A DNA stretch of 34,612 bases from a virus: positions 1-34,612 of the IMG/VR virus record IMGVR_UViG_3300046665_000412; one strand, written 5' to 3'. The translations under genes were made by a program, and so were the position numbers. The notes under the pieces were generated by a model, which was given only the letters and a program-made list of their open reading frames with translations, was not told where the DNA came from and ran no database searches. The number at the start of each line of letters is the position of its first letter. Positions within the stretch are counted from its first letter, which is position 1. This document shows, piece after piece, positions 1 to 34,612 of this stretch.

Positions 1-27
1 CTCGGCCATCCAGTTCAGATATTCCAT
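1..27 (-). CDS. Start of a phage gene cut by the window edge
   Basis: An ATG on the minus strand at 27-25 opens a frame reading MEYLNWMAE before the window ends. A good ribosome binding site (AGGAGTTAAGG) sits just upstream, over the terminase stop codon. The position directly after the large terminase suggests a head-assembly gene such as a gpW-like connector, but nine residues cannot show this. No function is assigned. Confidence 0.5.
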
Positions 28-39
28 TGCCTTAACTCC

Positions 40-2097
40 TCACCAGATGCTTTTCCGACCACCGAGCCAATTCGAGGCGCGCGGCGGCTGCTCAACCGGG
101 CGCGACACGTCACTAGCGTTTGTGTGCGGCGGCGCATCTGCGACGCCCGGTTGATCGCCGACAGCCACAGCCGGCACGCTTTCGCCTTGGCCAGCGGGGG
201 GAACATCGCTAGGCCGCAGCGTAAACAGATCGCGAGCATCGAGCGCCGGCGCACGATCGCGCGCGATGCTTTTCCACTCATCATCCGTCATCGCCGACAC
301 GCCGAGGTGATCGGCGAGCGCCATATTGTAGATGCGGCAGTCGAGGAAGTGATTGGCTTGACTTCCGCGCGGTTGCCACGCCTTCGTCATGCGGCCTCGC
401 GACCGCATGTCGGCGAGATATTCCGACGTGATTTGCTTGAAATATTCCTCATCAAGCCACTTGCCAAAATGGCAGAAGCCCGGCGGATCAACTTCCTTTC
501 CGGCCGTCTTGCCCTCGCGGCGAAGATCCTCGTACCAGTGCCCCTTGAGCGACCACGTGCCGACGGGCCAGATTTTGCCCGAACCGATTTTGTGGCCGTT
601 CAAGTCAATATCGACAAGCGACGGCGTGCCGAGCGCAGGCTTATTCCAGCCGTCCCGGCCGTCCACCGCATAGGCATAATGCCGCGACCGCACCCACGCA
701 TAGACGACGTGCGAACGAAAGCCCGAGTCAACCGCGAATGCGTCGATGCGCCGGCGACCACCAAAAGCGTCGGGCCACTCGCGGTTGTAAACTTCGGCGA
801 GCTTTAGAAACGCGCCGTCGTTTGCATCCGTCGTGTCGCCATCGAGAACGAATGTCTCGATCACCCATGACTCGCGATTAGGCGCCCACGCGACGACTTC
901 GACATAGATGCCGTTCATCTGCACGTCGGCGGCCGCCGTGAGCATCAAGGCTCGATGCGGAATGAAGCCGCGACGATAATCCTCACGCCGCTCCATGAGC
1001 CGCACGTGATCCGGTGCATCGCCCTTGACTTCATAAGCCTCACCGAGCGTGAGGTTATAGAAGCCCTTCAACGCCTCGGGGTTTGACTGCGCATTGATCC
1101 AACGCTCGGCGATCAGATCCCACGGCACGAACGACGACGACAGTGCGTCGATATGATAGCTCGGAAACTTGCCCGGCCCCGGCGCCGTCGCGATCCATCC
1201 GCCCTCGCCGCCATTCTCAGGCGCAGCTTTGCGGACAAGCTCTTTCTTCTCGTTCGCCTCAATGACGACACCGCAACACGGCGCCACATAGTGCGCGTTG
1301 AACGGAAACGCCTTGTTGAACCGAAAATCCGGCCCGAACCGAAACGGAAACTTGTTGCCACAGCCAGGGCAACAGATATGCCAGTATCGCTGATCGCCGA
1401 GGTGGAATTGCTCATCAATGTAGCAAACACCCTTGATCGTCGGCGTCGAGATATTCAACTCTTTCCAGTCGCCGGTGTCGCGGAACGATTCATAGCGCGC
1501 CTCGATCATCGCGTGCGGTGATCCCTGCTTATTCAAATCAGCCGGGTACTCGCTCGCCTCATCCTTGATCGCCTTGCGCTTTGTTTTCGATCGCAGACCC
1601 GCCGATGAATTGGCGATCGTCATGGCCATCGAGCCGCCGGGATAACGCTTGGTTGTCCCCGTCGAGCCTTCACCGTCGCGCGACTTTTGCGCCTTCACCT
1701 TTCCCTTGAGCGGCTTCGATTGCTCGATTGCCGGATTGAGCTTTTCGCGAATGAAGTCGTTAAGCGCGCCTTCGGTCGGCTGCACAAGCAAGATGCCGCC
1801 CGACGGATCGCAATCGATCGAGTGGCCGACGACGGCGATCGCCATCACCGTGAAGCCGGTTTGCGCCGACTTGCGCACCACGATCTTATTGACCGGCGAG
1901 GCCGGCCCCATGCTATCAAGCGGCTCAATGATGTACGGCGTCAGCGTCGCATCCCAAAGCTCGCCGGCGCGCGGCCCGTCGGGCACAACGAGATTTTTCG
2001 CCGCCCATTGCGACGGCGTAACCTCAGCGGCCGGCGTGAACAGCTTGACGAAAACGCGCGAGATGATGTCAGTCGCCGAATGCTTGAACTGCAACAT
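40..2097 (-). CDS. Phage terminase large subunit, GpA family
   Basis: This 685-residue protein is the ATP-driven DNA packaging motor and nuclease that loads the genome into proheads, and is of usual length for GpA-type large terminases. The N-terminal ATPase has a deviant Walker A (RKSAQTGFT, about residues 75-83) and an acidic Walker B pair (KDEAS, D179-E180). A zinc-ribbon-like set of cysteines follows (CCPGC at 242-246, CC at 274-275). The C-terminal nuclease part begins with the conserved AADVQ stretch (D391) and includes the later DSGF and FLDCR motifs. It lies 14 bp downstream of the small terminase gene, in the usual order. The start at 2097 has only a weak ribosome binding site. Family assignment is confident; specificity for cos or pac ends cannot be read from the sequence. 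Confidence 0.95.
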   Translation of the reverse strand: MLQFKHSATDIISRVFVKLFTPAAEVTPSQWAAKNLVVPDGPRAGELWDATLTPYIIEPLDSMGPASPVNKIVVRKSAQTGFTVMAIAVVGHSIDCDPSGGILLVQPTEGALNDFIREKLNPAIEQSKPLKGKVKAQKSRDGEGSTGTTKRYPGGSMAMTIANSSAGLRSKTKRKAIKDEASEYPADLNKQGSPHAMIEARYESFRDTGDWKELNISTPTIKGVCYIDEQFHLGDQRYWHICCPGCGNKFPFRFGPDFRFNKAFPFNAHYVAPCCGVVIEANEKKELVRKAAPENGGEGGWIATAPGPGKFPSYHIDALSSSFVPWDLIAERWINAQSNPEALKGFYNLTLGEAYEVKGDAPDHVRLMERREDYRRGFIPHRALMLTAAADVQMNGIYVEVVAWAPNRESWVIETFVLDGDTTDANDGAFLKLAEVYNREWPDAFGGRRRIDAFAVDSGFRSHVVYAWVRSRHYAYAVDGRDGWNKPALGTPSLVDIDLNGHKIGSGKIWPVGTWSLKGHWYEDLRREGKTAGKEVDPPGFCHFGKWLDEEYFKQITSEYLADMRSRGRMTKAWQPRGSQANHFLDCRIYNMALADHLGVSAMTDDEWKSIARDRAPALDARDLFTLRPSDVPPAGQGESVPAVAVGDQPGVADAPPHTNASDVSRPVEQPPRASNWLGGRKSIW

Positions 2098-2111
2098 TTC
2101 AAACCGCCGGC

Positions 2112-2720
2112 CTATTCATCCTCATCATCAGCGATCAGCGTTTCAGCATTCGCCGTTGCGCCCGCCGCCGCGAGCTTTTGCATCGCTTCTGCGACGCCCT
2201 GCCGCGTCTCGCGCACAATGTCTTTCAACGTCGCGCGCGCGCCGGCGGCGCCGTCTTTCGCAACAGCCGCCGCGATCGTGTCGCTGTGTGCGACGATGCG
2301 ATCGATGACGCGAATTGCAGCCTCGGCCGCCTTCGCCGCCGCATCGGCGATCTGATCGACGGGCACTAGGCGCCCTAATTCCTTTTGCAACTCGATCCAT
2401 CGCAGATCGGCCGCATACTGTTTTTCGCGCGTCTGATGATCCCGGTATGCCGGATGCGCCGGCGCCGTGTCGCCTTCACCGTCGCCGCCGGCCTTGGTGA
2501 TCGCGCCAGCTTCGCGCGCGGCGTCGCCGACTTCGCCAACCGCGAGATCATACTCGGCCAGGTTGATCAGTTTCGATCGACCCTCGCGGCGCACCGTGAT
2601 CTTGCCGTCGGTTTCCAGCCGATCGACGCGCTCACCAGCACTTTGCCGCGTGATATTTTTTTGCCGCGCGAGATCAGCGACGCTGATCCACAAGCCATCC
2701 TCAACGAGATCGTCGCTCAT
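2112..2720 (-). CDS. Terminase small subunit, Nu1-like
   Basis: The 202-residue product should recognise the packaging site and hand DNA to the large terminase. Residues 1-60 form a winged-helix domain (SVADLARQKNITRQSAGERV then a basic wing RREGRSKLI), as in Nu1-type subunits that excise phage DNA. The C-terminal half is alanine-rich and helical, suited to oligomerisation, and ends in an acidic tail. I chose the ATG at 2720 because GGGGAAG lies just upstream and the start overlaps the stop of the previous gene by one base (TGATG). Longer upstream in-frame sequence has no phage-protein character. It lies directly upstream of the large subunit, which supports the call. Confidence 0.85.
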   Translation of the reverse strand: MSDDLVEDGLWISVADLARQKNITRQSAGERVDRLETDGKITVRREGRSKLINLAEYDLAVGEVGDAAREAGAITKAGGDGEGDTAPAHPAYRDHQTREKQYAADLRWIELQKELGRLVPVDQIADAAAKAAEAAIRVIDRIVAHSDTIAAAVAKDGAAGARATLKDIVRETRQGVAEAMQKLAAAGATANAETLIADDEDE

Positions 2721-2935
2721 CACTTCCCCGAGGGAACGTAACCCGGCCGACAAAATGCGATCATCTGGCGACCATCGCCGCCCGTAGCAGCATTGCCGTT
2801 TTGCTTGACGACCATTTGAGCGAGCGCCGCGTTGCACGCTTCCGGCGTGCCGTAGTCGATCAGCGAGGACACGCCACAGCCCCATCCCGTGATGCCGGCG
2901 CACACATAAAGCATCGTCGCTGCAATCGCGGTCAT
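2720..2935 (-). CDS. Small exported cysteine-containing protein
   Basis: I do not recognise the family. From the start at 2935 the product is 71 residues. It begins with a hydrophobic stretch (TAIAATMLYVCAGITGWG) that looks like a signal peptide or membrane anchor, followed by a polar region with several cysteines and a final RPGYVPSGK. The ATG at 2935 is preferred because GAGG lies six to seven bases upstream; in-frame starts at 2947 and 2956 are possible. It overlaps the terminase small subunit start by one base and should be co-transcribed with it. Confidence 0.6.
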   Translation of the reverse strand: MTAIAATMLYVCAGITGWGCGVSSLIDYGTPEACNAALAQMVVKQNGNAATGGDGRQMIAFCRPGYVPSGK

Positions 2936-2956
2936 GATCAGCCTCATTGGCGGCAT

Positions 2957-3132
2957 CGGCCGCAGTGTTGCAAAAAAGCCGAAGCCGTTGACAGGCTGTC
3001 AGGTTTGACAGGTCAATTTTTGCGGCTTTCAGCTAGCGAAAATTCGGGGCCTCCCCGCCCGTGAAGGGCATGGGCCGGGGAAGGACCCGCGCCCGAAATG
3101 TAGGGCCTCGGCCTCGGCGCCGGCCACCACAT
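2957..3132. other. Non-coding GC-rich block upstream of terminase genes, candidate packaging site
   Basis: This 176-bp stretch has no convincing gene. It holds two nearby dyads: TGACAGGCTGTCA at 2990-3002 (perfect) and TTGACAGGTCAA at 3006-3017 (TTGAC arms around AG). TTGACAGG occurs directly repeated at 2989-2996 and 3006-3013, 17 bp apart. The rest is GC-rich and self-complementary. Position next to the terminase operon suits a cos/pac recognition region or an operator, but neither is proven. Confidence 0.4.
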
Positions 3133-3348
3133 CTAGGGTGCGAAGGAGCGGCCAATCATGCGCGCGACGACCGCACCGACGGCACCGCCGCCGATGATGC
3201 CGATCGGCAACGCCGACAGCGCAGCTTTGATGCTGATCAGATTGAATAGAGACAGCCCGACGGCCGAGAGGATTGAGCCGGCGAGGACGATGCAGCCGGC
3301 CACAAGGCCAGCAAGCAACATGAGAGCGGATCGGACATCAAGCGCCAT
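3133..3348 (-). CDS. Small membrane protein, unknown
   Basis: The product has 71 residues with two hydrophobic segments (about residues 9-36 and 48-64, the second glycine-rich: IGIIGGGAVGAVVA), so it should sit in the inner membrane. I do not recognise the family. The ATG at 3348 is favoured because GAGG lies seven bases upstream; a GTG at 3354 is the alternative. It lies between another small membrane protein gene and the terminase region. Its size and two-helix layout could fit a holin or superinfection-exclusion protein, but a better holin candidate exists at 26341-26574, so no role is assigned. Confidence 0.6.
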   Translation of the reverse strand: MALDVRSALMLLAGLVAGCIVLAGSILSAVGLSLFNLISIKAALSALPIGIIGGGAVGAVVARMIGRSFAP

Positions 3349-3357
3349 CGCCACACC

Positions 3358-3588
3358 TCACGGGTAACAGACATCACACCCACTCGCCCGCGTCGAAACG
3401 GGACCGTTGCACTTCCAATAGGGCGGGCACCGATCCGCCTTGGCCTTGCGGTTGACGCGCATCACGCGATCACCGCGCCAACCATCGCCGAGCGCCGGCT
3501 TGGCGCCGAAGTCCGCCGCGACGGCAAAGACAAGCGAGACGATGACGATCCACAGCGTAGGCATCACGGCCGCCTTATGTTGATCCAT
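3358..3588 (-). CDS. Small exported or membrane-anchored protein, unknown
   Basis: The 76-residue product has a hydrophobic N-terminal segment (MPTLWIVIVSLVFAVAADFG) followed by a basic, cysteine-containing tail (CPPYWKC, then CDVCYP at the end). This suggests export or an anchored periplasmic tail that may form disulfides. Two starts are possible: ATG 3588, overlapping the previous gene by 14 bases, or ATG 3564 with AAGGCGG upstream. No family is recognised. Confidence 0.55.
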   Translation of the reverse strand: MDQHKAAVMPTLWIVIVSLVFAVAADFGAKPALGDGWRGDRVMRVNRKAKADRCPPYWKCNGPVSTRASGCDVCYP

Positions 3589-4150
3589 CGCCGCTCAACA
3601 GCCGCGACAACTCGTGATCGAGACGCTTCGGCAGTGTCGCCGCGACCGTCGTCTGAAACGCGATCTCCGATGCGCCGGTCAATAGCTCTTTCGGAATGAA
3701 CAAACCCGAGCGCATTTGAGCGATCGGCAATCTGCTCTTGCCCACGCGGTGGAACACATGACCAGCCATGCCGGGCTTGGTGAATGCAACACGCGCCTTG
3801 AAGCCTTGCTTCATAAACCCGCCGGCATAGATGCGCGGCTGATTCCACGGCCGCGCCTCGACACCTTTGCCGCTTTCCTTGGCGCCAAAGAACTGCACGC
3901 GGACATCGCCGCCCCTCACCTTCAACGAGTAGGTGAGTGCGCCAATCTCGGGCACGATGGCCTTCACGATCGTCTTGCGCGGCAATCCCGTTTGCTTCAC
4001 AAGCGCGCGCGTGACTTGCGTCTTGGCCTGCTCACCCGATCGATTGAGTGCGCGCTGGATGACGCCGGGCGCCTTGTCCGCAGCATTCTCAAACACCTTC
4101 GCAGCCGCGACGATGCCAGCGACATCAACGCTAATGCTGGCGACACTCAT
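3575..4150 (-). CDS. Minor tail protein Z-like (GPZ family)
   Basis: The 191-residue product resembles the prophage minor tail protein Z family, which acts at tail completion or head-tail joining. Visible features are the N-terminal helical region (FENAADKAPGVIQRALNRSG), a lysine-rich LVKQTGLPRKTI segment typical of the family, and the Gly/aromatic core with RIYAGGF and FHRVGKSRLPI. It starts with an ATGA overlap with the upstream gene at 4147-4150. A lone tail-type gene upstream of the terminase is unusual, since the other tail genes lie at the far end of the window. The assignment rests on remembered family patterns. Confidence 0.65.
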   Translation of the reverse strand: MSVASISVDVAGIVAAAKVFENAADKAPGVIQRALNRSGEQAKTQVTRALVKQTGLPRKTIVKAIVPEIGALTYSLKVRGGDVRVQFFGAKESGKGVEARPWNQPRIYAGGFMKQGFKARVAFTKPGMAGHVFHRVGKSRLPIAQMRSGLFIPKELLTGASEIAFQTTVAATLPKRLDHELSRLLSGDGST

Positions 4151-4341
4151 CGCTTGATCGTTGCGCGCATCTGCGCAAGCCGGTTGGCGGCGGCAGTTTT
4201 GATAGCACCGCTTCGCACGTCTTGCGTCAACGTGCGACCGACATATGCGAGGCTCTTGCCGGCGGACTGCATGTTGCCACGCGCAACCGCAGATGCGGCG
4301 CTTGACAGCGCCTTGCCGCGCTCATTGCAACGACAACCCAT
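4147..4341 (-). CDS. Small conserved phage protein, unknown
   Basis: The product has 64 residues, is basic and alanine-rich, and begins MGCRCNERG, which gives a CxC pair near the N-terminus. The rest should be one or two amphipathic helices. A GAGGTG ribosome binding site precedes ATG 4341. The stop overlaps the start of the Z-like gene (ATGA), so the two are probably translationally coupled and may work together. No function can be assigned. Confidence 0.6.
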   Translation of the reverse strand: MGCRCNERGKALSSAASAVARGNMQSAGKSLAYVGRTLTQDVRSGAIKTAAANRLAQMRATIKR

Positions 4342-4423
4342 GACAACACCTCACCGCAAGAATAGGCAATCCGGCCAACGTCGCGATCGTCCGCGTTGAT
4401 TTTCGCTCGGGGGGACGATTGAG

Positions 4424-4447
4424 AAAATACCGACGTGCAAACGTCGG
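4424..4447 (-). terminator. Intrinsic terminator after the 4461-4694 gene
   Basis: A perfect 7-bp stem (CCGACGT / ACGTCGG, 4430-4436 with 4441-4447) closes a four-base loop. On the minus strand it is followed by TATTTTC. It lies 14 bp after the stop of the 4461-4694 gene, so it should end that transcript and separate it from the terminase-side genes. Confidence 0.65.
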
Positions 4448-4460
4448 CCGGATATTCGAA

Positions 4461-4694
4461 TTAGTAGAACGCGCCGGCGGCGTCAGCCGGGCGCTCTTTG
4501 AACCGCCGCGCCGGCGTCGAGCCGGTGGACAACTCAAATGCTTTCACGGCTTCACCGTGACTACGGAAGCGGCGCGGTGCGCCGGCGGCGTCGCTCAACA
4601 GCTTGCCGCGCACAAACACGCCATAAAATTCGACGACATCGAACACGCCACTGCAATCGCCGAACTTAATCAGCGCCACGCCATTCATGTTCAT
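4461..4694 (-). CDS. Small phage protein, unknown
   Basis: The 77-residue product reads as a short beta-rich N-terminal half (VALIKFGDCSGVFDVVEFYGVFV) and a basic, proline-containing C-terminal half. I do not recognise it. The ATG at 4694 is chosen because AGGGG lies eight bases upstream; the frame is open further upstream, but that extension is arginine-rich and looks non-coding. The gene is flanked by terminators on both sides (4424-4447 and 4941-4965), so it may be its own transcription unit. The 246 bases upstream, to the terminator at 4941, hold no convincing gene. Confidence 0.55.
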   Translation of the reverse strand: MNMNGVALIKFGDCSGVFDVVEFYGVFVRGKLLSDAAGAPRRFRSHGEAVKAFELSTGSTPARRFKERPADAAGAFY

Positions 4695-4940
4695 GATGTC
4701 ACCCCTGAATTTGTGTCCGTTACTCGGCCACGGAACCGGGCCGTTTTTCAGCGTCCATCTCCGAGAACGCGGGCGGGCCAATATTTGAAAACGCCTTGAT
4801 CGCGCGGCGCGTCCCGATTGCAGATCGTCATTCAGACTTAAAGGCCGATCGACTGATACCAACTTGTTACTTGCGCATGACGCACCACCTCGCAGGGAGA
4901 ACGATTCAGGCTTGATCTGACTCTGATAAGCGAAGACACG

Positions 4941-4965
4941 AAAAAACCCGCCGGTGAGGGCGGGT
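4941..4965 (-). terminator. Intrinsic terminator after the 5049-5930 gene
   Basis: On the minus strand ACCCGCC / GGCGGGT (4959-4965 with 4946-4952) forms a perfect 7-bp stem with a six-base loop, followed by a run of six T (4946-4941). It lies about 85 bp past the stop of the 5049-5930 gene, so it closes the minus-strand replication-side transcript. Confidence 0.85.
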
Positions 4966-5048
4966 TTCGCGTTGGCCTATTTCCACTCTTCCCCTGTACG
5001 TCAAGCACCTCGTTCCGGTCAATCCCACCCTTGCAAGAATGCGAGTTG

Positions 5049-5930
5049 TTACGCTGTAACAAGCTCCAAATGAAAAACCTTCCCATGCCTAGCATGCGGC
5101 GTCGGGCGCCGCGACGCGGGCCGAACCGGCGTGACGGGCAGAATATCAGTCGAAACCGGCGCCTCATCGAGAACACGCAGCACGCGCGACGGCTGCACTT
5201 GGCCGGTTATCCACGGCAACGGCCGCGCCGCTGGCATCGTCGGCGCGAACTCAACCAACGTATCTCCGAGCATATCAACGAGCGCACAAAGCGAAGTATG
5301 CCACGCAACATATTCGGCGCGCGAATGTCCGATCGACATGAGATCCGGATCGCCCCATCGCAGCGGCGAGCGCGGCGCCATATCGAAATCATACATACCC
5401 TTGCGCTGCGCTCGGCCGCCACGATTAGGCAGCATCGCCACCTCAACACCGTCGGCATCGACACCATGCACGAGCGGACGGCGGCGGATCGCGCCTTGAG
5501 GATCGCGAAACTCAACGGTCATCGCATACGCCGTCGGCTGCTCAAACTGCCAAGCCGGCCGCCCGCCCGAGATCGCCTTGCTGATCACAAGCGCGCGCGG
5601 ATTGAAGTCAGCCACGAGCAACGACGCTGCGCATGTTGCAGCGATCGGCGCGAGATCACCGAACAAGCCGAGCGCATTATCGATGTCAGGAAGATGGCCG
5701 CGATCATCAAGGCGCTGGATCGCAGCGGCGACGGCGAGTGCATCCTCGTGCGGCGAGCCAGGCACAAAGCCCATCCCATCATAGGAACCGCGCGAGACAT
5801 CAACGCGCGTCCCGAGCAAGCCATATTGCGTCAGCAAGTCCCACGCGGAGGCCGACACAGCCTTGCCCTTCGGCAACTCATCACGCAACGCCCACTGCAC
5901 GAGCTTTTCAATGTCGATTGGTTTTTTCAT
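5049..5930 (-). CDS. Conserved alphaproteobacterial phage protein, unknown
   Basis: The 293-residue product begins MKKPIDIEKLVQWALRDELP. It resembles a conserved hypothetical protein I associate with alphaproteobacterial prophages near the replication genes, but it has no function I can name. The first 60 residues are helical. A central part (NPRALVISKAISGGRPAW, EFRDPQGAIRRRPLVHG) and the tail (SRAEYVAWHTSLCALVDML, then proline-rich) have no enzyme motif I can identify. ATG 5930 is chosen because GGGGGAA lies just upstream; the longer frame to 5975 adds only a shadow-like extension. It is the first gene after the iteron-like block at 6020-6312. Confidence 0.7.
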   Translation of the reverse strand: MKKPIDIEKLVQWALRDELPKGKAVSASAWDLLTQYGLLGTRVDVSRGSYDGMGFVPGSPHEDALAVAAAIQRLDDRGHLPDIDNALGLFGDLAPIAATCAASLLVADFNPRALVISKAISGGRPAWQFEQPTAYAMTVEFRDPQGAIRRRPLVHGVDADGVEVAMLPNRGGRAQRKGMYDFDMAPRSPLRWGDPDLMSIGHSRAEYVAWHTSLCALVDMLGDTLVEFAPTMPAARPLPWITGQVQPSRVLRVLDEAPVSTDILPVTPVRPASRRPTPHARHGKVFHLELVTA

Positions 5931-6019
5931 CGTTCCCCCGAACCTGAAACAAAAACGCATCGCGAGAATTATCACCGCTTCCTGTATTCGCGGACCCTTG
6001 CACCATCTTTATTTTGCTG

Positions 6020-6312
6020 ATGTCGGGTATGTCGGGTTGATGTAGCGTTGAGGATGACCCGACATTGATATTTTCGTTTTCTCTTTCAATAATTTATCTC
6101 TTTGAATGTTGGGTATGTAGGGTTGAAAGGAGACATACACATGAGAAAGAAAAAGAGGGCTATTCGCCCCGAACCCCGCCAAGAAGAATCTACACGTAGG
6201 GCGCCGCGAACCCGACACACCCGACATCAGAATCTATAAGTCACTGAGAGAGTAGGCGATTGATGCGATGTCGGGTTGCAAAAACCCGACATCAACCCGA
6301 CACACCCGACAT
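6020..6312. repeat. Iteron-like cluster of TGTCGGGT repeats, candidate replication origin or control region
   Basis: Exact TGTCGGGT copies lie on the plus strand at 6021-6028, 6030-6037 and 6270-6277. Reverse copies lie at 6057-6064, 6210-6217, 6219-6226, 6284-6291, 6295-6302 and 6304-6311. Two degenerate copies are at 6108-6115 and 6117-6124. Most come in pairs 9 bp apart. The copies at 6270 and 6284 sit in a perfect 11-bp inverted repeat (6267-6277 with 6283-6293, five-base spacer). An AT-rich stretch (about 6066-6105) lies inside. The block starts directly after the stop of the SF3 helicase gene and contains no convincing gene. The layout resembles an iteron origin; an operator field or structured RNA is possible. 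Confidence 0.7.
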
Positions 6313-6315
6313 TCG

Positions 6316-8220
6316 CTAGACCGGAATGGCCTCGTCATTGTCGGCGGGATGCGGCGGCTCATGGCCACCTTGCGTCACACGCGGCCGAATCGGCACGTCA
6401 TGGAGCTTTACATCAATGTAGACGCGCGAGCTAGTAACTCGGTGCTTAACAAAACCCTTTTGCGACATCGCCGTTGCGAAACTTTTTTCCTTCCAAGCTC
6501 GCACGCCGTTCGAATAGCACCACGACACGAACGCGTCATACATGGCCCGCGCCGCCACTGTCGAGGCCGAAGACCCGTCATCCTTCACCGGCACACTCAC
6601 AACGCAGTCGCCAAGGAAACAGCCCACGGGGTCCATCTCCTCGCGATAGGCGGCCGTTGAATCAAGCACCTCTTGCGGAGTGCGCAGCCCGGCGCCGAGA
6701 TAGTCGCACGCGCCGGCAACGAGCCAATTCAAAATCCCCGATCGCTCGGCCCAAAGCTCGGCCATCACTTCATTGAACGCGCGGCGCTCATTGTCGGGGA
6801 TCTTCGTTGGCCACAACACGAAGCGGATGCGGCGCCAGATGCCATGATCGACGCCGCCGATCTCGGGCTTGTGATTTCCCGCCAACACCATCTTGAACGT
6901 CGGCAGAAACTCGAAAAACTCGCCGTAGTTATGCCGCGTCAAGATCGGTTCGCCGCCAGTGAGTGACTTGATCAGCGATTCCTTGAACGGCACGCCGCGA
7001 TCAGGCTCGCTCGATCGCACAAGCCGAGCGCCAGGCAGACGCGCAATATCCGGCGAGGCTTGGCTACCGCTCGCCTGCGCATCGCCCGCGATCGAGGCGA
7101 AATTGATCGTGGCCGAGTAATCACCCATCACGCGGGCAACGATCTCGTTGAATGTCGATTTCCAGTTAGCGCCATCACCAAAGTTGAACACGAGGCATTG
7201 CTCGCCGGTCTGCCCGGTGATCGCGTACCCGTGGTAACGCTGCAAAAAGTTGCGCGTCGGCTCATTCGGCTGAAAGCGCAGCATTGAATCGATGTACTTC
7301 GGCGCCGGCGCCTTCGGATCATAATCAACCGGCGAGCATTTCGTGATGCGATCAAGACGATTATGCGGCCGCAACTCGGCGCGCCACTCTTTCCGCTTGT
7401 AATTCGTCGTCTCCGATCCATCGGGATCGTCAAACTCATGCTCGGCGAAATAGATCGTGCCGTTAGCAACATTGAAGGCGAGCGGATCAGCATCGAGATC
7501 GGCCGGGCCGACGGTGCAATGCGGCTTTGCCCGCTCGATCATGCCGGTGATCTTGCCGGAATTGCCCGAGGAGATCGCGTATTTGCGCCGGGCGATCTTG
7601 CGTCCCTGCAACGCGCGCCGGGCGCCCTCACCGTCGGCAATCAGGCTCAGAAGCTCTTTTCGCCGGTTCTCATAGGCGTCATCGGCATCCTCGGGCTTGT
7701 TTTTCAGATGCGCATCGAGCGCCGCTTTGGCCTCGGCGCCGATCTCGATCGCGCGATGCTCAAGAGGCGTCGCCGACATGGCGTCGGCTTCCAAGACGAT
7801 ACGCGCGGCCACGAGTTGCGCCATTCGCTCGACAGCTTCGGCGCCGCCTTCGTTTTTCCAGCGCGAGCCGGTCCACACGTGCCAGCCGACGGCGCGCACG
7901 TGCATGATCTGCCCGCCGAAGTGATGCAACAGCCGCTTGCCGTTGCCGGTATCGTTCGGCGGCTCGGAAACGCACAATTCAACAGCCGCGCTCGACACAT
8001 CATCGGCATTGTCGCGATCGTCGAGGCCATAGGAAAGCGCCGCGTCGTCGTCGATCGCGCCATCAAAATCGCCCCTCTCCTCGTGGGACCCCCGCCCCTC
8101 GGCGGGGTGCGGGGCGCCAGCGAACGGATCAGCGGCGGAACCTTCAACAAGGTCGGCGATGCGGTCGGCGTTGTCGGAATGGTTATTGTTGTTCTGATCG
8201 TCAATCATGACATCGCTCAC
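6316..8220 (-). CDS. Phage replicative helicase/primase, D5/P4 C-terminal family (SF3)
   Basis: This 634-residue protein should unwind DNA at the phage origin as a hexameric SF3 helicase. The N-terminal 90 residues are acidic and low-complexity. A D5_N-type region follows (LDADPLAFNVANGTIYF, CSPVDYDPKAPAPKYI). The ATPase core has FGDGANWKST as Walker A, SSEPDRG in the Walker B region, the GGEPILTRHNY segment, and LAGNHKPEI as the sensor Asn motif. A winged-helix-like region ends the protein (WKEKSFATAMSQKGFVKHRV). Oddly, residue 353 in the P-loop is Trp (codon at 7164-7162) where the family normally has Gly. The start is GTG 8220, directly after the primase stop; ATG 8208 is an alternative. 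It pairs with the primase gene upstream. Confidence 0.9.
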   Translation of the reverse strand: MSDVMIDDQNNNNHSDNADRIADLVEGSAADPFAGAPHPAEGRGSHEERGDFDGAIDDDAALSYGLDDRDNADDVSSAAVELCVSEPPNDTGNGKRLLHHFGGQIMHVRAVGWHVWTGSRWKNEGGAEAVERMAQLVAARIVLEADAMSATPLEHRAIEIGAEAKAALDAHLKNKPEDADDAYENRRKELLSLIADGEGARRALQGRKIARRKYAISSGNSGKITGMIERAKPHCTVGPADLDADPLAFNVANGTIYFAEHEFDDPDGSETTNYKRKEWRAELRPHNRLDRITKCSPVDYDPKAPAPKYIDSMLRFQPNEPTRNFLQRYHGYAITGQTGEQCLVFNFGDGANWKSTFNEIVARVMGDYSATINFASIAGDAQASGSQASPDIARLPGARLVRSSEPDRGVPFKESLIKSLTGGEPILTRHNYGEFFEFLPTFKMVLAGNHKPEIGGVDHGIWRRIRFVLWPTKIPDNERRAFNEVMAELWAERSGILNWLVAGACDYLGAGLRTPQEVLDSTAAYREEMDPVGCFLGDCVVSVPVKDDGSSASTVAARAMYDAFVSWCYSNGVRAWKEKSFATAMSQKGFVKHRVTSSRVYIDVKLHDVPIRPRVTQGGHEPPHPADNDEAIPV

Positions 8221-9486
8221 TTAGAGAAGATCGTTGAAGTCGCAGCCCGCCGGCGCGATCGCGACGCGGACAAGGCGCCCCGGCCGCTCGTGACGTTGCG
8301 TCGCGCGCTGCAACGCAGTGCGCGTAAAGAACGGCTCGGAATCGCCATCGCCGAGCAAGACCAGTTCAGGGCAATCATCGGGCACCGGCATCGCCGGCGC
8401 GGTCATGTCAGCGACAGGGCCAGGAATGCGCTTGACGCGACCGGCCGCCGTCTTTTCCGTAGGGTGCGGCACTGTTTCGACAGCGCGGCCGCAGAGATTG
8501 CCGATATCGACGCCCGATCGGAAAGCATCACCGTCGCGCGACCGCTTCGCGTTTTGCAAAGCGGTGTAGACAGCGAGAACCGTCTCAATCCCCTCACCCG
8601 CGAACATGCGGCGCACGGTCCGCACACCGGGATCACCATGCCCGCCGAGATCGATATAGCCGCCAGCCTTTGAGCCGCGCACTTTCTTGGACGGCAGCAC
8701 CTCGCCGGACTCGGGATCGACGATCGACGCCTTGCCCTTCGGCCCGGCCGGATCGAGCCAAGTGATATGAAGGCCAGCAAACACGCCGGCGATCATGATC
8801 GGCGCCAGCATCGCCGGGCCACGATGCAGCAAGCGCGGCTCATGTTCACGTCCGTCACCGAAATACGGCATCGACAGATGGCAACGCAGCCGAGCATCCG
8901 CCGGCACCAAGAGGCGACGCCGCGCCAGATAGGCCGCCGCCGGCGATCCGGGCAGGCGTGACGCGTCTTGCCAAAACTTATAGAGCCGCTTGCGCTCACG
9001 CTCCCGATAGATCAGGCCCGCCGCGTGCGCCTTTTGCGCGCGGTCATAGCCACGGTGATATGCAGCCGACAACTCGCCATCAGCGAACGGCGACGCCGCC
9101 GGCCGGCACGGGTGAGCCGCCGTGGCATCGAGCTTGAACGCCTGCGCACCACGGCGCTCGGCAACGGCCGGCGTCACCACTTCCTCGCGCGTACCACCAA
9201 GACGCTCGATCGCCTCGGGAAACGTCAACCCCTCGCGCTTGATCACGAGCTTGATGATATCGCCGCCATCGGCACACACGGCGCAAACCCATTTCTCGGC
9301 ATCGCATTCAAAACGCATCGCATCGCGCGATTGCGGATCATCGGAGCAGATCGGACACGGGCCGACAAACTGCCCGACCGATCGGCCGCGCTTGCTACGC
9401 AAGGCGACGAACTTCCCGGCGTAGTCAGCAACGGAATTGCGATCCTTGATCGCGTGCAGTTGATCATCAGAGATCAGCGCGCTCAT
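8221..9486 (-). CDS. Phage DNA primase, CHC2 zinc finger plus Toprim
   Basis: The 421-residue product should make RNA primers for phage replication. The N-terminus has a CHC2-type zinc-binding pattern (CPIC, then about 20 residues later C, then CAVC), followed by GGDIIKLVIKREGLTFPEAIERLGG, a hallmark of DnaG-like fingers. A linker leads to a Toprim domain with FAGEGIETVLA (catalytic Glu) and LVLLGDGDSE (Asp pair). The ending CDFNDLL is common in phage Toprim proteins. ATG 9486 is chosen because it overlaps the stop of the 59-residue gene upstream (ATGA). The helicase gene starts directly after the stop. Family assignment is firm. Confidence 0.9.
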   Translation of the reverse strand: MSALISDDQLHAIKDRNSVADYAGKFVALRSKRGRSVGQFVGPCPICSDDPQSRDAMRFECDAEKWVCAVCADGGDIIKLVIKREGLTFPEAIERLGGTREEVVTPAVAERRGAQAFKLDATAAHPCRPAASPFADGELSAAYHRGYDRAQKAHAAGLIYRERERKRLYKFWQDASRLPGSPAAAYLARRRLLVPADARLRCHLSMPYFGDGREHEPRLLHRGPAMLAPIMIAGVFAGLHITWLDPAGPKGKASIVDPESGEVLPSKKVRGSKAGGYIDLGGHGDPGVRTVRRMFAGEGIETVLAVYTALQNAKRSRDGDAFRSGVDIGNLCGRAVETVPHPTEKTAAGRVKRIPGPVADMTAPAMPVPDDCPELVLLGDGDSEPFFTRTALQRATQRHERPGRLVRVAIAPAGCDFNDLL

Positions 9487-9662
9487 GTGGCACCATCCGC
9501 ATAAGGTTCGGCGCCGGTGACATAGGGCTTGATCAGCCGCCACAGCCGCGCATATTCCAAAAACCATTGCTGGCGCGCGCTATCCATCAGCGCGGGCCAT
9601 TCCGCCATGCGGCGGCAATACTCGATCTCTTGCCAGACCTTATGAACTTCCGAACGCGTCAT
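9483..9662 (-). CDS. Small 59-residue phage protein, unknown
   Basis: The frame from ATG 9662 encodes MTRSEVHKVWQEIEYC and continues through a tryptophan-rich helical stretch (QQWFLEYARLWRLI) to a TGA at 9485-9483. Both ends fit the operon exactly: its start overlaps the stop of the upstream gene (ATGA at 9662-9659) and its stop overlaps the primase start (ATGA at 9486-9483). That double coupling makes it a real gene despite its size. Function is unknown. Confidence 0.75.
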   Translation of the reverse strand: MTRSEVHKVWQEIEYCRRMAEWPALMDSARQQWFLEYARLWRLIKPYVTGAEPYADGAT

Positions 9663-9988
9663 GCCGTCTCGGCCTCGGGATCAACGAGCGCAGCGGCCGC
9701 AGCGGCGTCTTGCTCAGCGATCGCCGCAAGCTCACGCAACCGATCCTTGATCTGATCGTCGCCGGCGATGCGGTCGATCACCACGCACAGCGTTTTGAAG
9801 ATCTTGGCGTGTCGCCGGTGATGCTCGATCACCCATCCGCCATCATTCTCGCGCGCATATCGCTCGGACGATTCCGCGCGCGTCATTTCGTTGTAACAGA
9901 GCGACCACGCGTCGCCCCACCCGATCGAATCGCGCGGCGCATCCTCAAAGAGAGGTGCGGAGAGATCAGCGGCGGCGATCTCAGACAT
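9659..9988 (-). CDS. Replication-operon protein, unknown
   Basis: The 109-residue product is mostly helical and acidic. It contains DSIGWGDAWSLCYNEM, then a stretch with EHHRRHAKIFKTLCVVIDRI, and a C-terminal alanine/glutamate-rich helix. I do not recognise the family. ATG 9988 overlaps the end of the upstream gene by eight bases. It lies three small genes upstream of the helicase, so a role as an accessory replication factor is possible but unsupported by any motif. Confidence 0.65.
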   Translation of the reverse strand: MSEIAAADLSAPLFEDAPRDSIGWGDAWSLCYNEMTRAESSERYARENDGGWVIEHHRRHAKIFKTLCVVIDRIAGDDQIKDRLRELAAIAEQDAAAAAALVDPEAETA

Positions 9989-10301
9989 ATTTGACACTGC
10001 ACATGAGCTTCGATTTACGGTCGCGCGCGAGAGCGTCTTGCAACGCAGTATCGGCCTCGCGCACGTCGTCTTGCGCCTTTGCAATGAGCCGATCGATATA
10101 GGTCGGCATGTCAGAGCGGATCAAATCCCCGATCGCACGAGCCACAACGGCGACGTTGGGCAACATCTCGCGGGTATGAGCGATCTGGATTTTATCAAGC
10201 GTCTCCGTTCGCACCTTTGGATCATCGAGCGCGTCGCGAATATTGCGCAGCCGATCGACCGCCTCATCATATTTTCGGAACGCCATCGTTGCTTCGCTCA
10301 C
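9981..10301 (-). CDS. Helical phage protein, unknown
   Basis: The 106-residue product is almost wholly charged helix (AFRKYDEAVDRLRNIRDALD, then IDRLIAKAQDDVREADTALQDALARD), with coiled-coil character. The start is GTG 10301 with AAGGGG upstream and a GTGA overlap with the preceding gene; ATG 10286 is an alternative. The coiled-coil form suggests a binding partner in the replication operon. No family is recognised. Confidence 0.65.
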   Translation of the reverse strand: MSEATMAFRKYDEAVDRLRNIRDALDDPKVRTETLDKIQIAHTREMLPNVAVVARAIGDLIRSDMPTYIDRLIAKAQDDVREADTALQDALARDRKSKLMCSVKYV

Positions 10302-10615
10302 GAGTGATCCCCTTTCGCGCTAAGGCCGGCGGCCTCGATCCACTGCTCAACATTGTGCTTGATGGCGCGCTTAGCCGCGTCGAGATCGGCCGCCGGCTGG
10401 ATACGATTGCTCGCCAGCGCGCACACGAAAACGAATTGATGACGACTGCCGCCGGCGGGATTGTTGTCGATCACGCCGACCGTATGCACACCCAGGCGCG
10501 CAAACACGCGGCCGCCCTGATCAACGAACTGCACAACCTCGCGCTTGGCGCGCTGCACCGGCGCAGCCGATCGGCCTTGACGCCGCGCGTCACCGGGTTT
10601 GGATTGATAGCTCAT
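10298..10615 (-). CDS. Early phage protein, unknown
   Basis: The 105-residue product has a basic N-terminus (about residues 1-25), then a region rich in short hydrophobic strands (HTVGVIDNNPAGGSRHQFVFVCALA) and a final helix (DLDAAKRAIKHNVEQWIEAAG). I do not recognise it. Its start overlaps the HD hydrolase stop by four bases and its stop overlaps the next GTG, so it is part of the coupled early operon. Confidence 0.65.
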   Translation of the reverse strand: MSYQSKPGDARRQGRSAAPVQRAKREVVQFVDQGGRVFARLGVHTVGVIDNNPAGGSRHQFVFVCALASNRIQPAADLDAAKRAIKHNVEQWIEAAGLSAKGDHS

Positions 10616-11175
10616 GCGTACACCCCGAGCCGGTTGGCCTCGTGGATAAAGCGCGCCATCGCATCGCGAGGCGACAGCAGCATCAGCGACACCGGCAACG
10701 GATCAACCGCGTCAAAATTCGTCCGCCAAGGCGCCGGCTTTTCGGACATGATTTGAACTTCCTCGGTGAGGCCGATCCGCTCATCGAGCGCCTTCACATG
10801 GGCCGGCAACGGCCAATCAAAATCCGCCCAAGCGGCGATCTTGATCATGATGCCGCTTTCAATGGTCTTGTAGTTGCTCAACATCGGCTTGATCGGCCGC
10901 GCCATATCGCGCAAACCGATACCCTCGCTCCCGTCGTGAAAAAGAGCGGCGCGGCGATCGCGCAACGAGAAACCCAGCCGCTCGGCCTCCAGCGTCATCA
11001 AAATGGAATGCTCGGCCACGCTGTAAAATTCGAGACACTGCCCGGCATAGCGACACTCTTTCGCGAGGCCACTGGCGATATCAACGAGCGCGAAATCCTC
11101 GACGCGCGGATCGAGCGGGAAAAACTGGCGCCCGGAATAGGTCTGAATCCAATCACCGATCCGCGCTTGCATCAC
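10612..11175 (-). CDS. HD-domain nucleotide phosphohydrolase (YfbR-like)
   Basis: The 187-residue product matches small HD-domain hydrolases that act on deoxynucleotides. It opens with IGDWIQTYSGRQFFPLDPR, the familiar start of phage versions. The metal ligands are visible: H56 (VAEHS), the H80-D81 doublet (ALFHDGSEG) and a later Asp (D131, KALDER). Known relatives remove phosphate from dNMPs (YfbR) or dNTPs (DatZ type); substrate cannot be decided here. In the operon it precedes small unknown genes and the primase, which fits control of the nucleotide pool during replication. The start overlaps the upstream stop by four bases; MM at the start leaves a one-codon ambiguity. Confidence 0.85.
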   Translation of the reverse strand: MMQARIGDWIQTYSGRQFFPLDPRVEDFALVDIASGLAKECRYAGQCLEFYSVAEHSILMTLEAERLGFSLRDRRAALFHDGSEGIGLRDMARPIKPMLSNYKTIESGIMIKIAAWADFDWPLPAHVKALDERIGLTEEVQIMSEKPAPWRTNFDAVDPLPVSLMLLSPRDAMARFIHEANRLGVYA

Positions 11176-11447
11176 TTCACCTTGCCCGGATGACTGATCG
11201 GCTCATCGCCCCAAATGGCGCGAAGATCGTTCACGGTGCGCCATCGGCCGATTTTAGAGCCGTGCGTGACGCCCTCAGCGAACGCTTCAAGCGCCGCCCG
11301 ATCCGCCGGCAGATCGAAGCGCCTCGGCTCGTCAAGCGTTGGCAGATGCACGAGCGCAATGTCAGCGTCCGCCATTCGCTCGCACTGATCGAGGCCGCCC
11401 GTCGGCCGTCTGCGGAAGAAAGTCATGTCACCGATGACATCCGTCAT
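11172..11447 (-). CDS. Early phage protein, unknown
   Basis: The 91-residue product contains the stretches DADIALVHLPTLDEPRRFDL and WRTVNDLRAIWGDEPISHPG and has no recognised domain. The start ATG 11447 overlaps the stop of the winged-helix regulator gene (ATGA), and its own stop overlaps the HD hydrolase start. It should therefore be co-translated with both. No function is assigned. Confidence 0.65.
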   Translation of the reverse strand: MTDVIGDMTFFRRRPTGGLDQCERMADADIALVHLPTLDEPRRFDLPADRAALEAFAEGVTHGSKIGRWRTVNDLRAIWGDEPISHPGKVK

Positions 11448-11884
11448 GATTCAGTCTCGCTATCGAGGAGAGCGCGCACGCGCGCCTTGTTGGCGCTTGT
11501 CATGAAGTAGCCAACGCTCGCGCGTGTCTCGATCGCGATATCGCGCGTCCCGAGTTTCTTGCGCAGCGAATTGACTTGCACGTGGATGACCTTTTCAGGC
11601 CCCTTCGGCTGATCCGCCTCGGGCCTTGCGCCATAGAGCGCCGTGATGATCGCCCCGGTGCCAACGACGCCAGAGGGCGCCGCAACGAGCATGCCGAGAA
11701 TGACCGTCTGCGTTTTGGTGAGGCCGAGGATCGCCGGCATATTGATGCCGAGGAGGCTTTCAAGCTCGGCGATCCGATCCTCAAGGCGCTGCGCATAATC
11801 CCGCAGGCCCCGCATTGCCGCGACCTGCGCATTACTGCCGCTCGCGGCAGCGCGCATCAACTCGGCGGCGACGCTCGGACTCAT
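11444..11884 (-). CDS. Winged-helix DNA-binding protein (OmpR/PhoB C-terminal type)
   Basis: The 146-residue protein has a helical N-terminus (about residues 1-45, LRDYAQRLEDRIAELESLL) with coiled-coil character. A winged-helix domain like that of OmpR/PhoB effectors follows: LTKTQTVILGMLVAAP, then the recognition segment VIHVQVNSLRKKLG, then the wing IETRASVGYFM. There is no receiver domain, so it cannot be a standard response regulator; the coiled coil may mediate dimerisation instead. It sits early in the leftward operon, after ssb, and could time early or late transcription. Start and stop both overlap neighbouring genes by ATGA. Confidence 0.8.
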   Translation of the reverse strand: MSPSVAAELMRAAASGSNAQVAAMRGLRDYAQRLEDRIAELESLLGINMPAILGLTKTQTVILGMLVAAPSGVVGTGAIITALYGARPEADQPKGPEKVIHVQVNSLRKKLGTRDIAIETRASVGYFMTSANKARVRALLDSETES

Positions 11885-12003
11885 CGCAGCGTTTCCGCGA
11901 TGTAACCCGAACGCACTTGCGCGGCGAACTCGCCGAGAGCGGCCGGCTTCGACAGAATAGCGATCACCAAGATCATGCAGACGAGCGCAAACATCTCACG
12001 CAT
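11881..12003 (-). CDS. 40-residue single-pass membrane peptide, unknown
   Basis: A short frame from ATG 12003 begins MREMFALVCMILVIAILSKP and ends at TGA 11883-11881, overlapping the next start (ATGA). GAGGG lies about eight bases upstream of the start. The first half is a clear transmembrane helix. It fills the gap between ssb and the winged-helix gene. Coupling and the ribosome binding site support it; function is unknown. Confidence 0.6.
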   Translation of the reverse strand: MREMFALVCMILVIAILSKPAALGEFAAQVRSGYIAETLR

Positions 12004-12017
12004 TCGAAGGCCCTCAA

Positions 12018-12491
12018 TCAGAAAGGGATGTCATCGTCCATGTCGGACCCGCGACCGCCGCCGGCGTTACCAGCGGGGCGCTCGCTCGTGCGCTGCGTGC
12101 CGTAGTCGTCGGCGCTACCGGGCGCCGGCGGCCCGCCCTGCCGCTTGTCGAGCATCACCATCGACGAATTGAAGGACGTGAGAACAACCTCGGTTGTGTA
12201 CTTCTCAACGCCGGCCTGATCGGTCCATTTCCGGGTTTGCAACTTGCCCTCGAAATAGACGTGCGAGCCTTTCTTGAGGTACTGCTCGCACGCCTTGGCA
12301 AGACCCTCGGCGAACACAACAACACGGTGCCACTCGGATTTTTCCTTGCGCTCGCCGGTGCCCTTGTCCCGCCAAGTCTCGTTGGTGGCGACGCGCAACG
12401 TCGCGATCGGCTCGCCGGCGCCGTTACGGCGCACCTCGGGATCGGCACCGAGATAGCCGATCAGAATAACCTTGTTGACAGAGCCGGCCAT
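12018..12491 (-). CDS. ssb: Single-stranded DNA-binding protein
   Basis: The 157-residue protein binds single-stranded DNA during phage replication. The OB fold is typical of bacterial [21 protein letters not shown] at the start, then [36 protein letters not shown] and TEVVL. The glycine/proline-rich linker ends in the acidic tip DMDDDIPF, which in SSBs recruits partner proteins. The ATG overlaps the TAA of the HTH gene upstream (TAATG). Length and all motifs are normal for the family. Confidence 0.97.
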
Positions 12492-12880
12492 TACTTCGCC
12501 TTTCTCAGCGCGCGGTTTGCGTCCTCACGCTCGGCCTCGGCCTGCGCAAGTTGGATTGTCATGTCGTCGGTGAGACGGCGGGGATCATCGCCATGATGCT
12601 TTTCGAGGGCCGCGAGGAGCGCCGCCGAGTTGGCCGCGTTGTCGCGCTCGGAAATTTCACCGGGATCACGGTCGAAATCGTCGGCGGACGCCGGCGCCGG
12701 GCGCGCGGTGCGCTCAACGAAATGCGGGCGCGGCTCATTCGGCAGATCGCCGGCGGCGATCGCATTGCGCCAGACACGCCGCACGGTATCGACAGAGGTG
12801 CGGAGAGCCTTGGCGATCTGCTCACACGTCATCGGGCCAGCCCACGCGGCGACCGCGCCGGACTCAACACGTTCGCTCAT
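12491..12880 (-). CDS. HTH DNA-binding protein, early operon
   Basis: The 129-residue product has an N-terminal helix-turn-helix ([31 protein letters not shown], about residues 17-48), followed by a proline-rich linker and a long charged C-terminal helix (about 85-129). It may regulate the early operon or act at the origin. No family beyond the HTH is recognised. The stop overlaps the ssb start by one base and its start overlaps the upstream stop, so all are co-translated. Confidence 0.75.
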
Positions 12881-13065
12881 TGGGAAGCCTCACAGTCACA
12901 GACAGGCCGATGCTCGTGACAGATGCAGCGGCGGGTGATCTCGTTGCAGGATGAAGGCGCATCGGCTGCACGCTCGCGACGCGGAACGAATGGCGAGGTG
13001 CAAGCCGGGCACTGGCAAACGCCAGCCTCGTGCGCGGTCACGCCGCGCGCGTCGATTTGAGACAT
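12877..13065 (-). CDS. Cysteine-rich zinc-finger-like small protein, first gene of the leftward operon
   Basis: The 62-residue product has two cysteine clusters: CQCPAC at about residues 16-21, and a C-terminal group with C, CICH and CDC. The pattern suggests one or two zinc-binding knuckles. ATG 13065 is chosen because GGGGG lies five bases upstream. As the first gene after the repressor control region it should be expressed early on derepression, a common position for small host-takeover or antirepressor proteins. That role is inference; no family is recognised. Confidence 0.65.
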   Translation of the reverse strand: MSQIDARGVTAHEAGVCQCPACTSPFVPRRERAADAPSSCNEITRRCICHEHRPVCDCEASQ

Positions 13066-13177
13066 AGAAACCCCCACGCCGACGCGATTAGCGCCCGGCG
13101 TTCCCCGGAACTTTCAAGAGTCAAGAAATTTATTCGGAAGCGACGGGAACCAAATTCCCGAATCGCTATTGCACGGA

Positions 13178-13196
13178 ACTAACCTGATTCGTTAGT
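13178..13196. promoter_or_regulatory. Putative repressor operator O1 (ACTAAC-N7-GTTAGT)
   Basis: A perfect 6-bp dyad, ACTAAC / GTTAGT, with a seven-base spacer lies between the leftward early operon and the repressor gene. The same layout recurs at 13213, 14104 and 14140. Confidence 0.65.
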
Positions 13197-13212
13197 GTCA
13201 CGTCAACGCCAC

Positions 13213-13231
13213 ACTAGCAGGATCGGCTATT
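13213..13231. promoter_or_regulatory. Putative repressor operator O2 (ACTAGC-N7-GCTATT)
   Basis: ACTAGC, a seven-base spacer and GCTATT form an imperfect copy (one mismatch) of the ACTARC-N7-GYTAGT operator. It lies 35 bp from the operator at 13178, just before the repressor start. Confidence 0.5.
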
Positions 13232-13237
13232 TTCGAA

Positions 13238-14002
13238 ATGCTGCATGCCAGCTATGTAGTTGTGATGCCAAAGAAAAAAGTTTTTTTGCCATCCGACGAA
13301 AACTTGGGGAAACGCGGAACGCGACAACACCCCAACCGTATTTACGAACTAACTCAGGCGCGCGGGCTGACTTATGCCGACGTTGCCGAGCGTGTGCGCT
13401 CAAACGCAGAGGCACGCGGCGACAAGCAAAGGACCAAAGTGCATGAACTCACGATCAACCGCCTCGCCACGGGAGCAATCAGCTTGAGCCAGGAGTGGAT
13501 GGAAAGGCTCGGCGAAGTGTACGGCGTCCCGGCCATCGATATCATCGCTGCACCTTCAACAGGCAATATGCGCCTGCTCAAAGTAACGGTTGCACTGGAA
13601 GGGGGCGTGTGGCGAGATACTCACACCATTAACCCGAGCAGCCAAATAGAGATCATGGTCCCTGATGACGTTATGTTGCAGGGCGTAGCACTTTACGCCG
13701 CTGAAATTCGTGGCGACGCCGCCAATCTTCGCTACACTGACAAGTCGATTGTCATCGTCTCGAAAATGATCACCGTCCCCGGTGAGATCGCCGAAGGCCG
13801 GCGCTATCACGTGCGCATCACGCGCGCCGATGGACTATGCGAGGAGACGATTAAGCTCCTCGTCGCACGTGAAGGCAGGTATTGGCTAAGACCGGAATCC
13901 GATCACCCGGATTTCCAGACTTGGGTTCCACTCGATGGCCGCGCCGGCGAAACCGTGGAGATCCTTGGGCGTGTGCGGGGCGTTTATTTCCGCGAGGATT
14001 GA
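13238..14002 (+). CDS. CI-like phage repressor with a degenerate S24 peptidase-like domain
   Basis: This repressor should hold the lysogenic state. Numbered from ATG 13265, it has a basic start (PKKKVFLPSD), an HTH region (about residues 22-80: NRIYELTQARGLTYADVAERV, then NRLATGAISLSQEWMERLGEVYGV) and a LexA/CI-like C-terminal domain. In that domain the usual GDSM is GDAA (Ala152, codon 13718-13720), while the Lys of the catalytic pair is present (TIKLLV, Lys197). Without the serine it should not self-cleave, so SOS induction through RecA is unlikely. The start is uncertain: ATG 13238 or ATG 13265, neither with a strong ribosome binding site. It is the only plus-strand gene between two operator pairs and ends at a strong terminator. 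Confidence 0.85.
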   Translation: MLHASYVVVMPKKKVFLPSDENLGKRGTRQHPNRIYELTQARGLTYADVAERVRSNAEARGDKQRTKVHELTINRLATGAISLSQEWMERLGEVYGVPAIDIIAAPSTGNMRLLKVTVALEGGVWRDTHTINPSSQIEIMVPDDVMLQGVALYAAEIRGDAANLRYTDKSIVIVSKMITVPGEIAEGRRYHVRITRADGLCEETIKLLVAREGRYWLRPESDHPDFQTWVPLDGRAGETVEILGRVRGVYFRED

Positions 14003-14037
14003 GAACCGCCCACAACTAAAATTACGCATACGGCGTT

Positions 14038-14065
14038 AGCCGCGCCCTTAAGGCGCGGCTTTTTT
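14038..14065 (+). terminator. Intrinsic terminator of the repressor gene
   Basis: A perfect 9-bp stem, AGCCGCGCC / GGCGCGGCT, with a five-base loop is followed by six T. It lies 36 bp after the repressor stop and insulates the rightward early operon. Confidence 0.9.
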
Positions 14066-14103
14066 GTACAATTTGTCGCAATTCCCACAGGTCTAAACAC
14101 ACG

Positions 14104-14122
14104 ACTAACGGATTGCGCTTGT
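14104..14122. promoter_or_regulatory. Putative repressor operator O3 (ACTAAC-N7-GCTTGT)
   Basis: ACTAAC, a seven-base spacer and GCTTGT match ACTARC-N7-GYTAGT with one mismatch. It lies upstream of the rightward early operon, 36 bp from the next copy. Confidence 0.5.
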
Positions 14123-14139
14123 CGTTTCCCCGAATCGTG

Positions 14140-14158
14140 ACTAGCGTCAACGGCTAGT
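14140..14158. promoter_or_regulatory. Putative repressor operator O4 (ACTAGC-N7-GCTAGT)
   Basis: ACTAGC and GCTAGT form a perfect dyad around a seven-base spacer, and flanking bases extend the arms (GACTAGC / GCTAGTC, 14139-14159). A wider CGAATC / GATTCG pair also flanks it. It lies 20 bp before the first gene of the rightward operon. Confidence 0.65.
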
Positions 14159-14177
14159 CGATTCGCGGGGGAAACGC

Positions 14178-14528
14178 ATGCTCGGCCAGATTCAGGAACA
14201 TTCAGACATACACCGTCGGTTAGACCGCGTTAGTCGCGATCTCCATGCCGCCCAATTGCGAATTGACAACCTGACCCGCTGGCATCAGCCGGCGCCCGAT
14301 TCAATCGACGCGAAAGTGTTGGCCGCTCTTGAGGTGAAGCGGGACCGCCTCGCGCTCGAAATCATCGATATGCGCGCCACGCTTCCGCCGCAGCCCTCGC
14401 GCCTTGACACGCCGCCGGCCGGCCACATCGCTTTCAAAAAAGGCGAGTGGCACCCCGCCGGTTCGATCAAGCCCGACATCGTAACGCCCGACATTCCCGC
14501 ATGCCTAAAGCGGAGCGTGCGCCCATGA
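14178..14528 (+). CDS. First gene of the rightward early operon, unknown
   Basis: The 116-residue product has a long helical N-terminal half with heptad character (HRRLDRVSRDLHAAQLRIDNL, then LAALEVKRDRLALEIIDMRATL). Its C-terminal tail is proline-rich and contains a repeated PDI(V)TPDIP. A ribosome binding site GGGGGAAA precedes ATG 14178. The repressor operators lie directly upstream, so it should be silent in lysogens. No family is recognised. Confidence 0.65.
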   Translation: MLGQIQEHSDIHRRLDRVSRDLHAAQLRIDNLTRWHQPAPDSIDAKVLAALEVKRDRLALEIIDMRATLPPQPSRLDTPPAGHIAFKKGEWHPAGSIKPDIVTPDIPACLKRSVRP

Positions 14529-14836
14529 CGCCGGTTTTCGAGCGGATCGCGGCGAGCCGTCATGATCTTCCGTCGATCGACGACAGCGATCGATGCGCAA
14601 AGCTTCTCGCATTCATCAAAACCGAAACGCGCTGGCAGTTGCTCGGCCTGCCGCACACGCTCGAAGTCGTCCCACATGACGAATACCGCGCCCGGCGCCG
14701 CCTTTTCGTGGAGTCATATGCGGCCGCGCGCCGCCGCAACCTGATCGGCAAACCATTCTATACGGCCGTCAGTGATCTCGGCGCAGCATTCACCGCACTC
14801 ATCGCGGCGCGCCGCAGCGCAGCGAGTGCACGATGA
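14525..14836 (+). CDS. Early operon protein, unknown
   Basis: The 103-residue product is basic and helical (AKLLAFIKTETRWQLLGLPH, then RRRLFVESYAAARRRNLIG) with no known motif. ATG 14525 gives an ATGA overlap with the upstream gene; an in-frame ATG at 14501 lacks a ribosome binding site. It belongs to a chain of seven small overlapping or closely spaced genes leading to the integrase module. Confidence 0.6.
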   Translation: MTPVFERIAASRHDLPSIDDSDRCAKLLAFIKTETRWQLLGLPHTLEVVPHDEYRARRRLFVESYAAARRRNLIGKPFYTAVSDLGAAFTALIAARRSAASAR

Positions 14837-15021
14837 AACGCCGCCTCGTGTGCATCACCCTCGTTTCGTTCGATCCTTACGGCGACGTTCTCGACGCCAT
14901 CGAGATTCATCCGCGCACGATCACCGTGCGCCGGTTCAAGAAGGCGATGCGCGCCTATGGCGCCTTCACCTTCACCCGCATCAATACCTTTGAACAGATC
15001 GAGGCCCGCGCATGCCGGTAA
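14833..15021 (+). CDS. Small early protein, unknown
   Basis: The 62-residue product begins KRRLVCITLVSFDPYGDVLDAIEIHP and looks like a compact alpha/beta domain. The start overlaps the upstream stop (ATGA), and the stop overlaps possible starts of the next gene. No family is recognised. Confidence 0.6.
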   Translation: MKRRLVCITLVSFDPYGDVLDAIEIHPRTITVRRFKKAMRAYGAFTFTRINTFEQIEARACR

Positions 15022-15263
15022 TGTGGGAACGGGCCGTGCCCGCCATCAAATTCATGTTGCGCGTAGTGATCACGCCCGAGCAATTCCAGCAATCGCCCGA
15101 GGTGAAAGCCGATCCGCGCCATTGGTCGGAACGCCTCGCGAAATGCTTGCTCGAAACCGACACCGGCCCGCGCTGGCACCTCGTGGACGTGCATCGTCAT
15201 AACGGCCTCGCCGATCACCTCGCGCGCCCGATCTCGGTGCGCCTGTATCGCTCCGAGGATTGA
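15012..15263 (+). CDS. Small early protein, unknown
   Basis: The 83-residue product contains AIKFMLRVVITPEQFQQSPE and ends DHLARPISVRLYRSED. I do not recognise it. Two starts are possible: ATG 15012, overlapping the upstream gene by ten bases, or ATG 15021, which forms a TAATG junction. It continues the overlapping chain of small genes. Confidence 0.55.
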   Translation: MPVMWERAVPAIKFMLRVVITPEQFQQSPEVKADPRHWSERLAKCLLETDTGPRWHLVDVHRHNGLADHLARPISVRLYRSED

Positions 15264-15268
15264 ACGCC

Positions 15269-15601
15269 GTGGACGCAACACATCGCTTCCGGCTGCAAGC
15301 GGCCATCCTCGCGCCCGGCGAAACGCCGGCACGCAATGCCTCGCAACTCACAAGGCCGCAACGCGCCGCGATCATCGCATGCGCCATCGCCGGCCGGCTG
15401 CATCGCTTCTTTCAAGCCTGGCACGGCGACGGCGACGGCGCACCAATCGACGCGCGCACCGTCGAGACGCTGCGCAAATCAGGGTTGATGGCGGTCGCCG
15501 GTCGCAACGCCCGCCTCACTGACAACGGCAAATGGTACGCGCGCACGCTTTGCAGCGCGATCGCTGGCGAGCTTCACACCGAAGGAAAGGGAGAGCCATG
15601 A
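15269..15601 (+). CDS. Early protein with a winged-helix-like C-terminus, unknown
   Basis: The product is about 110 residues from GTG 15269, chosen because GAGGA lies nine bases upstream; a TTG at 15260 is also in frame. The C-terminal half (ARTVETLRKSGLMAVAGRNARLTDNGKWYARTL) has the helix-plus-wing pattern seen in small DNA-binding phage proteins, where a hydrophobic turn is followed by LTDNGK. Regulation of host or phage genes is possible. The stop overlaps the next start (ATGA). Confidence 0.6.
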   Translation: MDATHRFRLQAAILAPGETPARNASQLTRPQRAAIIACAIAGRLHRFFQAWHGDGDGAPIDARTVETLRKSGLMAVAGRNARLTDNGKWYARTLCSAIAGELHTEGKGEP

Positions 15602-15849
15602 GCAGAAAGAAGCTAACCGAAGCCTGCACATTTGCGATGCGCTACGTCGCCGAAGGCAACAGCGAAATCTATAACCGCACCGTCGCCGCAAACCTGATCG
15701 TCGTCGCGGCATTGTTTCCGCACTTCGTGACGATCTCCCGCGATCGACCAGCCAACGCCGCCGGCGCCCGGCCACTTCTCGCCGCAGCCCTCACGCCGCG
15801 CGGCCACGATTTCATCACGCCCCGCAAATTGCGCCGCGCGCATCAATAG
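15598..15849 (+). CDS. Early protein, unknown
   Basis: The 83-residue product begins MSRKKLTEACTFAMRYVAEG, has a central hydrophobic segment (NLIVVAALFPHFVTI) and ends in a basic RKLRRAHQ. ATG 15598 overlaps the upstream stop. No family is recognised; the hydrophobic segment is short for a membrane helix. Confidence 0.6.
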   Translation: MSRKKLTEACTFAMRYVAEGNSEIYNRTVAANLIVVAALFPHFVTISRDRPANAAGARPLLAAALTPRGHDFITPRKLRRAHQ

Positions 15850-15913
15850 CAATCGCAGACACCGCGCGCACCGGCGCGGAATGACCCCGGCGCATCACAC
15901 AGGGAAAGCCACC

Positions 15914-16705
15914 ATGACCCGACACGAGACGTTTACCTTCGACAACCTCAAAGACTTCATCAACGCGCTCGGCGACGCGCATCCGCAAGCACGCGGGCCA
16001 ATCACGATCTCAGCCAATCTCGCCAACGTGATCAGCGCAACGCTCAACAGGATGTCCGCGAATCTCGCCTTCGACATCCGACAGCTCGGCGAAGCAATCG
16101 CCGCCGGCGACTGCCCGGACTGCCGCGCGGACTTCTTTGAGCGACATTTCGGCAACGCCGCCCGAACCGTCGGCATGATGCACGAAAGCGGTGCGGCCAT
16201 CGCCAAAACCCGCACCGACTTCGACGACATGATCAAGCTGGCGAACAAACTGGCCAAGCCGGCCGGCGGCGCCGGGGCCACAACGCTCGCCGCCGGCGAC
16301 ACCGAAGGCGCCGTGAAGCTGTATGCAGAACACGACACCCTTGCGCGCGACTTGTTCAAGCTCAATCCCGAGAACGATCGTGACGGCCCGGCGCACGTGC
16401 GCATCCACAAGCGCGCGGACGCGATCAACGGCATGCTTTCGAATGCAGGCTTCCAAACACCCACTACCCGCGCGACCATCGATCGCCGGATGCAACAGCG
16501 CCGCGATCACCTTCGAAACGACTACGCGAATGTGAAGGCCAGCGTTGCCGACATTCAAGCCGTGTCATCGTCGCGCGCGCTCAACACCGAGGAAGTGGCA
16601 GACCTTACCCGGCTGCAACAGCGCGAAATCGATATCTATACCGACGTGACGGCCCTTGGCGGCGTCATGATGCAACCGGCGTCGCCGGCGCGCAAAGCGA
16701 GCTAA
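15914..16705 (+). CDS. Larger early protein, mostly helical, unknown
   Basis: The 263-residue product is mostly helix. It contains a CPDC motif at about residue 70 (AAGDCPDCRADFFERHFGN), a glycine/alanine-rich hinge near 125, and long charged helices in the second half (RRMQQRRDHLRNDYANVKAS, LTRLQQREIDIYTDV). ATG 15914 is preferred to 15881 because AGGGAAAG lies upstream. No known domain is recognised. It is the last gene before the hairpin and the xis/int pair. Confidence 0.7.
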   Translation: MTRHETFTFDNLKDFINALGDAHPQARGPITISANLANVISATLNRMSANLAFDIRQLGEAIAAGDCPDCRADFFERHFGNAARTVGMMHESGAAIAKTRTDFDDMIKLANKLAKPAGGAGATTLAAGDTEGAVKLYAEHDTLARDLFKLNPENDRDGPAHVRIHKRADAINGMLSNAGFQTPTTRATIDRRMQQRRDHLRNDYANVKASVADIQAVSSSRALNTEEVADLTRLQQREIDIYTDVTALGGVMMQPASPARKAS

Positions 16706-16713
16706 CGACGCCA

Positions 16714-16745
16714 GCGATCGGCGGCGAGCAACGGCCGCCGATCGC
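16714..16745. other. Strong hairpin between early genes and the xis/int module
   Basis: GCGATCGGCGGC (16714-16725) and its exact complement (16734-16745) form a 12-bp perfect stem with an eight-base loop. No T-run follows, so it is not a classical terminator. It lies 64 bp before the excisionase-like gene and could pause transcription or protect RNA. Confidence 0.6.
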
Positions 16746-16808
16746 ACCACCAAGGCCCCGACGGATGCAAGGCCCGTCACCCAAATTCGTTTTCAAGGCG
16801 CCCCGGCG

Positions 16809-17183
16809 ATGACGATCAAGCTCCACACCCTTGAGGAAACGGCCGCGATTTTCCGCGTGTCAAGGCGAACTTTCTCGGAATGGATCGCCGATAAGCCATT
16901 TTATCGGATGATCGGAAATCGTAAGCTTTTCACCGATCAGGACATTTCCCAGCTTTATGAGTTGATGACACCATGCCCCTCACGCTCAAATTCCGCCCCG
17001 ACCGCAAAAGCTACTACATCCGGGGCACGGTCCGAGGCGTCCACATCCGCGAGAGTTGCGAAACTGATGACTACGAAACGGCCGAAGCCTACCGGGCGAA
17101 ACGCGAATGGGAAGTCTTGCAAGGTACTGTCTTTGGCACAAAGCCGGAAAGCACGTTCCTTGAAGGCGTCGCCATCTATCTAG
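16809..17183 (+). CDS. Excisionase-like HTH protein overlapping the integrase out of frame
   Basis: The 124-residue product starts with a MerR/excisionase-type HTH (LHTLEETAAIFRVSRRTFSEWI, then MIGNRKLFTDQDISQLYELM, residues 1-55). It then switches to a basic, serine-rich tail starting TPCPSRSNSAPTAKAT. The tail is read from the same bases as the integrase N-terminus in another frame (overlap 16973-17183). I recall similar small HTH genes with a CPSSS-type tail over integrase starts in alphaproteobacterial phages, so the overlap may be real, though unverified. A likely role is control of integration direction. Confidence 0.7.
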   Translation: MTIKLHTLEETAAIFRVSRRTFSEWIADKPFYRMIGNRKLFTDQDISQLYELMTPCPSRSNSAPTAKATTSGARSEASTSARVAKLMTTKRPKPTGRNANGKSCKVLSLAQSRKARSLKASPSI

Positions 17184-18085
17184 AAAACGGCGGCGAGCGG
17201 CGGTTTTTGCAGCCGCTCATTGATCACTTCGGCTCGACGCTTATCAGCAAGATCAATCAAGCCGCCATCGACGCAGCCGCCATTAAAATCTACCCCGGCC
17301 TCGCGCCGGCGACACTCAGCCGCCAGCTTTACACACCAGTTGCGGCCGTGATCAACCGCGCAGCCCTTGCAGGAATCTGCTCACCGATCCGCATCACGCG
17401 CCCCAAGGCGCCCAAGGGGCGCGTGCGCTGGATCACGCATGACGAAGCTCGCCGGCTGATCGAGAGCGCGGCGCCGAACCTTCGGCCACTGATCGCCTTC
17501 CTGCTTTTCACCGGCGCCCGCATCGGCGAGGCCCTATGGATCGATTGGCGCTGCATCGACTTGCAGCGCGGACAAGTGCAATTCCTCGACACCAAGAACG
17601 GCACCGATCGCGGCGTGCCGCTGCATCCCGAGGCGATCGCCGAGCTTGCCGCCCTGCCGCATCGCGAGGGCTGTGTATTCCGCAAGGAAGGCCGCGCCAT
17701 TCGCGGCCACAACTCAGGCGAGATCATCGGCTATGAAATCGGCGAGCCTTACGCGCCGCTCAATGAGGACGATGATCGTGACGTGTCGGCCGGCTCGCGC
17801 ATCAAGAAAGGATTCAAGGGCGCATGCACCCGCGCGAAGATCCTCGACTTTAGCCCGCATGACTGCCGGCACACATGGGCAACGTGGCACTATCAAGAGA
17901 ACCGCGATCTCAACATGCTGATGCACCTCGGCGGCTGGTCAACGCTGCAAATGGTGCTGCGCTATGCACACGTGAACGTCGCACACGCGGCGCCGTCGAT
18001 TACAGCGATGCCAAGCATTCGCGGAACATCGATACCTGGCCCCGTTGTGCCACTCAACGAAACCGAGGAGAGGAAAGCCAAATGA
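16973..18085 (+). CDS. int: Phage integrase, tyrosine recombinase
   Basis: The 370-residue enzyme recombines attP with the host attB. The N-terminus is an arm-binding type region (LKFRPDRKSYYIRGTVRGVHI), then a core-binding helical part (about 80-145). In the catalytic domain the expected residues are visible: R183 (TGARIGEAL), K208 (DTKNG), H296 and R299 (SPHDCRHTW), W322 at the His/Trp position (HLGGWS) and Tyr331 (RYAHV). All catalytic positions are intact. The start follows the excisionase-like HTH in a different frame. The probable attachment core, a tRNA-Val 3' end, lies about 2 kb downstream at 20054-20116. The next gene starts by an ATGA overlap. Confidence 0.95.
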   Translation: MPLTLKFRPDRKSYYIRGTVRGVHIRESCETDDYETAEAYRAKREWEVLQGTVFGTKPESTFLEGVAIYLENGGERRFLQPLIDHFGSTLISKINQAAIDAAAIKIYPGLAPATLSRQLYTPVAAVINRAALAGICSPIRITRPKAPKGRVRWITHDEARRLIESAAPNLRPLIAFLLFTGARIGEALWIDWRCIDLQRGQVQFLDTKNGTDRGVPLHPEAIAELAALPHREGCVFRKEGRAIRGHNSGEIIGYEIGEPYAPLNEDDDRDVSAGSRIKKGFKGACTRAKILDFSPHDCRHTWATWHYQENRDLNMLMHLGGWSTLQMVLRYAHVNVAHAAPSITAMPSIRGTSIPGPVVPLNETEERKAK

Positions 18086-18375
18086 GCGAGACACGAGACG
18101 TTTTCGGCGCCGGCTTGCGCGTCGGCTTCACCCTTGCCGCCGTCAACCTTGCCCGCGATCACGGCGAGGACGTGACAGCCCGCGCACTCCTCGACGGCGC
18201 CGGCTACACGCTGGCGATGATCGAGGCCGACGGCCACGACGACGACGATCTCACGCTCATCCGCGCGATGTTTTCGGACACGCCGCCGGCGCCCCAAGAG
18301 GCTTACCGGCTCGACGGCATCGAGCGCCGCGTGATGCTGCAACTGGCAGGAGGGCGCCCGAGCAATGACCACTGA
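18082..18375 (+). CDS. Early protein, unknown
   Basis: The 97-residue acidic product begins MSETRDVFGAGLRVGF and contains LARDHGEDVTARALLDGAGY, an acidic cluster (DGHDDDDLTLI) and a final helix (GIERRVMLQLAGG). I do not recognise it. It is joined to the integrase by an ATGA overlap, which is unusual because integrase would then be co-expressed with the downstream early genes. Confidence 0.6.
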   Translation: MSETRDVFGAGLRVGFTLAAVNLARDHGEDVTARALLDGAGYTLAMIEADGHDDDDLTLIRAMFSDTPPAPQEAYRLDGIERRVMLQLAGGRPSNDH

Positions 18376-18622
18376 AACATTCATGGTGTATCCGCCCGAG
18401 GTGAAAGCCCTCATGGCACTCCTCAACGAGGAGATCGCCCGATATCGCACCGGGACCGCCAAGCAATGCGAGCAACTGCCGCCGGCGATCGCAAGGAAGA
18501 TCACAGATCAACTGGAATACGATCTGGCGCCGCTGTACGGCGAACTTATGAAACTTGAACTCCTCGGCACACCCGCGATGCTCGTGACCCTGCCATCGCT
18601 TTTCGCAAAGGACGTGCGGTGA
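18365..18622 (+). CDS. Early protein, unknown
   Basis: The 85-residue helical product includes PPEVKALMALLNEEIARYRTG and LAPLYGELMKLELLGTPAML and has no recognised domain. It overlaps the upstream gene by 11 bases and the next start by four. Confidence 0.6.
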   Translation: MTTETFMVYPPEVKALMALLNEEIARYRTGTAKQCEQLPPAIARKITDQLEYDLAPLYGELMKLELLGTPAMLVTLPSLFAKDVR

Positions 18623-18969
18623 CGACAGAGCGACAGATCACAGCCGCACACCTCGCAGCGCCCATCACAGCCAGAGCCTTGCGCGCGCGAGCCGCGAAGG
18701 CCACAGCGCCGCACCAGGCCGACGCCAAGGCCCTCGACTTGGAAGCCGCCGAGCAGATCGAGCGGCTTCTGCGGATTCTGGATGGGATCGAGCCGGGCAC
18801 GCTCGCAAACTCGATCGCCGATCAGATTGAGCAGTGGCAAGACCTTGGCCCCGAAATGCACCTTACGCGAGATCGCGACGCAAGCGTGGCCGGCGTCGAG
18901 ATCAAGCCCGAAGGCCGAACCGCACTCACGAACATCATCAGTCAGCAACTCGGAAAGGCCCCACGATGA
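18619..18969 (+). CDS. Early protein, unknown
   Basis: The 116-residue alanine-rich helical product contains LEAAEQIERLLRILDGIEPG. It starts at GTG 18619, overlapping the upstream TGA, and its own stop overlaps the ASCH gene start. No family is recognised. Confidence 0.6.
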   Translation: MTTERQITAAHLAAPITARALRARAAKATAPHQADAKALDLEAAEQIERLLRILDGIEPGTLANSIADQIEQWQDLGPEMHLTRDRDASVAGVEIKPEGRTALTNIISQQLGKAPR

Positions 18970-19487
18970 CGGCACCCACGAGCTACGAACAGCAAGGTAC
19001 CAGATATGACGCCGCCGCCGTCGGCTATGAGCGCCAAGGCCGCGCCGTCAATACGTTCCCCGCCATTGCACTATCGGTGCGCCAGCCTTGGGCATGGGCA
19101 ATCATCCATGCCGGCAAAGACATCGAAAACCGTAGCTGGCAACCGAACAACCTCGGCATTCGCAAGCGCGGCCGCGTCGCGATCCACGCCTCGAAAGGCA
19201 TGACGCGCGCCGAGTATGCCGACGCGGCCGCCTTTATGAAGTCGATCGGCATCACATGCCCGACGCCCGGCGAGCTATCGTTTGGCGGGATTGTCGGCAG
19301 TGCCGAGATCGTTGACGTGGTGCGCCACCATGACAGCCCGTGGTTTTTCGGGCCGCTCGGCCTCGTGCTGCGCAAGCCCGAGGCGACATCATTCGCGACG
19401 GCCGCCGGCCAACTCGGCTTTTTCCGATGGGAGAAACCCGCGCTTCAACCCGCACCGGCGCCGGCGGCGCGAGGTGCATTGTTCTGA
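18966..19487 (+). CDS. ASCH-domain protein
   Basis: The 173-residue product carries an ASCH (PUA-like) domain over about residues 35-160. The opening ALSVRQPWAWAIIHAGKDIENRSW is diagnostic, followed by RGRVAIHASKGMT, then GGIVGSAEIVDVV and WFFGPLGLVLRKPE. ASCH domains bind RNA or act on modified nucleosides; some are amidohydrolases of N4-acetylcytidine. Phage copies are common, but their role is mostly unknown. ATG 18966 overlaps the upstream stop (ATGA). The longer upstream frame is arginine-rich and looks non-coding. RNA-related activity is inferred from the domain alone. Confidence 0.85.
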   Translation: MTAPTSYEQQGTRYDAAAVGYERQGRAVNTFPAIALSVRQPWAWAIIHAGKDIENRSWQPNNLGIRKRGRVAIHASKGMTRAEYADAAAFMKSIGITCPTPGELSFGGIVGSAEIVDVVRHHDSPWFFGPLGLVLRKPEATSFATAAGQLGFFRWEKPALQPAPAPAARGALF

Positions 19488-19497
19488 AAGCCCCGCG

Positions 19498-19779
19498 ATG
19501 ACGAACACGGTTGACACCTACTTCGGCCCTCGGATGATCCACTTTTCATTTCTCCGCGACGGCATGGCCGGCGATCCGTTTTTCCAGCCCGACATGGCCG
19601 AGCCGGATCGCTGGCAACAGGCGCACAAGGTCGGGATGCGCCGCGCCCGGCGCGGGCGCTACCGGCCGCGCCTGAAACCATCGTTACCGCCACCGCGCCG
19701 GGCATGGCCAGCCAGCGCCTACCGTCCCAAATCCGCCCCGGCCTATGCCGCAACACTCTTTCGAAAGGCCCCGCGCTGA
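19498..19779 (+). CDS. Small basic protein, unknown
   Basis: The 93-residue product has an N-terminal TYFGPRMIHFSFLRDGMAGD and a very basic, proline-rich C-terminus (RRARRGRYRPRLKPSLPPPR). It could bind nucleic acid but shows no known fold. The stop forms a TGATG junction with the next gene. One copy of the arm-site-like repeat (19723-19740) lies inside this gene. Confidence 0.55.
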   Translation: MTNTVDTYFGPRMIHFSFLRDGMAGDPFFQPDMAEPDRWQQAHKVGMRRARRGRYRPRLKPSLPPPRRAWPASAYRPKSAPAYAATLFRKAPR

Positions 19780-19988
19780 TGGCAATTTTTCCGCAAGAAA
19801 TGGTCGACTCGCTATTCGATCGGACACGGGCGCAGGCCCTCGACGATCTTCAGACGGAGTATGATGCGGCGGCCTCCTCAGCCGCCCGCGATCGCATCAA
19901 GCGCGCCATGATGTTCATCGCCGGCCCGATCCTGCCAGAGCCAGCGGACGGCAGCGTTTCGCGTCCAATATTGCCCTGCGTTGACTAA
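19779..19988 (+). CDS. Small early protein, unknown
   Basis: The 69-residue product begins MAIFPQEMVDSLFDRTRAQA and continues as a charged helix (LDDLQTEYDAAASSAARDRI), then IKRAMMFIAG. I do not recognise it. It is the last gene of the rightward early operon; the attachment region starts right after its stop. Confidence 0.6.
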   Translation: MAIFPQEMVDSLFDRTRAQALDDLQTEYDAAASSAARDRIKRAMMFIAGPILPEPADGSVSRPILPCVD

Positions 19989-20053
19989 CCCGCCCCAAAT
20001 CCGCCCCGGCCCTCGGGGCGCCCCGTGAAACCGCAACGGGAACAACGCGGTAG

Positions 20054-20116
20054 CGTGGGGCACCTTATCCCTTCACACGGGAGAGGTCCAAGGTTCGATC
20101 CCTTGTGCGCCCACCA
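20054..20116 (+). other. attP: Phage attachment site: 3' part of a tRNA-Val(CAC)-like gene
   Basis: The sequence contains an anticodon loop TTCACAC (anticodon CAC), a T arm CAAGG-TTCGATC-CCTTG, a 3' acceptor strand TGCGCCC, a discriminator A and an encoded CCA at 20114-20116. The matching 5' acceptor (GGGCGCA) is absent at the correct distance, so this is not a working tRNA. Phages that integrate in tRNA genes carry exactly this 3' part to restore the host gene. Because phage genes flank it on both sides, it is better called attP than attL or attR. The left limit is approximate. Confidence 0.75.
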
Positions 20117-20119
20117 TCC

Positions 20120-20145
20120 AAAGCCCTGCAAATGCAGGGCTTTTT
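20120..20145 (+). terminator. Intrinsic terminator after the tRNA fragment
   Basis: AAAGCCCTGC / GCAGGGCTTT (20120-20129 with 20134-20143) forms a 10-bp stem with a four-base loop and a T-run. It follows the CCA end by four bases, as in host tRNA genes, and may belong to the region shared with the host. Confidence 0.8.
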
Positions 20146-20229
20146 CGTTTCCGGGGTAGAACGAAAAGGGTGCGGTTTCCGGGCAATAATGGGGATAATT
20201 GGGAACGAATACGCCCCAAATCCGCCCCG

Positions 20230-20452
20230 CCCGATTCCGCAATTCCGGTATCTAGGTGCCATTTTCGGCATTTTTGCATAGCTCAATGCTGCTTTTTTGA
20301 GAAAGCCTTGAGCAACCAAGCACTTAGGCAAGATCGCCCGACAGGCGCCACGAGCGCAGCCGCAAACGGACACGCCGCCGGGCAAGCCGGGCGGCGCGAA
20401 TAGCATCGGAGCATGACGGCACACCTCGGCGCCGCCGGGGCGCCCCGGTGCG
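20230..20452. other. Right part of the attachment region without a convincing gene
   Basis: Short open frames occur on both strands, but they read through the tRNA fragment or lack ribosome binding sites and protein-like composition. No regulatory signal was recognised here beyond the repeats to its left. Confidence 0.4.
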
Positions 20453-20644
20453 TCAGCTAATGGCGAGATAGATCAGGAAGCCGGCGGCCGCGACAAACAC
20501 CAGATTGCCGAGCCAGCCGAGGCCACGGGCAGCGCCGCGATCGAGTCGGGCCACAGCGCCAGCCGGAAGCCACCAACGCGTCAGGACCCGGAGAGCGGTC
20601 CACAGAATGCCGGCGGCGAGGAGTGCGAGGAGAGCGAATGTCAT
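20453..20644 (-). CDS. Small two-helix membrane protein, unknown
   Basis: The 63-residue product has two hydrophobic segments (MTFALLALLAAGILWTAL and LGWLGNLVFVAAAGFLIYLA) with a basic loop between them. It would sit in the inner membrane. No strong ribosome binding site precedes ATG 20644. It is divergent from the palindrome promoter at 20673 and lies next to the attachment site, where lysogenic-conversion genes often sit; that role is only a possibility. Confidence 0.5.
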   Translation of the reverse strand: MTFALLALLAAGILWTALRVLTRWWLPAGAVARLDRGAARGLGWLGNLVFVAAAGFLIYLAIS

Positions 20645-20672
20645 GGCCGGAATCTAGCGCAAGAATCTGCGC

Positions 20673-20701
20673 TTGACATCTAGTGCATAATGCACTATCT
20701 A
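20673..20701 (+). promoter_or_regulatory. Promoter with palindromic operator TAGTGCATAATGCACTA
   Basis: A -35 TTGACA (20673-20678), a 17-bp spacer and a -10 TATCTA (20696-20701) form a good sigma-70-type promoter. A perfect 17-bp palindrome (20681-20697) fills the spacer, so a bound regulator would block RNA polymerase. A conserved leader segment follows (20711-20737). The same module recurs at 21518. Confidence 0.75.
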
Positions 20702-20747
20702 AAATGCAGCCGAGCGCGATTGTGCGCAGGCGATCGGAGATCTTCCC

Positions 20748-20996
20748 ATGCGAAAGCCGCGCAAAGTCAGGACACCCGCCCCGCTCGCAAAGATCGATAC
20801 ACCGCTACACCGAAACGGCGCTTACTTCGCGCTCGGCGCCAACGAAACATTATTGGAGCGCCTGCACAGCAACCTCGACATCGGAACACCGGCGCATCGC
20901 GCTCTTGCTGCCGAGATCCGCCATCACGTCGCATGGCTCAACGCAAAGATCGCGGAAATCGACGCCAAAGCGGCCGCGAAGGGCGGCGAGCAGTGA
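20748..20996 (+). CDS. Small protein of the first palindrome-controlled operon, unknown
   Basis: The 82-residue product has a basic N-terminus (MRKPRKVRTPAPLAKI), then helices including ALGANETLLERLHSNLDIG and EIRHHVAWLNAKIAEIDAKAA. A GGAG ribosome binding site lies eight bases upstream. It is the first gene after the promoter at 20673-20701. No family is recognised. Confidence 0.65.
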   Translation: MRKPRKVRTPAPLAKIDTPLHRNGAYFALGANETLLERLHSNLDIGTPAHRALAAEIRHHVAWLNAKIAEIDAKAAAKGGEQ

Positions 20997-21139
20997 ACCG
21001 CCCCACCCTTTCGCCCGTCGAGATCGCACACCGCCGCGATCGCCTGATCGACATCGCATGCGCCGCCGGCGCCCTCGTGATCTCAACCGCGATCGCCGTG
21101 CGCGCGATCCTCACCATGGCATCGGAGCTGATGCCATGA
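20993..21139 (+). CDS. 48-residue membrane peptide, unknown
   Basis: A short frame from GTG 20993 begins MNRPTLSPVEIAHRRDRLID, followed by a hydrophobic helix (IACAAGALVISTAIAVRAIL). The start overlaps the upstream stop (GTGA) and the stop overlaps the next ATG, so it is embedded in the operon. It should be a single-pass inner membrane peptide. Function is unknown. Confidence 0.6.
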   Translation: MNRPTLSPVEIAHRRDRLIDIACAAGALVISTAIAVRAILTMASELMP

Positions 21140-21291
21140 CGGCGCAATGGCTTCTCATCGTCTACAGCCACGAGATCAGCATCACGCCGTTCAAACGCTA
21201 CGCCGACGCCCTCGCGGCGTTTCGCGCGATCGAGGCCGGCGGCGACTTTCGCGCCGCGCTGGCCCGCCAAATGATGGCGACAAATCCTTGA
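21136..21291 (+). CDS. 51-residue protein, unknown
   Basis: The product begins MTAQWLLIVYSHEISITPFK and ends with RAALARQMMATNP. The start overlaps the upstream stop (ATGA). A strong terminator follows directly, so it closes the three-gene operon of the 20673 promoter. The sequence looks like a small beta-strand plus helix domain; no family is recognised. Confidence 0.6.
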   Translation: MTAQWLLIVYSHEISITPFKRYADALAAFRAIEAGGDFRAALARQMMATNP

Positions 21292-21294
21292 ACA

Positions 21295-21320
21295 GGCCCG
21301 GCCATCGCGCCGGGCCTTTT
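21295..21320 (+). terminator. Intrinsic terminator of the 20748-21291 operon
   Basis: GGCCCGGC / GCCGGGCC (21295-21302 with 21309-21316) forms a perfect 8-bp stem with a six-base loop, followed by TTTT. It starts three bases after the last stop. Confidence 0.85.
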
Positions 21321-21517
21321 ATGAAGATCGAGGCCGGCGTGAAAATCTATCAAGCCGTCGGAACGTCGTCTTATGCATGAGGTGACAAGGCGGCCGGAAA
21401 CGGCCGCCATCCTCGCAGCGCGGCGCGGTGGCGCGTTTAATACGACACTCGGGACATCGACACCGCGACACATCAACGACGGCCACGCAGGGCCGGCTTT
21501 TTTGTGCGTAACCCTCA
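21321..21517. other. Intergenic region with two hairpins, possible small RNA
   Basis: No convincing gene is present. A perfect 8-bp hairpin with a GAAA loop lies at 21389-21408 (GGCGGCCG / CGGCCGCC). A terminator-like hairpin CGGCC / GGCCG with a T-run ends at 21503. The block sits between the terminator at 21295 and the promoter at 21518. The only open frame (from ATG 21374) runs through the second hairpin and the promoter and has no ribosome binding site. Confidence 0.4.
21480..21503 (+). terminator. Weak intrinsic terminator upstream of the second palindrome promoter
   Basis: A 5-bp stem CGGCC / GGCCG (21480-21484 with 21491-21495), a GC step and six T in a row form a terminator-like signal. 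It would insulate the promoter at 21518-21546. Confidence 0.5.
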
Positions 21518-21546
21518 TTGACGACTAGTGCATTATGCACTATTCC
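21518..21546 (+). promoter_or_regulatory. Second promoter with palindromic operator TAGTGCATTATGCACTA
   Basis: A -35 TTGACG (21518-21523), a 17-bp spacer and a -10 TATTCC (21541-21546) carry a perfect palindrome at 21526-21542. It differs from the copy at 20681 only at the central base. The leader at 21557-21583 nearly repeats the one at 20711-20737. The -10 is weaker than in the first copy. Confidence 0.7.
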
Positions 21547-21597
21547 ACAGACACGCCGAGCGCGATGGTGCGCAGGCGATTCGAAAAGGGTTTTGGA

Positions 21598-22317
21598 ATG
21601 GGACGCGTTTTGGTTGGTTGCGAAACATCGGGCATTGTTCGGCGCGCATTCGCGGCGCTCGGTCACGATGTCTGGTCTTGCGATCTGCTACCGGCCGACG
21701 ATCGGTCAAACCGACATATCGTCGGCGACGTGCGGGATCACCTTAACGACGGCTGGGACTTGCTCGCCGTGATGCATCCGCCCTGCACCCGGCTTTGCAA
21801 CAGCGGCGTGCGCTGGCTTTCGGAACCGCCAACCAAGTTGAGCAGCGACACCTATGCAGACGAGGAGATCGAGGCTTACAAGACCATGAACCGCGACCAG
21901 CGCCTCGCGTTTATGTGGCACAAGCTCGACGAAGGCGCCGCCCTGTTTTCGGCATGCTGGAATGCGCCCATCGATCGCGTCTGTATCGAGAACCCGCAGA
22001 TGCACCGGCACGCGAAAAGCCGGATCGAGAACTTTCAGCCGGCGGCGCAGCACGTGCAACCGCATTGGTTCGGAGAGCCCGAATTTAAGATGACCGGGCT
22101 TTACCTACACAACCTGCCGCCGCTCACCAAGACGAACCCACTCAACCCGCCCAAGCCCGGCACCGAAGAACACAAGGCATGGTCGCGCGTTCACCGGCTA
22201 TCGCCCGGCGCGCTCCGCTGGAAAGAGCGCAGCCGTTTCTTTGATGGCATCGCGAACGCGATGGCCTCACAATGGGGCCACCTATTGCCCGACGACGAAC
22301 GCAGAGAGATCGCATGA
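21598..22317 (+). CDS. DNA cytosine methyltransferase-like protein
   Basis: The 239-residue product resembles short phage proteins related to C5-cytosine methyltransferases. The SAM-site start is visible (VLVGCETSGIVRRAFAALGH), then an acidic strand (WSCDLLPADD), the catalytic-loop-like motif HPPCTRLCNSG (PPC at 61-63), and ENPQMHRH (ENP at 131-133). It is too short for a normal target recognition domain, and no restriction gene is adjacent. It could methylate phage DNA, modify a nucleotide, or have lost activity. ATG 21598 has AAAGGG eight bases upstream. It is the first gene after the second palindrome promoter. Confidence 0.8.
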   Translation: MGRVLVGCETSGIVRRAFAALGHDVWSCDLLPADDRSNRHIVGDVRDHLNDGWDLLAVMHPPCTRLCNSGVRWLSEPPTKLSSDTYADEEIEAYKTMNRDQRLAFMWHKLDEGAALFSACWNAPIDRVCIENPQMHRHAKSRIENFQPAAQHVQPHWFGEPEFKMTGLYLHNLPPLTKTNPLNPPKPGTEEHKAWSRVHRLSPGALRWKERSRFFDGIANAMASQWGHLLPDDERREIA

Positions 22318-22616
22318 ACTGGCGCGATGAATTTCCCGACTACTCGCCGGCAGAAATGCCGGCGATACCGCCCGGCTTTGATGACACGTCGTGGCGCAAC
22401 AATGTCTGCCCATCATTCACGAGCGATCCGCTCGGGCTAACACTCTGGATCGACTACGCCGCGCCGGCCGAGCGGGAATTTCCCACGTGGCCTCGCTACC
22501 GCCTTGAATCGCAAGAGGCCGGCGTAGAGGTTTCAGGTTTCTATCTCGAGTCCGATGACTTCGCCCTGATCCTCGCCGCGATCTCAAACCATACAAAGCT
22601 ACTCGGAGACGCTTAA
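22314..22616 (+). CDS. Unknown protein following the methyltransferase-like gene
   Basis: The 100-residue acidic product includes MNWRDEFPDYSPAEMPAIPP, TSWRNNVCPSF, LTLWIDYAAPAEREFPTWPR and FYLESDDFALILAAI. The beta-rich middle looks like a small compact domain, but I do not recognise it. The start overlaps the methyltransferase stop (ATGA), so the two are coupled. Confidence 0.65.
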   Translation: MNWRDEFPDYSPAEMPAIPPGFDDTSWRNNVCPSFTSDPLGLTLWIDYAAPAEREFPTWPRYRLESQEAGVEVSGFYLESDDFALILAAISNHTKLLGDA

Positions 22617-22619
22617 GCA

Positions 22620-22859
22620 ATGCCCGCCACACGCATGACGGCCCAAGAGGCGCGCGACCACCTCGCGCGCCTTGAACTCTCGCAACAAGCATTTGCGCGC
22701 CTGATCCGCGTCAACCCGACAACTGTGCGCCGATGGCTGATGGACCCCAGCCAGGGGCAAGATATCCCGCGCTATATCGAGATCCTGTTGCGCCTACTCA
22801 CGCCGGGGAAGGTCAAACGCCTGATCGCCGAATATGCGGACGACGCAAACCCGGCGTGA
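22620..22859 (+). CDS. HTH regulator, candidate for the palindrome operators
   Basis: The 79-residue protein has a clear helix-turn-helix (AREHL-like start, then LELSQQAFARLIRVNPTTVRRWLMD, about residues 15-42) and a helical tail (YIEILLRLLTPGKVKRLI) typical of small phage XRE-like proteins. It is the last gene of the second palindrome-controlled operon, which makes it a candidate autoregulator of TAGTGCATWATGCACTA. That link is inference. It starts three bases after the previous stop and ends convergent to the minus-strand gene at 22871, with no clear terminator between them. Confidence 0.75.
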   Translation: MPATRMTAQEARDHLARLELSQQAFARLIRVNPTTVRRWLMDPSQGQDIPRYIEILLRLLTPGKVKRLIAEYADDANPA

Positions 22860-22870
22860 TCAGCCGGCGC

Positions 22871-23371
22871 TCAATTTGCCCGCCGCGAAACTTTTGCACG
22901 GCGCCGCTTTGCAATCGCCGCCTTGACGCGGGCGACCTCGGCCCGCACCTCATCGAGCGTGCGCGCCGGCTTCGGCTTCACCTTGCGCCGTGACGCAAGA
23001 TAGGCCGCCGGCGTGTAGGCGTCGAGCAAATCCGCCGCAACGTCCTTTTCAAACCGATCATCGATCAAGATGCCGAGCGCGCGCGACTCCATGATGATCG
23101 CCGTACATGCGTTGATATGCGCAGCGTGCGGCCGCTTGCTTTTCGGATCGACATCCTGCCCGGCGCGTAACGCGATCGTGTGCCGATCGATGGCATCGAG
23201 ATAGATCGACAGACGCACGGGATTGTTGCGCCAGTTGAATGCGCCGTATTCCGGCGCACTATCCGCGAACACGAGACACGTCTCAATGCGCGCCGTATTG
23301 GGATAAAGACCAACCGGCACCTTCATCAGGCCGAGCGCATCTTTCGGGTTTGCCTTGGCTTTCGGTTTCAC
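22871..23371 (-). CDS. dATP/dGTP diphosphohydrolase-like protein (former DUF5664 type)
   Basis: The 166-residue product resembles a phage domain annotated as the N-terminal part of dATP/dGTP diphosphohydrolases. Visible signatures are NPKDALGLMKVPVGLYPNTA near the start, EYGAFNWR, YLDAIDRHTIALRAGQDVDP and PHAAHINACTAIIMES. The helical, Asp/His-rich layout fits a metal-dependent all-alpha nucleotide hydrolase. The C-terminal 40 residues are basic. It starts at GTG 23371 (AAGGAAG upstream), overlapping the previous stop. In some phages such enzymes clear purine dNTPs when DNA carries modified bases; no purZ-like gene is visible here. Substrate is unproven. Confidence 0.7.
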   Translation of the reverse strand: MKPKAKANPKDALGLMKVPVGLYPNTARIETCLVFADSAPEYGAFNWRNNPVRLSIYLDAIDRHTIALRAGQDVDPKSKRPHAAHINACTAIIMESRALGILIDDRFEKDVAADLLDAYTPAAYLASRRKVKPKPARTLDEVRAEVARVKAAIAKRRRAKVSRRAN

Positions 23372-23574
23372 TTTTTGAGCTTCCTTTTCTGCTCACGGCG
23401 CACGGCCGCAGTCGCACGCGCATTCACAGTGAATTGCGCTTCCAGCGAGCCACCCGGCCCGCGACGAAAATTGATGTCATGCACGAGGCCGCAGCCGCAG
23501 CACTGGTTTTGAAACCCGCGCCACGGGATGCGCTCCCATACCCGATCAAAGAATTGCCATGATTTCCCCGCCAT
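23368..23574 (-). CDS. Small conserved phage protein with a CCGC motif, unknown
   Basis: The 68-residue product contains WERIPWRGFQNQCCGCGLVHDINF and a basic C-terminus (ARATAAVRREQKRKLKK). The cysteine pattern with a nearby His hints at a metal knuckle. I associate this pattern with small phage proteins of unknown role. The stop overlaps the diphosphohydrolase-like gene start (GTGA), so the two are coupled. Confidence 0.65.
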   Translation of the reverse strand: MAGKSWQFFDRVWERIPWRGFQNQCCGCGLVHDINFRRGPGGSLEAQFTVNARATAAVRREQKRKLKK

Positions 23575-23583
23575 CGCGCCAAC

Positions 23584-24831
23584 TCACGCCGCACGCCGCA
23601 AGGGCTTGCGCATCGAGGGCGGCGGAATGTTCACGCGATGCCGGCCATCCTCGCCGGTCAACCGATGCAGGGTGATCGCATTGAGCGACTGCCCGGAATT
23701 GTAGCCGCCGCCGTTCGCGTGGTTGTCTTTGTCGGCGAGCGTCTGGAACGACTCACACCGCACATCGCCAACCTCTTTAAGCGTCTCATGATGGATATGG
23801 CCCGACAGGAACCAATGATAGGCCGTCTTGCCCCAATCCTCGCGACGCTGCGTTGCCATCGTCATCGCCATGCGATCCGGCCGCATCTTGTCGCCGTGCG
23901 CCGCACCGATCAGCGTGACACCGAACCGCCTGAAATACAGATCGCCCGGAAAACTGATCTTCACCCGCTTGTTGTTCGCATAGAACATGCGCAGCGCCAC
24001 GGTCATCGCGCGCGCGGCCTCGGGATCATGGTTGCCGGGAATGTTGGCGACCTCGACAAACTCATGTTTGGCGATCGCCAGATCGATGATCTGCATCATC
24101 AATTCGACGCCGGCGGTTAGCACCTTGTACCACCGGCCATCGACATCGAGTTGATGGCCAGAACGCGGCGTGACGTTGCGCTGATCGTTGGCGTGATACC
24201 AATCACCAAGGTTGATGATCAGTGCGTATTTCGAGCGATCCGATTTTGCCATCAGCTTCGCCGAGCATTCGAGCAATCGCCGAATGCCGATTTTCAGATC
24301 GTATGACGCGCCGGTTTCCCGCCCCCACGCCAGCAAACCGAGATGCTGATCGGCGATCGGATAGACGGTGAGCAAGTCCCGATCGACACGGCGCGGCACC
24401 CGCACGAGGCGCGAACGCCCCTTGTATGCCTTGAACGTATCGCCCAGAACCTTGATCAGATCGGCCGCGACGCCATCGCCCTTGGTCTTGATCCACTTCG
24501 CCCGCACGAGGCCATCGGAATCAACAAGCGCCGAGACGCCCTTGATGATCTGCCCCGCCGGCATTTCGAACGCCGGGCCAGACTTCTTATGCGTCTGTAT
24601 CCATTCGCGCTCGGTTGCGCCGGCGGCGTCACGCTGCGTTGAGGTTTTCTTGACGGTGTAGCCCGGCAACACGGGCTTAAAGCCCATCATGCCGCGCTCA
24701 GCCGCCCGCTCCAAACGATAGCGCAGCGTCGTCTTGGACAACCCCAATGCAGCCGCAGCCGCGCGCTCGGTGCCATGCTTGCGCTTGGCATCGGCCGCGC
24801 GACGACATACGTCGTCACTCAGTTCTGACAT
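23584..24831 (-). CDS. Phage metallophosphoesterase with N-terminal HTH
   Basis: The 415-residue product joins an N-terminal helix-turn-helix (RAAAAALGLSKTTLRYRLERA, about residues 24-45) to a calcineurin-like phosphoesterase domain (about 155-400). Metal-site motifs are visible in order: DQHLG (D161, H163), GDWYH (D210), GNHD (266-269), AHGD (H312) and GHIHH (344-348). The family is common in phages and often acts on DNA ends or cyclic nucleotides, but its role here is unknown. The HTH fusion points to a DNA-related target. It stands between lysis genes and two small genes. The ribosome binding site (AAGGCG) is somewhat distant. Confidence 0.85.
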   Translation of the reverse strand: MSELSDDVCRRAADAKRKHGTERAAAAALGLSKTTLRYRLERAAERGMMGFKPVLPGYTVKKTSTQRDAAGATEREWIQTHKKSGPAFEMPAGQIIKGVSALVDSDGLVRAKWIKTKGDGVAADLIKVLGDTFKAYKGRSRLVRVPRRVDRDLLTVYPIADQHLGLLAWGRETGASYDLKIGIRRLLECSAKLMAKSDRSKYALIINLGDWYHANDQRNVTPRSGHQLDVDGRWYKVLTAGVELMMQIIDLAIAKHEFVEVANIPGNHDPEAARAMTVALRMFYANNKRVKISFPGDLYFRRFGVTLIGAAHGDKMRPDRMAMTMATQRREDWGKTAYHWFLSGHIHHETLKEVGDVRCESFQTLADKDNHANGGGYNSGQSLNAITLHRLTGEDGRHRVNIPPPSMRKPLRRAA

Positions 24832-24846
24832 TTGTGATTTTCGCCT

Positions 24847-25212
24847 TTAGGAAACTCGGAGCAAACGCAAAATGAAAGCCTTGATGTCCGATCCGAAGAA
24901 CATCAGCCCCTGAATGATCAATGTCATCGCGCCGCTGATGATGATCACCGCCGTTGCGATCTTGATCCGCAGCGTCTTGTAATCCTCGATTACCGGCTCA
25001 ATATTCTTGACGCGCGCCTGAAGCGGCTCGATCGTGTCCACTTTCTGCGACAGGATCGCCAACGTGGTACGAACCTCTTTGCGATACTCGGCACTATCGC
25101 GACGATCATTGTCGCGCTCGGCACGGTCACGGTTCGTCTCGGCGATATGCGCCTTGAGCGCACCCTTGATCTCACCGACAAGCAAAAGAACCTCACGGGA
25201 TTCCGTCGTCAT
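24847..25212 (-). CDS. Membrane protein with coiled coil, DUF1515-like
   Basis: The 121-residue product has a charged helical N-terminal part (about 1-80, EVRTTLAILSQKVDTIEPLQ) and one transmembrane helix (IATAVIIISGAMTLIIQGLM, about 85-105). It resembles rhizobial DUF1515 proteins, from memory. Position after the spanin genes, with a TGATG junction to the o-spanin, suggests a role in lysis, for instance as a holin or antiholin partner. That is inferred from context only. Confidence 0.65.
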   Translation of the reverse strand: MTTESREVLLLVGEIKGALKAHIAETNRDRAERDNDRRDSAEYRKEVRTTLAILSQKVDTIEPLQARVKNIEPVIEDYKTLRIKIATAVIIISGAMTLIIQGLMFFGSDIKAFILRLLRVS

Positions 25213-25505
25213 CAGCGACCACCTCGCGCTAACCGTTCACGCTGATTGGCCTGGCACTCGCGCGAGTCCTGATTGGCGTCGATCACGCCGGCGAGAACAA
25301 CGCGCGTCTTTGCCAGAGCAACACGCGCATCCTCTTTTTTTACGGCCGGCATTTTCGGATCACCGAGCAAATCCTCGCAGTCGCGCGGAATCTGCACCGC
25401 CGAGGACGGCGCCGGCCCGGCGCGGTCGGATGTCTTGCAAGCCCCTAACGTCATCGTCATCGAGAGCGCAGCCGCCGAGAGGACGCGACGCAAGCCGTTG
25501 TTCAT
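25212..25505 (-). CDS. o-spanin, Rz1-like lipoprotein
   Basis: The 97-residue product has a lipoprotein signal: basic start (MNNGLRRVLSAA), hydrophobic core and lipobox LGAC (Cys at about residue 23). The mature part is proline-rich at first (AGPAPSSAVQIPRDC). It would sit in the outer membrane and link to the i-spanin across the periplasm to fuse the membranes at lysis. The gene starts inside the i-spanin gene in another frame (overlap 25360-25505), the classic Rz/Rz1 arrangement. Confidence 0.85.
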   Translation of the reverse strand: MNNGLRRVLSAAALSMTMTLGACKTSDRAGPAPSSAVQIPRDCEDLLGDPKMPAVKKEDARVALAKTRVVLAGVIDANQDSRECQANQRERLARGGR

Positions 25506-25860
25506 AATCGTTCGCCTTCATTTGAGCATCGACAGCAGCCGCGCCCGACGCGGCGGCGAGCCGCGCCTTGTCCGCAGCCGCCGCTTTCTGGTTTGCGAGT
25601 TGACTTTGCGAGAATGCGAGATCAAGGCGAAGCTGCGAAAGCTCGGCCCGCGTATCGGCCGATCGCCGATCGAGCAGCGCGCATAGCAAGCCGAACGACA
25701 AGAACGCGGCGAGCTTGGCGACCGGGACATAAGGCCCGATCACCGGCGCATATTTGAGGAACGGCACAAAGCCGACCACGAGCGCGGCAACAAGAAGCGT
25801 CGCCACGATCGACAACGCGATATGCGATGTCGCGAGCCACCAAAACCAATCGGCGATCAT
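25360..25860 (-). CDS. i-spanin, Rz-like inner membrane protein
   Basis: The 166-residue product starts with hydrophobic segments (about 1-65: MIADWFWWLATSHIALSIVATLLVAALVV, then a second at KLAAFLSFGLLCALL). A coiled-coil periplasmic region follows (RAELSQLRLDLAFSQSQLANQKAAAADKA). It should anchor in the inner membrane and pair with the overlapping Rz1-like lipoprotein. ATG 25860 is chosen because it gives an ATGA overlap with the lysozyme stop (25857-25860). The extra N-terminal membrane segment is more than the single helix of classical Rz. Confidence 0.8.
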   Translation of the reverse strand: MIADWFWWLATSHIALSIVATLLVAALVVGFVPFLKYAPVIGPYVPVAKLAAFLSFGLLCALLDRRSADTRAELSQLRLDLAFSQSQLANQKAAAADKARLAAASGAAAVDAQMKANDYEQRLASRPLGGCALDDDDVRGLQDIRPRRAGAVLGGADSARLRGFAR

Positions 25861-26354
25861 TTCTTGAGGCCCGCGAGACACACCTTGCGCTCGGCCTCAC
25901 GGCGATTCTTGAGGCCACGCAATTCGCGGCCTCCGGCACGCGTCCACATCATGAACGCGTTGCAGCCGCCGACCTTGTCGCCGGCATTATACAGCCGAAC
26001 CGCCGTCGATTTGCAGACCGCAGTCTCACCGATGTTATAGGTGAGCGAACCATACGCCGCCAACGTCTCGGGCGTGATTTCCGCAGTAATGCACTTGGCG
26101 ACAGACTCGATATAGCGCGGCAACTTCTTTTCGAGCATATCGAGGCATTGCGCCTTGGTGTAGGTGTCGCCGATCCGCACACCCTCGGTTTCTCCAAAGC
26201 AAACCGTCGGCAGGTTATACGCGAGCTTGTCGGGCTTTGCCGTGAGCCACAACCCCTCGAAATTTGCAGTCATCGGCGTGGCAAGGTGCGCAGCGGCTGC
26301 GATCAGTGCCGCAGATGCAACACCGATGACGCCATGTTTCTTATTGATCACCAT
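25857..26354 (-). CDS. Endolysin, SAR-type lysozyme (GH24)
   Basis: The 165-residue enzyme should cleave peptidoglycan glycan strands. The N-terminus (KKHGVIGVASAALIAAAAHLA) is a weakly hydrophobic, Ala/Gly-rich signal-anchor-release segment, so export should not need a holin pore for the enzyme itself. Catalytic residues by family pattern are E33 (NFEGLWLTAKPDK), D42 and T50 (NLPTVCFGETEGV). Several cysteines (C52, C70 and others) could govern activation by disulfide exchange, as in SAR endolysins. ATG 26354 overlaps the holin-like gene by 14 bases; the stop overlaps the i-spanin start. Confidence 0.9.
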   Translation of the reverse strand: MVINKKHGVIGVASAALIAAAAHLATPMTANFEGLWLTAKPDKLAYNLPTVCFGETEGVRIGDTYTKAQCLDMLEKKLPRYIESVAKCITAEITPETLAAYGSLTYNIGETAVCKSTAVRLYNAGDKVGGCNAFMMWTRAGGRELRGLKNRREAERKVCLAGLKK

Positions 26355-26574
26355 TTGATCGAAATTCCTTTTGCGAGATGTAGCGAAAGACGAGAGCCAA
26401 GACCTTCACGGCGATCGACAGCGCAAAGAAACGCCCGCGCTCGATCGGCGGATTATCCATGAGGATCGGAAGCCCAAATTCGAGGCCATCGAATACGAAC
26501 GACAGCGCCAGAAAGCGCGTTGACCACGCGTGCCGAAGCACGCGGCGCCAATCCGCCACGAGTTGAATTTTCAT
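26341..26574 (-). CDS. Holin-like small membrane protein
   Basis: The 77-residue product has two hydrophobic segments (TRFLALSFVFDGLEFGLPIL, about 19-40, and FFALSIAVKVLALVFRYI, about 49-66). Its start MKIQLVADWRRVLRHAWS matches a family of small phage membrane proteins beside lysozymes in alphaproteobacterial phages. It should depolarise or permeabilise the membrane and so activate the SAR lysozyme encoded next. AGGA lies nine bases upstream of ATG 26574. Holin activity is inferred from topology and place. Confidence 0.75.
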   Translation of the reverse strand: MKIQLVADWRRVLRHAWSTRFLALSFVFDGLEFGLPILMDNPPIERGRFFALSIAVKVLALVFRYISQKEFRSNGDQ

Positions 26575-26587
26575 TTTTCAAGATCCT

Positions 26588-26956
26588 TTACAGGGCGCGC
26601 AGCCGCGCACCCCCAAGCGGCCGCACGCGATCGCGGACGGCGTTGCTATCATTCCCCGAAATCATGCGGATCAATCCGCCGCCGAGGCATTCGGTGATCT
26701 CGCCGACATGGTGCGGCCAAACCGCAATCAAGCCAGGGCGGCAGGCATGCGCCGGCGCGCCGAGGCGCACCCACTCACGCGCACGGTTGAGGCGCAAATC
26801 GGCCAACCCTTTGCGCAGGCGCAACCAACACCCACACCACGGGATGCCGGCACAGGCCGCCGGCTGGCCGGGTTCAAGAGCAACATGCCGGCGCGGCCGT
26901 GCGTCGGCCGCGCCGCCGACGAGGCAAAGCGCGGCCACGGCGATAAACAGTCGCAT
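26588..26956 (-). CDS. Secreted CHAP-like cysteine peptidase/amidase
   Basis: The 122-residue product has a signal peptide (MRLFIAVAALCLVGGAADA) followed by a compact domain with the CHAP/TIGR02594 pattern: IPWCGCWLR (Cys nucleophile), RAREWVRLG, then WPHHVGEIT (catalytic His) and SGNDSNAVRDRV. Such enzymes cut peptidoglycan peptides. It lies just upstream of the holin-like gene, so the phage may carry two wall-cutting activities. No strong ribosome binding site is seen at ATG 26956. The domain call rests on motif order and is moderately certain. Confidence 0.65.
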   Translation of the reverse strand: MRLFIAVAALCLVGGAADARPRRHVALEPGQPAACAGIPWCGCWLRLRKGLADLRLNRAREWVRLGAPAHACRPGLIAVWPHHVGEITECLGGGLIRMISGNDSNAVRDRVRPLGGARLRAL

Positions 26957-27031
26957 GGTATTGTCCGGGATGTGTTTGAAAACGACTAGGCTAGGTGCGC
27001 TCGTGATCGCGACACGGCGGCACGCGCGCCC

Positions 27032-28774
27032 CTACACGTCCGCAAGGAACGAAATGCTGCCGCCGCCCGCATTACCGAGATATAAAAGCGAAGCCTGCCC
27101 CGGCGTTAATCCGCCGGCGACACCAAAATCGATGCCGGTCCCGTCAGGCGTTGCGCCAAGCAGGTTCTGACTTCCGGCCCCGATCCGCGAACCACTCCCG
27201 TTCGTCAGTTCGATACTTGCCGACTGGAGGGTTGGTATCTTATTCATCCGCGCCGGAAACACGAAGGTGAACACGGCATTCGTTGCAGAATAGGCCAGAC
27301 CGACAGCAGCGGCCATCGATCCGGTAACCGCCGTCAACTTGTAGAAGAACTGCTTACAGTAAAGGTCGAGCGCCGCGCCGGTCAGCCCCTTGTAGGTTGT
27401 CGCCTTTTTGCCCGGTTCAAGCTGGACATCGGTCACAGCAAGAGTATCGGCAGCATTGTACGACTTGTCGTCGTTCCAGATCATCACACCGAGATTGTTG
27501 AACGTTGAACCGCACGCCGCCGTCACCTCGTATTTCGCAGCGACGGTGCCGACTCCGAGGTTGACGGGAGTTGTTACATAGGACCACCCCGCCGCGAGCG
27601 TCGGATTGACGCCATCCGCTCCCCACGTCGAGACCGGATCGCCAGTGGTCGCGTCCTCCGTCCCCGTCCATTGGACGATCGCCATCTTGATATTGCCGAG
27701 CCGCGCATTCGTCACAGCAAGAACCGCGGAAAGAACCATATCGCTACTGCGAAATTCCTTGCAGTCGAGGCCACGGATCGCCTTGAATACACCGCCCTTA
27801 TCGCTCGTGCCGGAAAATTGCACGGCGCCGTTATAGCGGGCCGTTCCGATCACAGAGTTGAGCGCCGTACATGTTGCACTCGCCTCGCCGATGTAGCGCC
27901 AGCCATCTGCCCAATAGGCGCTATCGGTCACGGTGACACCGGCGCCATAATTGCGCTGATCACGCTCAAAGCGCCCATTCGTCAGAATATTGCGAATGCC
28001 GCCCGGCCCGGAGGTGCCGATCACAGTATCGATCGAGATATTCGCGAGCGCCTGCAACCGCTGCGCTGCATTCAGGCTCTGCGCCGCATCGAAACGCACC
28101 GCGCCGACGCCGGGCGGAATGTTCGTCAACTGCGAACCATCAACCGCCGGCAAACGCCCCGACCCGTCAAGTTGCACGATCTGATTTGCCGCAGTGCCGA
28201 CGTTGAGCGCCGCAGCCGTCCCCAACACAATACCGAGATTGGAAAGGGCCTGCGCCTTCTGGCCGGTCGTCAAGGTTTGCGCCGCATCAAACCGCACCCG
28301 CGACCCGAGCGCCGTTGTAATTGTCGTGGAGAAATTCGCATCGTTGCCGAGCGCGGCGGCAATTTCGTTGAGCGTATCGAGCGTCGCCGGCGAAGATGCC
28401 ACAAGATCGGCGCGCATCGCTTGCAGAGCAGCCATCGTGGCGATCTGATTTGTGTTCGTGCCGAGCGGAGCGGTCGGCGCGGACGGCGTGTTGGCGAACA
28501 TCGGCGAATCAAGCGGCGCCGCACCGAGGCCGCTGCGAATGGTAGCCGCATCGGCGAGCGCCAACAGACCGCGCGCATAATCCGAGATCGCGAATTGCGC
28601 GGCGTTGCCGCTGGCGTCGATATAACTCACCGTCATCGGCGTCACGGCGAGATCAATCAACGCCGACAAGAAGTCGCCGATTTCGTGATCCTCGTTCCAC
28701 CACGACGGCTGCACCCGGCCGTCATTGATGCCGTCAGCGATCGCCGTCGATCGCTTGTGTTTGATGCTGCCCAT
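27032..28774 (-). CDS. Tail fibre / receptor-binding protein
   Basis: The 580-residue product has a typical fibre layout. A conserved N-terminus (MGSIKHKRSTAIADG, GRVQPSWWNEDHEI) probably attaches to the baseplate. A repetitive shaft contains two copies of a VRFDAAQ-AQ-LQAL-type repeat. From about residue 270 (NILTNGRFERDQRNYGAG) a beta-rich adhesin domain follows, similar to carbohydrate-binding phage tips. It should bind the host surface. ATG 28774 is chosen for its GAGGA ribosome binding site; the frame is open further upstream. The assembly-type gene lies directly upstream. The receptor is unknown. Confidence 0.85.
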   Translation of the reverse strand: MGSIKHKRSTAIADGINDGRVQPSWWNEDHEIGDFLSALIDLAVTPMTVSYIDASGNAAQFAISDYARGLLALADAATIRSGLGAAPLDSPMFANTPSAPTAPLGTNTNQIATMAALQAMRADLVASSPATLDTLNEIAAALGNDANFSTTITTALGSRVRFDAAQTLTTGQKAQALSNLGIVLGTAAALNVGTAANQIVQLDGSGRLPAVDGSQLTNIPPGVGAVRFDAAQSLNAAQRLQALANISIDTVIGTSGPGGIRNILTNGRFERDQRNYGAGVTVTDSAYWADGWRYIGEASATCTALNSVIGTARYNGAVQFSGTSDKGGVFKAIRGLDCKEFRSSDMVLSAVLAVTNARLGNIKMAIVQWTGTEDATTGDPVSTWGADGVNPTLAAGWSYVTTPVNLGVGTVAAKYEVTAACGSTFNNLGVMIWNDDKSYNAADTLAVTDVQLEPGKKATTYKGLTGAALDLYCKQFFYKLTAVTGSMAAAVGLAYSATNAVFTFVFPARMNKIPTLQSASIELTNGSGSRIGAGSQNLLGATPDGTGIDFGVAGGLTPGQASLLYLGNAGGGSISFLADV

Positions 28775-28807
28775 TGTAGTCCTCAATCCTATTGCCAACG
28801 AACCAGA

Positions 28808-29323
28808 TCAACCGAGCGCGGTGAATGCGATGTCGATCTCGGATGCGAGTTTCATGGTGCCGGCGGTGATCTGGTCATCAACGGACTGCTCTTTGGCGAA
28901 GCAAGCCTGCACATGCGCCGCGACCGCGAGCGCGAGCGCCGTAATCGCAGCGGCATTCAGTGTGACAAACCCCGCGCCCGTCTTGAACTGCACCGAGATA
29001 TCAGGGTTGATCTGCGCCAGCGAAAACGCCCCGTTGATCATTGCCTGGCTCTCCCGATCAGTTGCGATCGAAGCGCCGTTATGAAGAATGCCGCCGGTTT
29101 CGACGGCGAACCGCCGGCGCGCGGCATATGCCTTCAATTCATCAGGCGTCGGCGGAACAACGACGGGCGCGGCTGTGACGCCGGCAGCATACGTCCATCC
29201 GCGCTTCGTATCTGACGAAACGGGAACCCATGTCGCATTCGGAAAAACGAGACTGATATCGATATCAGCCTCAAACAGATCGACGACAGTATCGGCGTTC
29301 AACAACGCGTAAAGTTGACTCAT
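28808..29323 (-). CDS. DUF4376-type tail fibre accessory protein
   Basis: The 171-residue product has a C-terminal DUF4376 domain (DELKAYAARRRFAVETGGILHNG through FVTLNAAAITALALAVAAHVQACFAKE), found in phage tail fibre genes and fibre-assembly proteins. The first 60 residues may bind the fibre or virion. ATG 29323 is favoured over 29329 because GGAG lies eight bases upstream. It sits between two fibre genes, which supports a role in fibre folding or attachment. Confidence 0.75.
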   Translation of the reverse strand: MSQLYALLNADTVVDLFEADIDISLVFPNATWVPVSSDTKRGWTYAAGVTAAPVVVPPTPDELKAYAARRRFAVETGGILHNGASIATDRESQAMINGAFSLAQINPDISVQFKTGAGFVTLNAAAITALALAVAAHVQACFAKEQSVDDQITAGTMKLASEIDIAFTALG

Positions 29324-29347
29324 ACTCATAACTCCGATTTCGGAAAA

Positions 29348-30520
29348 TCAATAGGTCAAGATGGCGTGGCCATCCGATCCACGGCCGCCATAAGTGCCAC
29401 GCGTCCCGTTGGCGCCGCCGCTACCAGCAGAGCCGAAGCCGAAGCCATCGACAGACGTGCCGTCGAGAAATGGCATAATCAGAGACTGGCCAAAGGACGG
29501 CGCACCCCACCCGCCATAACAATAGGCCGACCCCGGATAGAAGTTGCCCACGCCGCCGTTACCGCCACTCGCCTCAAACGTTGCGGCCGTACCACCACCG
29601 TTACCGCCGTTGCCTTGCGCGCCGTTGTTGGTGCCGCCCGGATTGCCGCCCGTGGCGACCAACAACGTGCCTCCGATCGTGCTATTGGCGCCGGCCGTGG
29701 CGCCGGTTGAGGTGGCGCCGATTCCGGGTGCCCCGCCGACACCGACGATGATCGACAGCACCTGCCCCGGAACGACATCGAGCCAGCCCTCGGCATAACC
29801 GCCAGCACCAGCACCGCCGCCCGCAAGACCATTATTCGCGCCGCCCCCCCCGCCGCCGCCGCCCCAAGTCTGGCCGAAAACGCGATAGATGCCGGCCGGT
29901 ACCGTGAACGCATGCGTTCCAGCGCCATAATCAACGCGATTGCGCGCGGGCAGCGCCGATGAAAAGTAATTCGAGATCAGCCATGCCGCGCCGTTATAGG
30001 AAAATTCAACGATCGCGCCAGCCGGAAGATCACCCTTCTTCGTCGGCGTGCCATCACCGCGCAGCACGGACTTGTTACCGAGGCCGTTCACATTCATGAC
30101 CGCAGCATCAGTATTGTCCGCCGCGATTTTCACGCGGATCGACATTCCCTCGATATATTCGGGCGGCGTCGGCGCCAGCGTCACAACCAGTGCATTCGCC
30201 GTCCCGGCCGCAGCCGCATAAGTCGGCCGGCCGCGCTGCACGAGGTGCTGAATGGCCTTAATCAACAACCCATCGTCGAGGCCGTTTTCTGGCACGATCT
30301 TGATCGTCGGATCAGCAATCGTTCCGCCATTGACTCGCGCAACACCTCGCAATTTGGCAACAACATCATTCAGCCACGCCGCTTGAATGTCGGTGCCGTC
30401 GTCGGCCAAGTCCGACGAACAGTCGCGGAACCAACTATCAATTGCGGTAAAGGTACGGGTTTCCGCCGGGCGAATGACAACAGCGTTCGGCGCATTTGCC
30501 GGGCCAAGAAAATCGGTCAT
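29348..30520 (-). CDS. Tail fibre with glycine-rich tip
   Basis: The 390-residue product begins with a virion-binding region (about 1-190; IDSWFRDC, WLNDVVAKLRG). A collagen-like, glycine-rich domain follows (about 205-390) with runs such as WGGGGGGGGANNG, NPGGTNNGAQGNGGNGGG and GSAGSGGANGTRGTYGGRGS. This resembles the polyglycine tips of T-even gp38-type adhesins that bind outer-membrane proteins. An eight-C run at 29844-29851 encodes part of the first glycine block; slippage there would shift the frame of the tip. Fibre function is well supported by context. Confidence 0.8.
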   Translation of the reverse strand: MTDFLGPANAPNAVVIRPAETRTFTAIDSWFRDCSSDLADDGTDIQAAWLNDVVAKLRGVARVNGGTIADPTIKIVPENGLDDGLLIKAIQHLVQRGRPTYAAAAGTANALVVTLAPTPPEYIEGMSIRVKIAADNTDAAVMNVNGLGNKSVLRGDGTPTKKGDLPAGAIVEFSYNGAAWLISNYFSSALPARNRVDYGAGTHAFTVPAGIYRVFGQTWGGGGGGGGANNGLAGGGAGAGGYAEGWLDVVPGQVLSIIVGVGGAPGIGATSTGATAGANSTIGGTLLVATGGNPGGTNNGAQGNGGNGGGTAATFEASGGNGGVGNFYPGSAYCYGGWGAPSFGQSLIMPFLDGTSVDGFGFGSAGSGGANGTRGTYGGRGSDGHAILTY

Positions 30521-30522
30521 GA

Positions 30523-31245
30523 TCAGTGAGCCTCATACTGAATTTGAATTTCCGCGTGAACGACGCGGGCGAGTAGACATTCGAGAGCGCGCAGATCAGG
30601 GCCGCACGAAAGCCGCCGGCCCGCTTTGAGGCGACCGGACATCGGCAGAGCGCGAGAGGTGCCAGACCAAGCCGGACTGGCGCCGAGATCGACGATTATG
30701 CGAAGGATTGCAGACGATCGCCGGCCCGGCGCTGCACGTCCGGCCATCGACTTCTTTGATCCAACCTGAGTGCCGCATACGCCGAAACCATCGACACAAG
30801 TGATTGACCAACCTGCCCGCTCCGCGATAGCGGAATAATACTCGCACCGAGTGCCGCCGACCGCCGCTACCTTTGTGCACAGATCCGGAAAGGGATCACA
30901 CAAATCGGGCAACCCGTATTCCGCCATCCATAAATCATGCGTCTCTGAATGGGTCGCGCACCAGAACTCTAGTCGCAACGCGCAAAGGCGAACGTTGACG
31001 AACGAAAAGACATCAGCAACGGCCTTGAAAAACCGCCGCATAATCGATGGCCTACGATAGATCGTCGCAAACCCGTCGCCATCATAACCGGCGGGATCGA
31101 AACCAATCTCGGCGCCAGCGTCAGGACCGCCCTCGTTGGATTGCCAGGCTCGGCCTCGTGGCAATAATTGCAAGGCGGACGATAAAACCTCATCCACAGT
31201 CGGACAGCGCAGCGGCGCGGGACGCGACGCTAAACATTCAGACAT
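30523..31245 (-). CDS. Baseplate protein, Mu gp48-like (YmfQ/DUF2313)
   Basis: The 240-residue product matches the Mu gp48 family that completes the baseplate between gp47 and the fibre. Family traits are LQLLPRGRAW near the start, then RRFFKAVADVFSFVNVRLCAL, and the TLDLWMAEYGLPD-like region (ETHDLWMAEYGLPDLCDP). A cysteine-rich middle is typical of alphaproteobacterial versions. GAGGTG lies before ATG 31245. Gene order after gp47 supports the call. Confidence 0.85.
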   Translation of the reverse strand: MSECLASRPAPLRCPTVDEVLSSALQLLPRGRAWQSNEGGPDAGAEIGFDPAGYDGDGFATIYRRPSIMRRFFKAVADVFSFVNVRLCALRLEFWCATHSETHDLWMAEYGLPDLCDPFPDLCTKVAAVGGTRCEYYSAIAERAGWSITCVDGFGVCGTQVGSKKSMAGRAAPGRRSSAILRIIVDLGASPAWSGTSRALPMSGRLKAGRRLSCGPDLRALECLLARVVHAEIQIQYEAH

Positions 31246-31254
31246 CGCAACACC

Positions 31255-32379
31255 TCACACAAAACTGACATTACCGAGCGTCGCCATCTCAGCCGGCGAC
31301 AATGCGATATCGGCGGATGGCGCGGTGATGGCGTGACGGACCTCGCCAGTCGCGTTGGAAACGGCCTGCCAAATCCACGACCGGGAGAACGATGTCGGCG
31401 AGGCGAGATATGGCATGCCGCCGATCTCGCTATCGCTTCCAGCAACGCGCGCAAGCCTTCGAAACGCGTCACGCAATTCAGCGATTACAATCTGTTGCTG
31501 CGCAGCCGTGTTCGGCAACAATCCGCTGATCGTTATATCGATCGGCCGCGCGATCGGCGCGGCGACGGATACGAGAGCGCCGGCAGGCCGCAAGGCCTCG
31601 ATGTGATCTCGCACGCGCTCGATATCAGCCCCAAGCGGAATCCCATCTGCGTATAGGTCGAACATAAGCGGAAATATCCGCACAGTTCCCGGCCCCGCCC
31701 ACAGCCGCTCAACAAACACCGATGGCCGATCCTGATAAAACGAAACGCCCGGCACCTCAGATGCCCACAACAGATAATCGGCCGCCGATCCACCGTGCGG
31801 CGGATTGCGTTTCCGGAACAGAATGCGCGCGCGGAAAGTGTCATCATCCTCGACATCGAGACCCGGCGAAATAGCGCCATCGGCGACAACTGCGAGCGCG
31901 CCGACATCGTCAGGCACACCATCAATGATTTCCAGCGAGGTCCCAGCGATAGGCGTCACGTTTGCGCCTTCGGTCGCGGAGATGACTTCGACAGATGCCG
32001 TGCCCGCGCCCGTCGTCGATCCACCGGCGCTCGCGAGATACTCAACACCATCGCCACGGCGAAAACGAGCGCCGACCAAGATTGTGGCAGCCGCCGTAAC
32101 TGTCACATCGACAAAGAAGCGCGCCGGCGATGTCGGGCGACGGCTTAGGCCCAACTCCTCGCCGTGAAGGTCAAGGTTTTCTGAATCGGCTGTCAGCGCG
32201 AATTTCTGTCGCTGGATGTAGTCCGCGAACCCGAACACCTCGTGCGTCAGACCGCCGAGCACCTTGGCCGTCGGATTGATATTATTCGGCCAGATCCAAG
32301 CGTCCGATCCTGGCATATTGGTACGGAACGATTGCCGCGCACGCTCAACAAGCTCTTTGAGACTTTCAATCTTGAACAT
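31255..32379 (-). CDS. Baseplate protein J / Mu gp47-like
   Basis: The 374-residue product is the baseplate wedge protein of contractile tails. It starts with IESLKELVERARQSFRTNMPGSDAWIWPNN, a hallmark of the J/gp47 family. A beta-domain core follows (VTVTAAATILVGARFRRGDGVEYLAS), then GLDVEDDDTFRARILFRKRNPPHGGSAADYLLWASEVPGV as the conserved central motif (quoted in parts: DTFRARIL, GGSAADYL). Start and stop overlap the neighbours. Together with gp46 and gp48 this shows a contractile tail. Confidence 0.93.
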   Translation of the reverse strand: MFKIESLKELVERARQSFRTNMPGSDAWIWPNNINPTAKVLGGLTHEVFGFADYIQRQKFALTADSENLDLHGEELGLSRRPTSPARFFVDVTVTAAATILVGARFRRGDGVEYLASAGGSTTGAGTASVEVISATEGANVTPIAGTSLEIIDGVPDDVGALAVVADGAISPGLDVEDDDTFRARILFRKRNPPHGGSAADYLLWASEVPGVSFYQDRPSVFVERLWAGPGTVRIFPLMFDLYADGIPLGADIERVRDHIEALRPAGALVSVAAPIARPIDITISGLLPNTAAQQQIVIAELRDAFRRLARVAGSDSEIGGMPYLASPTSFSRSWIWQAVSNATGEVRHAITAPSADIALSPAEMATLGNVSFV

Positions 32380-32930
32380 TAGCGAACCTGATTCCAGAGG
32401 ACATTAAACCGCTGATCGAACACGCTCGATCCGGTGCGCCCATACAAACGAACGACTAGTTCAAGGCGCTCACGAAGCTCGTTGGCAGTCGCCTCGACTT
32501 CAATCCGCGCGACGACGCCCTGCGATTGCAACGGCGCCAAAGCCTCCAACGCAAACAACCGCGCCCAATAGGCTGCAGACAATCCCGCGATCGTGAGCGG
32601 CGACCGCTCCAGCAACCAGAGATACGAGCCGAGATCGCCCTCATGCAGATCGGCCCGCACATCAACCGCGTCACCCCACCAGCCGCGCGGATCACCATCG
32701 GCCAGAAAATAAAGCGGGTGATCCGGCGTGATGCGCTTGTCGGTAAACAACGCAAGAATCACGGCCGTTGAAATGCCGCCGCTCGACTGCAACCCGCCGT
32801 GATTGTAAGGCTCGGAGCCATTCGAGAGTTGCCAATCGGCGAACCCGTCGGCCGGCGACCACACCGAATCCCAAAGCGTGTAGCTATCGGGCGCGCACTC
32901 CTCGGCCTTGCGAATGACAATATCCACCAC
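32379..32930 (-). CDS. Baseplate protein, Mu gp46-like
   Basis: The 183-residue product corresponds to Mu gp46 (GPW/gp25-type role in baseplate wedges). The family traits are the LQSSGGISTAVILALFTDKRI segment, PLYFLADGDPRGWWGD and the helix around GLSAAYWARLFALEAL (quoted in parts). The start is GTG 32930 with AGGAG eight bases upstream. It lies between gp45-like and gp47-like genes as in Mu. Confidence 0.85.
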   Translation of the reverse strand: MVDIVIRKAEECAPDSYTLWDSVWSPADGFADWQLSNGSEPYNHGGLQSSGGISTAVILALFTDKRITPDHPLYFLADGDPRGWWGDAVDVRADLHEGDLGSYLWLLERSPLTIAGLSAAYWARLFALEALAPLQSQGVVARIEVEATANELRERLELVVRLYGRTGSSVFDQRFNVLWNQVR

Positions 32931-32941
32931 GAGGCACGCTC

Positions 32942-33496
32942 CTAAACGACAGCAAAGACGACAGAGGAAGGCCCGGCATCCGTCATGACCGCGTTGGATG
33001 CCTCGGCGGTTGCCGATGTCACGCCGAGATCGACGCGCCCCGGACGAATGCGGACATAGCGCCCATCCTTGACGCCGACAGCGACATCGCTCGCGCCCTC
33101 GATCAACACGGTGGATGCATTAGTGATCTTGATCGGCTTGCCGCCGGCGTCGAGCGTCGTCTCATCCTTGATGAATTTCAGCACCTTGCCGTCGGCGTCA
33201 TAGAGAGCCGTCCCGCCTTCCGGCAAATCCTTCGGACGCTTGTCCTTATGCTCAAAGCCAAGACCAACAAGTCGATCAGAGCGACCGCCGAGCGCAAGAA
33301 ACAGCCCCTCGGAACCCGCCGGCGGATGCGACGTGAAGCCATGCGATTGTGCGCGATACACATCCTCGGGTTCATCACTGCTCATGCCGAGCAGACGCTT
33401 CATGATCTGTTGCGCGCCGCTATCATCGATCTTCTCAACGCGCGCGCGCCGCAGCGTGCCAACCGTGCTATCGCGGTTTTCGGGAAATCCGTACAT
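32942..33496 (-). CDS. Baseplate spike/assembly protein, Mu gp45-like
   Basis: The 184-residue product matches the Mu gp45 / gpV spike family that pierces the outer membrane at tail contraction. It has an N-terminal RRARVEKIDDSGAQQIMKRLL segment, an OB-like middle (GSEGLFLALGGRSDRLVGLG, KDLPEGGTALYDADGKVLKF) and a beta-helical C-terminus (TLDAGGKPIKITNASTVLIE; quoted in parts). ATG 33496 overlaps the gpP-like stop (TAATG). Family assignment is good. Confidence 0.85.
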   Translation of the reverse strand: MYGFPENRDSTVGTLRRARVEKIDDSGAQQIMKRLLGMSSDEPEDVYRAQSHGFTSHPPAGSEGLFLALGGRSDRLVGLGFEHKDKRPKDLPEGGTALYDADGKVLKFIKDETTLDAGGKPIKITNASTVLIEGASDVAVGVKDGRYVRIRPGRVDLGVTSATAEASNAVMTDAGPSSVVFAVV

Positions 33497-34554
33497 TAGT
33501 CGTCATCCCCGGCATCACTGCCCCAGGCGTCATTAGCCTCACCGCCCTTGTTGCCCTTGCCGCCAAGGGCACGCGGATCGACAAGGGATAGCTCACTGAT
33601 CGAACCTTGATCGCGAACCTGCGTGAACGTCACGCCTTCAACGGCCATGTCCCGATGCACCGCGAGAAAATCGCTTTCGACGAAAATGAGATTGCCCGGC
33701 TCCCAAACCTTGCCGCCATCACAGCGAAACCCCTGCATGGTGACATTGGCCTTGAGACTGTTTCCGGCCTCGCGATCACGGTGCGACGCCGCGCGTTTTT
33801 TCGCGCGCTTCTTGTCGGTGTCTCCGTCGAGCGCGATCACGAGCGGCCGAAACCTGACCTTGCCATCCCGCGCAACAGCCTCGATCCGCAGATTTTCGTC
33901 ACCGCTACCGAAGGGCCGTTGGCCACGAACCGTGATCTCGCTATGCCGCCCCGCATAGTTATGATCGGCCGATCCGGCGAGCATGTTCCCGCCTTCCCTG
34001 ATCGAGCCGCCATGACGCTGTTGACCGCCCTTGGTGATCTTGATCGAGCCATCGGCCTGACCGACAGGGAACACGCCCTGATCGCGACACAGCCGCTCAA
34101 CGACAAGATAAGCCTTCTCGCCCGGCGTGATGCGACACACCGGGACCTTCTCTAGCTGCACATCAGACGTGATGCCGACGCCAAAGAGATCGAGCGCCTG
34201 CCCGATCTCGGCCGGCGTCTTGTCCTTGAAATGGCCTGACGCGTGCTTAGCACTGGAATCGATCATGTCTTGCGACTTGGATCGTCCCGAAATCGAAACA
34301 TCCGCCTTGTCGTGGCCGGAAATGCTCGGCTGATAGCGATCGACATAGCCGCGACAGACGAGATCGCCATTAAAGAAAATCTCGACCTCGGTGCCGGCCT
34401 TGAACGTCCAAGACAGCGCCGTGCCGCCGAGCGGCGCGGCCGCGTCGATCGTGAAGCTTCGCGCACCATCCTGAAACGACGCCTGCACCTCGACCCGCTT
34501 CCAAGCCGTGAAAAGCCCCCCGCCGGCGGAAATCGTGACGACTTCCGGCCCCAT
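33496..34554 (-). CDS. Baseplate hub protein, Mu gpP-like (gp44)
   Basis: The 352-residue product resembles the Mu gpP baseplate hub. It starts MGPEVVTISAGGGLFTAWKR, then has a beta-domain with FKAGTEVEIFFNGDLVCRGYV, followed by DVSISGRSKSQDMIDSSAKH and the VVERLCRDQGVFPVG segment; all fit the family. A C-terminal tail is rich in glycine and aspartate. ATG 34554 is chosen for its AGGGGG ribosome binding site; the frame is open to the window edge, with a GTG at 34575. The parS palindrome at 34568-34583 lies just upstream. Confidence 0.85.
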   Translation of the reverse strand: MGPEVVTISAGGGLFTAWKRVEVQASFQDGARSFTIDAAAPLGGTALSWTFKAGTEVEIFFNGDLVCRGYVDRYQPSISGHDKADVSISGRSKSQDMIDSSAKHASGHFKDKTPAEIGQALDLFGVGITSDVQLEKVPVCRITPGEKAYLVVERLCRDQGVFPVGQADGSIKITKGGQQRHGGSIREGGNMLAGSADHNYAGRHSEITVRGQRPFGSGDENLRIEAVARDGKVRFRPLVIALDGDTDKKRAKKRAASHRDREAGNSLKANVTMQGFRCDGGKVWEPGNLIFVESDFLAVHRDMAVEGVTFTQVRDQGSISELSLVDPRALGGKGNKGGEANDAWGSDAGDDD

Positions 34555-34567
34555 GCTAACCCCCTGA

Positions 34568-34583
34568 TGTTTCACGTGAAACA
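34568..34583. other. parS: Perfect parS-like palindrome TGTTTCACGTGAAACA
   Basis: The 16-bp palindrome equals the canonical bacterial chromosomal parS sequence bound by ParB. It lies at the junction before the gpP-like gene, probably within the end of the upstream tail gene. No parA or parB gene is in the window. An 8-bp inverted repeat (ACAGCGCG 34581-34588 with CGCGCTGT 34602-34609) overlaps its right edge. ParB binding is inferred from sequence identity. Confidence 0.75.
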
Positions 34584-34612
34584 GCGCGTTCTGATATGTG
34601 TCGCGCTGTATG

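Follow-up and report, generated by a model that had tools for sequence, protein, structure and literature searches.

We found that a phage contig carries, beside a baseplate gene, a perfect copy of the canonical 16-bp palindrome parS, the site at which ParB loads before sliding as a CTP clamp and recruiting SMC and ParA. This copy, TGTTTCACGTGAAACA, lies at positions 34568-34583 of the stretch analyzed here (the window), a virus record of 34,612 bases that represents a fragment, or incomplete contig, of a phage genome. On a narrow balance of probability, we predict it to be a host chromosomal ParB loading site that was captured without parA or parB. Sequence comparison makes a genuine ParB site that arose recently the most likely interpretation, with a fair chance that it is neutral. 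We regard as evenly poised a broader reading, in which many unrelated lytic and temperate phages bear a bare host centromere and parasitize host ParB, ParA, and SMC, the window being a recent gain in a temperate alphaproteobacterial phage; the purpose would possibly be genome positioning or packaging, as the sites of marine phages lie near the terminase gene terL. The existence of such orphan parS sites as a general phenomenon appears strongly supported in other phages by their excess over control palindromes, the scarcity of ParB_N and ParA matches, their intergenic position, and their enrichment near terL.

The window site matches parS with no mismatches, as the initial annotation had read it, and is the only match at up to three mismatches when all 34,612 bases are scanned. 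The same annotation had placed a chance match far below one in a thousand windows, an estimate with which our calculations agree: the expected number of exact 16-mers in the window is 2.1e-6 from base composition, 3.6e-6 under a first-order Markov model, and 5.6e-6 under a second-order model. The site lies on the upstream side of a baseplate hub gene similar to gpP of Mu (33496..34554, minus strand; PHROG 177, E 9.4e-81), 13 bp from its ATG (34554-34552, minus strand), and alignments with relatives (38-72% identical in most cases) begin at about this codon. While parS precedes the ATG, an alternative in-frame GTG start (34575-34573, minus strand) falls inside it; parS directly precedes the hub gene, or overlaps it if the internal GTG is the start codon. 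Direct reading of the sequence between parS and the ATG reveals AGGGGG, a likely ribosome-binding site (34560..34565, minus strand). On the other side, RNA folding places a GC-rich hairpin with an 8-bp stem and a 13-nt loop against parS (34581..34609, minus strand), the 60-nt contig end folding at -14.5 kcal/mol (z -2.45). Read along the minus strand, the order is therefore contig end, hairpin (34609-34581, its 3' arm touching parS), parS, AGGGGG, and hub ATG. The hairpin is a possible weak terminator of an upstream gene beyond the contig end; it is absent from the terminator scan listing, and its tail is only UUU. No sigma-70-like promoter was found in the region of parS and upstream of gpP. 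Only 29 bases (34584..34612) separate parS from the contig end, and the contig stops before the end of the upstream gene. In no frame do these last bases contain the RHPSFMP..ALSR-stop motif of the conserved gpN C-terminus.

The surroundings of parS are a phage tail region, as initially annotated, with the baseplate hub gene followed by baseplate wedge and tail-fibre genes. A terminase large subunit gene occupies the opposite contig end (40..2097, minus strand; PHROG 15, E 1.2e-199), and portal, capsid, and tape-measure genes were not found among the window proteins examined. Because the window encodes a tyrosine integrase (16973..18085, plus strand; Pfam Phage_integrase, E 1.4e-22) and an S24-like repressor candidate that falls just under the Pfam cut-off, the phage is probably temperate. 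The view that no phage parAB is present held across the 34.6-kb fragment, which gave no match to ParB_N and none to AAA_31/ParA. The site lies among tail genes rather than in a cluster near parAB or oriC, and no oriC is in view. Elsewhere, the window carries a dATP/dGTP diphosphohydrolase-like gene (22871-23371, minus strand; Pfam PF18909, E 2.9e-18) that is possibly involved in nucleotide modification.

The nearest bacterial relative is an Afipia metagenome-assembled genome (MAG; L124), a single contig of which has three parS copies and a ParB gene inside a span of about 4 kb. The exact 16-mer occurs in 93 of 120 sampled genomes of the family to which this MAG belongs, mostly in one to five copies, so that the window site is identical to the parS found on chromosomes of the likely host family. 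Given these chromosomal copies, and the ParB gene close to them in the Afipia MAG, a ParB recognizing TGTTTCACGTGAAACA is expected in the likely host. Two genomes of this family, G138 and G185 (loci L214-L228 and L314-L343), depart from the usual one to five copies with 53 and 38 exact copies of parS. Many of those in G138 lie at one end of a dispersed repeat of ~110 bp (AAAA-parS-ATGGCTTAGCGCGGACGAACAG...), and when repeat copies from both genomes were picked by the other part of the repeat, 29 of 30 had a perfect parS although the remainder diverges. This dispersed repeat was rejected as the origin of the window site, as the flanks differ.

To place the site among its phage relatives, gpP was used in a scan that yielded 47 virus contigs together with loci in two bacterial genomes, the Afipia MAG and Rhodopseudomonas sp. 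B29 (locus L127 is probably the same sequence as the Rhodopseudomonas contig). Searched anywhere in the record, none of the 47 virus records contains parS at up to two mismatches, nor does any of the approximately 40 gpN-gpP junctions examined, bacterial loci included. By the standard set in the initial annotation, which had suggested looking for the 16-mer in relatives, this absence means that the site is not a conserved feature of this phage type; a conserved use there is rejected on these junctions and records. Since all 47 records lack it, we consider the window site to be a probable recent, lineage-specific gain of putative use, and with no gpP relative bearing it, selection is not demonstrable in the clade of the window. 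With the closest relatives reaching only about 70% identity in gpP, a younger clade may share the site with the window phage. In most relatives, 4-23 bases separate the end of gpN from the start of gpP. As the last bases of the window show no conserved gpN C-terminus, its junction probably holds an insertion. In two relatives, L147 and L152, the gap extends to 246 and 425 nt, respectively, marking the gpN-gpP junction as a place of gene gain.

Beyond these relatives, the exact 16-mer was found in at least 120 IMG/VR virus contigs, compared to one and seven contigs for the control palindromes TGTTTGACGTCAAACA and TGTTTACCGGTAAACA, the former differing slightly from parS in half-site composition. 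ParB_N was matched at E <= 0.001 in only 4 of 120 carriers among the matches listed (by batch, 0 of 40; 2 of 49, one of these below the cut-off; and 2 of 31), and AAA_31 in 1 of 40 tested carriers among the matches listed. Many carrier contigs are short fragments, so an individual carrier could have parB elsewhere in its genome; as a partner for carriers in general, a phage-encoded ParB was rejected given these 4 of 120. The sites avoid genes: 73 of 146 (50%) among the matches listed lie inside open reading frames of at least 80 amino acids, which cover 87% of the sequence. By protein similarity, 45 of the 120 listed carrier contigs fall into one component. In four viral contigs (L017, L044, L053, and L075), groups of two to five exact parS sites that resemble plasmid centromere arrays lie upstream of distant terL genes, whose products are 27-29% identical to the TerL of L027, a member of this component.

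Among named phages, the terminase of L027 is closest to that of Pelagibacter phage HTVC027P (62%). In contigs selected by the motif, parS clusters near terL at distances of tens to thousands of bases, a pattern that we did not accept by itself as a sign of selection, given that the motif had chosen the contigs. A second sample was therefore drawn by terminase alone, including 71 loci with more than 150 bases upstream; it overlaps with the first, both being drawn from one collection, and several of its loci are contigs that the motif had also selected. Within 6 kb upstream of terL, 13 of these 71 terminase-selected phages have parS at up to two mismatches, 10 of them exact, whereas 200 control palindromes, made by shuffling the half-sites, averaged 0.065 at the same loci and never exceeded 2, with no exact match. 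Across 11 site-bearing terL loci (one with only 132 bases upstream and hence outside the 71), 15 of the 16 parS columns are invariant and only one locus departs in the sixteenth, whereas identity in the flanking columns ranges over about 18-65%, mostly around 20-40%. These 11 loci were picked for at most one mismatch and compared ungapped, so this contrast is partly built in, a bias from which the count of 13 in 71 against controls is free.

The cultured phage HTVC027P itself has a one-mismatch site, CGTTTCACGTGAAACA, between terS and terL (16412-16427), and its complete genome gave no match to ParB_N or AAA_31. The trait is patchily distributed: no parS at up to two mismatches was found in HTVC023P or 023Pt_psg01, nor in the scanned parts of the DSL-LC04 and Pag-Yong1 records. 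Taken together, these sequence patterns indicate that parS is kept by selection in other phages, notably in the terS-terL region of HTVC027P relatives. The proposal that phages without parAB carry a host parS thus receives no support from the relatives of the window phage (0 of 47) but is supported in other phages, by the control palindromes and by 13 of 71 terL loci.

How might a bare parS serve a phage? ParB loads at parS and slides as a CTP clamp, recruiting SMC and ParA (PMC8494293); an ectopic parS recruits SMC (PMC7083940), and a single ectopic parS organizes ParB foci (PMC4368675). For these reasons, we take the phage site to be one at which host ParB would load. In this scheme, the CTP clamp of the host protein would load at the phage palindrome and slide along phage DNA, and the sliding ParB would bring ParA and SMC to it. 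Once the phage DNA has been injected or excised, such recruitment would probably aid the positioning, compaction, or segregation of the extrachromosomal genome, and it may affect the adjacent late gene. Binding by ParB, and all that would follow from it, is inferred. In one phage group, the placement of parS in the terS-terL region hints at a role in replication or packaging, whereas the window site is located elsewhere. Several observations speak against a captured loading site: the window has only one copy, which lies among tail genes rather than between terS and terL and just 29 bases from where the contig stops; the gpP relatives all lack the site; and a phage with an integrase can, once integrated, place an origin-distal parS in the chromosome, where such sites can disturb segregation (PMC7083940, PMC4368675).

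The main competitor, which we rate well below the captured loading site but above the remaining alternatives, is neutral coincidence, in which chance created the palindrome at the gpN-gpP junction and ParB, even if it binds there, brings the phage no benefit. The absence of parS from all 47 relative records fits such an origin, as does the fact that large collections yield a few exact matches to any such palindrome (one and seven for our controls), so that a few of the at least 120 would be chance. By the same two controls, however, only about one to seven of these matches would be chance, and it would be an unlikely coincidence for a perfect site to fall just upstream of a gene in a group whose likely hosts use exactly the same 16-mer.

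We consider it improbable that the site serves local gene control, with host ParB or another palindrome-recognizing protein acting upstream of gpP to modulate late tail-gene expression or the internal GTG start. The position of parS, 13 bp upstream of the gpP ATG and beside a likely ribosome-binding site and a hairpin, would suit this role, and Pseudomonas ParB is reported to repress promoters adjoining parS sites (PMC5521831). Nevertheless, the site has no detected sigma-70-like promoter, and the distance of tens to thousands of bases between parS and terL in other phages is ill-suited to an operator. Equally doubtful is a bacterial origin of the contig end, through chimeric assembly or inclusion of host sequence from a parAB region. 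While the 29 bases left beyond parS and the lack of gpN sequence upstream of it are compatible with such an artifact, parS continues into a proper ribosome-binding site and an intact gpP start, none of the chromosomal parS contexts compared resembles the window flanks, and L147 and L152 also have gpN-gpP insertions, of 246 and 425 nt.

To our knowledge, phages that use partitioning bring their own system. Plasmid prophages such as P1 and the extrachromosomal mycobacteriophages resemble the window in having a partition site on phage DNA, but they encode their own partition proteins with a cognate site that is not the host chromosomal sequence, whereas the window has an integrase and no match to ParB_N or ParA. 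Compared to chromosomal ParABS, the window site is the identical 16-bp palindrome, the parS of the likely host family, but its setting is the tail-gene region of a phage, without a parA or parB match and with no oriC in view. The actin-like AlpC of prophage CGP3 in Corynebacterium glutamicum likewise offers phage DNA a cytoskeletal, segregation-like mechanism; AlpC is a phage-encoded filament (PMC4446434), while our reading would have the window phage borrow host ParB. In the open full-text literature, we found no account of a host-type parS on phages that lack parAB, in line with the initial annotation, to which no described use of this kind in this phage type was known; as subscription papers and preprints were mostly outside the search, novelty is provisional.

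The presence of bare parS in many unrelated phages, under what appears to be clear selection, suggests that phages repeatedly borrow the host segregation machinery. If so, such host centromeres on phage DNA would tie infection to the biology of ParB, ParA, and SMC and supply a simple, testable host factor. The idea can be tested in cultured HTVC027P, whose site has one mismatch and whose genome matches neither ParB_N nor ParA. Orphan sites of the HTVC027P type resemble the window site in being host-type parS on phages that give no ParB_N or ParA match, and possibly in an intergenic position; they differ in lying in the terS-terL region under visible selection, whereas in the window parS stands before a baseplate gene and lacks conservation. 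Near terL, a variant palindrome, TGTTCCACGTGGAACA, was also observed, 67-91 bases upstream of the gene and beside a canonical parS in L237, and downstream of the terL start in L253.
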